From Pedobacter sp. BMA (GTDB lineage: Bacteria; Bacteroidota; Bacteroidia; Sphingobacteriales; Sphingobacteriaceae): a stretch of DNA of 64,000 bases. Below the pieces are notes generated by a model. The model was not told the DNA's origin and searched no databases. It saw only the letters and a list, made by a program, of their open reading frames with translations. Within the stretch, counting starts at the first letter, position 1. Each line of letters opens with the position of its first letter. Shown piece after piece: positions 1 to 64,000 of the stretch. The stretch covers positions 372,001-436,000 of the forward strand of contig NZ_LECU01000002.1 of NCBI RefSeq assembly GCF_001027745.1, written 5' to 3'. Made by a program: the position numbers and the translations under genes.

Positions 1-897
1 ATTGGGATCTTCTTTTATATACATAGGAAAGATACATACTACACCTGGCTCGACGTTTACAGATGCAGCCGCCTCTTCCTTAAGTATCGCATTGTACTCC
101 GTTAGATAATTAGGGAAAATTTCTATTTCTGAAATACGTACCATCATACCTGGTTCTGGCAATTGTGCCAGTGAAGCTGAAATCAATTTCCTAAGGGTAT
201 TCGCCTGGGTCCTATTGATGCACTTCTCAATCACATTGGATAGGGAAATCAACTGCGCATCAGTGATTCCTGTATTCCTTCCCATCTTGATATGGCTTTG
301 TAGCTGGGATTCCACACCTGGCATTGCCGAAAGGGCCGAAATGGTAACAAATTCACGCTGGCGATGGTTTAGTACACTGCTTGCGAAAATGTCTGCAAAA
401 AGATGTTCTTTTAAAAATGCATCGATCCGGGGGGCAAACTCTCCAAAACCTGGCGCTGGTTTCACTTGTGGAGAACTGCTTAATTGTTCCAGCACTTTTC
501 TGCCTTGTTCATATCGACCAGATTTGTCCGTTTCAGGGTTATCATCTTTTCCGGGTTTGTCTACGATCCCTTTCTTTTTTCTCTCGCTCAATACTTCCAT
601 GTAGGTATTGATTGCATTCAGGCTTCTTGGGAACCCGCAATAGGCGTATAACTGAACCAATGCTTCTTTAATTTCGTTGATCGTTAAACCAGCATCAAGA
701 CCGGTATTTATTTCTGTTTTAAGTTGCTTTAAGTCTCCCACCGCAGTTAGCGCAGCAATGCTCCCTAGGCTTACCTGGTGAGAATTCAATGCTTCGGTTT
801 GCTTATCTTGTGCACGCACAACATTTCCAATTAAAAGCAATAATATTGCGATTATTCCCTTTAGATAACGCATATTGAAATAGTCAGTCCTTTTCAT
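1..897 (-). CDS. Secreted carboxymuconolactone decarboxylase-like / antibiotic biosynthesis monooxygenase fusion (3' end outside window)
   Basis: This minus-strand frame is open from an ATG at 897 (alternative in-frame ATG at 873) to the window edge, so the C-terminus is missing. The N-terminus has a basic segment, a run of Ile/Leu and an A-Q end, a typical signal peptide. Next comes a CMD/AhpD-like domain with the motif LYAYCGFPRSLNAI, also seen in the paralogs at 4413-5075 and 26278-27015. About 200 codons in, a second domain begins with MVRISEIEIFPNYLTEYNAI and continues with EPGVV, the pattern of YgiN-type quinol monooxygenases (ABM family). The fusion suggests a periplasmic enzyme handling quinones or related electrophiles. 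It is the last visible gene of a long minus-strand operon. The domain calls are firm; the substrate is unknown. Confidence 0.8.
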   Translation of the reverse strand, partial: MKRTDYFNMRYLKGIIAILLLLIGNVVRAQDKQTEALNSHQVSLGSIAALTAVGDLKQLKTEINTGLDAGLTINEIKEALVQLYAYCGFPRSLNAINTYMEVLSERKKKGIVDKPGKDDNPETDKSGRYEQGRKVLEQLSSSPQVKPAPGFGEFAPRIDAFLKEHLFADIFASSVLNHRQREFVTISALSAMPGVESQLQSHIKMGRNTGITDAQLISLSNVIEKCINRTQANTLRKLISASLAQLPEPGMMVRISEIEIFPNYLTEYNAILKEEAAASVNVEPGVVCIFPMYIKEDPN

Positions 898-982
898 ATC
901 TTTTCTTTATATTTTGTGAGGTAATAGCGGCCAGTTAATAAATTTAAGTGAGGATGTTGTATTATCTGTGGTGTACAATTTA

Positions 983-1936
983 TTATTTCTCAATTCCTGT
1001 AACGTTCATTTTTAATAAATACACTTCCTTTTTGGCAGTAATCAAAAGCATATTACTTTCTTTCCCACCAAAACACAAATTGGTGATCTTTTTTGAAGGC
1101 GTATGAATACTCGCAATTTTAATCCCTTTTGGATTTACTACAGTAATTTCTTCTCCAGTTAAATAAAGATTCCCCCTCTCATCCAAGGTCATCCCGTCCG
1201 ATCCCTTATTATAGAATATCCTTTTGTTACTAAGTGTACCGTCTGAATTGATGTTGTATTGGTAGGTTTTATCTGCTTTAATGTCTGCAACATAAAGGAA
1301 CTTACCGTCCGGAGTTCCCACTATCCCATTGGGTTTAATCAACGTTCCATCTACAACAGCTACCTTTTTTGCCATTCCATTCTTCAGCAACAACACCCTT
1401 TGAGTTGAAGTATCAGAACCTATCTCCTGGATAGTTCCATCAGCAGGAGGATAATAAGGATCGGTGAAATAAATGTCGCCTTTCCTGTTTATCCATAAGT
1501 CATTTGGACCATTCAAAGGTTGAAAATCGTTAATGTCGAGTATGATAGATACTTCTCCCTTGGCATCTATTTTAAGTAACCGATGACTCGTCCCTGAACA
1601 GGCTATCAAACTGCCGCTATGATCCATATACATCCCACTCAGATTGCCAGAATTCATTTTAAAAAGACTTAATTTCCCTGCAGATGTGTACTTATAGGTC
1701 TTATTGTCAGCAACATCGTTAAAGTATATTGTCCCGTCAATGCCTACGGCAGGCCCCTCAGTAAGCACAAACTGATTCGAAAGAAGCGTTGGAGTAGAAT
1801 TTCCTTTAATAAACAAGCTCCTGTCAATTGTGTCCCTTTGGCTTTCTTCCTCTGAAAGCTGCATTGCCTTAACGGGCTGATATGAGATTGCTGCAATTAA
1901 ACTTAGTATTAGTATGGCATATTTTTTACTAAACAT
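983..1936 (-). CDS. SMP-30/gluconolactonase-like secreted lactonase
   Basis: The 317-residue product starts with a signal peptide (MFSKKYAILILSLIAAISYQ, then VKA). The body is a six-bladed SMP-30/gluconolactonase/LRE-like beta-propeller. Diagnostic segments are NGPNDLWINRKGDIYFTDPY, which supplies metal-binding Asn/Asp residues, and KPNGIVGTPDGKFLYVAD. The family hydrolyses sugar lactones using a divalent metal. The gene lies 16 nt downstream of a PQQ-dependent dehydrogenase gene, and an aldose dehydrogenase that makes lactones followed by a lactonase is a sensible periplasmic pair. That coupling is inference; the substrate could be another lactone or ester. The length is normal for the family. 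Confidence 0.85.
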   Translation of the reverse strand: MFSKKYAILILSLIAAISYQPVKAMQLSEEESQRDTIDRSLFIKGNSTPTLLSNQFVLTEGPAVGIDGTIYFNDVADNKTYKYTSAGKLSLFKMNSGNLSGMYMDHSGSLIACSGTSHRLLKIDAKGEVSIILDINDFQPLNGPNDLWINRKGDIYFTDPYYPPADGTIQEIGSDTSTQRVLLLKNGMAKKVAVVDGTLIKPNGIVGTPDGKFLYVADIKADKTYQYNINSDGTLSNKRIFYNKGSDGMTLDERGNLYLTGEEITVVNPKGIKIASIHTPSKKITNLCFGGKESNMLLITAKKEVYLLKMNVTGIEK

Positions 1937-1952
1937 TTCTTTATTAGATTAG

Positions 1953-3953
1953 TTATGGAAGTGTAAGTACGATTAGTTCCGGGGTTAAATTGGCGCCGCC
2001 GGTTGTTATGGCTATATATTGCTTTCCATTCAGTTGGTAGGTCATTGGAGCAGCAGTAACATTTCTTGGTAAAGGTATCTCTCCTATTAAAAGTCCATTA
2101 AATTTGTCATAAGCTTCCAGTTTTGGATCTATTATCTGAAAGTTAGCAGTTGTTGCATCTCCGGATTCTCTTTGGGTGGAACCTTCTTGCCCGACTATCA
2201 ATAGCGTTTTCGTTAACAAAATGTGACTTCTTGAAGCCCTGCCAAGTTTGGGAAGATTAAGCTCTTTAAGAATTGCATTACTTTTTCCTATATCCCCTAT
2301 TGGGATCATCCATTTATGTAGTCCTGTTTGCATGTCGATTGCGGTGATCCGGCCATAAGGCGGCTTGTAAATCGGCACTTCATCAACACTTTCAATAGGC
2401 TTATTTGTTCCAATCAGACCATATGGCGCAACTTTCGATTTTTCCAGTTCTACCGCATATGGAAAGGTATTGGATGGAATGTATAGCATTTGAGTAATGG
2501 GATCGAATGCCGCACCGGACCAGCTGGCACCTCCCGCAATTCCGGGCATTTTTATCAGTGGCTTGTCCAGCGTGGGTGGAGTAAACAATTCGCCGGAATT
2601 GTATCTTGAAAATATGGACAGCGCCTGCTCTTTTAACCTGGGCGTAAAATCTATAAGATCATTGGCACTCATTCCCTGCCTATCGAATGGAGCCGGTTTT
2701 TCAGGAAAAGGCTGCGTTGACGATGAATTTTCACCCGGCACGGTAGACTGCGGCACGGGCTTCTCTATAATTGGCCAAACTGGTTTACCATTAGTCCGGT
2801 CAAACACATAAGTGAACCCTTGTTTAGTCACCTGAGCAACAGCTTTAATCCTTTTATTTGCTACTGTGATATCCATCAGATTAGGTGCAGCAGGCAGATC
2901 GTAATCCCATAACCCGTGGTGAACTGTTTGAAAGTGCCACACCCGTTTACCAGTCCTGGCATCAAGGCAGACCAGACTTTCACCGAAAAGATTAGCTCCC
3001 GGCCGGGCTACACCGTAACTATCATTTGTCGGTGTACTGAAAGGCAAGTAAACATAGCCTAAATCATCGTCTGCACTCATCAGTGTCCATACATTGGTAC
3101 TGCCGTTTTTTTTCCATGAATCATCTTTCCAGGTCTCATTCCCAATTTCTCCTTTTTCGGGTATTGCATGAAACACCCACTTTAACTTTCCAGTTTTAAC
3201 ATCGAAGCCTCGGACATCTCCGGGTGGCATTGGCGATTCCAAAGGTATGTCGTTTACTTTAGAGCCAATGACAATTACACCTTTACATACAACTACCGGT
3301 GAGGAAACCCCATACATCTTTCTGTTTACAGGCCTTCCCAGTCCCTGGGTAAGGTCAATCCTGCCTTGCGAACCAAATTCAGAAACTGGTTTACCTGTTT
3401 TAGCATCTAGGGAAATCAAATATCCGTCTGCAGTACCGATAATGAGGCGCGTATCGTTACCTTCAACCCAGTAGGTTATCCCCCGGTGGACAAATCCATT
3501 ATTAGATGGAAGCCCATTCCTCCATGTTTCGGGATCGTAAATCCATATAGTCTTTCCATTGCTTGCATCAATCGCAGCTACCTGCGACATGGATGTGCTG
3601 ATATATAAGATACCATCTGCCATAACCGGAGTAGACTCCCAAACCCAGGTTTTAAGCTTTGGATCTTTCAAAGTGATTTTTGTATCAGGAGATTCCCATG
3701 TCCATGCAACCTTAAGCTGCCCAAAGTTCTGCGCGTTAATCTGGCTCAGATCTGCGTACTTCATTCCCGCCTTATCATTTCCTTGTCCACCACCATCAGC
3801 TGGGGCAATACCAGTTTGCGCAATTGTGTCAGAGGTAGTAAAGAAGTGTATAATGCAAAGCAAATTCAAGGAAAGCCTATATAAAAATGATTTTTCACGT
3901 ATCAGTCTGGCTATAGACGCAGGATTTAAATAATAGCTATTAATATGTTCCAT
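1953..3953 (-). CDS. PQQ-dependent dehydrogenase-like beta-propeller protein, copy 1
   Basis: The 666-residue product resembles membrane glucose dehydrogenase-type quinoproteins (PQQ-binding propeller). Recognisable blocks are AWTWESPDTKITLKDP, STSMSQVAAIDASNGKTIW, HHGLWDYDLPAAPNLMDI (active-site region) and GGASWSGAAFDPITQMLYIP. There is no cytochrome c domain. It is highly similar to the product of 24291-26264 throughout. The N-terminus is odd: a long leader precedes a hydrophobic stretch ending DTIAQ, and the W-x-x-Y-G motif that opens the first blade in the second copy is absent here (PADGGGQGNDKAGMKYADLS instead). The role is oxidation of an alcohol or aldose in the periplasm with electrons passed to quinone; the substrate is unknown. 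The gene sits between DUF2255 and the SMP-30 gene. Confidence 0.85.
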   Translation of the reverse strand: MEHINSYYLNPASIARLIREKSFLYRLSLNLLCIIHFFTTSDTIAQTGIAPADGGGQGNDKAGMKYADLSQINAQNFGQLKVAWTWESPDTKITLKDPKLKTWVWESTPVMADGILYISTSMSQVAAIDASNGKTIWIYDPETWRNGLPSNNGFVHRGITYWVEGNDTRLIIGTADGYLISLDAKTGKPVSEFGSQGRIDLTQGLGRPVNRKMYGVSSPVVVCKGVIVIGSKVNDIPLESPMPPGDVRGFDVKTGKLKWVFHAIPEKGEIGNETWKDDSWKKNGSTNVWTLMSADDDLGYVYLPFSTPTNDSYGVARPGANLFGESLVCLDARTGKRVWHFQTVHHGLWDYDLPAAPNLMDITVANKRIKAVAQVTKQGFTYVFDRTNGKPVWPIIEKPVPQSTVPGENSSSTQPFPEKPAPFDRQGMSANDLIDFTPRLKEQALSIFSRYNSGELFTPPTLDKPLIKMPGIAGGASWSGAAFDPITQMLYIPSNTFPYAVELEKSKVAPYGLIGTNKPIESVDEVPIYKPPYGRITAIDMQTGLHKWMIPIGDIGKSNAILKELNLPKLGRASRSHILLTKTLLIVGQEGSTQRESGDATTANFQIIDPKLEAYDKFNGLLIGEIPLPRNVTAAPMTYQLNGKQYIAITTGGANLTPELIVLTLP

Positions 3954-4025
3954 GTAATTTTCGATTAAACTGTGAACGTGTTTTTATTTTTTATAAAGAC
4001 ATCCACAGTTTCGGCCTTTATTGCT

Positions 4026-4412
4026 CTATAAATTAATTAGCTGGATCTTCACTGTAGCCGATCTAGCTCCGTCGTTGATCATATGAGTCATGTAAGGGCT
4101 TTTACTGTACTTACTCTGATAGGCCTGGTCAATTTTTAGATTCAGATTATTTTCAGAAACGGGTTCAAAACTTACATCCTTTATCATCTCTGCAGCATGG
4201 ATGCGTCCGGCTTTCTGTTTCAGCGCCGCCTGGTACCACCTGGAAGATACTCCATGATAAGCCCGTACATAAAGGTCTCCTTCCACGATCACTTCCCATA
4301 TCCAGGTCGGCGTACCGTAGGTGACACCATCTTCGCGAAATGGTGCTATCTTCAAATCATCGGCCTGATCGATCTTTTGAAGCTGCTCTGCTGAAAATTT
4401 TCTTGTGTTCAT
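4026..4412 (-). CDS. DUF2255 family protein
   Basis: The 128-residue cytoplasmic protein has the DUF2255 pattern: a short N-terminal helix, then GTPTWIWEVIVEGDLYVRAY and VSSRWYQAAL. Members resemble nitroreductase-associated or F420/FMN-binding split-barrel proteins, but no activity is established for the family. The ATG at 4412 directly abuts the TAG that would end the full-length upstream CMD frame (4413-4415), so the two genes were evidently translationally coupled. It is part of the same operon as the PQQ dehydrogenase downstream. Confidence 0.75.
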   Translation of the reverse strand: MNTRKFSAEQLQKIDQADDLKIAPFREDGVTYGTPTWIWEVIVEGDLYVRAYHGVSSRWYQAALKQKAGRIHAAEMIKDVSFEPVSENNLNLKIDQAYQSKYSKSPYMTHMINDGARSATVKIQLINL

Positions 4413-5075
4413 CTAATTATTTTTTTCGTTCCTTGCCTCAACAACCTTTGTTAACACCGCCAATGCGATATCTCTATGTTGTTTACCTACTATCGTTCCA
4501 ATCACGAGGAACACTTCTTTTCACTGTTCTTCGGTCATTCCTGTATTCATACCCATACCAATATGGGCCTGCAATTGGGATTCGACCCCACTTAGCGTTG
4601 CCAGCGTTGAAATGGTAATCAGTTCGCGATCCTGGAAAGTTAGCACTTCTCTACTGAATATATCAGCAAAAAGATGTTCTTTCAAAAAGAGATCAATTAG
4701 CGGAGCAAATCCAATGGCTCCTTTTTTAGGCCCTGTTTCTTCAATGCCGGTCAATGTTTGCAGGTTTATTTTTCCTGTTTCATATTTATCGCCCACTTCA
4801 ACCGGGGACGCTTCTCGGCCAGGTTCATCATTAACGCCCTTGTCCTTGCGTTCCGATAGAACATCCATAAACGTGTTAATTGCGTTCAAACTGCGGGGAA
4901 ATCCACAATATGCATAAAGCTGCACAAGCCCCTCTTTGATCTCGCTGATGGTCAGTCCGCCATCAAGAGCCTTATTCAAATAAGTCTTTAGCCCGGATAT
5001 ATCTCCTTTAGCAGTTAACGATGAAATCGCTACCAGACCTCGTTGTCTATCATTTAATTCTTGTTTGTTTTCCAT
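4413..5075 (-). pseudogene. Carboxymuconolactone decarboxylase-like protein interrupted by an in-frame TGA
   Basis: The frame from ATG 5075 reads 184 residues and meets TGA at 4521-4523. Reading through it, the frame continues 35 more codons (KEVFLVIGTIVGKQHRDIAL and on) to TAG at 4413-4415, directly before the next ATG. The read-through segment aligns with the C-terminal helix of the paralog at 26278-27015, where TEVELKDVF matches TEEQ-stop-KEVF here. The stop therefore replaces a Leu codon, which TTA to TGA would explain. The core CMD motif LYAYCGFPRSLNAI is intact. Unlike its two paralogs this copy has no signal peptide. It is either a C-terminally truncated but partly functional protein, a recent pseudogene, or a base-call error. 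No sign of selenocysteine coding was seen. Confidence 0.75.
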
Positions 5076-5143
5076 TTGATTATTGATGTTGCGTTTTTAA
5101 AAAGTGAAAATATTTACCTCCGCTACTGTCGAAAAAAATGTCT

Positions 5144-5608
5144 TTATTGTTTTGGTCCGTTGTACTGCTCATCGGTTACCGGCTGGAGCCAGGTGACCAC
5201 GCCTTTTTCTGCATTTGGGTTCAAGGAAATATGGGTCATGGAACTAGCTGATGAAGCGCCATGCCAATGTTCAATATTAGGCAGGCAGGTAATTACTTCA
5301 CCCTTGCGAATGACCCTGATTGGCTTTCCTTTTTCCTGTGTATAACCTATTCCATCGGTAATGAGTAAGATTTGTCCCGCCTGATGGGTATGCCAAAAGC
5401 TTCTTGCGCCAGGCTCAAAAGTCACGCTACCGGCAACCAGATTGAAAGTACTGTCCTTCGCTACCAGCGGATGCAGCCAAACTGTTCCTGTGAAAGTCGC
5501 AGTAACTTCGTTGCCTTTTGGAAAAGGGTTCCCAACTGCCTTCTGCGCTTGAACGCTGATCTGCATCATCAAAAAAAATGTGATTGCAATAATGATAATT
5601 CGTTTCAT
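5144..5608 (-). CDS. Secreted cupin-domain protein
   Basis: The start at ATG 5608 (MKRIIIIAITFFLMMQISVQ, then AQ) gives a clean signal peptide; an in-frame ATG at 5653 would add 15 residues upstream of it. The remainder is a single small cupin. FWHTHQAGQILLITDGIG carries the first-motif histidines and HWHGASSASSMTHISL the second, together a typical metal-binding set. It is closely similar to the product of 27012-27482, which also lies next to a CMD gene. CMD-cupin pairs are common in redox and detoxification loci, where the cupin is often annotated as a quercetinase or carboxymuconolactone-associated protein. The substrate is unknown. Confidence 0.85.
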   Translation of the reverse strand: MKRIIIIAITFFLMMQISVQAQKAVGNPFPKGNEVTATFTGTVWLHPLVAKDSTFNLVAGSVTFEPGARSFWHTHQAGQILLITDGIGYTQEKGKPIRVIRKGEVITCLPNIEHWHGASSASSMTHISLNPNAEKGVVTWLQPVTDEQYNGPKQ

Positions 5609-5664
5609 AATGTAGTTTTTTTTCTGCAAGCTATTTATTCTATTAAAAGCCAATCCGTTCCTGT

Positions 5665-7875
5665 TTAAATAGGCCTTTTCATTTTGGAAAGATACTTATC
5701 CAAAGTGATGGGGTATTCGCGGACCCGTACGCCCGTTGCGTTATAAACCGCATTGGCAACTGCGGCGGCAACACCAACCAGGCCAAGTTCTCCAATTCCT
5801 TTGGCTTTCATTGGCGACATCGTTGGATCCGAATCTTCCATAAGAATCACCTCCTGATGAGGAATGTCTGCATGAACGGGAACTTCATATCCCGCGAGGT
5901 CGTGGTTCACAAAAAAGCCGATCTTTTTATCTACTACCAATTCTTCCATTAAGGCCGCCCCTACTCCCATGGTCATTGCACCTATCATCTGACTGCGTGC
6001 GGCTTTAGGATTTAATATCCGACCAGCATGGGCTACTGCTAGCATTCTTCGTACCCGTATCTCCCCAGTATAGGCATGTACCGCCACTTCTACGAAATGT
6101 GCACCGAAGGTGTCCTGTGCATATTGTTTGGAAAGCTCACCGTAGGTCATTTCATCCTCTCCAACCAGATCCGCTTTTTTGGCTGCATCAGATAGGGAGA
6201 AACTTTGATTTCCCGAGCGAACTTGCCCGGATGAGAACTCAGCTTGTGAAACATTCAAACCAAATGCGAGGGCCACGCGTTCACGCAATTTTACGCAAGC
6301 TGCGTAAACGCCAGAAGTAGAAGATGCTGCTCCCCATTGCCCACCTGATCCCGAAGACTCCGGAAAACTTGAATCGCCCAGTTTCACGACAATCCGATCA
6401 AGACCAACACCCATCATTTCAGCTGCCGTCTGTCCGATGATGGTATAACTCCCAGTCCCTATATCAGTCATATCGGTTTCTACTGTTATTATCCCATTGC
6501 GATCAAGCCGAACGCGCGCGGCCGATTTTGTAATCGGAGCTCCACGTACAGCTGAGGCTACCCCTACCCCGATCAGCCATTGACCATCGCGCCGTTCTCC
6601 AGGAGCGGAATTGCGGTGTTTCCAACCGAAACGTTCAGCACCGGTTTTCAAACACTGGACTAGTAAACGGGTTGAAAACGGACGTTCAGGTTTTTCCGGA
6701 TCAAACTGAGTATCATTCTTGATCCGGAATTCTACCGGGTCGATATTTAATTTTTCAGCCATTTCATCCATAGCAATTTCAAGGGCCATCATGCCCGGTG
6801 CCTCACCTGGGGCTCTCATGGCATTGCCCTCAGCAAGGTCAAGTACTGCGAGCCTTAAATGTGTCATGCGATTGGCACCTGCATATAGTAAGCGGGTAGA
6901 AGCAGTAGCAGCTTCGGTGCGTCCACCTCGAATATTGCCTGACCAGCTTTCGTGACTGATGGCCGTGATTGTTCCATCTGGATTCGCACCTATCCGAATG
7001 CGCTGAATTGTTTTAGGCCGGTGGGTTGTATTATTAAAAATGAGCGGCCGGGGCAATGTCACTTTTACGGGCCTGCCAACAGCGCGCGCACTGAGGGAGG
7101 CCGCAACAATATCAGATAATACTGTCCCCTTACCTCCAAAGCCGCCGCCGATGTAATGGGAAATCAGCCGGATATTTTCTTTTTGAATCCCTAAAATATT
7201 GGCGAGGTCCCTCACGCCCCAGTTCAGTTGCTGAATGGAACACCAGCAGGTTAATTTATCTCCTTCCCATCTGGCGGTTGCAGCATGGGGCTCCATCATC
7301 GCATGCGATTGATCGGGCACTGTGTAGGTTTGGTCGAGCTTAAGTGGAGCTGATGCAAAAGCGCCTTCAAAATCTCCAACAATTGTTTGCGGCGGGCCAC
7401 CAAATTCTCCAGGCTTTGGTGTTATTGCTGAATCCATTTCGGCCTCAAGATCAAATGAGCCTTTTTCTTTAACATAATCAACCTGCAGCAAACTTGCAGC
7501 TGCCCTGGCCTGTTCAAAAGTTTCGGCCACTACTACAGCGACTGCCTGGTGATAATGGTCAACGTTTGGTCCGGCAAGCATTCTATCGGCATAGAATTTA
7601 CCGGGTTGCAAAGGCCCGGCGTTGGCGGCTGTTATGATAGCAAGTACTCCAGGTGAATTTTTGGCCTTTAATTGATGAATCTCCGCTATACGACCCTTGC
7701 TGATTGCTGCGCCAACGATATAACCGTAAGCATAGTTAGGAACCTCTTCATTAAACTCGTAGGCATATTTGGCCGTACCGGTCGTTTTTAGTGGCCCCTC
7801 AATGCGGTCGGCCGGTTTACCAATAACCTGTTGTCTATCGGTGGGATTAGCACCTGCTGGTTTATCGAATTTCAT
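5665..7875 (-). CDS. paoC: Aldehyde oxidoreductase molybdenum-binding subunit (PaoC-like)
   Basis: The 736-residue xanthine dehydrogenase-family large subunit starts with [20 protein letters not shown], the usual opening of this class. GGGFGGKG and the downstream [18 protein letters not shown] blocks bind the molybdopterin cytosine dinucleotide cofactor. [10 protein letters not shown] near the C-terminus holds the catalytic Glu. Its start overlaps the end of the FAD-subunit gene by 14 nt, and the set A-B-C is transcribed in that order. By family knowledge the trimer oxidises a broad range of aldehydes to acids in the periplasm after Tat export of the assembled complex on the small subunit's signal. 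The cofactor-insertion chaperone (PaoD/XdhC-like) is not in the window. Confidence 0.88.
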
Positions 7876-8827
7876 ATAAGCTTTTCCCTTCTTTTAAAAC
7901 GCTTTGTAGCGTCCGCTCTACTAATGCAAGTTTAAATTCATTTTCTTTGGTTGGGTTGGCGCCGGCCATGAGTTTTTTTGTTGTAGACGCTGCTCCCTCG
8001 GGAAGAAATATCTCTGCTTCAACATTTCGCCACGGTTTGGCTGCAACCCCGCCAATCGCTACCCTCCCTGTACCATCCTTCTGCAAAATCAACCCCACTG
8101 AAATCAGCGCGAATGCATAAGATGCACGATCCCGAACCTTGTGATAAATGTGTACACCTCCTACCGGAGCTGGAAGGGTAACTGCGGTGATGAGCTCGTT
8201 TTTCGCCAGGTTGGTTTCGATATGCGGGGTATTCCCGGGCAAACGATACAACTCAGCAATTGGTATGCTACGTGCTTTCCCTTTTGCATTGATTGTCTCT
8301 ATCTTCGCATCCAGTGCCATCATAGCCACGGCCATATCTCCTGGGTAAGTTGCAATACAGTGTTCGCTGGATCCTATCACAGCCAGCAGTCGACTATAGC
8401 CGCCAATAGCAGCACATCCACTTCCGGGAACCCGTTTATTGCATGGCTGGTTGGTATCATAAAAATAAGGACACCGTGTACGCTGTAATAGGTTGCCTGC
8501 GGTAGTAGCCTTATTTCGGAGCTGCCCTGATGCGCCTGCAAGCAATGCTCTGGAAAGCAGACCATAGTCCCGCCTGATACCCAGATCTGCTGCCAGATCT
8601 GTATTGCTGACCAGCGCACCAATGCGTAAACCGCCTTCGGATGTGGGTTCAATTTTATTTAATCCGACCTTTCCTATATCGATCAGGTGAACTGGAGTTT
8701 CGATCTGCAGTTTCATCAGATCGAGTAAGTTGGTTCCTCCTGCAATAAATTTGGAGCCAGGCACACGCATTGCAGCAGCTGCAGCCTCAGCGGGTGAGTG
8801 AGGTTGTTCGTAGGTAAATGCTTTCAT
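7862..8827 (-). CDS. paoB: Aldehyde oxidoreductase FAD-binding subunit (PaoB-like) with [4Fe-4S] cysteines
   Basis: The 321-residue subunit has the FAD-binding segments [15 protein letters not shown] and [33 protein letters not shown] contributes Cys119, Cys129 and Cys138, and [11 protein letters not shown] adds Cys157. In the xanthine dehydrogenase superfamily such a cysteine insert marks PaoB-type subunits, which carry an extra [4Fe-4S] cluster; assigning these four residues as its ligands is inference. It passes electrons between the molybdenum subunit and an external acceptor. The gene sits 55 nt after the 2Fe-2S subunit gene and overlaps the large-subunit gene by 14 nt. Confidence 0.87.
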
Positions 8828-8882
8828 GCTATTTTTTTTAATATATGCTCACGCAGATAATCAATCAGTTGGTGTTATACGT

Positions 8883-9527
8883 TCAGGATTTGGCAGCCAC
8901 ATCTTCGAATGCTTCGGCGATGTTCGAGTACGCTCCGCAGCGGCAAATATTTCCGCTCATCCTTTCGCGGAACTCCATGTTGCTCATCTCTGGTTTGCCT
9001 GTAAGATCTCGAGTGACATGGCTAGGAATCCCTGACTTTATTTCATTCAATACGCCTAATGCTGAACAGATCTGCCCGGGCGTGCAATAACCGCACTGGT
9101 ATGCGTCGTGCTTTATAAAGGATGCCTGCATAGGATGTAATTTTTTTGGTGTGCCCAATCCTTCGATTGTTGTGATGGAGTCACCTTCATGCTGAAGGGC
9201 TAAGGTGAGGCAGGAATTAATTCTTCGTCCATTCACGAGTACCGTACAGGCACCGCACTGGCCATGATCACAACCCTTTTTAGTGCCGGTCAAGTTTAAA
9301 TGCTCCCTTAAGGTATCCAAAAGAGTTGTCCTGGTATCTAACAAAAGCTGATGTTTCTTCCCGTTCACACTTAAATTAACATCAAGGTTGACCAACTTCG
9401 GTTCGGTGGGAGCGCCAAGGGCGCCTGCGTGATCTATTTTGCTTGAAGTCAAGGTCACTGTAACAGCAGCTGCCGTACCCAAGATCATTTCGCGTCGTGT
9501 TATATTGTGTTTTTTGGATGCTTTCAT
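8883..9527 (-). CDS. paoA: Aldehyde oxidoreductase 2Fe-2S subunit with Tat signal (PaoA-like)
   Basis: The 214-residue small subunit opens with a twin-arginine signal (ITRREMILGTAAAVTVTLTS), so the complex is exported folded. Two [2Fe-2S] domains follow. The plant-ferredoxin type uses Cys86, Cys91, Cys94 and Cys106 (GCDHGQCGAC, then C12 residues on), and the helical domain uses Cys145, Cys148, Cys195 and Cys197 (CGYC, CRC). This is first of the three subunit genes. The long linker between signal and first domain fits PaoA. The Tat signal is good evidence for a periplasmic rather than cytoplasmic xanthine dehydrogenase-type enzyme. Confidence 0.88.
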   Translation of the reverse strand: MKASKKHNITRREMILGTAAAVTVTLTSSKIDHAGALGAPTEPKLVNLDVNLSVNGKKHQLLLDTRTTLLDTLREHLNLTGTKKGCDHGQCGACTVLVNGRRINSCLTLALQHEGDSITTIEGLGTPKKLHPMQASFIKHDAYQCGYCTPGQICSALGVLNEIKSGIPSHVTRDLTGKPEMSNMEFRERMSGNICRCGAYSNIAEAFEDVAAKS

Positions 9528-9556
9528 AGATTAAATCTTTTACCAGGGTTGATATT

Positions 9557-9970
9557 TTATTTTTTTATTTTAGTGCCAGGGCGATCAATGGCATACCTGC
9601 CGGGCCCAGTTAAAAACAACTTGATATATAAAAGTGGGAACTGCCATGCGAGCTCCCTGTTTTGGTTCGGTTCGCGGCCATGAACGATCACAATTGCAAC
9701 CATTGTGTTCACAATTAACGGTATAAATGCCAGCCTTGTAAGGTCACCTGTGACAACAAACAGGCAACAGACAATCTGGGCAAATAAAGTAAGCGCCAGG
9801 GAAACTGTTGGCGAGATGCCCATTACAGAAAAAAAATAAACAGCATCATTTAGCAGCATGGTAACTTTAGGAAGACCATGGCTTAGCATCATGACCCAGA
9901 TAACAACACAGGCGGCCAGCAGTGCCATATCGGTCAATTTTGAATGTCTGGTTTCAAATAAATCTGTCAT
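9557..9970 (-). CDS. DoxX-family membrane protein
   Basis: The 137-residue protein has about four hydrophobic segments: WVMMLSHGLPKV, then the region around SLALTLFAQIVCCLFVV, then AFIPLIVNTMVAIVIV, and LLYIKLFLTGPG. The order and the conserved HG, FVVTGDLTRLA and LLYIxLFLTGPG elements match DoxX/DoxD-type proteins, which are linked to quinone reactions and thiol or oxidative stress. It lies 29 nt upstream of the Tat-exported aldehyde oxidase operon and could supply a quinone-interacting partner in the membrane. That is inference from context. Confidence 0.75.
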   Translation of the reverse strand: MTDLFETRHSKLTDMALLAACVVIWVMMLSHGLPKVTMLLNDAVYFFSVMGISPTVSLALTLFAQIVCCLFVVTGDLTRLAFIPLIVNTMVAIVIVHGREPNQNRELAWQFPLLYIKLFLTGPGRYAIDRPGTKIKK

Positions 9971-9989
9971 TTATAGATCTAAAAACTAT

Positions 9990-10551
9990 TTACTTCGTCA
10001 TTTTAAGAGCAAGTTCAGCAACCCTTCTGCCCAGAACTTCACCGGTCATTTTATCTTGCGCGCTTGGGGCTACATCGGGTGATTCCTGATTGGCTTCACC
10101 CATTACCCCTCCCCAGCTACCGAGCCTGTTTATGCCATTGGGTTGCATTGGCATCTCCCCAAATCATACCATGCTCCATAGCAAGAGTATGGAAATATTG
10201 TAAGGTACTGAACTTATCACCGCTTGGTGTTCCTGAAACGGTAAACCCTGCAGCTAATTTGTCGCGCCATTTTTGATTGGACAAGCTACCGACAGTAGCG
10301 TCAGCAAATGCTTTGAATTGTGCTGCAGGACCGCCCATATAAGTTGGGCTGCCAAATACTATGGCATCGCTTTCCTCCAGACCTCGGATCATTTCTGTGT
10401 TTTGATACCTGCCGCTGATTATATCAGATTCCTGGATAGAAATAAGATTGGCTGTTACACCTCGTATTGACGCCGCTCCAGCTTGGACGGCTTCAGCGAA
10501 CTTATGGTTATGTCCTGCACCTGAATAATAGACAATTGATACTATTGACAT
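9990..10551 (-). pseudogene. Flavodoxin / NAD(P)H:quinone oxidoreductase (WrbA-like), frameshifted
   Basis: From ATG 10551 the frame reads a flavodoxin-fold protein: VYYSGAGHNHKFAEAV (FMN phosphate loop), IVFGSPTYMGGPAAQFKAF, and LAAGFTVSGTPSGDKFSTLQ. It then ends early after HGMIWGDANATQWHKQAR. A second frame, shifted +1, supplies the expected remainder (MPMQPNGINRLGSWGG, then VLGRRVAELALKM) and stops at 9990-9992. The junction lies near the C-run at 10157-10160. The total length of 562 nt implies a net change of -2 or +1. The gene order fits an intact ancestral flavoprotein of about 187 residues that reduced quinones. Sequencing error at a homopolymer is possible. Confidence 0.8.
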
Positions 10552-10635
10552 TCTCAGTTATTTTTATTTAGTTTCGTCAGCTTATAAGCTCTGTTCAATA
10601 TTTCTATAATTCAGTTTTATTGTGGCAATGTGATA

Positions 10636-11088
10636 TTAATGCTCAGGCCTTTGATTGTTTGGAAAAAACCAGTGCTCTATAGCCTTACCATTCGAATATC
10701 TTGTCATTTCAATTCCATCAATTATCATTTTTGGATTTGAACCTATAAAACTAACCCAATTGCCGAAGTATTCTCCATCGGTTGTACGGCTGACAACTTC
10801 AACCTTGCTAGGCTTGAACCTGCTATGAAATGACCTTATGCTTGACTTCAAACTATCAGGACCAATTTTATTCCCTACGCCATGGTTTACAAAATCAGGA
10901 GCTGCCACATCATTTAGATTGCTGACGTCACCTGTTTGCAGGGCCCTTAAAAATTCGTCATCTGCTTTCTTGTTTTTCCTGGTTTCAGAAACACTTACAT
11001 CTTTACTTCGGGCCTGTGCAAATCCCCTGCTAACTGAAAGGCATGTTACTATTAAAGTACATGCAAAAATGGCTTGATTTATCTTCAT
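10636..11088 (-). CDS. Secreted SnoaL-like / ester cyclase-type protein
   Basis: ATG 11088 is chosen over the TTG at 11109 because it directly precedes a clean signal peptide (MKINQAIFACTLIVTCLSVS, then RGFAQ). The mature part is an NTF2/SnoaL-like alpha-beta barrel: DEFLRALQTGDVSNLNDVAA, FVNHG, and IDGIEMTRYSNGKAIEHWFF at the end. SnoaL-like proteins include polyketide cyclases and many uncharacterised members, so no reaction can be given. The gene lies 17 nt after the MBL-fold gene and belongs to the same operon. Confidence 0.7.
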   Translation of the reverse strand: MKINQAIFACTLIVTCLSVSRGFAQARSKDVSVSETRKNKKADDEFLRALQTGDVSNLNDVAAPDFVNHGVGNKIGPDSLKSSIRSFHSRFKPSKVEVVSRTTDGEYFGNWVSFIGSNPKMIIDGIEMTRYSNGKAIEHWFFPNNQRPEH

Positions 11089-11105
11089 AGGATGAATTGA
11101 TAATT

Positions 11106-12017
11106 TCAACTATTTTTTTTATTTTTCTTTAATTCAAATGGGGCTCCGGGAGCCAGCACTTTTATTCTTTCCGGGTTAATGACCAGATTCTTCAGACGCT
11201 GTGGATCACCATTGAATGGCAGGAAGTTCGGCGCATCCACGAAACCCCAATGACCCAGTAAAACACTTGCATTGGGATAAGCGTTAAGCAGCTTTGCTGA
11301 CCCTTCCAGGCCAAAGTGCCAGACAGCATCTTCGGAATAATCCAATAGTATGAGATCTGGCGCGGGAAGCCTTAGCTGTTCTGGCATAAGCTTTGAATCC
11401 CCTGGAGCCCATATCGATCCATCAGGTGTTGTAAAATAGAATCCACAAGCGTCTCTTGGCTGAAAATGCCGCTGACCTGCTCTCGGAAAGGCATTCTGCC
11501 AAGCGTGATCTGCATTGGTTAACCGCACCTTTACTTTTCCTATATCAAAAGTCTTTCCGATTCTGTGCCCGAATGACTTCAATCCTTGATTTTTCATTAA
11601 CGAGTCTACATAAATGGTCGAGTGATATGCTTTTGTAACTGCTGACAAATCCTTGAACGTTTCAACACTATAGTGATCGTTGTCACTATGTGTTGCCAAA
11701 ACTGCATCCAGATGGGGGACTTCTTGAGGTAAAATAGGAAACTTCATCAACAAGGGCATATCAAAACCTTTCAGTAAAGGATCAACCATAAAGGTCGTTC
11801 CTCTGCTATTGACTAAAAACCCTGCCATTCCTAGCCACCGGACAGTCGTAGTTTCAGCTGCACCAAAAGCTTCCTTTCCAAAAGCTACGGTGATCGGGGC
11901 GGTCGCCTGAAACTTTTTTCTTTTAAGCTGTGTTGTATCCGCGATATTCTGCGCAACTGCTGATAAATAACACGTTACTATCAAGAATGCGAAGAGCATT
12001 TTTTTTCGATTTCTCAT
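11106..12017 (-). CDS. Secreted MBL-fold metallo-hydrolase
   Basis: The 303-residue protein has a signal peptide (MLFAFLIVTCYLSAVAQ) and a metallo-beta-lactamase fold related to UlaG/NAPE-PLD-like hydrolases. Metal-site elements are LATHSDNDHYS (a HxDxDH variant of HxHxDH), NADHAW, APGDSK and LLGHWG. It is the first gene of the minus-strand operon, 153 nt from the divergent AraC gene. The family cleaves phosphodiester, amide or lactone bonds; the substrate here is unknown. A candidate AraC-site repeat lies in the intergenic region. Confidence 0.8.
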   Translation of the reverse strand: MRNRKKMLFAFLIVTCYLSAVAQNIADTTQLKRKKFQATAPITVAFGKEAFGAAETTTVRWLGMAGFLVNSRGTTFMVDPLLKGFDMPLLMKFPILPQEVPHLDAVLATHSDNDHYSVETFKDLSAVTKAYHSTIYVDSLMKNQGLKSFGHRIGKTFDIGKVKVRLTNADHAWQNAFPRAGQRHFQPRDACGFYFTTPDGSIWAPGDSKLMPEQLRLPAPDLILLDYSEDAVWHFGLEGSAKLLNAYPNASVLLGHWGFVDAPNFLPFNGDPQRLKNLVINPERIKVLAPGAPFELKKNKKNS

Positions 12018-12073
12018 ACAGGTATGCTTTACAATACAAATTTCAACCTATTTTTTGAGCCAATACTTATACA

Positions 12074-12115
12074 TATTCCTGTAATACTTACCATTATTCC
12101 TGATTTTGTGGTTAA
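12074..12115. promoter_or_regulatory. 21-bp direct repeats in the AraC1/MBL intergenic region
   Basis: TATTCCTG occurs at 12074 and again at 12095, exactly 21 bp apart. On the minus strand the second copy reads ACCACAAAATCAGG and the first ends in TTACAGG. This resembles the ACCAY-N5-CAGG repeats upstream of the paralogous AraC gene at 28522. Two sites on the same DNA face fit AraC-family binding. Confidence 0.6.
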
Positions 12116-12141
12116 TATGTTAAGGCAATGAAATGTTGTCG

Positions 12142-12149
12142 TAATTTTG
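12142..12149 (+). promoter_or_regulatory. Bacteroidota -7 element (TAATTTTG) for the AraC1 gene
   Basis: TAATTTTG fits the TAnnTTTG consensus and is followed by GATAA, as at the AraC2 promoter. The start codon lies about 20 nt downstream in both genes. No clear TTG -33 element is present, which suggests activator dependence. Confidence 0.45.
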
Positions 12150-12169
12150 GATAAACAAAAGGTTAAGCT

Positions 12170-13069
12170 GTGGAACTAGGTAAAAGACTGGAGAGTGTCA
12201 CTCAATTTAATTCCGAAAGAGGTCAACAAACGCTACATCCGCTCATCACGGTGCTGGACCAATCGAAATCTCAACCGATTCGGGTAACCAAATTCATCTC
12301 TGAACTTTACGTAATCTTTTTAAAGAATGAAAAATGCGCTGATCTTCGTTACGGACGTAGTCACTATGACTACCAGGAGGATTCACTCATCTTTTTATCA
12401 CCCGGTCAGGTGGTGGGCTTTGATGCAGAAAACGGCACGACCATTCAGCCCAACGGCTGGGCACTGGCTTTTCATCCTGATATGATCAGGGGCACAGCGC
12501 TAGGGACAATGATCAAAGATTACCATTACTTTTCATATGATGTTAAGGAGTCCCTGCATGTTTCTGCCCGTGAGAAAGAACTTTTACTGGAGTGCTTTGG
12601 GAAAATTGGCTATGAGTTGCAACATCCCATTGATAAACACAGTCGCAAACTCATTGTGAGTACAATTGAATTGTTGCTGAACTACTGCGAACGTTTTTAT
12701 GACAGGCAGTTTATAACAAGGGAACACATCAATAAGGATATTTTGACCAGATTCGAAGAGCTGCTGGACAGTTATTTTAAATCAGATAAACCAGCACAGA
12801 TAGGCTTGCCTTCTGTGGCTTACTGCGCTGATGATCTTAGTCTTTCGCCCAAATATTTTGGAGACCTTATCAAAAAGGAGACAGGCCAGTCTGCACAGGA
12901 GTATCTCCAGGAAAAGGTTATTGATGTTGCCAAAGAACGGATGTTTGACTCTAGAAAAACAATAAGCGAGATTGCCTACGATATGGGATTTAGATATCCG
13001 CAACACTTTAGTAGGTTGTTTAAACAAAGAGTTGGGCAATCTCCTCATGACTACAGAATAATGAATTAG
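12170..13069 (+). CDS. AraC-family transcriptional regulator, copy 1
   Basis: The start is GTG at 12170. The spacing to the -7 element and the N-terminal alignment match the ATG of the paralog at 28522, and no suitable ATG is nearby. The 299-residue product has an N-terminal cupin-like sensing domain (LRYGRSHYDYQEDSLIFLSP, GWALAFHPDMIRGTALG) and a C-terminal double helix-turn-helix (SPKYFGDLIKKETGQSAQEY and ISEIAYDMGFRYPQHFSRLF). It is divergent from the large redox operon and probably controls it. The paralog differs in sequence but shares blocks such as NYCERFYDRQFITR, so the two regulators likely arose with their operons by duplication. The inducer is unknown. Confidence 0.88.
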   Translation: MELGKRLESVTQFNSERGQQTLHPLITVLDQSKSQPIRVTKFISELYVIFLKNEKCADLRYGRSHYDYQEDSLIFLSPGQVVGFDAENGTTIQPNGWALAFHPDMIRGTALGTMIKDYHYFSYDVKESLHVSAREKELLLECFGKIGYELQHPIDKHSRKLIVSTIELLLNYCERFYDRQFITREHINKDILTRFEELLDSYFKSDKPAQIGLPSVAYCADDLSLSPKYFGDLIKKETGQSAQEYLQEKVIDVAKERMFDSRKTISEIAYDMGFRYPQHFSRLFKQRVGQSPHDYRIMN

Positions 13070-13086
13070 GATTAATTTAAGCACAT

Positions 13087-13690
<604 letters not shown>

Positions 13691-14128
13691 TGATGATGGT
13701 TTAGCGGTGGCAAAAAACCGAACAAGCTAAATGGATGGATTTACTTAGCGTGCCTTTCTCAACCGCCTTAAAATGGAGGGCACACTTACAAATAAAGGGT
13801 TGAATGAACTGATTATTAGAGATATAGTGTTTCAGCTTTACATAGATCATAGACCGGAACTGGCAAAACAGCTATAATGGTTATATATGATGGTAGAAAT
13901 TTAATAAAATTAAAAAAATGGACCGATTTGAAGATAAGAACATTTCAATCCAATCGACTATTTTTTTTGCTGGTTAACTTGATACAGAAACGCTATTCGC
14001 ACAACTATAAGGTTCAGATACGATATATCAAATAATAAATAAATTATAGCAAGCGGGGTAGAAGTTTATCAATAAGACATTGGTAGAGTAGAAGCTGCCA
14101 ATTATTAATTTAATTTTAGTTAAAGATC

Positions 14129-14162
14129 CAAGGACAGTACCAGATGGTCTGTCCTTGTTTTT
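14129..14162 (+). terminator. Orphan intrinsic terminator
   Basis: CAAGGACAG (14129-14137) pairs perfectly with CTGTCCTTG (14149-14157) and is followed by TTTTT. The orientation is plus. No intact plus-strand gene precedes it after the AraC gene and the aldo/keto reductase remnant. Confidence 0.7.
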
Positions 14163-14429
14163 AATGATAACCAGTAAGCGAAGAAAAACTGACTGGAAAG
14201 ATTCAGTATCTATTATATATCCTAAATTAGGTTAGACAGCGCAAAAAAAGGTGAAAAAACATGATTTCAACAATGATCGATAAGAAACCCTTTTCTTATC
14301 CCTTAAGATGTTTATCTGATTAATGATATTATATACTTAAATTATTTGTTAGATATACGGTTTTGTTGCGCCAGCTAAATTTATGCAGGTTCACATATTG
14401 AATATAAAAGTAATACTATGGAATAGTAT

Positions 14430-14681
14430 GTGTTGACATATTCGCTTGATGAAGGTTCTGAATATCTCGCGCTTTTAAATAAAAATCAATTTAGTAGGGA
14501 CTTTTTATCCTATCTATCGTTTTATCAATAGGATATAGAAGATCAGATGATCTCATATGCAGTTCAATGCTCAACTAATGGCACAATACCTTCTGAATTC
14601 TTTAAAGATACGAGTCAAGAGCCAACACGTTTTTGGGAGGCTTTTTTAAAAAATGATCTTTTCAGTGGAAAGATGCTATGA
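14430..14681 (+). pseudogene. Possible decayed small gene, unrecognised
   Basis: A GTG-initiated frame reads LTYSLDEGSEYLALLNKNQF and continues to a single TAG, after which it goes on with DIEDQMISYAVQCSTNGTIP and RFWEAFLKNDLFSG before TGA at 14679. The amino-acid composition is protein-like, but I do not recognise the family. It may be chance. Confidence 0.25.
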
Positions 14682-14882
14682 CAGGTAGCAAATACAATTT
14701 GATCTTAATAATCATTTACTGCCAGTTATGTCGAACGTTTATCAAATGAATTGCAGCCAAGATTAATAGTTGGTATTGGTTTATAAAAATTGGCTAAAAA
14801 TAAATTTTAATAGAGACTTATCTATTCTATATGGTAGGAATTTACAGATTAAAAGAAGTCATATACCATTTTAGAAAAACTT

Positions 14883-15185
14883 ATGTTAAAAAATAAATTT
14901 AACAGAATCGAGATGCAAATTCTAGAGGCGCTTTGGATTCAGGAAAATCTTTTATCCCGTGACATTCTTGAAAATGTAAATTCTTCAAAAATTGCATACA
15001 GCACATTGTCAATGAGCTTAAGGCTATTGGAGAATAAAGGTTTTATCTCACATAGGAAAGTTAATAACGCCTTCCATTATTACGCTATCTTAAAAAAAGA
15101 AGATTACTTGGTAAGTTTGATTAAGGGTATACTCGACGGACATTTTTCGAGTAATCAAGATGAACTAATTAACTACATTCATTAA
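14883..15185 (+). CDS. BlaI/MecI-type winged-helix regulator
   Basis: The 100-residue protein starts with FNRIEMQILEALWIQENLLS, followed by a recognition-helix block (IAYSTLSMSLRLLENKGFIS) and a wing (HRKVNNAFHYYAILKKEDYL), matching BlaI/MecI/CopY repressors. It is about 20 residues shorter than typical members, with the dimerisation tail reduced. No BlaR-type metallopeptidase partner lies nearby, and no TACAnnTGTA-type operator was seen upstream. It stands alone between decayed sequence and a convergent Crp/Fnr gene. Whether it is still functional is uncertain. Confidence 0.7.
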   Translation: MLKNKFNRIEMQILEALWIQENLLSRDILENVNSSKIAYSTLSMSLRLLENKGFISHRKVNNAFHYYAILKKEDYLVSLIKGILDGHFSSNQDELINYIH

Positions 15186-15382
15186 GAATAATAAATTCGC
15201 TATAAAAAAAGCGGGCTAACCAAAACACTTAAAATACCACCCGAGAGGTAAGTTAGTCCCACAATGGTATGGCATTGTGATAATGGCGCACCAAAATATG
15301 GGATAGTCCTAAGGGCTATACGCTTCTAATTTGGAAATTAGATAAATCTGTCCTGCTGAAGCAGCCACGCACGAAGTCGCAA

Positions 15383-15982
15383 CTAAGTTATTCGTTTTAG
15401 TGATGCTAATTTCACACGACTAAGTGTCTCTGGTTTTATTCCAAGATAAGATGCGATATGAAACTGTGATACTTTTTGCTGTATTCCTGGGTAAAGTTCC
15501 AGTGCAACGGATAATCTATCAGAAGCATTAAATTTGAGAAATGAGGATTCTCTTTTGCATTTTCTTATGAAATAATTTTCGGCGATGTACTTGCTTAGTC
15601 TTAAAAAATCTGGATCATCATTTTCCAGATTTAGCATATCTTGCTTACTTATCACAAGCAGATCAACAAACTCTAAAGCCTGTATATTACAATTAGTTGG
15701 CCTACCTGTTAAATAGCTTGTTAGGGCGATGCCAAAATCACCATTAAAATAGAAATCATTGTTAAATTCTTCCTGATCGGTACGAATAAAAGATCGAAGT
15801 GTTCCCTTTATAACCAAGGCTACAATATTGCAAACCATTCCCTCTTCCACTAAATACTCGCCTCTTCGCAGTGATCTAATCTTAGAAATGCTTAATAGCT
15901 TTTGAATTGCCTTTTCCTGTAGGCCTACCCTTTTGGTAAGAACTTGTTTTAGAATGTCATGCATCCCTTGAGCGTTCACCAT
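15383..15982 (-). CDS. Crp/Fnr-family transcriptional regulator
   Basis: The 199-residue protein has a cyclic-nucleotide-binding-type beta-roll (RRGEYLVEEGMVCNIVALVI, DFYFNGDFGIALTSYLTGRP) and a C-terminal HTH ending SQFHIASYLGIKPETLSRVK. No Fnr cysteines are visible, and the cAMP phosphate-binding Arg-Ser pair is not evident, so the ligand is unknown. This is the common Bacteroidota Crp-like type that controls a nearby transcription unit. An inverted repeat directly upstream suggests autoregulation. Confidence 0.82.
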   Translation of the reverse strand: MVNAQGMHDILKQVLTKRVGLQEKAIQKLLSISKIRSLRRGEYLVEEGMVCNIVALVIKGTLRSFIRTDQEEFNNDFYFNGDFGIALTSYLTGRPTNCNIQALEFVDLLVISKQDMLNLENDDPDFLRLSKYIAENYFIRKCKRESSFLKFNASDRLSVALELYPGIQQKVSQFHIASYLGIKPETLSRVKLASLKRIT

Positions 15983-15983
15983 G

Positions 15984-16001
15984 TTGTTAAGATTTTAACA
16001 A
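15984..16001. promoter_or_regulatory. Inverted repeat upstream of the Crp/Fnr gene
   Basis: TTGTTAA (15984-15990) and TTAACAA (15995-16001) form perfect 7-bp arms around GATT. They sit 1 nt upstream of the start codon, where a repressor would block initiation. Confidence 0.45.
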
Positions 16002-16420
16002 ATATTAAATTACATTCTATTTGGCCGATGATTGAGAGACTGAAACTACGCAGTCTGACCTAGTCTTTTCTGATGTATCGATAAGAATGAATTGATGTAT
16101 AAAGTAAAAATATTCTGCGAATCAAATTTAATAATTTCATTACTTAATTGGTATTTAATTTTTTTATAACCAGCTATTAAATCATTTTAACATTTAGATC
16201 GAATTTGATTATCCTTACAAATATTCTACTTCATTTTGTGGCATTTCTTGATCTGCATCAAGAGTTTAGCAGATATTTTTCCTGGGAAAGCTTTTGAAAG
16301 AGACTGCCATCATTTTGGGCGATATCATTAGAAAACCCCTAAAAACTCTTGACCTATGTCATCATTTAATAGGATCTAATAATGAAAATTTGCCATCATT
16401 AAAACTTAAAAAATATCAGG
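16002..16420. other. Intergenic region between divergent genes
   Basis: This AT-rich stretch separates the minus-strand Crp/Fnr gene from the plus-strand tautomerase gene. No convincing gene or strong hairpin was seen. Confidence 0.4.
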
Positions 16421-16825
16421 ATGCCTATATTAAATTTAAAGCTTAGCGGACCAGAGGACGTATCGCTGAGTAAAAAACTAGCTGAAGAGCTTACCAAGTC
16501 GGTCGTAGAAATACTCCATAAAAAATATGAACTAATTTCTATTATAATATCATTTCATGATGAAGCCCATTGGTGGATAAACAACGAATCACTTAGTGAT
16601 CTAAATGCAAAAAGTTTCCATCTGGAAATAAAAATTACGGATTCGACTAACCTGAAAAATGAAAAATCAGCTTTAATCCATAAAGTACATAAAATTATGT
16701 CCACCCATCTTGTTAATATCCATCCCATTAGCTATACGGCAATAACGGAAATGTCTGCAGACTCATTCGGCTATGATGGGTCAACAACAGAATATAAATA
16801 CATTCAAAGCATATTTTCTTCTTAA
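16421..16825 (+). CDS. Tautomerase-superfamily protein
   Basis: The 134-residue protein begins Met-Pro, giving the N-terminal catalytic Pro of the 4-oxalocrotonate tautomerase/MIF superfamily after Met removal. A beta-alpha-beta unit (MPILNLKLSG, LAEELTKSVVEILHKKYELI) is followed by a second similar unit (FHLEIKITDSTNLKNEKSAL), the fused tandem arrangement of longer members. The substrate is unknown. The gene starts a short plus-strand unit with the NTF2-like gene 17 nt downstream. Confidence 0.7.
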   Translation: MPILNLKLSGPEDVSLSKKLAEELTKSVVEILHKKYELISIIISFHDEAHWWINNESLSDLNAKSFHLEIKITDSTNLKNEKSALIHKVHKIMSTHLVNIHPISYTAITEMSADSFGYDGSTTEYKYIQSIFSS

Positions 16826-16842
16826 AAAATAATTACTAACGC

Positions 16843-17376
16843 ATGAAATTTACAACAACATTGACAATAATTATACTGGTTTGGGCAAGTAATTTATATG
16901 CCCAAAAGAAACCAAAACCTGTAGCTGGAATACAGGCAGTTATTCAAGCATATTCGGAAAGCGTCTTGGAAAGGGATTCTCTTAGATTTTATCAACTATT
17001 CAATGATGGTCCCATTGTCTGGTGCGCTGCATTAAAGGCTTATTCACAAGAGCAGGAGTCTAAAAAAACAAAAAGCGGTGCAGCAGCCCGCAAGACTTAT
17101 TTTTCAGGCTCATATAAGGATTTTATGAGATCTTTATATCGTTATAAATATACAGAAGATAAGTTTGACCGCATCCATATTTTTGAAGATGGCACCGTAG
17201 CAAATGTGACCATGGATTATAGTTTCTGGGCCGATGGAAGGATGATTAACTGGGGGCGAAAACTACTTCAACTAATTAAGAGGGACGGTTTTTGGAAAAT
17301 TACAAGCGTCATCTATTCTATTGAACTCACAGATCATCTACCGCAACCCAGTTTTTTGGATAGACAACCAAAATAG
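16843..17376 (+). CDS. Secreted NTF2-like (SnoaL-type) protein
   Basis: The 177-residue protein has a signal peptide (LTIIILVWASNLYAQ) and an NTF2-like fold. AVIQAYSESVLERDSLRFYQ forms the first helix pair, and GTVANVTMDYSFWADGRMIN and LLQLIKRDGFWKITSVIYSI form the closing beta-sheet. The family binds or transforms small hydrophobic molecules in a cone-shaped pocket; no reaction can be assigned. It is co-directional with the tautomerase gene upstream and probably co-transcribed. Confidence 0.7.
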   Translation: MKFTTTLTIIILVWASNLYAQKKPKPVAGIQAVIQAYSESVLERDSLRFYQLFNDGPIVWCAALKAYSQEQESKKTKSGAAARKTYFSGSYKDFMRSLYRYKYTEDKFDRIHIFEDGTVANVTMDYSFWADGRMINWGRKLLQLIKRDGFWKITSVIYSIELTDHLPQPSFLDRQPK

Positions 17377-17495
17377 GAAACTATAATAAAAACTTGCAGA
17401 TAAATCGAGATTTAGTCAATAGCGTCTCTCTAACGAAGAGAAAATAAATGAAGCGCTTAATCTAAGACCATCTCAATCCATGTGATAACCAGGCC

Positions 17496-18005
17496 CTAGA
17501 CTATTTCGGAAGGAACTTCTAGAATCCGGTCATTATTGGACTCATAGAAAGCTATGATTTTCATGATAACCTCCGTCGCTATCTTAAGCTCATTTTCTCC
17601 AACAAGTTTTTTATAAATGTCATTCGTTCGAGCGGTCACTCCTTTAGCATCGAGGATAAAGCTTTTCCCTAAATCCGTCAAGGTTAGCACTTCAACCCGC
17701 TTGTCCTGAGTACAGGTAGCACTGCTCACAAATCCCAAAACTTCAAGCTCTTTAATCGATCTGCTTACAGACTGCTTTGGATGATTGAGTTTTTTTGCAA
17801 TCTCAGATACCGAACTACCATCCACACTTACATTGAATATCACAGGGAGATGGGAAAGTTTAATGTCCTTCCACAATGCTCCTATATAAATATGAGACCA
17901 GCTGTCAAAATGTTTACGAAGATTAAATATAAGAGCTTGCCAATTAACGGAGTCATTTTGCTCAAATTCTCTAAGTTGATCATCTATTGTTCTCGAAGAG
18001 TCCAT
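17496..18005 (-). CDS. MarR-family transcriptional regulator
   Basis: The 169-residue protein has a MarR winged helix: LPVIFNVSVDGSSVSEIAKK, NHPKQSVSRSIKELEVLGFV for the recognition helix, and CTQDKRVEVLTLTDLGKSFI for the wing. Long helices for dimerisation flank it. It faces away from the small gene at 18110, and a perfect 16-bp inverted repeat occupies the shared promoter region. Autorepression and control of the small gene are likely. Confidence 0.85.
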   Translation of the reverse strand: MDSSRTIDDQLREFEQNDSVNWQALIFNLRKHFDSWSHIYIGALWKDIKLSHLPVIFNVSVDGSSVSEIAKKLNHPKQSVSRSIKELEVLGFVSSATCTQDKRVEVLTLTDLGKSFILDAKGVTARTNDIYKKLVGENELKIATEVIMKIIAFYESNNDRILEVPSEIV

Positions 18006-18025
18006 AAATCAAAGATAAATAAAAA

Positions 18026-18060
18026 TAAACATTGTTTACTATTTTAGTAAACAATGTTTA
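18026..18060. promoter_or_regulatory. Perfect 16-bp inverted repeat, probable MarR operator
   Basis: TAAACATTGTTTACTA (18026-18041) is repeated in perfect inverse at 18045-18060 with a 3-nt centre. It starts 21 nt upstream of the MarR start and ends 50 nt before the divergent gene. Confidence 0.75.
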
Positions 18061-18109
18061 CCTTTATCTTGTTGTTATCAAGACAGCGAACTCATCGTTA
18101 AGTTTAAAT

Positions 18110-18379
18110 ATGGAAGATTTTATTATAATCATCTCAACTGATGTCAGAAAAGATGCACAACTCAAGTCACTTAAAGAACTGATGAATACATTTGCAGAAA
18201 TCACGGAGTGGACATTGGATCTGGAAGATTGTGATAAGGTACTACGGATCGTTAGCAATGAAAACATCGCAAATCAAGTTATTTCGAAATTATTTAGACT
18301 TGGAATTCAGGCAAATGTAATGGCAGTATATTTTGATACACCTATATATCGCATCGGAAGGGTATGTCCACTTGGTTGA
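18110..18379 (+). CDS. Small HMA-fold-like protein
   Basis: ATG 18110 is preferred because the in-frame sequence upstream runs through the MarR operator. The 89-residue product (MEDFIIIISTDVRKDAQLKS, then ITEWTLDLEDCDKVLRIVSN) has the beta-alpha-beta pattern and W-x(3)-LEDCD-x-LRI core of a Bacteroidota protein group resembling heavy-metal-associated domains. The CxxC metal site is missing; only one core Cys is present besides the C-terminal one. Its position opposite the MarR gene suggests regulation by it. The function is unknown. Confidence 0.6.
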   Translation: MEDFIIIISTDVRKDAQLKSLKELMNTFAEITEWTLDLEDCDKVLRIVSNENIANQVISKLFRLGIQANVMAVYFDTPIYRIGRVCPLG

Positions 18380-18486
18380 TTAATCACTGAGATTTAGATC
18401 CTTTGATGATGACGAAAGTTCAATTCCGTAGAAGAATTCTGAGACAGAAATTAGGTTGAATTAATTTGCTATTATTTTTATAAGTT

Positions 18487-19323
18487 ATGAAAAAAATATT
18501 TGATGAACTTTCCCTTTCATTGAGTAAGGAAACTACTAAACGCTACAGTACAAGCTTTTCACTGGGGATCTTGTGTCTGGGGAGAGATATACGAAACCCT
18601 ATTTATTCCATTTATGCTTTTGTGAGACTGGCGGATGAAATTGTTGACAGTTTTGATGGCTATCCTAAATCAATCTTATTAAAGGAGCTAGCTCAAGATT
18701 GTTTCAATGCGATCGATCGCGGCATCAGTACAAACCCAATCATTCACTCATTCCAGCAAACGGTCGCCAAGTATAATATCGACCATGAATTAATCAAACA
18801 ATTTCTGCATAGCATGGAGATGGATTTGCAGCCCATGACTTATGATAATGAAAGTTTTGAGAAATATATTCTTGGTTCCGCTGAGGTCGTTGGATTAATG
18901 TGTTTGTACGTGTTCACAAACGGAAATGCAGTACTTTTTGATTCCCTTAAGCGATTTGCGATGCGACTCGGCTCCGCTTTTCAGAAGATCAATTTTCTAC
19001 GGGATATGAAGGCTGATTCGCAGAATTTGGGTAGAAATTATTTTCCTGATACTGACCTGTCTAATTTTTCGGAAATAGGTAAAGAAACCTTATTGAAAGA
19101 CATAAGTAAAGATTTTGATGAAGGTCTTAAAGGAATAAGGCTACTTCCCAGATCATCTCGCTATGGAGTCTACCTTGCGTATGGGTTCTATAAACAATTA
19201 CAGCTAAAAATTGCAGGTGCAAGCGTTGAGATTCTTTTAAATAAGCGTATTCGCGTATCAAACTATCAAAAATTGAAACTAATCATAAGCTGCTATGCTA
19301 GCAATAAGTTGAATCTAATCTAA
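18487..19323 (+). CDS. Phytoene/squalene synthase-family protein
   Basis: The 278-residue protein carries both Asp-rich prenyl-diphosphate motifs: DEIVD at residues 50-54, within FVRLADEIVDSF, and DMKAD at 173-177, within INFLRDMKADSQNLGRNYFP. These bind magnesium and two prenyl diphosphates and support head-to-head condensation to phytoene or a related C30/C40 product. The length is typical of bacterial CrtB. No desaturase (crtI) or cyclase gene is nearby, so the pathway cannot be completed from this window. The next gene, an enoyl-reductase-like oxidoreductase, lies 64 nt downstream and may be co-transcribed. Confidence 0.85.
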   Translation: MKKIFDELSLSLSKETTKRYSTSFSLGILCLGRDIRNPIYSIYAFVRLADEIVDSFDGYPKSILLKELAQDCFNAIDRGISTNPIIHSFQQTVAKYNIDHELIKQFLHSMEMDLQPMTYDNESFEKYILGSAEVVGLMCLYVFTNGNAVLFDSLKRFAMRLGSAFQKINFLRDMKADSQNLGRNYFPDTDLSNFSEIGKETLLKDISKDFDEGLKGIRLLPRSSRYGVYLAYGFYKQLQLKIAGASVEILLNKRIRVSNYQKLKLIISCYASNKLNLI

Positions 19324-19387
19324 TTTATCCGTTTTGCATACATCCAATAAAGAAATTCATAATATAAACTCAGCTAACATCAACCCT

Positions 19388-20713
19388 ATGAATCGCAACA
19401 CAAAAAACAACATGCCATCCAATACTACAGATTTTGACATCGTTGTACTGGGGGCTACAGGACTTACAGGAAAACTTGTCGTGGAACAACTGATCCAGAT
19501 AAATCACATTTTAACGGACAGTTTGGGAATAAAACGTTGGGCAGTGGCAGGCAGGGATGCAAAGAAGTTATCTGAAGTACTAAAGCAATTGAATGCAGAA
19601 AATGTAGAAATCATCCTTGCCGATACCAATGATAGTGATTCACTGCTAAGACTTGCGGCAAGGACACGTGTATTGCTTAACTTAGTTGGACCATATACAC
19701 CTAGTGCAGAGTCAGTGATTTCTGCTTGTATTTCCTCGGGTACTTCATATGCTGATTTAAGCGGCGAATTGCCCCTGTTAAGGCGTGTAATTGATCGCTT
19801 TGATGCAAGCGCCCGAAATGCTGGCGTACAAATTGTGCAAATGGCAGGCTGGGAAGCCATGCCCGCTGATCTTACCACTTTGTTAGCGTGTTACCGCGCC
19901 AGTGCACAGAATGAAATATGCTCAAAAAATTCCCAAGAAGGGCCCGGTGCTGGGGGCGATATCCAAAACATTGTAGTGACAGTTGATTTTACCAGGCTTC
20001 CCGAGGGCGGAGTACCATTTAATCAATCGGTTTCAGGGGGAACACTTGCAAGTATTGTGGCAATGTTGAAGGATCCAGGTGCTAGAATTATAGGGAACGC
20101 AAGTGGATTGCTACCCAAAATCAGCAAGGGACTTTTACCACAAAAAATGCATCTTGGAGGAAAGATATATGAGGGAAAGGTTTTGGAACCTATGGTACCA
20201 GTTGCTTTTCTGAATCCGCCAATCATTCATAGAACGGCTGCGCTCTTGGCGGCAGAGCAAAACGAAGCCTACGCTTCTGCCAAATATTCCGAGGGCGTAG
20301 AGAGTGGTTCCGTAAACGGATTACACGGAAAATATAACTATTTGAAGGCTTTTATCCAGGGATGCTTACAAAAAACTATGGTAGGTCTTACCAGGCTTCC
20401 TTTACCCGTTCGACGATGGCTAAGTGAGTCTATAGAAAAAAGGTTGCCAAAAGCGGGGACTGGCCCTTCAGAACATTATCTTAGGGACTGGGATTGGACT
20501 GTAAAAGCAGTTGCGACAAATAAAAACGGAAAAACAGGGAGAGCAACCTTGACTGGTAGTGGCCATCCGGGATATACTGCAACTGCGGCAATTATAGTGG
20601 AGGTTGGATTAAGCTTAGTCAATTCAAAACGTGCAGGTTGCATTACGCCTGCTTTAGCAATTGGCATCCAAAATCTAGAGCAAATGCGTATGCCGTCTTT
20701 AGAATTAAAATAA
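19388..20713 (+). CDS. Saccharopine dehydrogenase-like / trans-acting enoyl reductase-family oxidoreductase
   Basis: ATG 19388 is chosen over an upstream in-frame TTG at 19334. The N-terminal Rossmann segment is FDIVVLGATGLTGKLVVEQL, followed by LLNLVGPYTPSAESVISACI and the conserved GTSYADLSGELPLLRRVI. This fits the membrane-associated saccharopine dehydrogenase NADP-binding family, related to mycobacterial trans-acting enoyl reductases and eukaryotic SCCPDH. The C-terminus is long (DWDWTVKAVATNKNGKTGRA). The likely role is NAD(P)H-dependent reduction of a lipid or isoprenoid; placement after a phytoene-synthase-like gene is suggestive only. Confidence 0.75.
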   Translation: MNRNTKNNMPSNTTDFDIVVLGATGLTGKLVVEQLIQINHILTDSLGIKRWAVAGRDAKKLSEVLKQLNAENVEIILADTNDSDSLLRLAARTRVLLNLVGPYTPSAESVISACISSGTSYADLSGELPLLRRVIDRFDASARNAGVQIVQMAGWEAMPADLTTLLACYRASAQNEICSKNSQEGPGAGGDIQNIVVTVDFTRLPEGGVPFNQSVSGGTLASIVAMLKDPGARIIGNASGLLPKISKGLLPQKMHLGGKIYEGKVLEPMVPVAFLNPPIIHRTAALLAAEQNEAYASAKYSEGVESGSVNGLHGKYNYLKAFIQGCLQKTMVGLTRLPLPVRRWLSESIEKRLPKAGTGPSEHYLRDWDWTVKAVATNKNGKTGRATLTGSGHPGYTATAAIIVEVGLSLVNSKRAGCITPALAIGIQNLEQMRMPSLELK

Positions 20714-21358
20714 AACAATTTCACCAATATTAAAGTATAACCATCAAATAAATACCGGCACTTCGTTGATTAAGAGAAAAGGAAATGCGATTTAAGTCAA
20801 GATGAATTGATTTAGCCCCATTTACTCCAATCGAAAGATTGGAGTAACAAGCAATCTCTAGATCCCTCAGTTTAATTATTTAACCACTGTAGCCTCTATT
20901 TCAACTGATAAATTAGCATACAAGCTTTTATCTCTACCAAAGTCGTTAAATGTTTAAGTCAATTTTTCAGGACAAACGACTTATAGAGGTCTACACAGGT
21001 TGTGAAGAATTTGTCAGCAAGGATAGGGAAAACCTCGAAATACCTTTCATGCAGCCTTTTTAGAAAAAAATTCGTGCAGTCCCTCTCGCATTTAATAAAG
21101 ATTTGCCTATGGATGGATCGGCGCGAAATCATAAAACACTTTCAAATCGTAATTTTAGGACTGTGGACGAAAATCAGTTAAAAATATTGCCAAGTTCATG
21201 ATCGAACCAAACATTGTACCTTGGAAGAAATCAAAAATCTTGAAGAAGTTAATTCATATTAATCAATCAAGCTACCTGACATTTGTAATTATCGACCAAT
21301 CAATTCAATAGCAGATTGATCAGCTATTGAATCGACCTAATCCCATTTGTATTTTATA
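20714..21358. other. Intergenic region with a GAAA-loop hairpin and a possible gene remnant
   Basis: A hairpin lies at 20822-20847. At 20950 a short ATG frame (MFKSIFQDKRLIEVYTGCEE) meets a stop at 21061 but stays protein-like beyond it (SNRNFRTVDENQLKILPSS). I do not recognise it. No intact gene was seen. Confidence 0.4.
20822..20847. other. Perfect 11-bp hairpin with GAAA tetraloop
   Basis: TTACTCCAATC and GATTGGAGTAA pair perfectly around GAAA, a GNRA tetraloop. It lies 108 nt after the oxidoreductase stop. There is no following T-run, so it is not a classic intrinsic terminator; it could protect the 3' end of a transcript. Confidence 0.55.
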
Positions 21359-22515
21359 TTAATGACTTCTGTCGAGCCACGCCCTCCAGAAAATCATCAC
21401 CATCGCCAATACCCCAAAACCAATCCCCACCCACGGCGTAATGGAAATCCCGTAATGACTGATGAACCAGCCGCCGGTTGCCGTCCCTAACGAAACCCCA
21501 AGATTTCCGAAGGAAGTCTGCAGGCTATTTGCAAATTCCTTGGCATCTTGCGCAGCTGAAACCATATATCCTACCCCAATCAAAAACAAGGACCATACAT
21601 CACGCCCCAGAATCCTACCACCAGTGCAACACTCCATAGCGAACCGTTCACGTGCTGAAATCCAAACGGCACGAGAAATGTGCCAGCAAGAAAGAATAAA
21701 GTTGTACTGATCATATACTTTCCTAATAAACGGCCTGCCAGAAAATTGGAGATCACCCCCATCACACCAAACAAAAGTAACATATAACTTATTTGCTTAG
21801 CAGTTAAGCCCATCACTCTGGAAAGATAATCAGCAAAATAACTGTAAGAACAAAACCATGCCGTGATCAGAAATAAGTTTACCGCAGTTCCTGCAATAAA
21901 ACTTGGCCTTTTGAGTACCCTCAATTGACTTTTAAAAGACTTCGCTTCGGTATTAGGCAGAGCTGGTAAGCCTTTATAAACGATTACCAAGGTCACCAAA
22001 ATAACTAAAGCCTGAAGGACATAACTCAACTGCCAGAAATAAATACTGGCTATAAAGGTGGTAAAAGGAATCAGTGTCACCTGAGCAAGGGCAATACCGC
22101 CAATAATGATACTGGTCAAACGCATCTGCAATTGAGGAGAAGCATCCTTGCTCGCCGCGGCAATCGCCATCGAAAAAAATGCCGGATGCAGTAGTGTTGG
22201 CAAAATACGCAATACCATGAGTAGCCAGAAAGGCGGACTGAAAGCCGAGCCAACATTAGAAATTAAAAACAACCCAAGTGCATAAAGCATGATTTTCTTT
22301 TTGTCAAACCGAGATGCGTATAAAACCATAAATGGTCCTGTAAATGCAATGGTCAAAGCGAACATGCTTAATAAATAGCCTGCTGTGCCAATGCTAATAC
22401 GGTAATGTTCCGCAATCTGAGGCAAGATGCCGATGACACCAAATTCCGTACTGATAATTCCGATAACGCCTAAGCATCCAATGTAGGCTAATTTTCTATT
22501 TACACTAAAATTCAT
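21359..22515 (-). pseudogene. MFS drug-efflux-type transporter, frameshifted
   Basis: The first frame (ATG 22515) encodes nine or so membrane segments of a DHA1/AraJ-like major facilitator, starting LAYIGCLGVIGIISTEFGVI and including LPTLLHPAFFSMAIAAASKD. It ends at a stop after GFWGVMYGPCF. A second frame carries on with LFLIGVGYMVSAAQDAKEFA and NSLQTSFGNLGVSLGTATGG to the stop at 21359. The junction is near 21590. The total of 1157 nt is one short of a multiple of three, so a single-base deletion explains it. The operator-controlled promoter is intact, so loss is recent or a base-call error. Confidence 0.85.
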
Positions 22516-22516
22516 A

Positions 22517-22534
22517 TTAAACCGATCAGTTTAA
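22517..22534. promoter_or_regulatory. TetR operator at the MFS promoter
   Basis: TTAAACCGATCAGTTTAA differs at one position from the perfect palindrome upstream of the TetR gene at 23179-23200. It lies 1 nt upstream of the MFS start codon, where binding would block expression. Confidence 0.75.
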
Positions 22535-22584
22535 AAAAGATTAAAAAAATATTCTTGTTGATTAATTCTAAAAAAATTGATAAC

Positions 22585-23160
22585 TTATGCTTTGACCATG
22601 TTAATCAGATTTTCTATCATGTCATAAACAGCATTTCTGTTTTTATTCAAAGCATAATTTTTAAATAGCGCACTCGACGAGGCCGCAAAGAAACTAGCTG
22701 TCAGTTTAGCATTCAACTCAGTTTTAACAGATCCCATTTCCTGCCCCCTTTCTAGTACCTTAAAATAAATCTCTTCGAATTTTTTTTCATTGGTCACCAA
22801 TATCCGTCTGACATCATCATCACATAATGAGATTTCAAATGCCAACTTAACGGCTAAGCAGCTTCTACCTTCCTCGATACTCTGATCGACTGACAGCCTA
22901 AAAATTCTCCTTAAGTCTTCAACTGCATCAACACCTCTGGGAATAGCCCCATATTGGTTAACTTTAGCTTTTAGATATTTGTTGAGACATTTGATCAGTA
23001 AACTTTTTTTATCCCCATAAGTAGAGTAGATACTACTGCGATTAATGCCCATCTCACGCTCTAAGTCAGTGATTGAGGTTAAATGATATCCTTGTGCCCA
23101 AAAAACTTCTACCGCAGTGTCCAGCTTGTTTTCGAAATCAAATTCTTTATTTCTTCCCAT
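22585..23160 (-). CDS. TetR-family repressor
   Basis: ATG 23160 (MGRNKEFDFENKLDTAVEVF) is the likely start: the longer frame to 23208 would run through the operator at 23179-23200. The N-terminal HTH reads FWAQGYHLTSITDLEREMGI and NRSSIYSTYGDKKSLLIKCL, the standard TetR pattern. The C-terminal domain (ASSSALFKNYALNKNRNAVY) is the variable ligand-binding part. Both its own promoter and that of the downstream MFS pump carry the same palindrome, giving a classic repressor/efflux pair. The inducer is unknown. Confidence 0.88.
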   Translation of the reverse strand: MGRNKEFDFENKLDTAVEVFWAQGYHLTSITDLEREMGINRSSIYSTYGDKKSLLIKCLNKYLKAKVNQYGAIPRGVDAVEDLRRIFRLSVDQSIEEGRSCLAVKLAFEISLCDDDVRRILVTNEKKFEEIYFKVLERGQEMGSVKTELNAKLTASFFAASSSALFKNYALNKNRNAVYDMIENLINMVKA

Positions 23161-23178
23161 TGCCTTACAAAGATACAA

Positions 23179-23200
23179 TTTTAAACTGATCAGTTTAAAA
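23179..23200. promoter_or_regulatory. Perfect 22-bp palindrome, TetR operator
   Basis: Each 11-nt half reads TTTTAAACTGA on its own strand, giving a fully symmetrical site 18 nt upstream of the TetR start. The inner 18 bp recur with one mismatch at the MFS promoter. Confidence 0.8.
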
Positions 23201-23429
23201 TTTTTCATTATTTGTCTTTTGAGCCTGAAATTATGTATGAGACCCCTAATTGTTAATATTAAGTAACAGAACGATGCTGCTCAACCTACCTTCACCCATA
23301 AGTTAGGCCCCGAAAATACAGCAGTCTTTTGGGGCATATTTCCACCGGTCTTTTGCATTAGTGACTGTTTCCAATAAATGACTTGACCAACAGATCGCTA
23401 AAGAATTAGTGCGCACGGTTCCATCGAAC
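23201..23429. other. Intergenic region upstream of the TetR gene
   Basis: No gene was recognised here. The stretch may include the degraded start of the SDR remnant that follows. Confidence 0.35.
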
Positions 23430-24078
23430 AGCTAGTTTCGAGGTATTTTAACATGGCAAATCGTCGCCGAAGGAATTGGCAATTCCGCCTAGACAATTTA
23501 ATTAGATGTACATAAAGAACAAACCATCATTACAGCCGCTGAGCACATTACACCTGAATTTGGGCATTTAGGTTTTTGGTCGATAATGCAGCAATCGGAC
23601 AGTCACGCCGCTATTCTATATTACTAAGATAATAAAGGCAAGTAACCTAACTTGTGGCACTTCCGGACAAATCCTTACGCTGTTTAAATCAATTTAGTGG
23701 CTTAATTGGCAGTGGCTTGGTCTATGCTGCCACTCATCGCACTTTCTACTTCGGTAGTAATTTTTAAATATTTTAGCATAGAGAATCAGTGACCCTGCAT
23801 TCAGATCCTAACTTTCCTTTTAACCCTTATTTAAGGCTACCTATCAAGCCTCGAAAATCGCATTAATTGCTGTCACACTAGCACTCGCGATTGAGCTCGA
23901 AGATACGGGCATCAAAGTCCTTACGGCATGTCTGGGGTTGTTCTCTAACTGCAGCGAACAATTTTCGGGGAACATCACAAAGTTGAAGTATGGTGACCTC
24001 AATTGCTCTGGAGAAGCTTCTTCACGACCATACACAGCAACACTGAAATGTTGCAGGCTTAGTGATCTGATAATTTGA
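23430..24078 (+). pseudogene. Decayed short-chain dehydrogenase (SDR)
   Basis: Plus-strand fragments in different frames form an SDR. TIITAAEHITPEFGHLG leads across a 1-nt shift in a T-run into FLVDNAAIGQ, the NAAG-type motif, near 23580. TYQASKIALIAVTLALAIEL near 23839 carries the catalytic YxxxK, followed by EDTGIKVLTACLGLF. Between these the frame is broken repeatedly, and the N-terminal cofactor loop is unrecognisable. The last frame ends at a stop near 24078. The gene is non-functional. Confidence 0.75.
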
Positions 24079-24290
24079 GCAGTGACATACCTCCGACCCT
24101 CCCTTCACTGCCTAAGATATATGTTCTGCTAAGCCAACCTTAAATTCACTGCGTATGCTTGATAAACTTCATTTTTGTCAATATGACCCTTTCTGACATT
24201 CGCTGTTGTTTTTATAGGTGCAGCATTAATTATAGCCATGAAAATAAAGGATAATGATATTAACAAGGATTTCTTTCATTGTCATCAAAT
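24079..24290. other. Intergenic region downstream of PQQ dehydrogenase copy 2
   Basis: A 36-codon minus-strand frame (MAIINAAPIKTTANVRKGHI) starting near 24240 was seen, but nothing supports it as a gene. No terminator hairpin was evident. Confidence 0.3.
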
Positions 24291-26264
24291 TTAATTCAGG
24301 CAAAGTACAATAAGCTCGGGAGCAAGATTAGCGCCTCCTGTAGCTACAGCAATATACTGTTTACCATTGAGCATATAGGTCATCGGAGCTGCGGTGGCAT
24401 TTCTTGGAAGGTCGATCTTTCCAATCATTTTTCCGCTTGCTTTATCGTAAGCAACAATTGCAGGGTCGATGACCTGGAATTTGGGACCTGATGACTTTGC
24501 CCTTTCTCCAGCCTCGCCCCCACCCATTTCCTCACGCTGGGTACTACCTTCCTGTGCAACAAAAAGCAGGGTTTTGGTTAACAGGATATGGCTTCTGGTA
24601 GAGCGGCCGAGCGGTGATTTTGCAAACGCCTTAAGTGCCGGTACGGTAGTAGACAGATCGCCCATTGGCTTCATCCACTTATGATCTCCGGTATGCATAT
24701 CTATTGCCGTCAGCCTGCCGTAAGGTGGCTTCCACAAAGGAATACCATCAATGGTCTCCATGGCTACTGTTTTTCCAATATACCCGATATGCGGTGTGCC
24801 CGATTTTTCTAGTGTTACCGCATAAGGAATGGTATTTGAAGGAACGTAAAACATTCCTGTTTCCGGATCAAATGCAGCGCCTGCCCAGCTTGCCCCGCCT
24901 GCTATACCAGGCATTAGAATGGTAGGCTTATCCAATATTGGCGGAGTAAACAAAGGACCATAATTAAATTTACTCAAAAGAGACATCGCTGAGTCACGCA
25001 GCGCCGGTGTATAATCCACAATATCGTCTGCCGTGATTCCCTGGCGGTCGAATGCCGCTGGCCGGCTAGGAAAAGGCTGCGTAGGAGATGACTTTTCCCC
25101 CGGAACGGTTGATTGCGGTACTGCCCTTTCCACAATATCCCAAACCGGTTTACCTGTTATACGATCAAAAACATATACAAACCCCTGTTTGCTGACTTGC
25201 GCTACCGCTTTGATGGGCTTACCATCAACATTGATATCAATCAGGTTCGGCGCAGCGGGCGGATCATAATCCCAAAGACCATGGTGTACTAATTGAAAAT
25301 GCCAAATACGCTTTCCAGTCTTCGCATCAAGGGCGACCAGGCTTTCTCCGAATAATCCCGAGCCTAACCTTCCGCCGCCATAATTGTCATTTGAAGGGGT
25401 GCTGAAAGGCAGGTAAACATAACCCAGTTCCTCATCCGCACTGACCGGCGCCCATACGTTAGCGCTCCCAACTGTTTTCCAGGAATTTGCATCCCAGCTA
25501 TCATTTCCGAATTCACCTTTTTGTGGAATGGCATTGAATTTCCATACCTGTTTTCCCGTACGTACATCGAAGCCCCGAACAGCGCCGGGCGGCATTGTAT
25601 TGCTTACCGGCACGTCGTGCACCTTGGTGCCCACCACCACAACATCCCTGCAGATAATGGGTGCTGAGGATACCCCATAAAGTTTCCGGTCTACAGTTCT
25701 GCCCAGTCCCTGGGTAAGATCAATACGGCCGGCGATACCAAAGGAATCTACCGTTTTGCCATTTTTTGCATTTATTGCAATCAGGTAACCATCCCCGGTA
25801 CCGAGCAAGATTCTTTCATCTTGGCCCTCCTTCCAGAAGGCAACGCCGCGATGGACAAATCCATTATTGGACGGGGTTCCGTTTTTCCAGGTTAGGGGAT
25901 CATATACCCATTTCGTTTTTCCACTTGCCGCATCGATCGCCGCAACCTGGGAAAGAGAGGTACTGATATATAACACCCCTTCGATCATTAGTGGTGTGGA
26001 TTCCCAAACCCAACTTTTAATTTCCGGATGTGTTCTGGTGATTTCTTCTTCAACCGAGCGCCAGGTCCATGCAATATGCAGACCCTTAAAGTTTGAAGAA
26101 TCAATCTGGCTCAGTGAGGAATATTGAGAACTGCCCTTATCACTGCCATAGTTTTTCCATTCATTTGCCGAACCCTGTATGGTTTGAGCAAAACTGTTAT
26201 TAGTCCCCACGAGCAGCGAAGCTGCCATGATGCTACAAGAGATAATTTTTTTTCCGATCATCAT
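24291..26264 (-). CDS. PQQ-dependent dehydrogenase-like beta-propeller protein, copy 2
   Basis: The 657-residue product begins with a clear signal peptide (MIGKKIISCSIMAASLLVGT, then NNSFAQ). The family's full first motif is present (EWKNYGSDKGSSQYSSLSQI), along with LVHHGLWDYDPPAAPNLIDI and GGASWAGAAFDPETGMFYVP. It is very similar to copy 1 at 1953-3953, including the C-terminus GGANLAPELIVL. No cytochrome domain is attached. It is the last gene of the smaller AraC-linked operon, 13 nt after the CMD gene. The likely role is periplasmic oxidation of an alcohol or aldose with quinone as acceptor; no PQQ biosynthesis genes are in the window. Confidence 0.88.
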   Translation of the reverse strand: MMIGKKIISCSIMAASLLVGTNNSFAQTIQGSANEWKNYGSDKGSSQYSSLSQIDSSNFKGLHIAWTWRSVEEEITRTHPEIKSWVWESTPLMIEGVLYISTSLSQVAAIDAASGKTKWVYDPLTWKNGTPSNNGFVHRGVAFWKEGQDERILLGTGDGYLIAINAKNGKTVDSFGIAGRIDLTQGLGRTVDRKLYGVSSAPIICRDVVVVGTKVHDVPVSNTMPPGAVRGFDVRTGKQVWKFNAIPQKGEFGNDSWDANSWKTVGSANVWAPVSADEELGYVYLPFSTPSNDNYGGGRLGSGLFGESLVALDAKTGKRIWHFQLVHHGLWDYDPPAAPNLIDINVDGKPIKAVAQVSKQGFVYVFDRITGKPVWDIVERAVPQSTVPGEKSSPTQPFPSRPAAFDRQGITADDIVDYTPALRDSAMSLLSKFNYGPLFTPPILDKPTILMPGIAGGASWAGAAFDPETGMFYVPSNTIPYAVTLEKSGTPHIGYIGKTVAMETIDGIPLWKPPYGRLTAIDMHTGDHKWMKPMGDLSTTVPALKAFAKSPLGRSTRSHILLTKTLLFVAQEGSTQREEMGGGEAGERAKSSGPKFQVIDPAIVAYDKASGKMIGKIDLPRNATAAPMTYMLNGKQYIAVATGGANLAPELIVLCLN

Positions 26265-26277
26265 ATTTGGTTAAAGT

Positions 26278-27015
26278 TTATGGTTTTCTGGTTGACAATA
26301 CCTTAGCCAGGGTTTCTCTGGCAAGGTCACCCTGAATGGTATTTATGGATTTATCTATCAGCTCGAAGACATCTTTAAGCTCCACTTCAGTAATCCCGGT
26401 ATTCATGCCCATGCCAATATGCGCTTGCAGCTGGGGAGCAACGCCAGTCATTGCTGCCAAGGCAGAAATGGTAATGAGTTCACGCATTTTGAAGCTTAAT
26501 AAATCTCGGTTAAAGATATCCGCAAAAAGATGTTCTTTTAAAAACACATCAATGGCTGGTACAAATGCATTGGCGCCACTGGGTTTCTTTTCCTCCATCC
26601 CAGTAAGGATCTGAAGGTTGTTTTTACCTGATTGATATTTGTCTGCTAAGTAAAGATCCGATGAGGTTTTTCCTTCAATATCTATAATCCCCTTTGCTTT
26701 GCGCTCATCTAAAACGACTATGAAAACGTTGATGGCATTAAGGCTTCGTGGAAACCCGCAATAAGCGTACAACTGCACAAGTGTTTCCTTGATTTCATTG
26801 ACCGTGAGTCCGGCATCCATGCCCATGTTTAAGCTTTCCTTTAACTTAGGTATATTTCCAATGGCTGCTAATGCTGAAATATCGACTATTTGTTGTTCTT
26901 TTTTATCCAGTTTTTCCATGTTGTTCTTTTTTTGCTGTGCAGCTGATGCTACCGTGAGGCAGCTCATCAGCAACATTAATAAATTCGAAAAAATGCGTCT
27001 GCCGATAATTTTCAT
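26278..27015 (-). CDS. Secreted carboxymuconolactone decarboxylase-like protein
   Basis: The 245-residue protein has a signal peptide (IFSNLLMLLMSCLTVASAAQ) followed by two CMD/AhpD-like repeats: ALAAIGNIPKLKESLNMGMD with LYAYCGFPRSLNAINVFIVV, then FNRDLLSFKMRELITISALA with LQAHIGMGMNTGITEVELKD. The family includes alkylhydroperoxidases and decarboxylases, but the usual CxxC is not present, so peroxidase activity is not assured. It overlaps the cupin gene by 4 nt (ATGA), so the two are translationally coupled. This intact copy is the reference for judging the interrupted one at 4413-5075. Confidence 0.85.
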   Translation of the reverse strand: MKIIGRRIFSNLLMLLMSCLTVASAAQQKKNNMEKLDKKEQQIVDISALAAIGNIPKLKESLNMGMDAGLTVNEIKETLVQLYAYCGFPRSLNAINVFIVVLDERKAKGIIDIEGKTSSDLYLADKYQSGKNNLQILTGMEEKKPSGANAFVPAIDVFLKEHLFADIFNRDLLSFKMRELITISALAAMTGVAPQLQAHIGMGMNTGITEVELKDVFELIDKSINTIQGDLARETLAKVLSTRKP

Positions 27016-27482
27016 TGTTTTGCCTTTTTACCGTTGTACTCCTGGTCGGTCACCGGCCTTAACCAGTTTACCACACCTCTATCAGCATTTGGGTTCAACG
27101 ACAAATGTGTCATGCCGCTTCCAGGTGATGCCCCATGCCAGTGCTCCACATTTGGCGGGCAGGTGATCACTTCTCCCTTGTGGATAACCTGTATCGGTTC
27201 TCCTTTTAGCTGGGTGTAGCCAGTTCCGCTGAGGACCATCAAAATCTGGCCGGCATTGTGGGTGTGCCAGTAACTTCTTGCTGCTGGTTCAAAGGTTACG
27301 CTTCCCGCCACCAGATTGAAAACACTATCCCGAGGCAACAACGGCTGCACGTAAACGGTTCCTGTAAAATTCGCTTGCGTTAACCTACCTTTGGGAAAGA
27401 TACCACCATCGCTTTGCATCTGTGCCATGCTGTCCATTGCACCCATAGCTAAAAGGGCCGTAAATATGCTTTTCCGATTCAT
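27012..27482 (-). CDS. Secreted cupin-domain protein
   Basis: The 156-residue protein starts with an export signal (FTALLAMGAMDSMAQ). The cupin motifs are YWHTHNAGQILMVLSGTGYT and EHWHGASPGSGMTHLSL, with all metal-ligand histidines present. It is a close paralog of the product of 5144-5608: FNLVAGSVTFEPxARSxWHT is shared. The 4-nt overlap with the downstream CMD gene suggests equimolar expression. The substrate is unknown. Confidence 0.87.
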   Translation of the reverse strand: MNRKSIFTALLAMGAMDSMAQMQSDGGIFPKGRLTQANFTGTVYVQPLLPRDSVFNLVAGSVTFEPAARSYWHTHNAGQILMVLSGTGYTQLKGEPIQVIHKGEVITCPPNVEHWHGASPGSGMTHLSLNPNADRGVVNWLRPVTDQEYNGKKAKQ

Positions 27483-27600
27483 TGTTTATTCATTTTAGTT
27501 TTAGCTCTTAAGTATCAAATCTCAGTGTTCCCATCGCCTTGATCGGCTTCGCGAAAAGTATTTCTTTACGGCATAATCTGATGAAGTTGATCAGATCTGG

Positions 27601-28359
27601 TTAAATGGTCAGTCCGCCGTCTACAACCAGATTGTGACCTACAATCATGCTGGCAGCATCACTGCATAGAAACACTACTGCACTGGCAATCTCTTCCGGG
27701 CGCCCCATACGGCCGATTGGTACCATCCTCATCATTCTATCGAGCGCCTCTTTCTGACCACCTTCAATCATTTCCTCTGACATACCGGTATAAAACAATC
27801 CCGGGCTTATACTGTTGATGCGGATACCACAACTGGCATACTCAACGGCAGCACTGATGGTAATTCCAATTACACCATGTTTAGAACCATGGTAAACCCC
27901 AGGCTGCGCACCTGCACGGATTCCACCAATCGAAGAACAATTTACAATTGCACCACTTCCCTGCTCTTTCATATGCTGCAATTCATACTTCATACAGCTC
28001 CAGATACCACGGTAGTTGATATTATTTACCCGCTCAAAATCTTCCATAGTTTGATCTGCAGCCTCTGCGAGCTGATTTTGTACACCCGCATTATTATAGG
28101 CATAATCCAGCTTTCCAAAATGTGCCACAGTTTTGTTGACCATATCTTTTACCTGAGCATCTTCAGATACGTCACATTCAATTGCCAAGGTTTTATATCC
28201 ATCTTCTGCTAGCTTGTCAGCAGCCTGATTTACTTGTTCCAAATTCCAGTCGGCCATCGCCACCGAAGCACCTAACTTTGCAAATTCCAATGCAGTTGCG
28301 AGTCCTAATCCTGATGCAGCGCCTGTAACCAGTGCAACTTTTCCTTCCATTATGTTCAT
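27601..28359 (-). CDS. SDR-family oxidoreductase
   Basis: The 252-residue classical SDR has VALVTGAASGLGLATALEFA for cofactor binding, then NNAGVQ, ending with YHGSKHGVIGITISAA as the YxxxK active site and GMSEEMIEGGQKEALDRMMR near the substrate lid. The C-terminus VGHNLVVDGGLTI is typical. It lacks a signal peptide, so it acts in the cytoplasm, unlike the downstream operon members. It is the first gene of the smaller operon, divergent from AraC copy 2. The substrate is unknown; glucose 1-dehydrogenase-like annotations are common for such sequences but unproven. Confidence 0.85.
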   Translation of the reverse strand: MNIMEGKVALVTGAASGLGLATALEFAKLGASVAMADWNLEQVNQAADKLAEDGYKTLAIECDVSEDAQVKDMVNKTVAHFGKLDYAYNNAGVQNQLAEAADQTMEDFERVNNINYRGIWSCMKYELQHMKEQGSGAIVNCSSIGGIRAGAQPGVYHGSKHGVIGITISAAVEYASCGIRINSISPGLFYTGMSEEMIEGGQKEALDRMMRMVPIGRMGRPEEIASAVVFLCSDAASMIVGHNLVVDGGLTI

Positions 28360-28417
28360 GACTTTATATTTATTTGCTTTGATAGTACAAAGGTCAGCCC
28401 ATACGAGCGATTATTCC

Positions 28418-28457
28418 TTACCATGGTTACAGGTTTGCTTACCACTTTTACAGGTTT
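28418..28457. promoter_or_regulatory. 21-bp direct repeats in the AraC2/SDR intergenic region
   Basis: TTACCATGGTTACAGGTTT (28418-28436) and TTACCACTTTTACAGGTTT (28439-28457) match at 16 of 19 positions with 21-bp spacing. They lie just upstream of the AraC2 promoter and about 60-100 nt upstream of the divergent SDR start, which fits AraC-family binding. Confidence 0.75.
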
Positions 28458-28468
28458 AATTTAAAGAA

Positions 28469-28499
28469 TTGATTCTGAAGTGGAATAGCCTTAGATTTG
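28469..28499 (+). promoter_or_regulatory. Bacteroidota promoter for the AraC2 gene
   Basis: TTG at 28469-28471 (-33) and TAGATTTG at 28492-28499 (-7, TAnnTTTG) are 20 nt apart. The ATG is 22 nt downstream of the -7 element. Confidence 0.6.
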
Positions 28500-28521
28500 G
28501 ATAAGAATTTAATTAAACGTT

Positions 28522-29418
28522 ATGGAAAAAGTATTGAGAATTGATATGGTAAGCGAGCATGATAAGTTCTATCATCAGCAAAACCTACACCCTCAAGTAA
28601 GCATCATAAATTTTCACGGAACGGCTCCCGAGGTGTATGCTTCGAAGATGAACTTTGGTTTTTATGCCGTTTATCTGAAAGATGTACAATGCGGCGATAT
28701 AAAATATGGCAGGAATACATATGATTATCAGGACAGAACTTTGGTCTTTGTGGCTCCTGGTCAGATCATCAATGTAAACATCAATGAGGATTACAAACCC
28801 TCAGGCTATGCGCTGCTTTTTCATCCTGACCTGATTCACGGCACATCACTGGGCAGGCATATTGATAAATATAACTTTTTCTCTTACGAGACGCGTGAAG
28901 CGCTCCACCTTTCTGAAAAGGAAAGAAAGATTGTATTGGACTGTTTTGAAAAGATTAAGTACGAGCTGGAACAGGGAACTGATAAGCACAGCAAAATGCT
29001 GATCGCAGCTAATATCGAACTTTTCCTCAATTATTGCGTTCGTTTTTATGATCGGCAGTTTATTACCAGAAATGAGTCTAATAAGAGCAACGTCGAAAAA
29101 TTTGAAGTTTTACTCAAGGATTATTTCCATTCTGACAAACCGCAAACATTTGGTATCCCGGCAGTCACCTGGTGCGCCGAACAACTACACCTTTCTCCTA
29201 ATTATTTTGGTGACATGGTAAAAAAAGAAACCGGCAAAACGGCAATGGAATATATACAGTTAAAAGTGATGGACATTGCTAAAGAACGAATATTGGGCAG
29301 TAATATGTCAATTAGTGAAATTGCCTATGAACTGGGTTTTAAATACCCGCAACATTTTACAAGAGCTTTCAAAAAATCAGTTGGTTATTCTCCGAATGAG
29401 TATAGAAGTTTGAATTAA
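28522..29418 (+). CDS. AraC-family transcriptional regulator, copy 2
   Basis: The 298-residue protein has an N-terminal cupin-like sensor (IKYGRNTYDYQDRTLVFVAP, GYALLFHPDLIHGTSLGRHI) and a C-terminal double HTH (SPNYFGDMVKKETGKTAMEY, ISEIAYELGFKYPQHFTRAF). It is a paralog of the regulator at 12170, with long shared blocks such as NYCVRFYDRQFITRNE. It faces away from the SDR-cupin-CMD-PQQ dehydrogenase operon and has repeats of the expected spacing in the shared promoter region. Control of that operon is likely; cross-talk with copy 1 is possible given the shared motif. Confidence 0.88.
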   Translation: MEKVLRIDMVSEHDKFYHQQNLHPQVSIINFHGTAPEVYASKMNFGFYAVYLKDVQCGDIKYGRNTYDYQDRTLVFVAPGQIINVNINEDYKPSGYALLFHPDLIHGTSLGRHIDKYNFFSYETREALHLSEKERKIVLDCFEKIKYELEQGTDKHSKMLIAANIELFLNYCVRFYDRQFITRNESNKSNVEKFEVLLKDYFHSDKPQTFGIPAVTWCAEQLHLSPNYFGDMVKKETGKTAMEYIQLKVMDIAKERILGSNMSISEIAYELGFKYPQHFTRAFKKSVGYSPNEYRSLN

Positions 29419-30182
29419 TCTAATCTTTATAAGATGATCGAGAATATTTGTATAAAAATCTCTTTAACTTTTTAACCTTATTTTATAATCCACTGAGATC
29501 ATGTTCTTTTTGGCAAGTACCAAAGATTAATTGTAGAATAAATTGACCCCTTCTCAATGGAAATAAAATTTCTGTAAAGTTTTGCTTGGCTGCATGTAAC
29601 AAATTGGCGGGAAGTGGTCAAACGAATTGGTTTGTACAGCACCGCATCATTAGTTTTTGCCTTATTAATCCGGAATCCACTGCCGAGATTTTCACCTCCT
29701 TTTCCGCAGACCAGCAATCTGGCGTAGGTGGCTGTGGGTTAAAAGGCAATAAGGTGCTCACACATACGCAAGATGGAAGCGCTTTACATTACCAAGCCTC
29801 ATTAACCACAAAAGCTTCAAAATGACGATCGATTATTATAATATCTAATCAAAGGCAGGGAAACGTCTATGAAATCTCCCAGCAAAACAGGCAATTTTAG
29901 ATGATAAACCTGATCAGGAATTACCGAAAATTGGCCTATAGTAAATATCACTAACATATCAAAGCGGATTGCTTATCCCATCATACCAACGCAGTTCATA
30001 AAAAATTTTAAGCTATCAATAATAAGAAAGTACCTGCTTATCGTCGACCCTTTTAATACCCGGGTTCATTGTTAGATTTTGACAAAAAGAAACTAGTATT
30101 GGTAATAAAGCAATGGTACTTCGAAAACGAAATCAATTAATACTGACTTCAGGCGCGGAGCGCGACTGGCAGATTTGATGGG
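29419..30182. other. Intergenic region at the boundary with the conjugative segment
   Basis: No gene, tRNA or convincing attachment repeat was recognised in about 760 nt. A 79-codon plus-strand frame from 29586 has no protein-like features. The chromosomal module ends with AraC2 and the conjugative-element genes begin just after, so an element boundary may lie here. Confidence 0.35.
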
Positions 30183-30214
30183 TTAATCAAGTGGCTAAAA
30201 AGCCACTTGATTAA
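30183..30214 (-). terminator. 14-bp stem-loop at the end of the DUF932 gene
   Basis: TTAATCAAGTGGCT and AGCCACTTGATTAA form a perfect 14-bp stem with an AAAA (minus-strand TTTT) loop. It overlaps the DUF932 stop codon. There is no downstream T-run, so termination may be partial. Confidence 0.6.
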
Positions 30215-31275
30215 TTAAGATGGAATGTTCCAAGCGTTGCATATTCGGCGCATAAATCAAATGCTTTTTGTGAGCGTTGAAAACCCGTTCCGTACATAAT
30301 GCTCTTAAATTTATTTTCTCCATTCGGAAAATTTCTAACATTTTGGAAGTAGCCGGTTACTGCATTATATGCCCCAAACAAAGTTCCTTTTGTGGTCTTT
30401 ACCATTTGCGAGGGTGCGCTAAGCGCAAACTCATAGACATTTTCTACGATATTCAGGTAATGGGAGGATAATGAATCCCTTTTTTCTTCGTGCAAATTAG
30501 TGAGCACTTCTTTACTTGGCGACATTGCCACTTCGATCAGTTGCCTAATCTTTTTGTCATCGATGCGGATTTTTGCCCAATGATTATAAAGGTCTTCCAT
30601 CTCCTGCCCCAACCGGCTACTAATCCCCATCAATTGATGCGCCTGTTTGAGCCTTTCATTTGCGCTTGAAGTGTGCCTGATTTTGATGGTATTCTGCTGA
30701 TTTTTCATTGCTGCATTTAATGTGTTGCGACAAACGACCCTGACAGGGGTAAATGCTGCTGTAATACTTCCAAAACCATCGTGGGATGTGGTTAAGAAAA
30801 GATATTGCTCGATGAGATCATCATTACCTACTCTGATATAGTCGGGAAGTTTAGCGGTAATAAAGATTCGCTCTCCTTTACCCAAAGCGCCGGCTGTTTC
30901 GTATTTTATGCCATCATCATTCCCTACGATGCTGTCAAAGAAAGAAAAAGCTTCGATATTTTGCACAATTTGATAATCTTTACCCACTACCCCTAGCACC
31001 TCTTCCGAATCCGTTCGGACATTTGCGTAATAGTTGGGAACGGATACGTCTGGCTCAATTCCCTTTGCCAGTGCATTGAGCAGGTCAAAGTTTACATTGT
31101 CGAGGGTAAAGAGCGGGCGTTTTTCCACGCTATAATCTAACCCTGCAAATTTTAATGCTTCGGCACTGGTCGGATAATCTTCAATGATTGTTCCCAGGCT
31201 GTGCCATGCTTTTTCTTTTACGGAAAAGAAACTGTGTTTCTTTGTCCGCTGGTTATAATATAGGTTATGTGCCAT
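30211..31275 (-). CDS. DUF932 (phage/plasmid-like) protein
   Basis: The 354-residue product matches the DUF932 family found on plasmids, phages and integrative elements: KEKAWHSLGTIIEDYPTSAE at the N-terminus, DYQIVQNIEAFSFFDSIVG, and TTSHDGFGSITAAFTPVRVV with CRNTLNAAM in the core. No enzymatic activity is known for the family. It is the outermost gene of the conjugative segment in this window. Two small frames and a proline/lysine-rich protein gene precede it on the same strand. Confidence 0.8.
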   Translation of the reverse strand: MAHNLYYNQRTKKHSFFSVKEKAWHSLGTIIEDYPTSAEALKFAGLDYSVEKRPLFTLDNVNFDLLNALAKGIEPDVSVPNYYANVRTDSEEVLGVVGKDYQIVQNIEAFSFFDSIVGNDDGIKYETAGALGKGERIFITAKLPDYIRVGNDDLIEQYLFLTTSHDGFGSITAAFTPVRVVCRNTLNAAMKNQQNTIKIRHTSSANERLKQAHQLMGISSRLGQEMEDLYNHWAKIRIDDKKIRQLIEVAMSPSKEVLTNLHEEKRDSLSSHYLNIVENVYEFALSAPSQMVKTTKGTLFGAYNAVTGYFQNVRNFPNGENKFKSIMYGTGFQRSQKAFDLCAEYATLGTFHLN

Positions 31276-31279
31276 GATT

Positions 31280-31459
31280 TTAGTTTTTGGGGTTTCTGGT
31301 TTTTGTGGTTAGGATTTCTGAGTTGACCACTTTAACATTTGCCGTGTCGGTCATCACAAAACGGGATTGTTTTTCCATTTCCTCTAGGGTATCATTGATA
31401 TTTCCGTGATCGGTCCGCACTTCGATGCGAACGATAAAGAATAGCTCTTCTGTTTTCAT
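31280..31459 (-). CDS. Small hypothetical protein, conjugative segment
   Basis: A 59-codon frame reads MKTEELFFIVRIEVRTDHGN and VVNSEILTTKTRNPKN. It ends 4 nt before the DUF932 start on the same strand, and its composition is protein-like (beta-strand, helix, beta-strand). I do not recognise the family. Position and spacing support it as a real gene co-transcribed with DUF932. Confidence 0.55.
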   Translation of the reverse strand: MKTEELFFIVRIEVRTDHGNINDTLEEMEKQSRFVMTDTANVKVVNSEILTTKTRNPKN

Positions 31460-31482
31460 GGTATTTTAGTTTTGAAACTTAT

Positions 31483-31590
31483 TTAAAAATTGATTGTATC
31501 GGAGGTGAGAGGATTTTGGATTTTCTTCCTCAAGGTTCTCAGCATATCCTTTACTTTATAATTGGTCGAGTAATTCAAAAAATGCGGCAT
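31483..31590 (-). CDS. Possible 35-residue protein
   Basis: The frame MPHFLNYSTNYKVKDMLRTL ends at TAA 31483. It lies in the gap between two same-strand genes and is rich in Lys/Arg. Support is weak: position and composition only. Confidence 0.25.
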   Translation of the reverse strand: MPHFLNYSTNYKVKDMLRTLRKKIQNPLTSDTINF

Positions 31591-31613
31591 AGATGGTTTT
31601 GGGATTCAAATAA

Positions 31614-31634
31614 CCCTGCCCTAACTGGGCAGGG
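31614..31634. other. GC-rich stem-loop
   Basis: CCCTGCCC and GGGCAGGG pair around TAACT. It lies 10 nt past the stop of the 201-residue protein gene, but the T-run on that strand precedes rather than follows the stem. It may still act as a transcript-end structure. Confidence 0.5.
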
Positions 31635-31643
31635 CAAAAAAAT

Positions 31644-32249
31644 TTAAGCCGGTATTGTGATTTCGGCCTCGATTTCAGCTAGACGATTTGTGCACAAGTC
31701 TCGTACAAAAAGCGCAACTGCTTTAATGATCACGGGGTTTTTCGTTGAAAACTTGTTGCGTTTATCGTCCGTAATTTCCAGTTCACAGCCCTGATAATAA
31801 TTTGTAGAGGTGTCTTCGGCTTCCTGCTTTTGCTCGATCTCAAACTTATCGAGGTTGTCAATGGTGTGCACGAGTCTACCCCTTTGCACCATCCGACGGT
31901 GAAGTTCTTCCACCAGTTTTAAGGTACCTTCCAAATTCAGCGCCGGTTTCCCAAGTTTCTCCTCTGCCATTTTTGGTTCGTTTGTTTCTTCCTTAGGCTG
32001 TGGCAACTGAACGACCGCGCCGATGGACTTTGGCTCCTCTGTATTTTCCTTTATCTTCTCAGGTTTTGAAGCTCCTGCGGTATCTTCTGTTTTCAATTCC
32101 TCTTTTTTCGGTTCATCTTTTATAGTTGCCTTATTATCAGCATTTAGATTTGCCTTACCTGCCAAGGGTTGATAAAATGGATTTTTTGCAGATTTGATAT
32201 CTAAGAAATCGGCTTTTCCGTTGGTGTTATTGATGCTTTGATTTTTCAT
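31644..32249 (-). CDS. Conjugative-element hypothetical protein with Lys/Glu/Pro-rich N-terminal half
   Basis: The 201-residue protein has a low-complexity, charged N-terminal half (ATIKDEPKKEELKTEDTAGA and similar), probably disordered. The folded-looking C-terminal half contains LEGTLKLVEELHRRMVQRGR and NPVIIKAVALFVRDLCTNRL. No signal or membrane segment is present. I recognise no named domain. Its position between RadC and DUF932 is typical of accessory genes in Bacteroidota integrative elements. Confidence 0.65.
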   Translation of the reverse strand: MKNQSINNTNGKADFLDIKSAKNPFYQPLAGKANLNADNKATIKDEPKKEELKTEDTAGASKPEKIKENTEEPKSIGAVVQLPQPKEETNEPKMAEEKLGKPALNLEGTLKLVEELHRRMVQRGRLVHTIDNLDKFEIEQKQEAEDTSTNYYQGCELEITDDKRNKFSTKNPVIIKAVALFVRDLCTNRLAEIEAEITIPA

Positions 32250-32893
32250 GATTTCTGATTTTTGATATTGAGAATAAATTGATTAATGATTTTCCTAATT
32301 GGGGCAATGTTCCCTATACGCTCCGAGGCGCGCGGGGTCTGGGTCGGTGGGCTTCTGTCTTTTAATCGGTCCATGGCTTAATTATTTTAGTGTTCAAAGT
32401 CAGTCGGCAGGAGCCTTCTGGCTTTTTGTTAAGCCACCTCTCCTTGATACAATCCAGATTGCAAGGCAAGACTTTGCGAAAAACAAATACGCTTTAGAGC
32501 TCAGCGAGAAAGGAAGATTTTTTTTCAGCAAACCCTTTAGGGCTAGGTCTTGACGGCAAACGGATTGTTCAGAAATTTGCTACTCAAAATGCCTACAGGT
32601 ACTTTATTGCAGTGGAAATTTTAAACATATGAAGGGGAAGTTGCGATGGTGGGTTTATGAAAAAGTAGCTAAAGCGTAAGGAGTAAGAAATATTAAAAAA
32701 AATTGGAGTAAGATGTTTTGTGGGATTAACTTAAACTTTGAGAGCGTTAATTCAGATAAACGGATTTATGTCCACGGCTGTATTTCCGTTTTTAGTTTAG
32801 ATTTCTTTTACAGATGCGTATTCCAGGTGGACTATAAGTATGTTTTGAAATAAGAATGTATGAGTAGCAGTTAAATAAAAATGAATAAAAAAT
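32250..32893. other. Gap between the 201-residue protein gene and RadC gene
   Basis: A plus-strand frame of 84 codons (32299-32553) opposes its neighbours. It begins in CG-rich sequence and reads QSAGAFWLFVKPPLLDTIQI, then RQDFAKNKYALELSEKGRFF. It has no clear promoter or start context and looks more like a conserved DNA element than a gene. The rest of the stretch is AT-rich with nothing recognised. Confidence 0.35.
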
Positions 32894-32922
32894 AAGCTAC
32901 TGCAGCAATGCTGCAGTAGCTT
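32894..32922 (-). terminator. Intrinsic terminator after the RadC gene
   Basis: AAGCTACTGCAGC and GCTGCAGTAGCTT form a perfect 13-bp stem around AAT. On the minus strand it is followed by ATTTTTTATT, a good T-tract, 6 nt past the RadC stop. Confidence 0.85.
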
Positions 32923-32928
32923 TGAAAT

Positions 32929-33384
32929 TTATATCATTCCCTCATCCATAAAACTGTAATATCCATCGCTGCAAACGATAATATGGTCGAGTATCTGGAG
33001 ATCAAGCAACTTACCAGCTTCGGTGAGCTTTCTGGTCAACTTGATATCGGCCTCGCTCGGGCTTGATTCTCCTGAAGGATGGCTATGAGAAAGAATAATA
33101 CCACTAGCGCAGGCTTTTAATGCAACAGCGAAGATGATTTTGGGATCGGCGATCGTGCCGGACATTCCGCCCTGAGATATGTTAACAATACCCAGCACCC
33201 TGTTCCTGCGATTGAGCAAAATAATTTTGAATTCCTCCACAAGTTCAATTTTGTTAAGGTCCCAATTATTGATCAGTACCTGGTAGGCTTTATTTGCACT
33301 ATCGATCTGTGGCCGCTCTACAGATTTAAATTTTGGCTTATAGCTGATTTCGATTTCAGCAAGCTGATAAAATGAATTTTCCAT
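32929..33384 (-). CDS. RadC/JAB-domain protein
   Basis: The 151-residue protein is a short RadC-type JAMM protein. The metal-binding signature is HSHPSGESSPSEAD, giving His100, His102 and Asp113, with an upstream Glu at residue 50-51 (VEEFKIILLN). It lacks the N-terminal HhH region of chromosomal RadC, as is usual for copies on mobile elements. The role is unknown; older DNA-repair annotations for RadC are doubtful. It ends with a strong terminator, and its upstream side faces the NACHT gene across a 475-nt gap. Confidence 0.85.
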   Translation of the reverse strand: MENSFYQLAEIEISYKPKFKSVERPQIDSANKAYQVLINNWDLNKIELVEEFKIILLNRRNRVLGIVNISQGGMSGTIADPKIIFAVALKACASGIILSHSHPSGESSPSEADIKLTRKLTEAGKLLDLQILDHIIVCSDGYYSFMDEGMI

Positions 33385-33859
33385 AATATTTTGAATTAAT
33401 TATGGTACAGGCAAAGGTTTTAGGGTTGCCAAAGCAAAAGAAGCAACGGAATAAATGGAAAGGAGTGCAAAGGCCACAGGAGGGTTTATGCCGGAATTTC
33501 TTTTTGCGTGCCAACCCTCATAACCTAAATTGGTACCCTGATTAAATGCAACCCCTTGACGTAAATGAATTTAAAAATTCATTTCGCATAGCCTTCGGGT
33601 TTGGGCTTTATGATATTAGCAATTCTAAATTCACTGGTTGCTATGTGGTAAGACAGTGATCAACTAAAAATGTTAGTTTGTGGATAATCAAATACCCCTG
33701 TTTTTTAATATATTTTGAATAAATTGATATATTGCTGGCTCAAACATCGCTCTCCACTCAAACACTTTCCAAAAATTTATAATAAGTTTTTTAACGGTGG
33801 CGATATTAAATAATATTAACTACCGGAACACCCATTTTTATGAATTACCATACAAGTAA
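33385..33859. other. Divergent intergenic region between RadC and the NACHT gene
   Basis: No gene was seen. A perfect 10-bp inverted repeat (AAATGAATTT / AAATTCATTT, 33563-33584) lies here and could be an operator or transcript-end hairpin. The base composition becomes AT-rich toward the NACHT gene. Confidence 0.45.
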
Positions 33860-36016
33860 ATGCTTATGACAGAAAAACTACCACTTATAGATAAACTTTT
33901 CGAATCATATAATTACAAAATCTCCAGAAGTTCAACAGATGCCGTAAGGATATATACACTCCAGTATGGAATGTATCATGCAGCAGAAATTATATCATTC
34001 GACGAGGAAACCGACGTAAGCAAATACAAATCAGAATATTCTGAGGCAGGCTATGCCACTGAGCTTAAAATAATTAAAAACATTGAGGAGGTCGAGGAAT
34101 ACTTGTTTGAGGGTTTTTTCATCAAAACTCCACTTGGACATGAGCTGAAAAGCAGGTATCGTAATTTTGAGAAGAAACAGTTATTAAATTTACCAGAAGG
34201 AAGTGCTTACAAATATATTGACAGTGACTTTGACTATTCACTTCAAAACAATGACGGCGAAATTATTGAAATAAAATCATTTCACTCCTCAGAAACCAGT
34301 ATCATAGGAAAGATAAATGAATTATTCAATACTATAGAAGGAGCACTGTTCATCGTCATTGAAGCACCAGCAGGATTTGGAAAAACCTGTACAGCTAACG
34401 AAATACTTAACACACTATCATTAGAAAAGACTAGGAAGCTCCCCTTCTTTACGGAGCTTTCTCGGAACCGGGAAGCAAGGGTCTTCAAGCATATTTTATT
34501 AAATGAGATTGATGACCAATTTCCTAATGGCATAAAACAGAATATCGTCCTTGAACAAATTTATAAAGGACGTATTCCATTGATAATTGATGGTTTTGAT
34601 GAATTAATCTCGAAGGAAAGCAACAAAGAGGATGTTGAAAGCATGCTCTCAACGATAGTTGATTTATTACAGGAAAATGCAAAGATCATTATAACGTCCA
34701 GAAAAACAGCAATTTTGAACAGTGATGAATTTATCAATACGATTTACAACTCAATTCAGAACTTTTCACTAGCTAGGTTTGAGATCAAGGAGCCAACTAT
34801 TGAAAACTGGCTTTCAGAACAACGACTAGAGGTAATCAAAGCTCATGAATTTCCCATCGATCAAATTTCGAATCCAGTTCTCTTATCTTATTTGAGAAAT
34901 ATTCCGATCGAAAAATTAGAGCAATATATTTCTTCTGAAGAGGGAACTATAATTGACAAATATTTCGAATATCTGCTCAGCAGGGAACAAACCAGACAGA
35001 ACCTGAAACTGGACAACATTTCGCAATTTAGGATTTTCAGGAAGTTGATTCGGTTCATGTCTGAATTTAATATTACCGCAGAAAGCAAGAGCACAATCAA
35101 GGAGCTCATCAAAGACTACAACTTAAAAGCATTACAAGATAGTCTCAAAGAATACAGAAATGAAGAGAGGCCTACTGTTGACGAATTAGCGGAGACGCTT
35201 TCAAACCATGTATTTCTCGACAGAAAAGGCGATGGAAATGTGGGATTTATCAACGAATTTATTTTTGGATTTCTGGTCGGGGAAAATCTTATACTTAATA
35301 AGTTTCAAGAGCATTACACAAATTTCACAGAAATAGTTCCACTAGATTTTGCATCTAAATCAATTGAAGCATTTAAAATTCAAAGCATCGACAAAAAAAA
35401 CAGGCTTTGGGAGGTATACAATGGCAATGATTTTAAATTCCCAATCGAATTCTTTTTTGATTTGGACTATTTCCTTAAAAAAGAATTCAAAAGAAATTGG
35501 AAAGACCTATTTCTTAATGACAAGACGATTAGAAAAGTTGATTTCTGTGAAAATAATACTTTTGAAAACTGTATTTTTTCAAGTATTGTGTTTGAAAACT
35601 GTAACTTCTGCCTTTCACAATTTAATAAGTCGTCTTTTCAAAATTGTAAGTTTTTCGATTGTGGGATAATCAATCCAAACAACATTCAATATGAGGATTT
35701 TGGCATATATGCCTGTCAGGATAACAACAGTTTCTTAGAAACCATCAACGCGCTTTACAAAAAAGACCTCATTGAAACAAAGGCCGAAAATGAGCTAACA
35801 GAGGAAATGGTTTTACAGCAGTTCTTGCAAGTGGATAGTAGACGTCCAAAACCAAGAAAATTCTCATTTATCAGGAAGAGACTGTCCAGCTTTTCAGATA
35901 AACAAATAAGTGCAATAGTAGATAGCTTAAAACGTAAAGACTATCTCCATTTCAAGGATGATGTAGGCTTTATTACCAGGGAAGCGATGAACTTTTTAAA
36001 TCATATAAACAACTAA
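33860..36016 (+). CDS. NACHT-type STAND NTPase with pentapeptide-like repeats
   Basis: The 718-residue protein (ATG 33860, or 33866 two codons in) has an unrecognised N-terminal domain (1 to about 150). The NTPase has Walker A APAGFGKT at 169-176, Walker B IPLIIDGFDEL at 239-249 with the Asp-Glu typical of NACHT modules, and KIIITSRK at 275-282 as sensor 1. A helical region follows, then Asn/Cys/Phe-rich pentapeptide-like repeats (FENCIFSSIVFENCNF) at about 560-603 and a C-terminal winged-helix-like tail (LSSFSDKQISAIVDSLKRKD). NACHT/STAND proteins act as ligand-triggered switches, and bacterial members often serve in anti-phage immunity. The gene is reversed relative to the conjugative genes around it and lies 1 nt from the RelA/SpoT-like gene. 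No effector domain is evident within it, which suggests the neighbour is the effector. Confidence 0.82.
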   Translation: MLMTEKLPLIDKLFESYNYKISRSSTDAVRIYTLQYGMYHAAEIISFDEETDVSKYKSEYSEAGYATELKIIKNIEEVEEYLFEGFFIKTPLGHELKSRYRNFEKKQLLNLPEGSAYKYIDSDFDYSLQNNDGEIIEIKSFHSSETSIIGKINELFNTIEGALFIVIEAPAGFGKTCTANEILNTLSLEKTRKLPFFTELSRNREARVFKHILLNEIDDQFPNGIKQNIVLEQIYKGRIPLIIDGFDELISKESNKEDVESMLSTIVDLLQENAKIIITSRKTAILNSDEFINTIYNSIQNFSLARFEIKEPTIENWLSEQRLEVIKAHEFPIDQISNPVLLSYLRNIPIEKLEQYISSEEGTIIDKYFEYLLSREQTRQNLKLDNISQFRIFRKLIRFMSEFNITAESKSTIKELIKDYNLKALQDSLKEYRNEERPTVDELAETLSNHVFLDRKGDGNVGFINEFIFGFLVGENLILNKFQEHYTNFTEIVPLDFASKSIEAFKIQSIDKKNRLWEVYNGNDFKFPIEFFFDLDYFLKKEFKRNWKDLFLNDKTIRKVDFCENNTFENCIFSSIVFENCNFCLSQFNKSSFQNCKFFDCGIINPNNIQYEDFGIYACQDNNSFLETINALYKKDLIETKAENELTEEMVLQQFLQVDSRRPKPRKFSFIRKRLSSFSDKQISAIVDSLKRKDYLHFKDDVGFITREAMNFLNHINN

Positions 36017-36017
36017 C

Positions 36018-36908
36018 ATGACTAGCAGTCTGCAACTGATCGAAAAGAACATCTGTGCACATATTATTGAGCGACTAGATAAAGTCGGCATTCTATATAG
36101 AATTTTTAGCCGCTCAAAGGGTAAAAAATCGCTTGAAGAGAAAATCGGAAGGAAAGAAAAAGAAGGGAAACCATACACAATCGATGGAAGAAAGATACAA
36201 GATATCATTGGAATAAGAATTGTCACCTATTTTCAAGACGACATTAATCTCGTTAAGGATATGCTTTCGGAAACTATGAATTTCATTGATGAGGAAATTG
36301 ACGTGCATGAGTTGACAGTATTCAAGCCAAAAAGAACTAATATTATTTGCGGATTTACATCCTCCGATATAAAAATATTCGAGGAGACAAAGGCCGCGTC
36401 CCAGTATGAAGGTCTTAATCTGGTAGATCAGACATTTGAATTACAGCTCAGAACCGTGCTGTCAGAAGGATGGCATGAAATTGATCATAGCCTGAGATAC
36501 AAATGTAAGGATGAATGGGAAGGTCATGTAGAAAAAGAGCGCATGTTGAACGGAATTTACGCTAGCTTGGAAGTTAATGATATAGCACTCAAATCACTTT
36601 TTAATGAACTTTCATACCAACATTTCAAGGGCAAGAACTGGGAAGCTATGTTTAGAAATAAATTCCGGTTAAAATTTCAGCCACAAGAAATGCGTGATGA
36701 TTTAAAGCAAATTTTTCTTGATGATGTGAAATTACCGAAGAAATTCCTCAAAGTTGAACGTGAAACTATTATTAAAGAATTAGCGAATACAGATATTGCC
36801 GTTCCAGTAACCTTCAACAACCTAATTTTTTTCACTAACTATTTCATTTTAAAGAACGAGCGCATTAATAGCATCACGCCTGAATTTATCAAAAATTGCA
36901 AAGAGTAG
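36018..36908 (+). CDS. RelA/SpoT-type nucleotide pyrophosphokinase-like protein (putative effector)
   Basis: The 296-residue protein contains a (p)ppGpp-synthetase fold. Basic residues of the ATP site are in SRSKGKKSLEEKIGRKEKEG (31-50), DIIGIRIV lies at 62-69, and FELQLRTVLSEGWHEIDHSL at 140-159 carries the catalytic Glu. The GYxSLH-type motif is altered to QYEGLN (129-134), with Asn for His. No hydrolase, TGS or ACT domain is present. The C-terminal 100 residues are helical and unrecognised. It begins 1 nt after the NACHT stop, so it is translationally coupled. Small synthetases of this kind include housekeeping alarmone enzymes and toxins that modify tRNA or make toxic nucleotides; the pairing favours a defence toxin. 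That is inference. Confidence 0.8.
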   Translation: MTSSLQLIEKNICAHIIERLDKVGILYRIFSRSKGKKSLEEKIGRKEKEGKPYTIDGRKIQDIIGIRIVTYFQDDINLVKDMLSETMNFIDEEIDVHELTVFKPKRTNIICGFTSSDIKIFEETKAASQYEGLNLVDQTFELQLRTVLSEGWHEIDHSLRYKCKDEWEGHVEKERMLNGIYASLEVNDIALKSLFNELSYQHFKGKNWEAMFRNKFRLKFQPQEMRDDLKQIFLDDVKLPKKFLKVERETIIKELANTDIAVPVTFNNLIFFTNYFILKNERINSITPEFIKNCKE

Positions 36909-36937
36909 CTAAACTTTTACCTTTACGAATAAAATAA

Positions 36938-36966
36938 ATAAATCCCGACCCATGGCCGGGATTTAT
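36938..36966. terminator. Bidirectional terminator between the NACHT/RelA cassette and the mini-histone gene
   Basis: ATAAATCCCG and CGGGATTTAT form a perfect 10-bp stem with a 9-nt loop. It lies between convergent genes, 29 nt past the plus-strand stop and 23 nt past the minus-strand stop, with AT-rich flanks. Confidence 0.75.
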
Positions 36967-36989
36967 CATTTCCCAAAACAGCGATAGGA

Positions 36990-37169
36990 TTATTTATCGC
37001 TATTTTTCTTTTCTGTTACTTCTGCTCTGATTTCCTGAGCTAAAACTTTAAGATCTTGCATCGCTTTTCGTACACGTGTACCTGCCGCTGCATTGCCACC
37101 GTCATAAAATTTAGTAGCATCTGCTTCAATTGTTGATACCAATTCTTTTACTTTTTCAAACTTTTCCAT
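36990..37169 (-). CDS. Histone H1-like (Hc1) DNA-binding protein
   Basis: The 59-residue protein reads MEKFEKVKELVSTIEADATK, then FYDGGNAAAGTRVRKAMQDL and KVLAQEIRAEVTEKKN. This is the characteristic AAGTRVRKAMQxLK core of Bacteroidota Hc1-type mini-histones. It binds DNA non-specifically and likely compacts it. It lacks the Lys/Ala-rich tail of chlamydial Hc1. Its place inside the conjugative segment suggests a nucleoid-masking role for the element, but chromosomal copies are also common. Confidence 0.8.
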   Translation of the reverse strand: MEKFEKVKELVSTIEADATKFYDGGNAAAGTRVRKAMQDLKVLAQEIRAEVTEKKNSDK

Positions 37170-37258
37170 AATTGTTTCTTTTGCTGACCAAAAACGTCAG
37201 CGGTTATAAAATTTAATTATTATTTACAAAAAACGAGCCGCTAAAATACAAAATGCGC

Positions 37259-38236
37259 TTAAATGCCCAAGCCCTGACTAGCAGAAACCTCTTTTCCCTT
37301 TGATTTTGTTACAGCTTTATTTAAGGAAGGCTCTTTTAAGAACTGTTCCCTTTTTTCTGCCCTGCCATTGACTGCAAACATATTCAGTTGAGAATAACGC
37401 GGTACCGCTTCCACCTGCAATTTGACCTGCTCGCCATTTTTCTCTACGGTGATGGACGGGCGGTCGCCATTTTTAAGCTGCGCTTCAAGTTTCTCACGAT
37501 CCTTAGGATTCTCCAATTCCTTGATATTGAATTTATCGAGTACTTCCTTTATGTTAAATCCATACGAAGGATCGTGATACTGGTTCATATTAAAGTTCAT
37601 GTGTCGGTCTCGCGGGCCATCAAGGTCAAGCTTCATCCATGCTTTATAAGGTAATCCGCCCTGAGTGAGCATATCTTCGCGATATACCGCCCTGCCTTCA
37701 ATCAAGTTTACAGATTGCGAAGCTGTAAAGCCTTTGCCCCTTTCTACCCAGATGGTCTGCGGCAATGGTGGATTGCGGAAAGTCCTGCCGAATTCCTTGT
37801 CTACATAATTGATCTTGCCTTCTTCCATAGTAGCGAGTTTGGTCTTGTGGGCAGCATCTTTTCCGACAGCGAGTTCCGCATTTCCCGTGTGCTTCTTGAA
37901 TACTTCGATAGCCTCGGCCACATTTTCTCTTTTGAAAACATTGTTTTTTCCGGGCGTATCACTTGGAGAAATGACCAAATACTTCTGCCCCACCTCCAAT
38001 GGCTTGCCTTCATTCAGTGCTACATCATACTTGTTTAGGTAGTAATTTTCGGACTGGCCGGATTGCTTGAAATAAAGGTTAAGATCAATCTGTCCCTTAT
38101 GTCCATTGATTTGGTCCTTTAAAATAAACTCAGGAAGATTGGATTTCATGTTTTCTTCCATTTTCTCCTGGAGCGCCTTACTGAAGCCCAGAGCTTTCAT
38201 CTCAGATTTGAGATTTTCTAAATTGTTTAAATTCAT
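37259..38236 (-). CDS. DUF3945-like conjugative-element protein
   Basis: The 325-residue protein is soluble and charged. Two similar repeats resemble DUF3945/DUF4099-type modules of Bacteroidota mobile elements: YYLNKYDVALNEGKPLEVGQ, then AWMKLDLDGPRDRHMNFNMN with YHDPSYGFNIKEVLDKFNIK. No enzymatic motif is visible. The gene lies just past traM, where traN would be expected in a CTnDOT-type operon. The family name is tentative. Confidence 0.55.
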   Translation of the reverse strand: MNLNNLENLKSEMKALGFSKALQEKMEENMKSNLPEFILKDQINGHKGQIDLNLYFKQSGQSENYYLNKYDVALNEGKPLEVGQKYLVISPSDTPGKNNVFKRENVAEAIEVFKKHTGNAELAVGKDAAHKTKLATMEEGKINYVDKEFGRTFRNPPLPQTIWVERGKGFTASQSVNLIEGRAVYREDMLTQGGLPYKAWMKLDLDGPRDRHMNFNMNQYHDPSYGFNIKEVLDKFNIKELENPKDREKLEAQLKNGDRPSITVEKNGEQVKLQVEAVPRYSQLNMFAVNGRAEKREQFLKEPSLNKAVTKSKGKEVSASQGLGI

Positions 38237-38369
38237 ACTATTGATGTTAATGGTTAACTGATTTGCTATTTTTCATCCTTTGATTAATTCATCGGCCTGC
38301 CTATAAAAAAAAGAGAAATCTTCACGATGACCTGGCAGATAGACATGTCCCTTTTTTTTCAAACTGAGA

Positions 38370-39419
38370 TTACTTTTTAATCTGGTTGTTCCGAAGCAGG
38401 ACGGGAAAACCTGCCTTCACTTTCATTTTTACCCGCCTTACTTTTTTGGAAAAAAGTCCTTTAGCGGCGTCAATACCAGCACCGGCTACCTGAGTTCCTA
38501 TGGACTGGTCCATGCTCAAAAGTCGCAGACTCCTCACCGCATCATCTGCCCCACCGGATATCGCATTATCTACTATCGCATCTGGCGCTGCAATTCCCTT
38601 AATCCCATCCAGGCTGTAAATAGACAGGTCTACCGGAATGATACTTTTACCAATGCGAATGGTTTTGATATCTACTAATAACCTCTGGTTAGTTAAATTA
38701 CAAAGTCCAAAAATTTCGTGTCCCTTTGGAATCAAGGTACCATTGATGGTGACGGTATCGGAAAGCACCAGTTTGAGCACTGCGCCCTGAATGAGGGTTT
38801 GTTTTGCCGCGACCTCGGCTGGAATGGCAGCGAATCTTTCTTCAGGCGCTGCATTGACTTGTTTGATGTAGGCCTCTCGCACGCGCTCGGGATGTTGAAT
38901 ATCCAATACCCTTTCCAGCATGCCAGAAAGTTGTTTCATTTCCTGATCCTCGCCAGCATTCCCCTGCATGGAAGACATTAGCTTTTCCAGCCTGTCGACA
39001 TCGTTGCTCATCCCGGGCACTTTTATATTGCGCTCGCGGGAAGAGGGCAAGGCCTTAGGTTCGGATGGTGCATTGATCTGCGCATTCAATTGCTGTAGTT
39101 TAAGATCAATGTCCTTCGTAGGATCTGTTGCCTGAGGGGTGCTAAAGCCTAATCTACCCGCGACCTCTTCCAGATGTCCGGAACTCGCTTTTGAAGAGTC
39201 CCGCTTAGTTTCCTGATAAATCCCCATTTTGCCCGTCGGTTTTTCCTTACCAAAGTTGGCATTGGGAAGTGAAGCATTGATGCCGGAATTTCTGTTCGCT
39301 TTATTCTCAGCAGTCTTTCCCCCGTCCATGGCATAAAAGGCCAGGGAAAGAAATGGCAGGATCAGTATAGGCAGCACGAGCAGAATTTTTCTTTTGTCCT
39401 TGATTTTTTGATTTTTCAT
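38370..39419 (-). CDS. traM: Conjugative transposon protein TraM
   Basis: The 349-residue protein has one N-terminal membrane segment (ILLVLPILILPFLSLAFYAM), a long polar linker rich in Lys, Ser and Gln, and a C-terminal VirB10-like domain (LIQGAVLKLVLSDTVTINGT, IPKGHEIFGLCNLTNQRLLV). This is the TraM layout of CTnDOT-type transfer operons, where it spans the periplasm as part of the mating channel. It follows the small traL-like and traK genes. The expected outer-membrane partner TraN is not found downstream in this window. Confidence 0.87.
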   Translation of the reverse strand: MKNQKIKDKRKILLVLPILILPFLSLAFYAMDGGKTAENKANRNSGINASLPNANFGKEKPTGKMGIYQETKRDSSKASSGHLEEVAGRLGFSTPQATDPTKDIDLKLQQLNAQINAPSEPKALPSSRERNIKVPGMSNDVDRLEKLMSSMQGNAGEDQEMKQLSGMLERVLDIQHPERVREAYIKQVNAAPEERFAAIPAEVAAKQTLIQGAVLKLVLSDTVTINGTLIPKGHEIFGLCNLTNQRLLVDIKTIRIGKSIIPVDLSIYSLDGIKGIAAPDAIVDNAISGGADDAVRSLRLLSMDQSIGTQVAGAGIDAAKGLFSKKVRRVKMKVKAGFPVLLRNNQIKK

Positions 39420-39437
39420 ATTTTATTTGTTAAATGG

Positions 39438-39647
39438 TTATTGAATGGCACAGATGATAAGTTTGAGCAAGAGGGCACTCATCATGGCAGTGAAAGTAAT
39501 CAGCATAACTAAAAGCCCTTTTGAGGAAATTTTCCGGCATCTGAGATTGAGATGGTTTGCCAATCTTTTTTGCCCGGAAAGTATCTTCTGGTTAAGCTCG
39601 GACATCCCAATGGATTTGCTTCCCTTAATATTTGATTCCTTTTCCAT
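39438..39647 (-). CDS. TraL-position small membrane protein
   Basis: The 69-residue protein has one C-terminal membrane segment (GLLVMLITFTAMMSALLLKL) after a basic N-terminal half (LANHLNLRCRKISSK). It lies exactly where TraL sits in Bacteroidota transfer operons, between traK and traM, with gaps of 3 and 18 nt. Sequence alone is too short to confirm TraL, which is usually somewhat longer. Confidence 0.6.
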   Translation of the reverse strand: MEKESNIKGSKSIGMSELNQKILSGQKRLANHLNLRCRKISSKGLLVMLITFTAMMSALLLKLIICAIQ

Positions 39648-39650
39648 TCG

Positions 39651-40265
39651 CTAAGGGTTTATGGGTTCATCGTGATTATCCAGAGTCTCCCAGCGCTGTA
39701 TCAAAAATCCGTGCGGATTGTTATCCGAGCGGGAGACATTCCTTAAGGTTCCGGCAGTGATGAGCTTCCGGGTTACTGTAGAAGTTGCCCGAATCAGTTT
39801 CTGCGTGGCGTAGCACCTGAAGCGGTATGGGTATTCCGCAAGATCAAGCGACGTACTGTCGACCATGATTTCCTGGGAGATATTTGCTGAGATCAGGTTA
39901 TTGAAATATCCTTTTTCCTTGAGGTTATCATAGGTCCGTTTGGCACTTTCATCCGCCAGGTTTAATGCGGATGAGATATTGGACTGAATAACCTTTTCAT
40001 CGGGATCCAGGGTAAAAAAGTAGTGGTGAAACATTTTGATGTGATCACGGAGCTCTACTGCAATATTATCCTTTCGTTCCCCGGATACTGCCTCGAGCAC
40101 CTTGCCATTGGCCAGGATGTAAACCCGCTGTTGGGCACTGTTGGCTAGGCTAAATCCCTTGTAGATTGCGAACCCGGAAAGGCAAATACAGGCGATGATC
40201 AGAAAAAAGCTGAAGCGCTTGATGTGCTGAAAAGCAGTATCGATATTTTTGAATTGCGTGAACAT
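39651..40265 (-). CDS. traK: Conjugative transposon protein TraK
   Basis: The 204-residue protein has an N-terminal membrane helix (FSFFLIIACICLSGFAIYKG) and a VirB8-like periplasmic domain. IAVELRDHIKMFHHYFFTLD and YPYRFRCYATQKLIRATSTV are highly typical of TraK, and the C-terminus ends GFLIQRWETLDN. It bridges inner-membrane and core components of the type IV secretion channel. It sits 12 nt from traJ. Confidence 0.9.
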   Translation of the reverse strand: MFTQFKNIDTAFQHIKRFSFFLIIACICLSGFAIYKGFSLANSAQQRVYILANGKVLEAVSGERKDNIAVELRDHIKMFHHYFFTLDPDEKVIQSNISSALNLADESAKRTYDNLKEKGYFNNLISANISQEIMVDSTSLDLAEYPYRFRCYATQKLIRATSTVTRKLITAGTLRNVSRSDNNPHGFLIQRWETLDNHDEPINP

Positions 40266-40277
40266 AGGCGATAAGGT

Positions 40278-41492
40278 TTAAGTATTTTTTCCAGAAATTT
40301 TGTCTTTTTGATAATTTCCATGATCAGGAAAGTAGTCCCCTTGGGCAGCGGAAGCATATCCTTGAGATTGAACTCGGGCCTTATCCCCAAGCGCATCGGC
40401 AACCATGCCCCCTGCTCCTGTTGCTGCATTTATCCCGGACCTTGGTGCGGCAACGATGAGAGAATTGACCTTGGTCAATATCGCATTTCCCCCACCTGCG
40501 TGCACGACGTAATTAGCCACATTGGGCACCGAGAAATAGCCTACAATTCCGATGATGAGGAAGACCAGGTAAGCCGTATCAGTGGAGGAGAAAAAGGTAT
40601 CTCCCTGTGCCTCGATCTGGGATAGATCCACCTTGATCATGTTTTCCTGAATCTTCCCTAGTATGCTGCCAAAGATGTTGGCAATGGGCAGCCACAAAAA
40701 AATATTCACATACCTCGCGAGCCAGACGGTGAGCGTTTGTTGAAAACCATCAAAGACGGCAAAGCCAAATACCAGCGGTCCTAGAATTGCCAGCACGATC
40801 AGGAAGAATATCCGAATGGTATTGATGCAGAGTGAAGCTGCAGCATAGAGCACTTCTAAAACTTCCTTAAGCCAGGATTTAATCGAATTGCGCAGGTTAT
40901 AGCTTTGTTTTTCCATCCAAAACTGCATGGAATTTCCCAACCCATCCAAAAAAGTTTCGTCATCCCTGTTAGGGTCTTTTGGATGGGTATATTTATACCA
41001 TTTATCACTATCTCCCTGACCACTCTCCCCCACGTACATTTGCCAGTTTTTTGATTTTTTGATGGCCGCTTCTTTAAGTTTTAGCAGGCGCTCAATTGCT
41101 CTGTTACTGTCGCTGACCATGGCGCCGGTAGCCGAAACTGTAGGTTTGAGCACGCCATTCATAATCCCAAGCACCGCGGGGAACATCATGATGCATAGGC
41201 CAAGAGCAAACGGGCGAAGCAAGGGATAGAAATCGATGGGCTCCGCAGCCGCAATCTGCCGCCATACTCGGCTGGCGATATACCAAAGGGCGCCGAATCC
41301 TGCTATTCCCCTGGCCACGTCAATCAGCCGGGAACTCAAGGGAATCATCTCTTCATACACATGATCTAGTACTGCTTGCATGCCTGAAAGCTCACCTGCT
41401 ATCCCTTGAGCAAAACCAGCGAAGGGAAAAATAAAAAGCATAAGACAAACCCATGCTCCCTTAAAAGGGAGATTATATAATCTTTTCATCAT
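40278..41492 (-). CDS. traJ: Conjugative transposon protein TraJ
   Basis: The 404-residue polytopic inner-membrane protein is VirB6-like. A signal-like N-terminus (LMLFIFPFAGFAQG) precedes segments such as YPLLRPFALGLCIMMFPAVL, FFLIVLAILGPLVFGFAVFD and AYLVFLIIGIVGYFSVPNVA. The last is followed by NYVVHAGGGNAI, a TraJ hallmark. It forms the inner-membrane entrance of the DNA channel. Confidence 0.9.
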   Translation of the reverse strand: MMKRLYNLPFKGAWVCLMLFIFPFAGFAQGIAGELSGMQAVLDHVYEEMIPLSSRLIDVARGIAGFGALWYIASRVWRQIAAAEPIDFYPLLRPFALGLCIMMFPAVLGIMNGVLKPTVSATGAMVSDSNRAIERLLKLKEAAIKKSKNWQMYVGESGQGDSDKWYKYTHPKDPNRDDETFLDGLGNSMQFWMEKQSYNLRNSIKSWLKEVLEVLYAAASLCINTIRIFFLIVLAILGPLVFGFAVFDGFQQTLTVWLARYVNIFLWLPIANIFGSILGKIQENMIKVDLSQIEAQGDTFFSSTDTAYLVFLIIGIVGYFSVPNVANYVVHAGGGNAILTKVNSLIVAAPRSGINAATGAGGMVADALGDKARVQSQGYASAAQGDYFPDHGNYQKDKISGKNT

Positions 41493-41500
41493 CTTAAATT

Positions 41501-42142
41501 TTAATTGATCTTAAACAGGTCTTTTGCGCCTTGAACATCCTTTAGTGCACCCTTTCGCTGGACGAGTAATGTGCCAGCCTCCCTGTTAAAGCTTCTCAAG
41601 AAAACCAATTTGTCAGCGGTATCCTTAAAAATCCGGTCAATCGCGGATAGTCTTTCCTCATCACTCATGCGAAGCGATCCTGCGGTAAGCACCAAAGTGA
41701 GTTCCTCGAGATTGTCTTTACTTTGATCGAACAAAACAGCATACACCCTGGAAATATACTCCAGCTCCCCGCTGTTCATCAGACCCGAGGCATTGAAGTT
41801 TTTCAGGGCACGTCTATACTCTGAAACGATATCCTTTTGTGCCGTAATGATGTCCGCGACCCGGGCATACTTGCGCACTTCAGGGGAGACCAATAAGAGC
41901 CCATCCAGAAAGGTTTCATGCAGTGAAAAATTTCCCTGCGAGATATTTTTTACCGCATTGTATCCAGTAGAGATAATGGTGTAACCTTTTTTCATATCGC
42001 TCAGAATATTTTTGAGCTGGCTCAGTTTTTCGACATTCAACAGTAACTGCTGGGCTTCAGTGGATTGTGCAAAGCTTTTGACACAAAATAAAAAGCTGAG
42101 TACACTGAATAAAGCAATGCTGGTTATTTTACCTATTTTCAT
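41501..42142 (-). CDS. TerB/TraI-like conjugal transfer protein, third of a tandem set
   Basis: The 213-residue protein has a signal peptide (ALFSVLSFLFCVKSFAQ) and a helical body: LSDMKKGYTIISTGYNAVKN, SPEVRKYARVADIITAQKDI, and RLSAIDRIFKDTADKLVFLR at the end. It is clearly homologous to the preceding gene product (KKGYEIGHSGL, SPEIRNNVKVAEII). Homologs carry the misleading name TerB tellurite resistance; location in a tra operon argues for a periplasmic VirB5-like or pilus-associated role. Its start overlaps the previous gene by 14 nt. Confidence 0.7.
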   Translation of the reverse strand: MKIGKITSIALFSVLSFLFCVKSFAQSTEAQQLLLNVEKLSQLKNILSDMKKGYTIISTGYNAVKNISQGNFSLHETFLDGLLLVSPEVRKYARVADIITAQKDIVSEYRRALKNFNASGLMNSGELEYISRVYAVLFDQSKDNLEELTLVLTAGSLRMSDEERLSAIDRIFKDTADKLVFLRSFNREAGTLLVQRKGALKDVQGAKDLFKIN

Positions 42143-42773
42143 ACCATCCCTCCATTTTTTTTATCGTTTCCAGTTCTCTCATCCGCTCGGCACCAAGCTG
42201 CCGGAAAGTGCCAGAGATGCCAAGGGCAAAACTCCTTTTCTCCTGCATTTGCTCGTGCAAACGGTCTATGCGCAGCAGCCTTTCATTATCTGTCAATTCT
42301 GCCCTTCCGGAAGTAATGATGAGCAGCAGCTCTTCCATATCTGCGAGGCATTCATCCAGCAGATTGCTACGGACCAGATCCAAATAAGATACATGTTGAG
42401 CGGTTAAGCCTTTAGCGCTGCGCAAGGCATTGAAAGCTTTTGATACATCAATTTGCATCTGGATGATCTCCGCTACCTTTACATTATTCCTGATTTCCGG
42501 ACTTACCCCTTTTAGTGAACTGAAAAACGCACCGTGCAGGTCAAACTCTCCTTTACTGGCATCTTTGATAAAGGTGAGTCCGGAGTGGCCGATCTCATAC
42601 CCTTTTTTTAAATATCCGGCATAAAGTTTAAGGGCGGCAACCTGTTCAAACAGGTACTTTTGCTGCGTCTTTTTCTGAGAAAACCATTCCGACCAGGTCT
42701 GCGCGTTTACTGCCCCCGACATCAACAATGTTAATATCATCAGCGCTGAACACTTTCTTTTAATCGATTCCAT
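42129..42773 (-). CDS. TerB/TraI-like conjugal transfer protein, second of a tandem set
   Basis: The 214-residue exported protein (CSALMILTLLMSGAVNAQ) shares LKKGYEIGHSGLTFIKDASK and VSPEIRNNVKVAEIIQMQID with the gene product downstream. Its C-terminus (LTDNERLLRIDRLHEQMQEK) matches both neighbours in pattern. It overlaps the genes on each side by 14 nt, so the three are translationally coupled. The function is inferred from context only. Confidence 0.7.
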   Translation of the reverse strand: MESIKRKCSALMILTLLMSGAVNAQTWSEWFSQKKTQQKYLFEQVAALKLYAGYLKKGYEIGHSGLTFIKDASKGEFDLHGAFFSSLKGVSPEIRNNVKVAEIIQMQIDVSKAFNALRSAKGLTAQHVSYLDLVRSNLLDECLADMEELLLIITSGRAELTDNERLLRIDRLHEQMQEKRSFALGISGTFRQLGAERMRELETIKKMEGWYENR

Positions 42774-43440
42774 ATAGCTCCTTTAATTTGGCCACTTCCT
42801 CCAGCGATACTGACCTTTTGATGCTCAAATCAATATTTCTGGAATTAAAAGTCTTGAGGTCCGTATAGTTTTCTTCCATTTTCGCCGCTGCATTATTGAT
42901 GATTTCCAGCCGCTTTCCATCACTCATTTGGGTCTTAAATGAATTAACCACCAGCAAAACCTGATCAAGATTTTTAACACTTTCTTCCAAAATCCCGAGA
43001 TAGGTTTTTTGCATCTGATCCAGTTCATCCACGGTGAAGTGTCTGTCCTTTTGAAAGAGTCCCCATGCCCACTTGTACTCATCCACAATGGCGATTTGTC
43101 GCTGGGTGAGGTCTTTCACTCTTTTATAATAGGTGATCGCGGTTTTGACTTTCCAAAGGGAGGTATAGTATTCACTGTAGAGCTCCCTTTGCCTTTCCGT
43201 CCAATCGGCGATCTCGGTAAGCTTGAGCTTTGACAGCTGGTTTTCAAGGACCTTTTGTGCATTCTGTAGCCAAATGGTTTCGTTCTGGAGGCGCTGAACT
43301 TTCAGATCCACTGCGCGGATGACTTTTTTTACACCTGCCTTGATTACTTCCAGTACAGCGATCTGAGCATTCGCTCCTTTTGGAAGGCTCACGCAAATGG
43401 TCATGGCACTGACCGGCAGGATTACCATATAGTTTTTCAT
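42760..43440 (-). CDS. TraI-like conjugal transfer protein, first of a tandem set
   Basis: ATG 43440 is chosen because it opens a signal peptide (MKNYMVILPVSAMTICVSLP, then KGANAQ). The frame is open to an ATG at 43545, which would be only 11 nt from the upstream lipoprotein gene, so the longer form cannot be excluded. The body is coiled-coil-prone (LQRLQNETIWLQNAQKVLEN), with DWTERQRELYSEYYTSLWKV typical of TraI/VirB5-like proteins of this class. The C-terminus (MSDGKRLEIINNAAAKMEEN) has the pattern seen in the next two genes. Confidence 0.7.
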   Translation of the reverse strand: MKNYMVILPVSAMTICVSLPKGANAQIAVLEVIKAGVKKVIRAVDLKVQRLQNETIWLQNAQKVLENQLSKLKLTEIADWTERQRELYSEYYTSLWKVKTAITYYKRVKDLTQRQIAIVDEYKWAWGLFQKDRHFTVDELDQMQKTYLGILEESVKNLDQVLLVVNSFKTQMSDGKRLEIINNAAAKMEENYTDLKTFNSRNIDLSIKRSVSLEEVAKLKELYGID

Positions 43441-43556
43441 ATGTTTTTTAATTTTGGTTGCCAGCAGTCCCAGCATTTTCCGCGGACTGCTTAAGCTGTT
43501 TCTGATTTTGGTGCATGGCCCTGCACCGTTTATTCGAGATCTCATATTTTTATGCG

Positions 43557-43925
43557 CTATTTTTTGACATATTTTCTTTTTCCAATCATCAGGTACCCAG
43601 AATCAGGGTAGATGGTGATGAGTTTTCCTTTTTTCAGTTCGGTTAGGGATTTGGTCCCCTCATCGTAAAGGGCTTTCCATTCTTCCCGCTCATATTGCCT
43701 TTTGCCGGCTTTACCATTTTCGATCAGGTTAAACCCGGTTCGGCGATGGATCAGGAAAATATTGCCTTCACTAGCTTCAACAGCGAGTGTATCATCAGCC
43801 TTGCTAAATTCACCCCCGGCGGAATTGATGAATGTTCCAGGCAGAAATGACCTGGACTTATTAGTCTGACAGCCTATGAGCTGAATGAGGCAAACCGCAG
43901 CTAAAATCAATTGATAATTTTTCAT
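43557..43925 (-). CDS. Small lipoprotein in the tra operon
   Basis: The 122-residue protein has a lipoprotein signal with lipobox LIGC at 17-20 (ILAAVCLIQLIGCQTNKSRS). The mature part is a small beta-rich domain (GNIFLIHRRTGFNLIENGKA, KLITIYPDSGYLMIGKRKYV). Placement between traG and the TraI-like genes matches accessory lipoproteins in such operons, possibly surface-exclusion or channel-associated. No named family was recognised. Confidence 0.65.
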   Translation of the reverse strand: MKNYQLILAAVCLIQLIGCQTNKSRSFLPGTFINSAGGEFSKADDTLAVEASEGNIFLIHRRTGFNLIENGKAGKRQYEREEWKALYDEGTKSLTELKKGKLITIYPDSGYLMIGKRKYVKK

Positions 43926-43938
43926 GAATTCTGTGTTT

Positions 43939-46410
43939 TTATAGGTTAATGGATTTGTTTCTGATATCGGTGGCGAGACTTGCTATACCTTTCTGCACAC
44001 TCCCAAGCTTATCCGCATATTGCTGCACCAAAAGCTTTTCCTTTTCTTCGGTAGTATAGCAGAGATATTCTTCCAGACTTACCTCGGTCCGGTAGACCTG
44101 ACTGTGCTGGCCACCAAGGGAGATGAATACTTCCTTATATTTTTTGGTTGGATCATTGTTCCGATTCATGGAAAGAATCTGGGATTTTTCCTTTTCGGTG
44201 AGCCCCAGCAATTCCTGGATATCATTGAACTTATTCTGATATTTGCTTTGATCGAGCAGGATCTTACAGTCCGAATTATTGATAATGGCCTGCTTCACTA
44301 CAGGAGAAGAAATGATATCTTCTACCTCCTGAGTGACCACTACAGCCTCCCCAAAGAATTTTCTGACCGTTTTAAACAGATATTTGATATACTCTGCCAT
44401 CCCCTCTTTGGCAATGGCTTTCCAACATTCTTCAATGAGAATCATCTTGCGGACACCTTTAAGTTTGCGCATCTTGGAAATAAATACCTCCATGATGATC
44501 AACGTCACCGCCGGAAAAAGAATCGGATGATCTTTTATGGCATCAAGTTCAAATACGATGAAGCGCTCAGAAAGCAGGTCCAGTTGCGCTGTTGCATTGA
44601 GCAGGTAATCAAATTCTCCTCCCCGGTAATAGGGCTTTAGCACATAGAGGAAACTGTTGATATCGAAATATTGCTCACGCACCTTGTTTTCTTCGAGTAC
44701 CGAAAGATACTCCCCGGCAAGAAACTCATAGAATGAATTGAAGCAGGGGAAGATATCCGGATGGGCTTCCAGATGTTTAAAGTAAAGGGTCAAACCATTT
44801 GAAAATCCAACATATTCAGAACGGGAAAAGGTCTCTCCCTCTTTTTTGGAAAGCGCGAGCAAAAGTGTTTTAATGCTTTCCTTTTTTTCGGTATCCAGTA
44901 CATCCCCAGCAGCTAAATAAAATGGATTAAAGGCAATCGGACTGGCTTCGCTGTAGCTGAAATAATATCCATCGACCAGATCACAAAGCCCTTTATAGCT
45001 ATGCCCTACGTCAACTAAAAGCACATGGGTACCTTGCTCGTAATAGCTGCGCACCAAGTGGTTGGTGAAAAAGGACTTACCGGACCCGGAGGGCCCGAGA
45101 ATAAACTTGTTTCGATTGGTGGTAAATCCCTTAGCAATGGGCTCATCAGAAATATCCACATGTACAGGCCGGCCTGACAGCCTTTCGCCCAGACGAACCC
45201 CGAAAGCTGACCTCGAATCCCGGTAATGACTTTCCATATTAAACAGGCAAGTGGCCTGCTCCAAAAAAGTATCAAAGGTATCGTTCATCGGAAAGTCCCC
45301 CTGATTGCCGGGAAATCCCGCAAACCAGATCTGAGCCTGGCCATCTGTTTCTCGTTTGGCAACCGCTTCAATGGCAGCCATGGCAGAAGACACCCGGTTC
45401 TTGATTTCATTTTGCTCCATAGCATCCTCTGACCAGGCCATGATGTTGATGTGTGATTTTATAGGCAACCTGCCCAGTGCGACCGCTTCATTGAGAAAGT
45501 CGTTGACTGCATCCCTTGAAATCGAATTTTCCCTTGAATAGCTGGAAAGGGATTGCAGGCGAAGCTTTTTAGCTTCCAGGCGTTTAATGGTTTTTTGGCT
45601 ATCCCCAATGAACACATATTGATTGAGGATATGATTGCCTTTTAAAAGCTGGCCCAGCGGACTGGCAAAACCGACGCTAAATTTGGAGCGGTCTGTCGAG
45701 TAGGGTTCATAATTAATCCTGCTGCCGCAGAATGGCGGCAAATCCTCGGTATCGGCCAGGGTATAAATTTCCATTTTCTTCTCCCCTACAGAAATCCCGC
45801 CCTGCAAATTGATATCGCGGATAATCGGCATATCGCTTTCCCCTAACAAAAAGCAATACCGTTCTATAATGCCAGCTTTATTGGCTGTTCCGGCGAGATC
45901 ATCATCGGATAACCTTTGAAGACTGACGAACCCGGAATCATGCAGGATACGTTCAAACTGTCCTGCTTTATCTAAAAAATCAGCTACCAGAACCGGATTG
46001 ATCGTCTGGGTGGGAACTATCGATCTTCTCAGAATATTGCTCAGTGCAGAACTGGAAGGTATCCTGCCTGCTGGTTTTTTAGTCAAAAACACATAGCAGG
46101 TATGCTGCGTAAAGGGACGCTCATTAAAGAACCGTTCACTGGAGCGGGAAAGGAAGTTCTGCCCATTTTTCTCAAAATCTGCACGGAAACTTTCGGTTAA
46201 AAACCAGTCCTGTTTATGGAATATGCTATCTGGGGACAACACCTTGATTGCTTTTACCCATGCCTGATGATAGGCTTCATAGTCCCTATCAGATAGAGAA
46301 AAAATTTCAGGCAATGATGCTTTAAATCCTATGGTAATGTCCCCGCTATGAGAAAGGATGCAGCTGTGTTCTATTTTATAAATGGGCAGAATGTTGATGG
46401 CCTCTTTCAT
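43939..46410 (-). CDS. traG: Conjugation system ATPase TraG (VirB4-type)
   Basis: The 823-residue cytoplasmic ATPase has Walker A GPSGSGKS at 439-446 and Walker B in RKMILIEECWKAIAKEGMAE, followed by the conserved VVVTQEVEDIISSPVVKQAI helicase-like segment. The N-terminal half (CILSHSGDITIGFKASLPEI) is the VirB4 docking region. It powers assembly of, and transport through, the mating channel. Length and motifs are complete, so it is probably functional. It is preceded 10 nt upstream by traF. Confidence 0.92.
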   Translation of the reverse strand: MKEAINILPIYKIEHSCILSHSGDITIGFKASLPEIFSLSDRDYEAYHQAWVKAIKVLSPDSIFHKQDWFLTESFRADFEKNGQNFLSRSSERFFNERPFTQHTCYVFLTKKPAGRIPSSSALSNILRRSIVPTQTINPVLVADFLDKAGQFERILHDSGFVSLQRLSDDDLAGTANKAGIIERYCFLLGESDMPIIRDINLQGGISVGEKKMEIYTLADTEDLPPFCGSRINYEPYSTDRSKFSVGFASPLGQLLKGNHILNQYVFIGDSQKTIKRLEAKKLRLQSLSSYSRENSISRDAVNDFLNEAVALGRLPIKSHINIMAWSEDAMEQNEIKNRVSSAMAAIEAVAKRETDGQAQIWFAGFPGNQGDFPMNDTFDTFLEQATCLFNMESHYRDSRSAFGVRLGERLSGRPVHVDISDEPIAKGFTTNRNKFILGPSGSGKSFFTNHLVRSYYEQGTHVLLVDVGHSYKGLCDLVDGYYFSYSEASPIAFNPFYLAAGDVLDTEKKESIKTLLLALSKKEGETFSRSEYVGFSNGLTLYFKHLEAHPDIFPCFNSFYEFLAGEYLSVLEENKVREQYFDINSFLYVLKPYYRGGEFDYLLNATAQLDLLSERFIVFELDAIKDHPILFPAVTLIIMEVFISKMRKLKGVRKMILIEECWKAIAKEGMAEYIKYLFKTVRKFFGEAVVVTQEVEDIISSPVVKQAIINNSDCKILLDQSKYQNKFNDIQELLGLTEKEKSQILSMNRNNDPTKKYKEVFISLGGQHSQVYRTEVSLEEYLCYTTEEKEKLLVQQYADKLGSVQKGIASLATDIRNKSINL

Positions 46411-46420
46411 AAGATTATGT

Positions 46421-46750
46421 TTATTGATAATCGTGATATTTTAGTCTGGTGAAGATTCTTCTTGAAGAGAATCGAATATATTTTGGAAGACCTTTTTTGG
46501 CGATGTATTTCATGAGCCCATGTTCACCAAAGCGGTGGCTGAGGCGAAAGGTGGTGATGAACAATACACTGCCTAACAAGCCAATCAATGGGAGAACGAT
46601 CAGCAGACTAAGGCCCGAGATGTATAGGATCGCAAAGGACAACAGCAGCAGCACGAGCCCGACGGCTAAATAAGCGATATATTGTGCCTTTAGTCCTTTA
46701 AAGACAATCGGCTTGGATACGCCCTTATTGATCTGATAAATGGTTGCCAT
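46421..46750 (-). CDS. traF: Conjugative transposon protein TraF (DUF4133)
   Basis: The 109-residue protein starts MATIYQINKGVSKPIVFKGL, a strong DUF4133 signature. Two membrane segments (YLAVGLVLLLLSFAILYIS and LLIVLPLIGLLGSVLFITTF) are followed by the basic C-terminus FSSRRIFTRLKYHDYQ. It is VirB3-like and works with TraG. Confidence 0.88.
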   Translation of the reverse strand: MATIYQINKGVSKPIVFKGLKAQYIAYLAVGLVLLLLSFAILYISGLSLLIVLPLIGLLGSVLFITTFRLSHRFGEHGLMKYIAKKGLPKYIRFSSRRIFTRLKYHDYQ

Positions 46751-46802
46751 AATTTCTAAGCTTTTTTGTGTCGATTATTTAATTTCCAAAACCCTTACCC
46801 GG

Positions 46803-47150
46803 CTATATCCCGAAAAAGGATTTGAGGACGGTAGCCACCACGACCAGAAATATGCAGCTACCAAACCAGGCCGCGGCGACCTTATTGGTATCGGATTCTC
46901 CGGCGTTCCATTTGTTGAAAACTTTGATCGCTCCGATAATGCCCACGACCGCACCGATTGCATACATCAGATCGCAGCCGGTATCGAAATACCCTTTAAC
47001 CTTATTGGTTGCTTCCTGAATCCCGGCGTTCCCATCCTGGGCAAAGCAGGAAACTGAAAAGATATAATTGAGTGTCAGCCAGGCAACAGAGAACATTGCG
47101 GTTTTTAGAAGAACTTGTCGTTTAGCTTCTTTGAATGAGTTATTTTCCAT
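46803..47150 (-). CDS. traE: Conjugative transposon protein TraE (DUF4134)
   Basis: ATG 47150 gives a 115-residue VirB2-like pilin; the frame extends further upstream, but the sequence there (MRSTDASVPIPISARSMSSS) is not protein-like. A signal segment precedes GIQEATNKVKGYFDTGCDLM, followed by two membrane helices (AIGAVVGIIGAIKVFNKWNA and AAWFGSCIFLVVVATVLKSF). This matches the DUF4134 pattern closely. It is upstream of traF and traG. Confidence 0.88.
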   Translation of the reverse strand: MENNSFKEAKRQVLLKTAMFSVAWLTLNYIFSVSCFAQDGNAGIQEATNKVKGYFDTGCDLMYAIGAVVGIIGAIKVFNKWNAGESDTNKVAAAWFGSCIFLVVVATVLKSFFGI

Positions 47151-47181
47151 GATAAAATTCGTTAAGTAAAATATTAGTTGA

Positions 47182-47715
47182 TTAATCCCACAGGTATTCC
47201 AGTTCTTCCAGGGTAACTGCAAAAGGGGCATGGTCGCGGATGAACTCATTGATCTTGCCGATATTGGGATTGGAACCGATGCGTCCGTACTTCTCACTGA
47301 TCATCGCGGCCAACGAGAAAAAGTCCTGCTTGGTGCCATCTTCTTTTTCGAGAATCCCAAATATTTCTTTCAGCTCCTGAATCACATCAGGCACCAGCCC
47401 CAGTTGATCTGATTTTAGATCTTCATCATTGTAAGCGGAATGATCACCAACAGAAAAACTCAATGCGCCCATACTTACCACTTCCAGTCCTTCGGGCATT
47501 TTGGATTTGCCCATAATTTCCTGCTCTGCCAGATCATCTTGTTTTTCAGCAGATCCCGCATCACCTAATGAAATTATAGGGGATTCAGCGGGCGAACAAG
47601 AGAGAAAGGCAATCGCATCTTTACGAAAGACGGTAAGCAGGAGCGCGAGATACCAGAGTGCGCTTAACACTGCGAAGAAAATGAGGAAAGTTGTCCAGGA
47701 AAATTGTTGTAACAT
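47182..47715 (-). CDS. Conjugative-element membrane protein upstream of traE
   Basis: ATG 47715 (MLQQFSWTTFLIFFAVLSAL) is preferred over longer starts because it opens directly into the single membrane segment (WYLALLLTV). The rest is acidic and soluble (LVPDVIQELKEIFGILEKED, FEFIRD-like helix ending AVTLEELEYLWD). I recognise no named domain; genes of this layout lead many Bacteroidota tra operons. Confidence 0.65.
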   Translation of the reverse strand: MLQQFSWTTFLIFFAVLSALWYLALLLTVFRKDAIAFLSCSPAESPIISLGDAGSAEKQDDLAEQEIMGKSKMPEGLEVVSMGALSFSVGDHSAYNDEDLKSDQLGLVPDVIQELKEIFGILEKEDGTKQDFFSLAAMISEKYGRIGSNPNIGKINEFIRDHAPFAVTLEELEYLWD

Positions 47716-47837
47716 AAATTTGAGATTTTCCGGCCTGCACCATTGCCGGCCTTTGTTGGTACAAATTTTAGGGATTGGCAAATTTTTGATTCAGTACTAC
47801 CGCAGGTACTACCCAACGATTTTTTTAAAACCAAGCC

Positions 47838-48713
47838 TTAAAAGCCATAACGGCTTCTTTGATCCTCAGGAATCCAGGCATCGCTATCCTCAATTCGTTT
47901 CGATACCAGTTGTTGCATTTCATCTAGGTAACGGGTCTTGCTCATCGACTTTCGTCTTTTGATATCGGCGAAACGCTTGAAGTAACCGGAGATATTTACA
48001 TGAAAAACCTGACCAAAAAATTCCATGAGTTCAGACAGGCTGATCTTGCCACCATTGACCTGATTGGTTTCATAAATCCCGTAAACCAGTTCCACCATAT
48101 TTACCGCTTCTCCTGTCCACTTGAGATCTTTGAAAGCATTTTTGTGCATCGCCCCCTCTCCACCTTTTCGCATTTCAATTTCCTGTGTAAGCGATTCTTG
48201 AAGCTTTTCGTAGGCAATGAACTTAGAGAAAAGGTAATCTGCTACTGTTGAAAATGACGGATCCACATCGGGAACTTCAGCAAAACCTACCAGCTGGCTA
48301 ACTCCATTTCTGGTAAAATACCGATCATCCAGATCAACGGCCCCAAGGCGGTAGTATTGAAAGATAAACTCATTCTGCCTGAAAAATCGGTTAATAAAAC
48401 AGAGCTGGGATTCCAGATGCGCGATCTGCTTGTCCTTACCCAGAAGCGGCATGCTGGTCTCAATTACATAACGTTCGGTGATTAGAATCAATAATGAATA
48501 GATCTGAGGCTTTCCCTTCTTAAAAAAATAGATTTCCTCTTCTTCATCTGCAAAGCCACTCTTGGAGAGTTCGATCTTCAATTGAGCCAGCGCTTTTTGA
48601 ACGAGCGCTAAACCACTCCTGAATTTCTCCAGTGAATTTTCAATGGAAGTACTTTCTTCAACTTGAAGCGAAACTTCCGCATACAGTTTTTCTGATAGTT
48701 TCTTTAGGTTCAT
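47838..48713 (-). CDS. rteC: RteC-domain protein
   Basis: The start is ATG 48713 (MNLKKLSEKLYAEVSLQVEE), with near alternatives at 48719 and 48752. The roughly 291-residue protein matches RteC, the regulator of tetracycline-inducible excision in CTnDOT. It has YFFKKGKPQIYSLLILITER and HLESQLCFINRFFRQNEFIF, followed by DLKWTGEAVNMVELVYGIYE and the C-terminal helix-rich VHVNISGYFKRFADIKRRKS-like region (here FHVNISGYFKRFADIKRRKS). RteA/RteB are absent from the window. It is a likely regulator of the element. Confidence 0.85.
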   Translation of the reverse strand: MNLKKLSEKLYAEVSLQVEESTSIENSLEKFRSGLALVQKALAQLKIELSKSGFADEEEEIYFFKKGKPQIYSLLILITERYVIETSMPLLGKDKQIAHLESQLCFINRFFRQNEFIFQYYRLGAVDLDDRYFTRNGVSQLVGFAEVPDVDPSFSTVADYLFSKFIAYEKLQESLTQEIEMRKGGEGAMHKNAFKDLKWTGEAVNMVELVYGIYETNQVNGGKISLSELMEFFGQVFHVNISGYFKRFADIKRRKSMSKTRYLDEMQQLVSKRIEDSDAWIPEDQRSRYGF

Positions 48714-48874
48714 GATCATACATTTTAGGTTAACGATTTGAGCAGCAGTCAATCAGAAATTGAAAGAAGAAATTTTTAAGGAGCCTGCTAAAACAAAAGC
48801 GAAAAAATTCCGTTAAAAAAGTATCTCCTTCCGACAGGACAATATTATTCAGGTAAATGCAATGAAAAGTTGAT

Positions 48875-48885
48875 TTGTGACACAA
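48875..48885. promoter_or_regulatory. Palindrome TTGTGACACAA upstream of a Crp/Fnr gene
   Basis: TTGTG-A-CACAA is symmetrical and lies 10 nt before the start of the Crp/Fnr gene at 48896. It carries the same TTGTG/CACAA arms as the palindrome near the end of that gene at 49487. Confidence 0.55.
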
Positions 48886-48895
48886 TCGACACTGC

Positions 48896-49522
48896 ATGAA
48901 AAATCATTCTAGAAATGAGGCCGATCTATTAGAGACATTGGGCTTTATCATCCCGCTACCCGCACCCTTTCAGAAGCGCGTAAACGAAGAGGTTATCACC
49001 GAAACATTTAAACGAAAACACCTGTTGCTTAAGCCTGGTGAAATTGCCCGCAGGTTATACTTTATCAGGCATGGTTTCTTGCGTGCCTATTTCATTGACA
49101 GCAATGGTAAAGAATGTACCACATGGTTCATGGGAAAGGGCGATCTGATGATTTCGGTTTATAGTTTTTTTACCCAAAAACCCGCTTACGAGTATATAGA
49201 GGCACTTGAAGACTGTAAACTTCAATCACTGACCTGGAACCAGTTAAATAGTTATTACGCTGATTTTGAGGAAGGAAATCTGCTTGGCCGTATCGTTACC
49301 CAGAAGTACTATTTGCTAAGCGAAGAAAGGGCACTTTTCCTGCGCACCCAAACCCCGGAAAACCGGTATGAAATGCTGATTGAAAAATACCCTGATATCG
49401 AACAACAAACCACTCAAAGCAACATCGCTTCTTATCTTGGAATCAGCAGGGAAACCTTGTCCAGAATTCACCGAAAAAAACTGGGATTGTGTCACGTGAC
49501 ACAAAACGGCACCCAAAATTAG
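48896..49522 (+). CDS. Crp/Fnr-family transcriptional regulator
   Basis: The 208-residue protein has a cNMP-binding-type beta-roll (KHLLLKPGEIARRLYFIRHG, ECTTWFMGKGDLMISVYSFF) and a C-terminal HTH (QSNIASYLGISRETLSRIHR). No Fnr iron-sulfur cysteine set is seen. It sits just outside the conjugative segment, divergent from rteC, and 27 nt upstream of a lipoprotein gene. The two matching palindromes at its ends suggest autoregulation and control of that neighbour. Confidence 0.85.
   Translation: MKNHSRNEADLLETLGFIIPLPAPFQKRVNEEVITETFKRKHLLLKPGEIARRLYFIRHGFLRAYFIDSNGKECTTWFMGKGDLMISVYSFFTQKPAYEYIEALEDCKLQSLTWNQLNSYYADFEEGNLLGRIVTQKYYLLSEERALFLRTQTPENRYEMLIEKYPDIEQQTTQSNIASYLGISRETLSRIHRKKLGLCHVTQNGTQN
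49487..49504. promoter_or_regulatory. 18-bp palindrome inside the 3' end of the Crp/Fnr gene
   Basis: TTGTGTCACGTGACACAA is perfectly symmetrical and lies in the last codons of the regulator, 45 nt upstream of the next gene's start. A Crp-type site here would control that gene. Confidence 0.6.
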
Positions 49523-49549
49523 TATGGTTTTAAACCTCAAAATTCCGTT

Positions 49550-50968
49550 ATGAAAACAAAACTTAAAATTCTCACCCTTTTCCTATTTACTTTTTCCGCT
49601 TGTAAGAAAGATAGCACAGAGAAAATAAACCCTTCCCCATCTCATAAAAATATTACCCTGACATTAGCAGATGCCAAGGCTTACATAGCGCAAGCGCAAA
49701 ATGACCAAGCCAACCAAAGTTCTGTTATAAATGATTTGCAATTAGATTGGCAGACTACGACAAACACCATAATAAAGGATGGCAACATCTGGAAATTAAC
49801 CCTTCCGGGCCGGCCACTATACCAAGGCGTTGAACAGGGTTACAGGCAGCTAGCTATAAAGAGAAACAGTAAAACCAAGGAAATTGAAGCCCGTGTTATA
49901 GAAGTTATACCGGACGCGATATACCTTCAGAAAGGAAATGTCCTAAATTCAAATTTTACGGGGCGGGTATTTGAGTACGACTTATCGTATAAACTAACAG
50001 GTGGTCAATTGTATCGTGATGGGAAACAAGTTGGAGAAATCGGGCCAAAAGAAAACTTTGAGCTGCAAAAACAAGGCGTACTAGGAGATTTGAATCCGTT
50101 GAAGGGTGCTCAGGGCAAACTGATGAAAATGCAGGTCATTGAAAGTTGCGCCTGGTATCAAGATAGCTACGTAGATGCCAATGGCGAATTCACAGTTCAT
50201 TCCGAAAAGATTTGTAGTTACTCCTTTTATGATGATGGGATGAGTTTCTGGGGAGGCGGTGGCGGAGATTCCTATGGCGGAGAAAGTTCAGGAGGAGGAG
50301 GAGGTGGTGGCGGAGGAGGCTCACCTTCTACAAATCCAACACCTCCTACTCCCGTCCCATCCAACCTACCCGGAGAAAACAATAATAAAGTTGATCCAAA
50401 AAAAATGATGGAATGCTTTTCACAAATTACAAATCCAAATGCTGCGTTTGTGGTCAGGGTTTATGTGGTGGAGCCACAGCCAGGTACTTCTTTTAATGTT
50501 GGCGCAAATAGTTTCGGTCATGTTTCAATATCCCTGAGCAAAACAAGTGGCAGTACCACCATCACCCAAACAATAGGATTTTATCCAACAGGCTCCGGAC
50601 TAGATAAGCTCGACTCAAAATCTCAAATTATTGACAATGGCTATGATGAGTACAACATCAGTTCAACCTATTACGTTAATAGTGAAAGCTTTGAAAAGAT
50701 TATCAATTATGTGAGCAATCCACCACAACAATATCATTTTACTGATTTTAATTGCTCGGCTTTTGTATATGAAGCAGGTCAGGCTGGTGGCATTCCCATC
50801 CCAGACCCTACAACAATGATAGGCATCAGTGGACCGGGTGGTGCAGGCTATGCAAAAACGCCAGCAGGTATGGCAAGCGCTTTAAGAGAACAAAAATCAA
50901 GTAATCCAAATTCAGACATCAATCAAGGAGGTGGAAATATCCCTAAAAGTAACGGACCGTGTAACTAA
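49550..50968 (+). CDS. Lipoprotein with Gly-rich linker and permuted papain-like C-terminal domain
   Basis: The 472-residue protein has a lipobox ending in Cys18 (LFLFTFSAC), an N-terminal domain of unknown type, and a Gly-rich linker at about 235-256. The C-terminal domain (about 285-440) has His323 in FGHVSISLSK and Cys401 in YHFTDFNCSAFVYEAGQAGG. The His-before-Cys order with an Asn-Cys pair suggests a circularly permuted papain/NlpC-P60-like fold as in LRAT or YiiX-like enzymes, which act on amide or ester bonds. This is inference from motif order. It might be a cell-wall or lipid enzyme or a surface toxin. The small membrane-protein gene follows 8 nt later. Confidence 0.6.
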   Translation: MKTKLKILTLFLFTFSACKKDSTEKINPSPSHKNITLTLADAKAYIAQAQNDQANQSSVINDLQLDWQTTTNTIIKDGNIWKLTLPGRPLYQGVEQGYRQLAIKRNSKTKEIEARVIEVIPDAIYLQKGNVLNSNFTGRVFEYDLSYKLTGGQLYRDGKQVGEIGPKENFELQKQGVLGDLNPLKGAQGKLMKMQVIESCAWYQDSYVDANGEFTVHSEKICSYSFYDDGMSFWGGGGGDSYGGESSGGGGGGGGGGSPSTNPTPPTPVPSNLPGENNNKVDPKKMMECFSQITNPNAAFVVRVYVVEPQPGTSFNVGANSFGHVSISLSKTSGSTTITQTIGFYPTGSGLDKLDSKSQIIDNGYDEYNISSTYYVNSESFEKIINYVSNPPQQYHFTDFNCSAFVYEAGQAGGIPIPDPTTMIGISGPGGAGYAKTPAGMASALREQKSSNPNSDINQGGGNIPKSNGPCN

Positions 50969-50976
50969 TTAAGACT

Positions 50977-51309
50977 ATGAAAAAACGCAACAGGATAATT
51001 ATAATTACAGTTGCTGTAATTATAATTTTAAGTAATACTCCTCCCATTCAATATTTCATTCAGGAAAGTTACCATTATCAAAATCGAGATGGTAGTTTTG
51101 AATTTACTGAGCAAGGTGGACCAACCCAAGGTTTTGATGTAACGAAGCGCAGATTTGAAGCATTTAAAACCGACAATCCCTCAAACCCTAATAAAACCCT
51201 CTATAGAACTTTCATCATTAAACCTTGGAGATTTTGGGAATGGTGGCAAATGATATTTAATCATGAGCGGTTTACTTTGCCATTTTACCCCAGGACAGTT
51301 AATAAATAA
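50977..51309 (+). CDS. Small membrane-anchored protein paired with the lipoprotein gene
   Basis: The 110-residue protein has one N-terminal membrane segment (IIIITVAVIIILSNTPPIQY) and an extracytoplasmic domain ending FWEWWQMIFNHERFTLPFYP. I do not recognise it. It begins 8 nt after the lipoprotein stop, so the two are co-translated. It could be a partner or an immunity-type inhibitor of the putative enzyme. Confidence 0.6.
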   Translation: MKKRNRIIIITVAVIIILSNTPPIQYFIQESYHYQNRDGSFEFTEQGGPTQGFDVTKRRFEAFKTDNPSNPNKTLYRTFIIKPWRFWEWWQMIFNHERFTLPFYPRTVNK

Positions 51310-51532
51310 AATAGGAGCTCTAGATAAATGAATGATGGTCGCTTTGCTCTTCTCATCGAATGAATTCGAGAATTTTCCATTCTCAAAGTTTCCTGCCTTT
51401 TCAAAACCGAAGCTGTAAACAGTATGAATATTTCTTTCTATTTCAGTAACTAGGGATTCAATAAAAAACACTGTTCAGTCTAGCCCACTGTCAGTTGTAA
51501 AAAGATAAGAACCAGAGTCAGATTTGGTGAGT

Positions 51533-51694
51533 TTATATAGGGCTGACAAAATTAATGCCTTTTAATTTAGACAAATCTTTACCCTCACGAATTGCATTGA
51601 TAACACATTTCTTATCTTCAATCATTTTGATCAAAGGATTTGGAATAGATTTTTGAACATCTTTACCCTCAACTATGTTTATATTGCGTAACAT
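51533..51694 (-). CDS. Small hypothetical protein near an HTH regulator
   Basis: From ATG 51694 the frame reads MLRNINIVEGKDVQKSIPNP and KKCVINAIREGKDLSKLKGI (53 residues). A longer frame to 51739 adds a hydrophobic stretch that looks fortuitous. The pattern (helix, KGI-x-F ending) resembles small proteins often found beside HTH regulators in Bacteroidota accessory regions. It lies 88 nt after the HTH gene on the same strand. Confidence 0.5.
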   Translation of the reverse strand: MLRNINIVEGKDVQKSIPNPLIKMIEDKKCVINAIREGKDLSKLKGINFVSPI

Positions 51695-51782
51695 TATTAT
51701 AAAATAATAATTATATATTATTATTAGCACAAACATCATGCTAATAATAACTATTACATAAATCCTTAAATAGTGTACCCAT

Positions 51783-52202
51783 CTATTTTAGTAGTTGCAA
51801 TTCTCTTCTTAAAGACTCAACTTCAATCTGTTTTTCTTTTAATTCTTTATAACAATCCTTTAACTCCTTGAGATGAGAAAGTATAGTTTTAGCATCCTCA
51901 GCCTCCCTGACCTTATATTTTTCAATAATTTGAACCAGATCATTATAACTCAATCTTCTATTTTCTACTTGCCCTAAATTGTTATCCTCTAGATACTGAG
52001 AAAATTCTGGGAATTCATTCTGAAAATAGTAATCTAAGATCTTTGCGTATTTGTATAGGACGTCAAAATCTAATTCGGACTGCAATTTATGCTTGTAAAA
52101 TGTTGACTGAGTATAACCAGCCAATTTAGCAATTTTCGTTATGGTTAGATGATGACGCTTTGCTACTTCCGCTAAAATTTTTCCTCTGTGTTTTTTTGAC
52201 AT
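51783..52202 (-). CDS. HTH transcriptional regulator with C-terminal coiled coil
   Basis: The 139-residue protein opens with a Cro/C1-type HTH (VAKRHHLTITKIAKLAGYTQ, STFYKHK). The C-terminus is a strong coiled coil (ELKDCYKELKEKQIEVESLR), probably for dimerisation. It is typical of accessory or phage-like repressors in this group. Direct repeats TTTACGTCATA with 21-bp spacing lie 84-115 nt upstream of the start and are candidate operators. Confidence 0.75.
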   Translation of the reverse strand: MSKKHRGKILAEVAKRHHLTITKIAKLAGYTQSTFYKHKLQSELDFDVLYKYAKILDYYFQNEFPEFSQYLEDNNLGQVENRRLSYNDLVQIIEKYKVREAEDAKTILSHLKELKDCYKELKEKQIEVESLRRELQLLK

Positions 52203-52285
52203 GCAATAATAGTATTGAAAATGCTATTGAACATTTCAAGATAATCAGAGTTATAACTGAAATAAAATATTGAATTTTACATAAT

Positions 52286-52317
52286 TTTACGTCATAGATT
52301 AGTATATTTACGTCATA
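52286..52317. promoter_or_regulatory. Direct repeats TTTACGTCATA upstream of the HTH gene
   Basis: Exact copies at 52286-52296 and 52307-52317 are 21 bp apart, with a partial TTTACATA at 52276. They lie between the HTH gene and the divergent sigma-factor unit, fitting cooperative binding on one DNA face. Confidence 0.55.
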
Positions 52318-52431
52318 ATACATCTTATTACATCGAATTATATATGATATTCGATGGTTTTATTGTTTTTTGCAACTATATGTCCTATTTAGAAAGTTCG
52401 AAAACTAAATTTAAAGGACAGTATTTTTTAA

Positions 52432-52439
52432 TAACTTTG
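52432..52439 (+). promoter_or_regulatory. Bacteroidota -7 element for the ECF sigma transcript
   Basis: TAACTTTG matches TAnnTTTG exactly. No TTG is seen at -33. A transcript starting just downstream would carry a leader of about 250 nt before the sigma start codon. Confidence 0.5.
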
Positions 52440-52445
52440 CAGTTC

Positions 52446-52699
52446 TAAATATACAATTAGGACTGCCAAACGAGCTTCGTTACTAAATCTGGTAAATTTA
52501 TCCAAGCGAAGTAAGTACTGCATCGAAACCTTATACAGGCTATAGGGTACGGTGCTTGCTTATTTTTTACTTGGAGCCTCCCGCAAGGTTGGTCGGCCCA
52601 CCAGAGCCATGTAGTAGAGGATAGTAAGTTGCCGTGCCCTATTGCCATAAAATAGACACGCTCTTCTCCTCCTTGGGGCTCATCAAAATATGATGAGCG
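52446..52699 (+). ncRNA. Structured 5' leader of the ECF sigma operon
   Basis: The leader encloses a long-range pairing of ATAGGGTACGG (52542-52552) with CCGTGCCCTAT (52632-52642), with one G-U pair. Within it lie smaller pairings such as CTTGC with GCAAG. A perfect hairpin, GCTCATCA/TGATGAGC with loop AAATA (52678-52698), ends 1 nt before the ATG. It has the look of a cis-regulatory RNA or a recurrent structured element. A minus-strand frame across it has no support. Confidence 0.5.
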
Positions 52700-53266
52700 A
52701 TGGCAAAGGTTCAAAAAATTTTAGATTCAGAATTACTAATCCAATTAAAAAATGGAAACCATTCCGCATACACCGAAATTTACGACCGCTACTTTTATTT
52801 AATGTTCACTTTCGCTTACAAAAAGCTTAGGGATGAAGAACTTGCAAAAGACTTTGTTCAAGAACTTTTCATAACCTTATGGAACAAAAGAGAATCACTT
52901 TCCGAAAGGGGGAAACTGTCGTCTTACCTATACATATCTATCAGGAGCAGAATTCTTGATCATTTTGCACATCAAAAAGTAGAAAGTAAATATTTAGACT
53001 TCTTAAAAAGTTATCAAATTAAGACAAATGAGCAAACGGATCATTTGATAAGAGAGAAAGAACTGGGCAAATATATTGACAAAGAAATCCAAAGGCTTCC
53101 CAGAAAAATGAGGCAAGTTTTTGAACTTAGCAGAAAAGAAAATTTAAGTCATACCGAAATTGCTAAGAGATTAGAAATCACTGAAAACAACGTCTCGCAA
53201 CACTTATCTAATGCTTTAAAAATCTTCCGAATTAAGCTTGGAAATATATTTCCGTTATTATTATAA
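52700..53266 (+). CDS. ECF-type RNA polymerase sigma factor
   Basis: The 188-residue protein has sigma region 2 (AYTEIYDRYFYLMFTFAYKK, AKDFVQELFITLWNKRESLS) and region 4 (LPRKMRQVFELSRKENLSHT, EIAKRLEITENNVSQHLSNA). This is the Bacteroidota FecI-like class that pairs with FecR and TonB receptors. It is followed 67 nt later by FecR. A start-codon-adjacent hairpin may control its translation. Confidence 0.9.
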   Translation: MAKVQKILDSELLIQLKNGNHSAYTEIYDRYFYLMFTFAYKKLRDEELAKDFVQELFITLWNKRESLSERGKLSSYLYISIRSRILDHFAHQKVESKYLDFLKSYQIKTNEQTDHLIREKELGKYIDKEIQRLPRKMRQVFELSRKENLSHTEIAKRLEITENNVSQHLSNALKIFRIKLGNIFPLLL

Positions 53267-53333
53267 TTTTATTAAGAAAAAATTCTAAGATCAACATTTG
53301 CAAATCGTACTACGTCCAAATCAACTCGCTGAA

Positions 53334-54425
53334 ATGGACAACGAACAAGCAAGGGAACTTTTAAGGAAGTACAATTCTGGTCAATGCAATGAATCTGAAA
53401 AGGCATTGATTGAGAAATCATTCTTTGCATTCAATGAACAATCAATTGAAATTTCCCGAAAAAAAATTAAAGCACTCAAAAGACAAGTTTCAAAAAGATT
53501 ACCTATATCCAAATCACGTTCTTTAAAGGCTGTTATCACAATTTCGACTGCCGCAGCTGCCATTGCTTTCGCAATCTATATGTGTAACCCCCAACTAGAG
53601 AATAATATAAACAGAAGTCTGCGTATAGCAGAACAAATTTTCCCAAAAGGAAATACAGCATTGATCACGCTATCAAATGGAAAAACTATTGAGCTTGATC
53701 CAAATCAAAGTGAGGTAAAAATAGCCAACTCTGGATTAAGCTACAGTGATGGAACAAAAATAAAAATGAATTCCTTGGTGGAATCTCAAACCATTTCCAC
53801 ACCTAATGGTGGAGAATATAAGATAGTATTGTCCGACGGCACCAAAGTATGGCTAAACGCCGCTACTGTTTTACAATATCCTACCAGTTTTAGAGAGCGG
53901 ACTGAACGTAGGGTAAAACTGGTCAGCGGCGAGGCCTACTTTGAAGTAGCGAAAGACAAAAACCACCCATTTATTGTTTCTTCCAAAAATCAAAATCTCA
54001 CAGTTCTTGGAACTCATTTCAATATTAATACCTATGAGAAAAATGTTAGCACTACCCTTCTAGAAGGTTCAGTTAAACTAAATACTAAAAATGATTTTGC
54101 TTCCATCATATTGAAACCAGGAGAGAAATCCATAGCAGATGGCGAAAGTTTTAAAAAAACTGATGGCGATCTGGATTTGAATATGGCCTGGAAAAATGGT
54201 AAGATAAAGTTTAGGGATGCAGATTTAAAATCGATCTTAAATGAGGCAGAACGATGGTATGATATCAAAGTCGAGTACGAAAATAACATTCCAAACCTGT
54301 ATTTGACGGGTGGAATCTCAAGGAAATCAGATCTATCAACACTGCTAAAGTTGTTAAAGATGAGCGGAGTAAATTTTTCATTGAATGAAAAAAAAGGAAC
54401 TAAAATCTTGACAATAAAATCTTAA
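53334..54425 (+). CDS. FecR-type anti-sigma factor
   Basis: ATG 53334 (MDNEQARELLRKYNSGQCNE) is the start; an in-frame TTG at 53298 lies upstream. The protein of about 363 residues has a cytoplasmic sigma-binding N-terminus, a membrane segment (AVITISTAAAAIAFAIYMCN) and a periplasmic FecR domain (VLSDGTKVWLNAATVLQYPT, RRVKLVSGEAYFEVAKDKNH). The C-terminal DUF4974 part contains DADLKSILNEAERWYDIKVE. It senses the state of the receptor encoded downstream and gates the sigma factor. Confidence 0.9.
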   Translation: MDNEQARELLRKYNSGQCNESEKALIEKSFFAFNEQSIEISRKKIKALKRQVSKRLPISKSRSLKAVITISTAAAAIAFAIYMCNPQLENNINRSLRIAEQIFPKGNTALITLSNGKTIELDPNQSEVKIANSGLSYSDGTKIKMNSLVESQTISTPNGGEYKIVLSDGTKVWLNAATVLQYPTSFRERTERRVKLVSGEAYFEVAKDKNHPFIVSSKNQNLTVLGTHFNINTYEKNVSTTLLEGSVKLNTKNDFASIILKPGEKSIADGESFKKTDGDLDLNMAWKNGKIKFRDADLKSILNEAERWYDIKVEYENNIPNLYLTGGISRKSDLSTLLKLLKMSGVNFSLNEKKGTKILTIKS

Positions 54426-54509
54426 CACACAATAAAAATACACTTTAACCCCAGATCGCCTATGTAGAAAATTTGAAATTTAATTTAGTTAATGATTCCA
54501 GATAAAAAA

Positions 54510-54540
54510 GCCGGAGGTGTTTTCGAAGAACACCACCGGC
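54510..54540 (+). other. Hairpin between fecR-type and susC-type genes
   Basis: GCCGGAGGTGTT pairs with AACACCACCGGC with one A-A mismatch and a 7-nt loop. No T-run follows, so it may act as an attenuator or processing site that sets SusC levels relative to the regulators. Confidence 0.6.
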
Positions 54541-54603
54541 AAAGTCTGGCGCATTAATATCAAGGACTAACTCAACATTTTATCAACCAAACCAAACAAA
54601 AGT

Positions 54604-57600
54604 ATGATTTTTTATCAACTGAGAAGAAAGCACCACCAAAAACATCTTTCTTCTCCTCCGCGGATCCAGTTTTCTGATCCGTGCTGGAGATACCTTAATA
54701 GTTTATTTAGCCGTTGCAATGTGCTTATCATGCTGCTAGCATTATTTTTTACTACTGAATCTAAAGCGCAAAATATTACTATCAACGCAAAACAGGTCAC
54801 ATTGAGGTCTGTGATGGATAAGATTGAGCAACAAAGTGGATATGATTTCTGGTACAATAAAAACACATTAAATGAAGAGCTCAAAATAGATATCGAAATA
54901 AAATCAGAATCATTAAGCGATGTTTTACGGAAAATATTTGAACCCAGGCAACTAGAATTTGAGATCATTGAAAAAACAATTTTTTTGAAACTTGTACAGA
55001 AAAAAAAACCTACAAATCCTACTGGCCCAACAAATAATGAAATACGAGGAATTGTAACGGACGAAAAAGGCGATCCAATTCCAAATGCAACTATAAAAAT
55101 AAAGGGCTCAACCCTTGCAACGCTCGCAGATGATAAAGGTTTGTTCAAATTAGGCGAACTTCCAGAATCAGGCATATTGATAGCAACCTCATTAGGTTTT
55201 AAAGAGCAAGAATTTTCATTCTCTCAGCTTAACAAAAATGAATTAGTCATAGTATTAGTTGAATCTGAACGGATGCTTGAAGAGGTTAAGATCGTCAGTA
55301 CCGGTTATCAGAATATCTCAAAAGAAAGAGCCACGGGAAGTTTTGTTCAGCCAAATAGAGACATGCTTGAGGCAAGAGTTGCACCAGACATTCTTAGTAA
55401 ACTTGAAGGGATAACTAGTGGCCTTCTTTTTAATCGAAATACACTTTCAACTAATGCAGGGAAAAATGATCTATCGATTCGTGGCAGGAGTACTATATTC
55501 GCAAATGACCAACCATTAATCGTTGTCGATAATTTTCCGTTTAATGGTGACATAAATACAATTAACCCCAACGATGTAGAAACAATTACCGTATTGAAAG
55601 ATGCTGCTGCTGCATCAATATGGGGAGTTAGAGCTGGTAATGGGGTAATTGTCATTACCACAAAGCGAGGCAAAGTTGGGCAGGATCTCAATATATCGAT
55701 GAATGCTAATTTGACTACTTCAAAAATGGTCAACCCGTTTTATAATCCGAATTATCTTCCATCCTCAGAATATATTAATCTAGAAACATTTTTATTCAAA
55801 AATGGTAAATATGATGCGAGCATAAATGATGTCGTCAATTTTCCTGTCATTTCTCCTGTTGTCCAAATATTAAATCTTCAGCGCAATGGACAGTCATCCG
55901 ATGAGACGGAGAGGCAGTTAAAGGCTTTGCGATCGAATGACTATCGCAATGAAGAACTGAAATATTTTTATAGAAATCCACTTTCACAACAATACCAACT
56001 TTCAATAAGCGGGGCAACCTCGAAAGCGACATATTATTTATCGACCGGTTACGATAAATTAAGATTTAACATCAAGGGAAATGACAATGATAGGTTGACA
56101 ATAAACAGTCAAAATACCTTCCGTCCAATAAAAGACCTTGAAGTTCAAGCCGGGATTTACTACGTCCGCTCAAATTCACAGACTGATAATACTTTTGGGG
56201 CAGTATCTTCGGGTACAAACTTTTTACCATATTACAACCTAGCTAATGCCGATGGAATTCCATTAACTTTTGATAGAGATTATAGTAGCTCATTTAAACA
56301 GGCATCAATAGCGAGAGGTTTTCTGGATTGGATATATATACCGCTTAACGAGATTGGTCGTTTTCCCACAAACACGAAGAATAACGATCTCCGCCTAACA
56401 ACAGGCCTCCAATACAGCATTCTCAACGGATTAAATGCCGAAATTAAATATCAATTTCAACAGATAGATAATACGGGGAGATTGCTAAATGGAATTGAGT
56501 CCTATCAGGCAAGAAATCTCATTAACCAGTACTCCATATTAACTGCAAATAAAGTGAATGGATACAATGTACCTATTGGCGGGGTACTAAATATTAATAA
56601 TGGCAAAACCATTTCTAACAACATCAGAACCCAGCTCAATTTCCAGAGAGATTTCGCAAAAAATTCCATCTCTGCCTTGGTGGGATATGAACTTTCTGAA
56701 TTTACCACCGATGCTTATGGGAATACCTATTATGGTTATAATGATGAACTAGGTACATTTGGTCAGGTCAATTCTGTCACCACAGTTAATTTAAATCCTT
56801 CTGGTACTGGAACTATTAATACCTATTCACCGATAACCGCTCGCCTTGACCGCTTCCGTTCTACTTTTGGAAATATAAGCTACAGCTATAATAATGTATA
56901 CACTCTCTCTGCAAGTGCAAGAATCGATGGGTCAAATTATTTTGGAGTAAAAACAAATCAAAAGAACGTGCCATTGTGGTCAATTGGAGCGCTTTGGAAT
57001 ATAAATAAGGAGAAGTTTTACACATCAAGTCTGATTCCTAAACTGGTATTAAGAACTTCATATGGCTATAATGGAAACCTTGATAAAGGAAATACAGGTA
57101 TAACTACTTTTAGATATAGTCCGAATGGTGCACTTTATACAAATCAAACTTATGCGAATATTGTCAGTATAGGAAATCCAGAGCTCCGCTGGGAAAAAAT
57201 TGGTATTCTGAACATAGGGATTGATTTTATGTTGAAAGGAAACTTTCTCAGCGGAACAATTGAGTACTATCATAAAAAAGGAGAAGATATATTGGGCGAT
57301 CGTGCTTTTGCTGCCAATACTGGAATAACAACGCAAAGGGGCAACTATTCGGATATGGTAGCGGATGGACTCGATTTTGCTATCAACTCCCAAAATCTAA
57401 AAGGCAAATTCGGATGGACTAGTTCCCTGTTATTTTCCTTTGTTAAGGATAAGGTAACCAAGTATGATGTAATCGACCCAAACAGCGTCAATTACGTTGG
57501 AGGAACTTTCAACAACAAGCCAATAATCGGTCGGCCAGTATTTGGTATCTACAGTTATCCTTCTGCTGGACTTGATCCTGCAAACGGAGACCCCCGTGGG

Positions 57601-58197
57601 TATCTTAATAGTGAAATTAGCAAAAACTATAGTTCTATAATTAACAGTGCAACGATTGATCAACTTGAGTATGATGGGCCTGCACGGCCAACTGTTTTTG
57701 GCGGTTTAAATAACAGGTTAACCTACAAAAACATAGCTCTATCATTCAACATAAGTTACAAACTCGGATATTATTTCAGAAGGTCGACGGTGAATTATTT
57801 CAATATGTACAATCGCGGACTGAGTATGAATATGAATAAAGATTTTATAGATCGATGGCAAAAGCCTGGTGATGAACATATTACAAATACCCCATCTATA
57901 GCGCCTTATAATGTGACGGCGTTAAGGGATCAATTTTATCAAGGAACAAATGCTACAGTTGAACCAGGCGATCATATTCGGTTGCAGGATGTTTCGTTAG
58001 CTTACACCTTGGACAAATCAAACTGGAAGAAAATTCCATTTGCACAAATTCAGTTATATGTATATGCAAATAATTTAGGCATTCTCTGGAGAAAAAGTGA
58101 CTATGGGTTAGATCCCGATGTTGTTCCAACAATCAATAACAGACTTTTAAATCTAACACCCAAAAGTATTTCTTTTGGAATAAAAACTAACTTTTAA
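54604..58197 (+). CDS. SusC/RagA-type TonB-dependent outer-membrane receptor
   Basis: The 1197-residue receptor has a signal region (LIMLLALFFTTESKAQN) and a secretin/TonB N-terminal (STN) domain (VTLRSVMDKIEQQSGYDFWY), expected in receptors that signal through FecR. A carboxypeptidase-like domain (IRGIVTDEKGDPIPNATIKI) and the plug (SIRGRSTIFANDQPLIVVDN, VLKDAAAASIWGVRAGNGVI) follow. The rest is a beta-barrel ending SFGIKTNF. It imports a ligand together with the adjacent SusD. The ligand is unknown; no glycan-degrading enzyme is encoded nearby, so a peptide or metal complex is as likely as a sugar. Confidence 0.93.
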   Translation: MIFYQLRRKHHQKHLSSPPRIQFSDPCWRYLNSLFSRCNVLIMLLALFFTTESKAQNITINAKQVTLRSVMDKIEQQSGYDFWYNKNTLNEELKIDIEIKSESLSDVLRKIFEPRQLEFEIIEKTIFLKLVQKKKPTNPTGPTNNEIRGIVTDEKGDPIPNATIKIKGSTLATLADDKGLFKLGELPESGILIATSLGFKEQEFSFSQLNKNELVIVLVESERMLEEVKIVSTGYQNISKERATGSFVQPNRDMLEARVAPDILSKLEGITSGLLFNRNTLSTNAGKNDLSIRGRSTIFANDQPLIVVDNFPFNGDINTINPNDVETITVLKDAAAASIWGVRAGNGVIVITTKRGKVGQDLNISMNANLTTSKMVNPFYNPNYLPSSEYINLETFLFKNGKYDASINDVVNFPVISPVVQILNLQRNGQSSDETERQLKALRSNDYRNEELKYFYRNPLSQQYQLSISGATSKATYYLSTGYDKLRFNIKGNDNDRLTINSQNTFRPIKDLEVQAGIYYVRSNSQTDNTFGAVSSGTNFLPYYNLANADGIPLTFDRDYSSSFKQASIARGFLDWIYIPLNEIGRFPTNTKNNDLRLTTGLQYSILNGLNAEIKYQFQQIDNTGRLLNGIESYQARNLINQYSILTANKVNGYNVPIGGVLNINNGKTISNNIRTQLNFQRDFAKNSISALVGYELSEFTTDAYGNTYYGYNDELGTFGQVNSVTTVNLNPSGTGTINTYSPITARLDRFRSTFGNISYSYNNVYTLSASARIDGSNYFGVKTNQKNVPLWSIGALWNINKEKFYTSSLIPKLVLRTSYGYNGNLDKGNTGITTFRYSPNGALYTNQTYANIVSIGNPELRWEKIGILNIGIDFMLKGNFLSGTIEYYHKKGEDILGDRAFAANTGITTQRGNYSDMVADGLDFAINSQNLKGKFGWTSSLLFSFVKDKVTKYDVIDPNSVNYVGGTFNNKPIIGRPVFGIYSYPSAGLDPANGDPRGYLNSEISKNYSSIINSATIDQLEYDGPARPTVFGGLNNRLTYKNIALSFNISYKLGYYFRRSTVNYFNMYNRGLSMNMNKDFIDRWQKPGDEHITNTPSIAPYNVTALRDQFYQGTNATVEPGDHIRLQDVSLAYTLDKSNWKKIPFAQIQLYVYANNLGILWRKSDYGLDPDVVPTINNRLLNLTPKSISFGIKTNF

Positions 58198-58202
58198 CCG
58201 AT

Positions 58203-59576
58203 ATGAAATATCAAATAAACACTTTAGTAGCCGTTACGCTCCTCATAAATATCGTGATTTTTACTTCATGTAGAAAAGATTGGCTAGATATTAAGCCTGA
58301 AAAATCATTAGTTGTACCTACTACCATTAAAGACTTTCAGGCCCTATTGGACAATACCACACTTATTTTTAATTCTCAGGCGGGAGGCGCCGGAGAAATG
58401 TCAGCAGGAGACTTTTTCTTATTGAATGCATCATATTCTTCGCTGTTCAGCAGTGAAGAAAAGTCGGCCTTTATATGGTCTAACACGGAAAATTTTTATA
58501 ATGGAGAACCAAGTGCAGATTGGGCAGGTGCATATAAGCGAATTTTAAACGCAAACATAATTTTGGAAGGTCTCGATAAAATATCTCCATCGCAAACTGA
58601 GCTATTAAGTTGGAACAATGCGAAGGGAAGCGCACTTTTCTTTCGTGCATTTGACTACTATAGCCTATCACAACAATATTGTAAACCTTACCTAGAGGCA
58701 ACAGCATCCTCAGATCTTGGGATTCCGATTAGAACTGAGCCAAATGTTAACATCTCTGTAAGCAGAGGAAACCTGCAACAGACTTATGCACAGATTATCG
58801 ACGATCTAAGGAAATCTATTTCATTACTTCCAATTGAACCATCAGTCAAAACAAGACCATCAAAACATGCTGCCTATTCAATGCTTTCAAGAATATATCT
58901 ATCTATGGAATCTTATGATCAGGCTTTCCTCTATGCAGATTCTGCGCTGCAGGTCAGAAATACTCTTATGAATTTTTCTGCACTAAACGCGGCTGCAACA
59001 TATCCTATAGCGAGGTTTAATACTGAGGTCATATTTCAGAGTACTTTCAGTTATGGTATTTTTGCAGCAAGTAGGTTGCTGGTTGACCCATTACTATTTT
59101 CATCATACGCTCTAAATGATTTACGAAGAACTATATATTTTACAAATGCATCTGGGGGGATGACCTATAAGGGAAGCTATAATGGAGATAAAAATTTATT
59201 CGGCGGTTTAACAATAGATGAACTATATTTAATTAGAGCCGAATGCTATGCTAGGAAAGGAAATAAGGATGACGCGCTCAAAGATCTTAATTATCTATTA
59301 AGAACAAGATGGCTTGGTACATTTCAAGACATAACAGCCACTACTCCTGATGATGCGCTGGGGAAAATATTAATAGAACGTAGAAAAGAATTGATATTTC
59401 GTGGAGTTAGGTGGTCAGATTTAAGAAGGCTGAATAGAGACTCAAGGTTTCGGTCAACACTTACAAGGACCGTAAATGGACAGACCTACACATTAGCTCC
59501 CCAAGACAGTAAGTATGTTTTGCCAATCGATGAAACTGAAATTAGACTTAGTGGGATTCAACAAAATATTAGATAA
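58203..59576 (+). CDS. SusD/RagB-type surface lipoprotein
   Basis: The 457-residue protein has a lipobox-like end of signal (INIVIFTSCRKDWLDIKPEK) and SusD TPR-type helices (AGAYKRILNANIILEGLDKI, GSALFFRAFDYYSLSQQYCK). It contains HAAYSMLSRIYLSMESYDQA and the C-terminal ILIERRKELIFRGVRWSDLR block. It caps the SusC barrel and binds the ligand. It starts 5 nt after the receptor stop. Confidence 0.93.
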   Translation: MKYQINTLVAVTLLINIVIFTSCRKDWLDIKPEKSLVVPTTIKDFQALLDNTTLIFNSQAGGAGEMSAGDFFLLNASYSSLFSSEEKSAFIWSNTENFYNGEPSADWAGAYKRILNANIILEGLDKISPSQTELLSWNNAKGSALFFRAFDYYSLSQQYCKPYLEATASSDLGIPIRTEPNVNISVSRGNLQQTYAQIIDDLRKSISLLPIEPSVKTRPSKHAAYSMLSRIYLSMESYDQAFLYADSALQVRNTLMNFSALNAAATYPIARFNTEVIFQSTFSYGIFAASRLLVDPLLFSSYALNDLRRTIYFTNASGGMTYKGSYNGDKNLFGGLTIDELYLIRAECYARKGNKDDALKDLNYLLRTRWLGTFQDITATTPDDALGKILIERRKELIFRGVRWSDLRRLNRDSRFRSTLTRTVNGQTYTLAPQDSKYVLPIDETEIRLSGIQQNIR

Positions 59577-59578
59577 TC

Positions 59579-60928
59579 ATGAAAGGAAAATTTGAAAAGT
59601 TTATGGTTATCGCAATATTCATATTCACAGCGTCAACAACTTCGGCCCAGCAAAATTTCCTAAAATTAGGAGATACTTTACCAGAAATAGTCATTCCAAA
59701 TATTTTAAATCACAAAACGAATTTGTCCAATACGGGCGATTTCAGGGGAAAACTTTTGATCCTTGACTTTTGGGGCACCTGGTGTGCTCCTTGCATTGCA
59801 AATATCCCTAAGATGGACAGTCTACAAAAGGAATTTGGAGATAAAGTTCAATTTTTGCCTATTACTGATGAACCTCTTGAAAGGGTTAAAAGGTTTGCGG
59901 ATAACTACCTTTCTTTAAATGGCAAAAAGGTTATGACCGTGTATAATGACATAGCTATCAAGAAGATGTTCAACATAGGAGCTTTGCCATATTACGTGTG
60001 GATAGATGAAAATGGAAAGATTATTGCAAAAACAACTGATAAGGAGTTGACGGTAGAATTGATTAGTCAGGCGCTCAAAAAAAACACTAAGAACATTAAT
60101 AGCCGGACAGATAGAAGTACGGCTAATATAGATTTAAAAAGACCCATCTTTAACGTTTCTTATTCAGAAATTGGTAGCACACAAAGTGTATCGACAGATA
60201 GTAATAGATTAAGCCAGACCACCGTTAGCAACTATATCCCCGGATTAAAAAGTCAAACACACTATGATGGTATTCATTACTTTTCGATGAATACTTCCGT
60301 AGCAAATCAATACACTCATATGTATGCAATGTTATACTACGGACAAATGACACCTAGTATATTAAGTAAGGGCAGAATAAGATATGAAATAACTGATGAA
60401 AGAAAGCTTGCCCGTTTGAAAAGTGATTCGCGTGGTCAAGAATATACTGACTTTTTAATCAAGAACGGGGCGTGCTATGAATTAATCTGGCCTAAATCTA
60501 CCACACTTAATCGAAAGCAATTACTTAACTGGGTAAAATCAGACCTAGATCGAAACTTTGGTGACCCCCTTAAGATTGCCGTTAATATTGAAAAATTATT
60601 AGTTGATAGTTGTCTAGTTTTGGAAAGAATTGATCCAAAAATTAATATAAAATCTGTTGCCGTTGAGAGTAACGAAGAATTTGATAGGTACAGTTATAAA
60701 TCATCCAACATTCCATTTTCCATTTTCTTCGAAAGGTTGTCTGGTTACTACCTTCAATTATCAGACATGCCCTTACTAGATCATACAGGGATTTCGGGAA
60801 ATGTTGATCTGAACATTAAAGGCGACTTGAAAAACATCAGCGATTTAAATGGGCAACTAAAAAAATATGGTTTACGAATAGTCGTAAAATCTGCCGTAGC
60901 AGACGTCATAGTTTTTAAAGATTTATAA
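59579..60928 (+). CDS. TlpA-like thiol-disulfide protein with C-terminal DUF3738-like domain
   Basis: The 449-residue protein has a signal peptide (VIAIFIFTASTTSAQ) and a TlpA/ResA thioredoxin domain with FWGTWCAPCIANIPKMDSLQ (Cys69, Cys72). A long extension ends with NIKGDLKNISDLNGQLKKYG and LRIVVKSAVADVIVFKDL, resembling the DUF3738/TIGR03435-type domain often fused to or next to TlpA in this phylum. It begins 2 nt after susD, which ties disulfide chemistry to the uptake system. A reductase role is likely from the family; the partner is unknown. Confidence 0.85.
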   Translation: MKGKFEKFMVIAIFIFTASTTSAQQNFLKLGDTLPEIVIPNILNHKTNLSNTGDFRGKLLILDFWGTWCAPCIANIPKMDSLQKEFGDKVQFLPITDEPLERVKRFADNYLSLNGKKVMTVYNDIAIKKMFNIGALPYYVWIDENGKIIAKTTDKELTVELISQALKKNTKNINSRTDRSTANIDLKRPIFNVSYSEIGSTQSVSTDSNRLSQTTVSNYIPGLKSQTHYDGIHYFSMNTSVANQYTHMYAMLYYGQMTPSILSKGRIRYEITDERKLARLKSDSRGQEYTDFLIKNGACYELIWPKSTTLNRKQLLNWVKSDLDRNFGDPLKIAVNIEKLLVDSCLVLERIDPKINIKSVAVESNEEFDRYSYKSSNIPFSIFFERLSGYYLQLSDMPLLDHTGISGNVDLNIKGDLKNISDLNGQLKKYGLRIVVKSAVADVIVFKDL

Positions 60929-60929
60929 T

Positions 60930-60953
60930 AAAAGGGGATTTTATTCCCCTTTT
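60930..60953. terminator. Bidirectional terminator between convergent operons
   Basis: AAAAGGGGA and TCCCCTTTT pair perfectly around a 6-nt loop and end in T's on both strands. It separates the plus-strand tlpA-like gene from the minus-strand DUF6520-like gene. Confidence 0.85.
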
Positions 60954-60958
60954 AATCT

Positions 60959-61270
60959 TTATTCAAAATGACCAGGTTCAAGTGTATCACTTTGTTGCGT
61001 TACCCCAGTTGTTGGAAGTGGTGTTCCGTCGGCAGTTGGACTTGGATTACTTCCTAAATCCCATTCCATGGAGCATAACGACCCTCCATTTTCGCAACGA
61101 TCGCCAGAGAAATATTGATATCCGTTAGGATCGGACGCATTCGGATAATTAATTGCGTCAACTTTATAATATCTAATTACAGCTCGCTTATTTTTTGCTG
61201 TAAAAGCGCTACTACCCACTATCAGAGCAACTGCTGCGAAGCTCATGATCATTTTTTGAACTTTGTTCAT
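60959..61270 (-). CDS. Small secreted DUF6520-like protein
   Basis: The 103-residue protein starts with a conserved-looking signal (KMIMSFAAVALIVGSSAFTA). The mature part is short and variable: TyrTyr-Val context, then GDRCENGGSLCSMEWDLGSN with two Cys that could form a disulfide, and a low-complexity tail rich in Thr, Pro and Gly. This layout fits the DUF6520 group, found beside MauE-like and TlpA genes. The 59-nt overlap with the upstream gene indicates tight coupling. The function is unknown. Confidence 0.65.
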   Translation of the reverse strand: MNKVQKMIMSFAAVALIVGSSAFTAKNKRAVIRYYKVDAINYPNASDPNGYQYFSGDRCENGGSLCSMEWDLGSNPSPTADGTPLPTTGVTQQSDTLEPGHFE

Positions 61271-61754
61271 AATTTTTAAAATTTAACTTTTGTGATTCTT
61301 TATTTAAGGTATTACTTAGACGAATGGCTATGATTGAAAGAAGGATAAATCCTATGTTAAACCAAAGATGTTCCGTCCAGGTTAATGTTTCGATGACACC
61401 CCCGCAATGACATGGAAGCTTACTCGCCCAGATCAACGCGATCAAAATATACATTGTAAAAATTATCATCACTCCTAAAAAGCACCAAAGTCCAATCTTT
61501 GCAGTTTCTGGTATTAATAATAGCACTGAAATCAGGAGCTCGACAATTGGGACTGTCCAACTAATGAAAAAGGCAAATTTTCCTATCAGTTCAACTCTAG
61601 CAATTCCATTCATAAACCGTTCATGGTCCATAATCTTTTCGTATGCCGTATAGGCGAAAAGCGAGGCGAGAATGATATTGATCAGTAAAACGAAAAATTC
61701 TTTTGTCTTTGGATCAATGCAAATTGAAATAACTTTAACTTTCAATGTTTTCAT
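61212..61754 (-). CDS. MauE/DoxX-like redox-associated membrane protein
   Basis: The 180-residue protein has four membrane segments (EFFVLLINIILASLFAYTAY, FAFFISWTVPIVELLISVLL, GLWCFLGVMIIFTMYILIAL and WFNIGFILLSIIAIRLSNTL). The motif LPCHCGGVIETLTWTEHLWF is typical of Bacteroidota MauE-like proteins. The family helps maturation of disulfide-containing periplasmic proteins. Its 3' end runs 59 nt into the DUF6520-like gene in another frame. A TlpA-like gene lies just beyond, convergent. Confidence 0.8.
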   Translation of the reverse strand: MKTLKVKVISICIDPKTKEFFVLLINIILASLFAYTAYEKIMDHERFMNGIARVELIGKFAFFISWTVPIVELLISVLLLIPETAKIGLWCFLGVMIIFTMYILIALIWASKLPCHCGGVIETLTWTEHLWFNIGFILLSIIAIRLSNTLNKESQKLNFKNYEQSSKNDHELRSSCSDSG

Positions 61755-61964
61755 AATATACTTGATTGATTATTCATCGATGACGTGGTATCCGCCACAG
61801 GGAATCCTTGTTTCCCATTACATAATTTCACTCTTTGTCACAGCACTCCTTTCTGATTGATGCACACTTAATTGTTGCGCTAATCAAATTTCGGATGTAT
61901 TCCTTAAAAGAATACTATACTATTGTTGCCAGTTAATGGAACCATTGTAACCAATTCAAGTCAG

Positions 61965-62549
61965 CTATTGGTTTTTGAAATACCTGTTAAGCCCATGATT
62001 TCTGATCCCAAGAAAAGAAGCGATATCTCTATGTCTAGCAATGTTAAAAAGTAATTTATGAAGTGAATAGAATAACTCGAAATGCTCCCATCTTCTTAAG
62101 CTTACCAAATCAGAAGTGTGTTGTTTTCGAAATCGATCATAGTACATCCTCAGTTTTTCTCCCAGAATATATACTTCAGGAAACTTCGACGTTAGGATGA
62201 GTAAATTTTCATAGCTGATTTCAACCAATGTGGTGTCGTGATATATTTCTACATCAATTTCCGAAGACTGCTTGCTAAAAAAACCATTATGAAACACGAA
62301 ATCTCCTGTGAACCAAAACCAGGTAGTCTGCCCATGGCTCTGCTCTACATTTGGAGTCACTTCCCGAGCATATCCGGAGATGATGAAGTAGATTGACTGC
62401 TGCTCATCTCCAACATTCAAAATCTGTTGATTTTTTCTATACGATCGCTCATTTGCCAAGGGTCTTAGCGCATTAATTAGAGCGTCTGAGAGGTCATGTA
62501 TTTCGGCAAGGGCGCACGTAAGAGCTTGATAATGTTCTTCCCGTACCAT
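61965..62549 (-). CDS. Crp-like regulator
   Basis: ATG 62549 (MVREEHYQALTCALAEIHDL) gives a 194-residue protein of normal family length; an open frame extends upstream to 62684. The beta-roll reads RKNQQILNVGDEQQSIYFII, and the C-terminal HTH (IARHRDIASFLGIRNHGLNR) is degenerate at its end. No cofactor residues are evident. It stands between the MauE-like gene and the LytTR regulator, separated from the latter by tandem repeats. Confidence 0.75.
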   Translation of the reverse strand: MVREEHYQALTCALAEIHDLSDALINALRPLANERSYRKNQQILNVGDEQQSIYFIISGYAREVTPNVEQSHGQTTWFWFTGDFVFHNGFFSKQSSEIDVEIYHDTTLVEISYENLLILTSKFPEVYILGEKLRMYYDRFRKQHTSDLVSLRRWEHFELFYSLHKLLFNIARHRDIASFLGIRNHGLNRYFKNQ

Positions 62550-62711
62550 AAAAATAAAATTGTCTTTCGACTCGTCAATACAATGAAAGGGGGCATTGCC
62601 CCTTTCGTTGTGTCCTTGCTTCCGACGGCGAGGTAAAGAACTAAAGTCGAAATGATCTGTTAATTGATAATTTCTAATTGGCAATCTAAAGTGAGATGAT
62701 CTTCAAATCAA

Positions 62712-62753
62712 AAATTTTATATAACAGGTATCAAATTTTATATAACAGGTACC
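62712..62753. repeat. Two 21-bp tandem repeats upstream of the LytTR gene
   Basis: AAATTTTATATAACAGGTA occurs at 62712 and 62733, with the next two bases TC or CC, so 20 of 21 positions match. A shorter copy, TTATATAACAG, occurs at 63810 near the kinase start. LytTR proteins usually bind such direct repeats two helix turns apart. Confidence 0.75.
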
Positions 62754-62869
62754 AAAACAGTCAGTTTTTTGACCTTCTGAAAACCTGACCATTGTCTCCA
62801 TTTCGGAGTATCACTTGCTAATTTAGAAGACATTTGCGATATTGTGATTCTCATCAAGCACTTAACTTT

Positions 62870-63586
62870 ATGGAACTTAGCAGTATTATTATTGATGATG
62901 AGCCTCATGCTATTACCGATTTAAATGAGATCATCGAAGTAACACCAGATGTATTCGTCGAAAAAACATTCACAAATGTCAGCGATGCAATTCTCTTCTT
63001 AAGGGAAACAGGTAAGGTTAATGTTATTTTTTGCGATATAAGCATGCCTATTGTTGGAGGACTTGAAGCAGCGCCATTGTTAAATGAATATTGTGATTTC
63101 CTAGTCTATGTAACCGCACATAGATTCCATGGTCCCGAAACATATGAAGCTGATGCTTCAGGCTATTTAATGAAGCCGGTGAGATATGATAAATTTGTTA
63201 GACAGATAAAGGTTCTTAGCAAAGCGAAGGAAGATGAACAATTTGGGAAAGATGAAAAAGTTCTTTTTGTTAAGGGTGATGATAAGAATAGTATGCTCAA
63301 AATTTTTTATGACGATATTATTTACATTGAAGCATTGGAAAATTACATCAATATCCATACAACAAAAGGAGAAAAGATAACCTATATACAACTCAAAGGC
63401 CTTGAGCAAAAGCTGCTCAAGAAAGAAACTTTTTTTAGGGTGGCAAAGTCAACCATCATATCTGTTAATTTTTTAGAAAAGATAGAGGGCTATAGAGCCC
63501 TTATGACTGATGGGATGTACTTTAATATTGGTAAGGTTTACCGGCCAGCCATAAGGGAATTCATTAAAAAAAATAGGCTAAACTAA
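62870..63586 (+). CDS. LytTR-family response regulator
   Basis: ATG 62870 (MELSSIIIDDEPHAITDLNE) opens a receiver domain with acidic pocket Asp9/Asp10, phospho-acceptor Asp56 in VIFCDISMP and Lys in YLMKPVRYDK. The C-terminal LytTR domain (DIIYIEALENYINIHTTKGE, FFRVAKSTIISVNFLEKIEG) binds DNA. A histidine kinase gene begins 212 nt downstream, and a small peptide gene lies between them on the other strand. Tandem repeats upstream are probable autoregulatory sites. Confidence 0.9.
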   Translation: MELSSIIIDDEPHAITDLNEIIEVTPDVFVEKTFTNVSDAILFLRETGKVNVIFCDISMPIVGGLEAAPLLNEYCDFLVYVTAHRFHGPETYEADASGYLMKPVRYDKFVRQIKVLSKAKEDEQFGKDEKVLFVKGDDKNSMLKIFYDDIIYIEALENYINIHTTKGEKITYIQLKGLEQKLLKKETFFRVAKSTIISVNFLEKIEGYRALMTDGMYFNIGKVYRPAIREFIKKNRLN

Positions 63587-63730
63587 CTAACGTATAGCGT
63601 TTGTAGATACAGTTACCGTGGTAAAAACAGAAGTTGTCGGGTCAGTCGAATTCTTTTTGTCGACGTTATTGGATTTCATAAATTTAAATACAGTACGCTT
63701 GATTAATACGGGGTGTTTGTGATTTTTCAT
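63587..63730 (-). CDS. Small Ser/Thr-rich peptide, possible RiPP-type precursor
   Basis: The 47-residue frame starts at ATG 63730: MKNHKHPVLIKRTVFKFMKS, a basic leader-like half, then STDPTTSVFTTVTVSTN, with many Ser/Thr in the second half. It ends at 63587, right after the LytTR stop, in convergent orientation. The layout resembles short natural-product precursors annotated in Bacteroidota, but no Cys is present and no modifying enzyme lies in the window, so lanthionine formation is not supported. It may be a signal peptide for the two-component pair. Confidence 0.45.
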   Translation of the reverse strand: MKNHKHPVLIKRTVFKFMKSNNVDKKNSTDPTTSVFTTVTVSTNAIR

Positions 63731-63798
63731 GACTTTAGGTTTTAAGTAAAGTCCAATTGTACTTTAGGGATTTATGGCTAACATTTATATTATATATC

Positions 63799-64000
63799 AT
63801 GTACCATTTATTATATAACAGCACTAAAAAGATGTATCTGGAGCCTGTGTTCCATATCGTATTCTGGGTAATTTTCATCTTAGGGGAAGTCATTGTTGCC
63901 ACTTCCATTATTGATGCAAATAGACCGATCCTGCATTATGTGTTATATTATTTCCTTAATATTTCTTTGGTATATTTTCACATCTGGTGGTTACTTTATC
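63799..64000 (+). CDS. Sensor histidine kinase, N-terminal part (runs off the window)
   Basis: From ATG 63799, or in-frame ATG 63832, the frame reads MYLEPVFHIVFWVIFILGEV, then HYVLYYFLNISLVYFHIWWL, two membrane segments typical of the LytS-like (HisKA_5TM or similar) kinases that partner LytTR regulators. The catalytic part lies beyond the window. The assignment rests on topology and on the neighbouring response regulator. Confidence 0.6.
   Translation, partial: MYHLLYNSTKKMYLEPVFHIVFWVIFILGEVIVATSIIDANRPILHYVLYYFLNISLVYFHIWWLLY

Follow-up and report, generated by a model that had tools for sequence, protein, structure and literature searches.

The leader upstream of an ECF sigma factor gene in Pedobacter sp. 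BMA is, as judged from comparison of related sequences, one copy of a family of large folded RNAs that head many different genes of Bacteroidota, and this new and widespread family probably consists of cis-acting leader RNAs that work as a conformational switch. The reading is based on copies at dispersed loci, among which a covarying core of three helices (Pa, P2, and B), two competitions between RNA strands and a narrow spacing to the start codon appear to be maintained ahead of very different genes.

Organization of the leader at the sigma factor locus

In the window, by which we mean the whole stretch of 64,000 nt analysed, the region from 52432 to 52702 contains in order a -7 promoter element, a 5′ inverted repeat (P0), the structured RNA, a linker, an 8-bp hairpin and the ATG of the sigma gene (Table 1). 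The encoded protein matched Sigma70_r2 (E 5.4e-13), Sigma70_r4_2 (E 2.9e-13), and the NCBIfam model Sig70_bacteroi1 (E 1.7e-39). An earlier note on this DNA had described an 11-bp long-range stem with one G-U pair enclosing smaller stems, a perfect 8-bp hairpin abutting the start codon, and a -7 element at 52432. The long stem (here helix B), the hairpin, which ends one base before the ATG at 52700, and the -7 element, which fits TAnnTTTG, were all recovered as described; the helix B region was also listed as wider arms of 15 nt that are 87% complementary. The smaller stems are present as well, but they form a pseudoknot with competing pairings, which had gone unnoticed.

The plus strand folded at -79.7 kcal/mol (z -2.92), with 2 of 200 shuffles equally good, and the minus strand was unremarkable against its shuffles (z -1.25); conservation, however, is a stronger test than the fold energy of a single sequence. 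A protein-coding reading was rejected because the pair statistics point to RNA and the overlapping ORF runs on the other strand. P0 exhibited two-sided changes at three pairs among the 11 copies compared. Its first base is also the final one of the -7 element. P0 may therefore function partly as DNA, and it could equally well be an operator bound by the divergent HTH protein or a hairpin of the RNA.

Table 1. Positions of the features at the sigma factor locus, in window coordinates.
Feature	Position	Strand	Remarks
Divergent small regulator gene, 139 aa	51783..52202	-	Cro/C1-type HTH, HTH_26 E 3.4e-05; usual partner of the RNA
-7 promoter element TAACTTTG	52432..52439	+	TAnnTTTG type
P0, 5′ inverted repeat GCAGTTCTAA / TTAGGACTGC	52439..52466	+	10 bp, one G-U
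Structured RNA, 205 nt by covariance model	52439-52643	+	Model match
S1 GAGCTTC	52472..52478	+	5′ strand; partners S2 (52675-52681) or contributes to Pa
Pa hairpin	52475..52511	+	Arms 52475-52480 / 52506-52511
P2, Pa loop with downstream strand	52481..52613	+	52481-52483/52611-52613 and 52488-52493/52600-52605; pseudoknot with Pa and B
Helix A (alternative state)	within 52512..52562	+	52512-52515/52559-52562 and 52520-52525/52550-52555
Pb (alternative state, with A)	within 52512..52562	+	52528-52534/52542-52548
Helix B, the long-range stem of the earlier note	52542..52642	+	ATAGGGTACGG 52542-52552 / CCGTGCCCTAT 52632-52642; 11 bp, one G-U; excludes Pb and most of A
S2 GGGGCTC	52675..52681	+	Pairs with S1 or joins the start-codon hairpin
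S2:S3 start-codon hairpin	52678..52698	+	Arms GCTCATCA 52678-52685 / TGATGAGC 52691-52698
ECF sigma factor gene, 188 aa	52700..53266	+	Downstream of the RNA

Distribution and novelty of the RNA family

BLASTN against 59 relatives retrieved copies of ~70-74% identity from several congeneric genomes, in which they occupy different sites. A covariance model built from 11 copies (R1) matched 66 of 145 Pedobacter genomes at E <= 0.01, the copies being related and the counts therefore not independent, and the other 79 had no R1 match at this cut-off; the per-genome counts, which include weak and short-class matches and some extra rows antisense to a copy, reached a maximum of 5 sites. At E <= 0.001, R1 matches were found in 125 of 399 genomes of the family, in 12 of its 25 genera. 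A second model built from 72 copies (R2) matched 80 of 250 genomes sampled from the order, all 80 within the same family, and 11 of 295 genomes sampled from the class, 8 of which lie in six other families and carry the short subclass described below. With both models the window copy was the sole match in its own genome. A core pattern led to 29 named contigs, 27 of which had an R2 match; those within the family came from Pedobacter, Mucilaginibacter, and Olivibacter, those outside it from Pontibacter, Litoribacter, Echinicola, Belliella, and Algoriphagus, and Alistipes contigs had weak R2 scores of 23-37 bits. Alistipes apart, the contigs outside the family belong to the order Cytophagales, and the family itself to Sphingobacteriales.

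A scan of the window against Rfam 15 at gathering cut-offs returned no matches, and across 27 distinct sources with copies the scans returned only tRNA, rteR, and DUF805b matches, none of them over the RNA. The one sub-threshold match in the window, an LcrF thermometer at 52294-52363 (E 1.6), was taken as chance. The Bacteroidetes motifs Pedo-repair (RF01715), Flavo-1 (RF01705), and 6S-flavo (RF01685), listed in the tabulated part of PMC2864571, are likewise structured RNAs of this phylum, but none was found in these scans. Searches of an open-access library, from which most subscription journals and bioRxiv are absent, brought up no paper naming the RNA. Viral contigs gave no exact match to the single core pattern tried and no similar DNA was found on plasmids, and a phage- or plasmid-borne element was set aside on these results. 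We regard the RNA as a new family within a known kind, that of switch-like leaders, and its frequent association with a partner gene as unusual.

Covariation of the pseudoknotted core

Removal of 13 loci and one copy lacking S1 from 111 copies left 97, and 72 of these were aligned by MAFFT, not fitted to structure, after removal of 11 with long inserts and of 14 more that were near-duplicates for the most part (alignment A7). The pseudoknotted fold made up of Pa, P2, and B was paired in 94.0% of the 2438 cells. Two-sided changes occurred at 22 of 34 pairs and in 249 cells, compared with means of 13.5 pairs and 75.9 cells in shuffles, and the covariation score was 0.340, compared with 0.180 ± 0.005 after shuffling; none of 500 shuffles reached the observed value in any of these measures. 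When the pairing partner was slid, the score was 0.045-0.073, and pairing was down to 30-43% for slides of 1-3 columns. All six pairs of Pa carried two-sided changes, with 87.3% of cells paired in an alignment where the window row is displaced by one column at Pa, and helix B carried them at 9 of 17 pairs with 95.5% of cells paired. A single pair of P2 occurred across the 72 copies as AU in 23, GC in 22, CG in 15, and UA in 4.

By these alignment statistics, the core is a conserved RNA secondary structure with compensatory changes. The earlier note had proposed an unnamed cis-regulatory RNA and had named a lack of covariation in homologues as the result that would speak against it; covariation was found, the long stem being kept with compensatory changes, and its strength, together with the absence of Rfam 15 matches, argues for the proposal.

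Alternative pairing of the middle strand

Replacing B with A and Pb in the same alignment gave 93.2% of cells paired and two-sided changes at 18 of 34 pairs, with much of this support coming from P2 and Pa. In A and Pb alone, 89.7-99.2% of cells were paired, depending on the helix, and two-sided changes were seen at 5 of the 17 pairs; helix A varies little among copies. At least 10 of the 12 shared middle positions could be paired in both A and B in 70 of the 72 copies; as exchanging strands among copies still left 66 on average, and 70 at most, able to form both, the dual pairing is suggestive and not proof. At middle column 103, which varies in 14 copies, the A pair was kept in 6, the B pair in 11, and both in 3. 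For the window copy, the energies of the A and B states were -73.5 and -77.1 kcal/mol, a gap of 3.6 kcal/mol with the pseudoknots unscored. As to mutually exclusive structures, the comparisons appear to support B and the competition among S1, S2, and S3, but the covariation of A is modest.

Pairing and spacing at the start codon

The start-codon end was evaluated in 100 of 117 copies, the 17 omitted being the DUF6166 group, others without a nearby start, weak hits, and the tandem pair L019. In z-scores from single-base shuffles, the 62 nt around the start codon had a mean of -2.32 in the 100 copies, compared with -0.04 for 184 other starts at the same loci. A coarser measure, requiring at least 5 bases near the start in the 3′ arm, separated them less (98/100 vs 125/184 control starts). 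The RNA is positioned on the same strand upstream of the gene at a near-constant distance from its start codon, the ORF starting 40-79 nt past the model end in 71 of 106 downstream ORFs, with the DUF6166 group and others as exceptions. As for the earlier suggestion that the RNA controls translation of the sigma factor, a hairpin is conserved at the start codon regardless of which gene comes next, and sigma genes are only some of those that the RNA precedes.

Pairing of S1 with S2 was assessed in 95 of these 100 copies, the other 5 being without a recognized S1. A full 7-bp duplex was present in 42 of the 95, compared with a mean of 36 and a maximum of 41 when S1 was exchanged between copies 500 times, a narrow excess because S1 is nearly constant; an all-Watson-Crick duplex was present in 26, compared with a mean of 13.4 and a maximum of 21, and shuffled linkers gave a mean of 0.7 full duplexes. 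S2 sometimes tracked altered S1 sequences, as in GAGCTTC with GAAGCTC (L089 and L097) and GGGTCTC with GAGACTT (L158 and L160). Among the Cytophagales contigs with S1 GAGTCTC, S2 has AGACTC in L205 (6 of 7) and GACTC in L210 (5 of 7), and L191 retains GAGGCTC. At L083, L084, L135, L139, and L162, S1 had changed and S2 had not followed, leaving 5-6 of 7 pairs. Since S1 overlaps Pa, S1:S2 and Pa compete, and on these predicted pairings S1:S2 and S2:S3 compete for S2.

Promoter-like and terminator-like elements

TAnnTTTG, the -7 consensus used here in keeping with the relevant part of PMC7366714, occurred just upstream of 48 of 100 copies, a count in which the stretch searched lay too far downstream for six R2-located copies, compared with 77 of 4900 background windows (1.6%). 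Placed at the 5′ boundary, such an element would speak against a transcription start within the structure, which the earlier note had named as a second result contrary to its proposal. A U-rich 9-mer followed B in 46 of 100 long copies, compared with 12 of 100 farther on, and a U-rich tract was found around the end of the B strand in all 12 short-class copies examined, the 9-mers being positioned slightly differently for the two classes. The tract after B in the window, UAUUGCC, is a poor terminator, which makes translation control the likelier output there.

A promoter-like element at one end and, at the other, helix B with a U-rich tract, as in the 12 short-class copies, would also suit an independent trans-acting small RNA that lies upstream of these genes by chance and is terminated at B. 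Such an RNA would call for neither the start-codon hairpin of the long class nor the S1:S2 pairing, and we consider this quite unlikely. A further reading takes the RNA as a processive antitermination or polymerase-modifying element at operon heads, in which the fold would bind polymerase or a factor for read-through of later terminators and the hairpin would merely tune translation. The complex fold and the varied first genes, among them short ORFs that have thioredoxin- or SusC-like genes behind them, are in line with it, but antitermination needs neither the narrow start-codon spacing nor the pairing between the 5′ end and the start-codon strand, and the U-rich tract after B resembles a terminator inside the element; we judge it unlikely.

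Genes downstream of the RNA

By one rule, 106 of 111 copies were followed by an ORF of at least 60 aa. A domain scan covering 76 of these 106 identified 35 proteins with Sigma70_r2, 9 with HEPN, 6 with thioredoxin-like models, and 3 with DUF6166. The window genome has 48 listed Sigma70_r2 matches, 47 of them over the cut-off; scanning 30 of its sigma loci detected the RNA at one, the window locus, and a general ECF sigma leader was ruled out on this count.

In the DUF6166-like subgroup (L018, L021-L024, L057-L059, and L066), the RNA precedes DUF6166-like or similar proteins, with ORFs ~120-165 nt past the RNA and no recognized start-codon hairpin. Where no large gene starts at the controlled codon, a short ORF often does; such ORFs, of 14-129 codons, come directly after the leader at L149, L151, L159, L130, L205, L210, L212, and others, and often have thioredoxin- or SusC-like genes downstream. 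Their C-termini before the stop are alike in residues while the codons vary (KNIIKSPV, KPKNPI, ISAPE, and EKLPP), and these ORFs look like stalling leader peptides. At L160 (2824-4356), a single downstream ORF fuses matches to a SusC-type N-terminus to matches to a T4SS coupling protein, possibly a rearrangement.

The divergent HTH neighbour and the short subclass

At 94 of 117 copies, a divergently oriented ORF of 50 aa or more begins 30-330 nt upstream. HTH_3 was matched by 57 of these 94 neighbours, among which near relatives are included, compared with 6 of 105 genes one place further on, and HTH_26, which the window's neighbour also matches, by 54 of 94 compared with 4 of 105; the control comprised 105 of 106 such genes, one very long ORF being omitted.

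The short subclass measures ~140-150 nt in R2 coordinates, has the P2 core and the A/Pb strands in common with the long class, and carries an extra covarying helix, analysed in 24 of 28 copies. By eye, a small HTH-like divergent ORF was present at seven of the first twelve short-class loci, and at only three (L249, L253, and L268) of 20 further copies; 12 of these 20 had no divergent ORF by the rule used. Some short-class copies lie before SusC-like genes and others before response-regulator-like proteins (by eye). The latter include L251, L255, L259, L260, L262, and L263, where the RNA lies 35-305 nt before such proteins, also by eye, and where a GCAGG after the B strand could pair back with B. 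A separate longer-insert subclass (L103-L111, L163, and L165) spans ~211-235 nt from S1 to the B strand.

The frequent divergent gene raises the alternative of a protein-responsive leader, in which the HTH protein or a shared RNA-binding protein would bind the RNA and control translation. However, such a gene is absent beside most of the additional short-class copies. The 94 divergent proteins also differ greatly from one another, at a mean column identity of 7%, whereas the RNA core is conserved, and this contrast speaks against their recognizing the RNA directly; we give this reading only a small probability.

Two short-class copies lie near known RNAs, the matches being outside the RNA described here: L186 is ~1.4 kb from a match to the rteR sRNA (RF04181), and L184 is ~20 nt before a match to the DUF805b RNA (RF02914). 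These positions suggest that some copies are on conjugative elements.

Copies at dead-Cas12f/sigma operons

Dead-Cas12f/ECF-sigma systems carry out RNA-guided transcription. At L020, the gene after the sigma gene matched a nuclease-deactivated Cas12f (PDB 9n9c, E 1.1e-125), and L025 has a related gene; with the L020 protein as query, dCas12f homologues were found in 27 of 144 genomes of the genus. Among 20 dCas12f loci of the genus, R2 matched seven at E <= 1e-4; three of these matches were strong (131-170 bits) and the other four weak (24-28 bits). An element of the type GAGGCTGC..GCAGCC was found downstream of dCas12f in all 20 loci (L269-L288) and upstream in none. This element, e.g. GAGGCTGCTTGTACAGCCGTAGGGTGAG, is present in one to eight copies, with two or more in 13 of the 20 loci, and the same pattern did not occur in the 64-kb window. 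The downstream elements are probably arrays of guide scaffolds, to judge from their form and placement.

That some copies head dCas12f operons, as at L020 and L025, brings up the reading of the RNA as the guide of such a system. It shares a place in the same operons with the guide-like repeats, which differ in being short, often repeated and downstream of dCas12f; with this different element in 20 of 20 loci as the better candidate, the guide probably lies there and the RNA described here is an operon leader. Moreover, most RNA copies are in genomes without dCas12f, and the window genome gave no matches to the L020 dCas12f, TnpB NF040570, or PF07282, the last a weak test because PF07282 scores a real dCas12f at E 0.17 only. 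A guide role is thus highly improbable.

Discussion

In the favoured reading of a cis-acting conformational switch, the middle strand would pair either with the upstream strand, forming A and Pb, or with the downstream strand, forming B, and for S2 the choice would be between S3 at the start codon and S1 at the 5′ end, S1 also being part of Pa. The state combining B, Pa, and S2:S3 would hide the start codon and lead to low expression, and in many copies the same B state would leave a terminator-like U-rich tract after B. The state combining A/Pb, P2, and S1:S2 would free the start codon. The balance might be shifted by a signal bound to the core or by a protein, and a second input probably comes from the divergent HTH protein, through the promoter region that the two genes share.

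Riboswitches with large pseudoknotted aptamers, such as the cobalamin class, offer the closest comparison. Like them, the RNA is a large putative 5′ leader with a conserved core and a loop-to-strand pseudoknot, and it apparently has competing strands and a candidate start-codon or terminator platform; unlike them, it has no Rfam match, its controlled genes share no one pathway, and a divergent HTH gene is usual. A broader and more tentative reading, which we hold as a possibility only, is a Bacteroidota-wide cassette that usually unites an HTH gene of phage-repressor-like type with a pseudoknotted RNA switch shuttling two strands at once; it would answer one common intracellular signal and form a new riboswitch-like class. 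The targets of such a cassette might include sigma factors, HEPN proteins, SusC-type nutrient operons, stall-like leader peptides, and dead-Cas12f/sigma operons.

Nutrient uptake in Bacteroidota involves many sigma factors and SusC/SusD operons, and to our knowledge few structured leaders are known in this phylum. The family, which covaries and reaches five sites per genome, gives ligand searches a concrete target. It also raises a testable question: why a gene for a small DNA-binding protein is so often kept beside the presumed RNA switch when the type of protein and the gene under control keep changing. On some dead-Cas12f/sigma operons, such a leader would put RNA-guided transcription under the control of an RNA switch.
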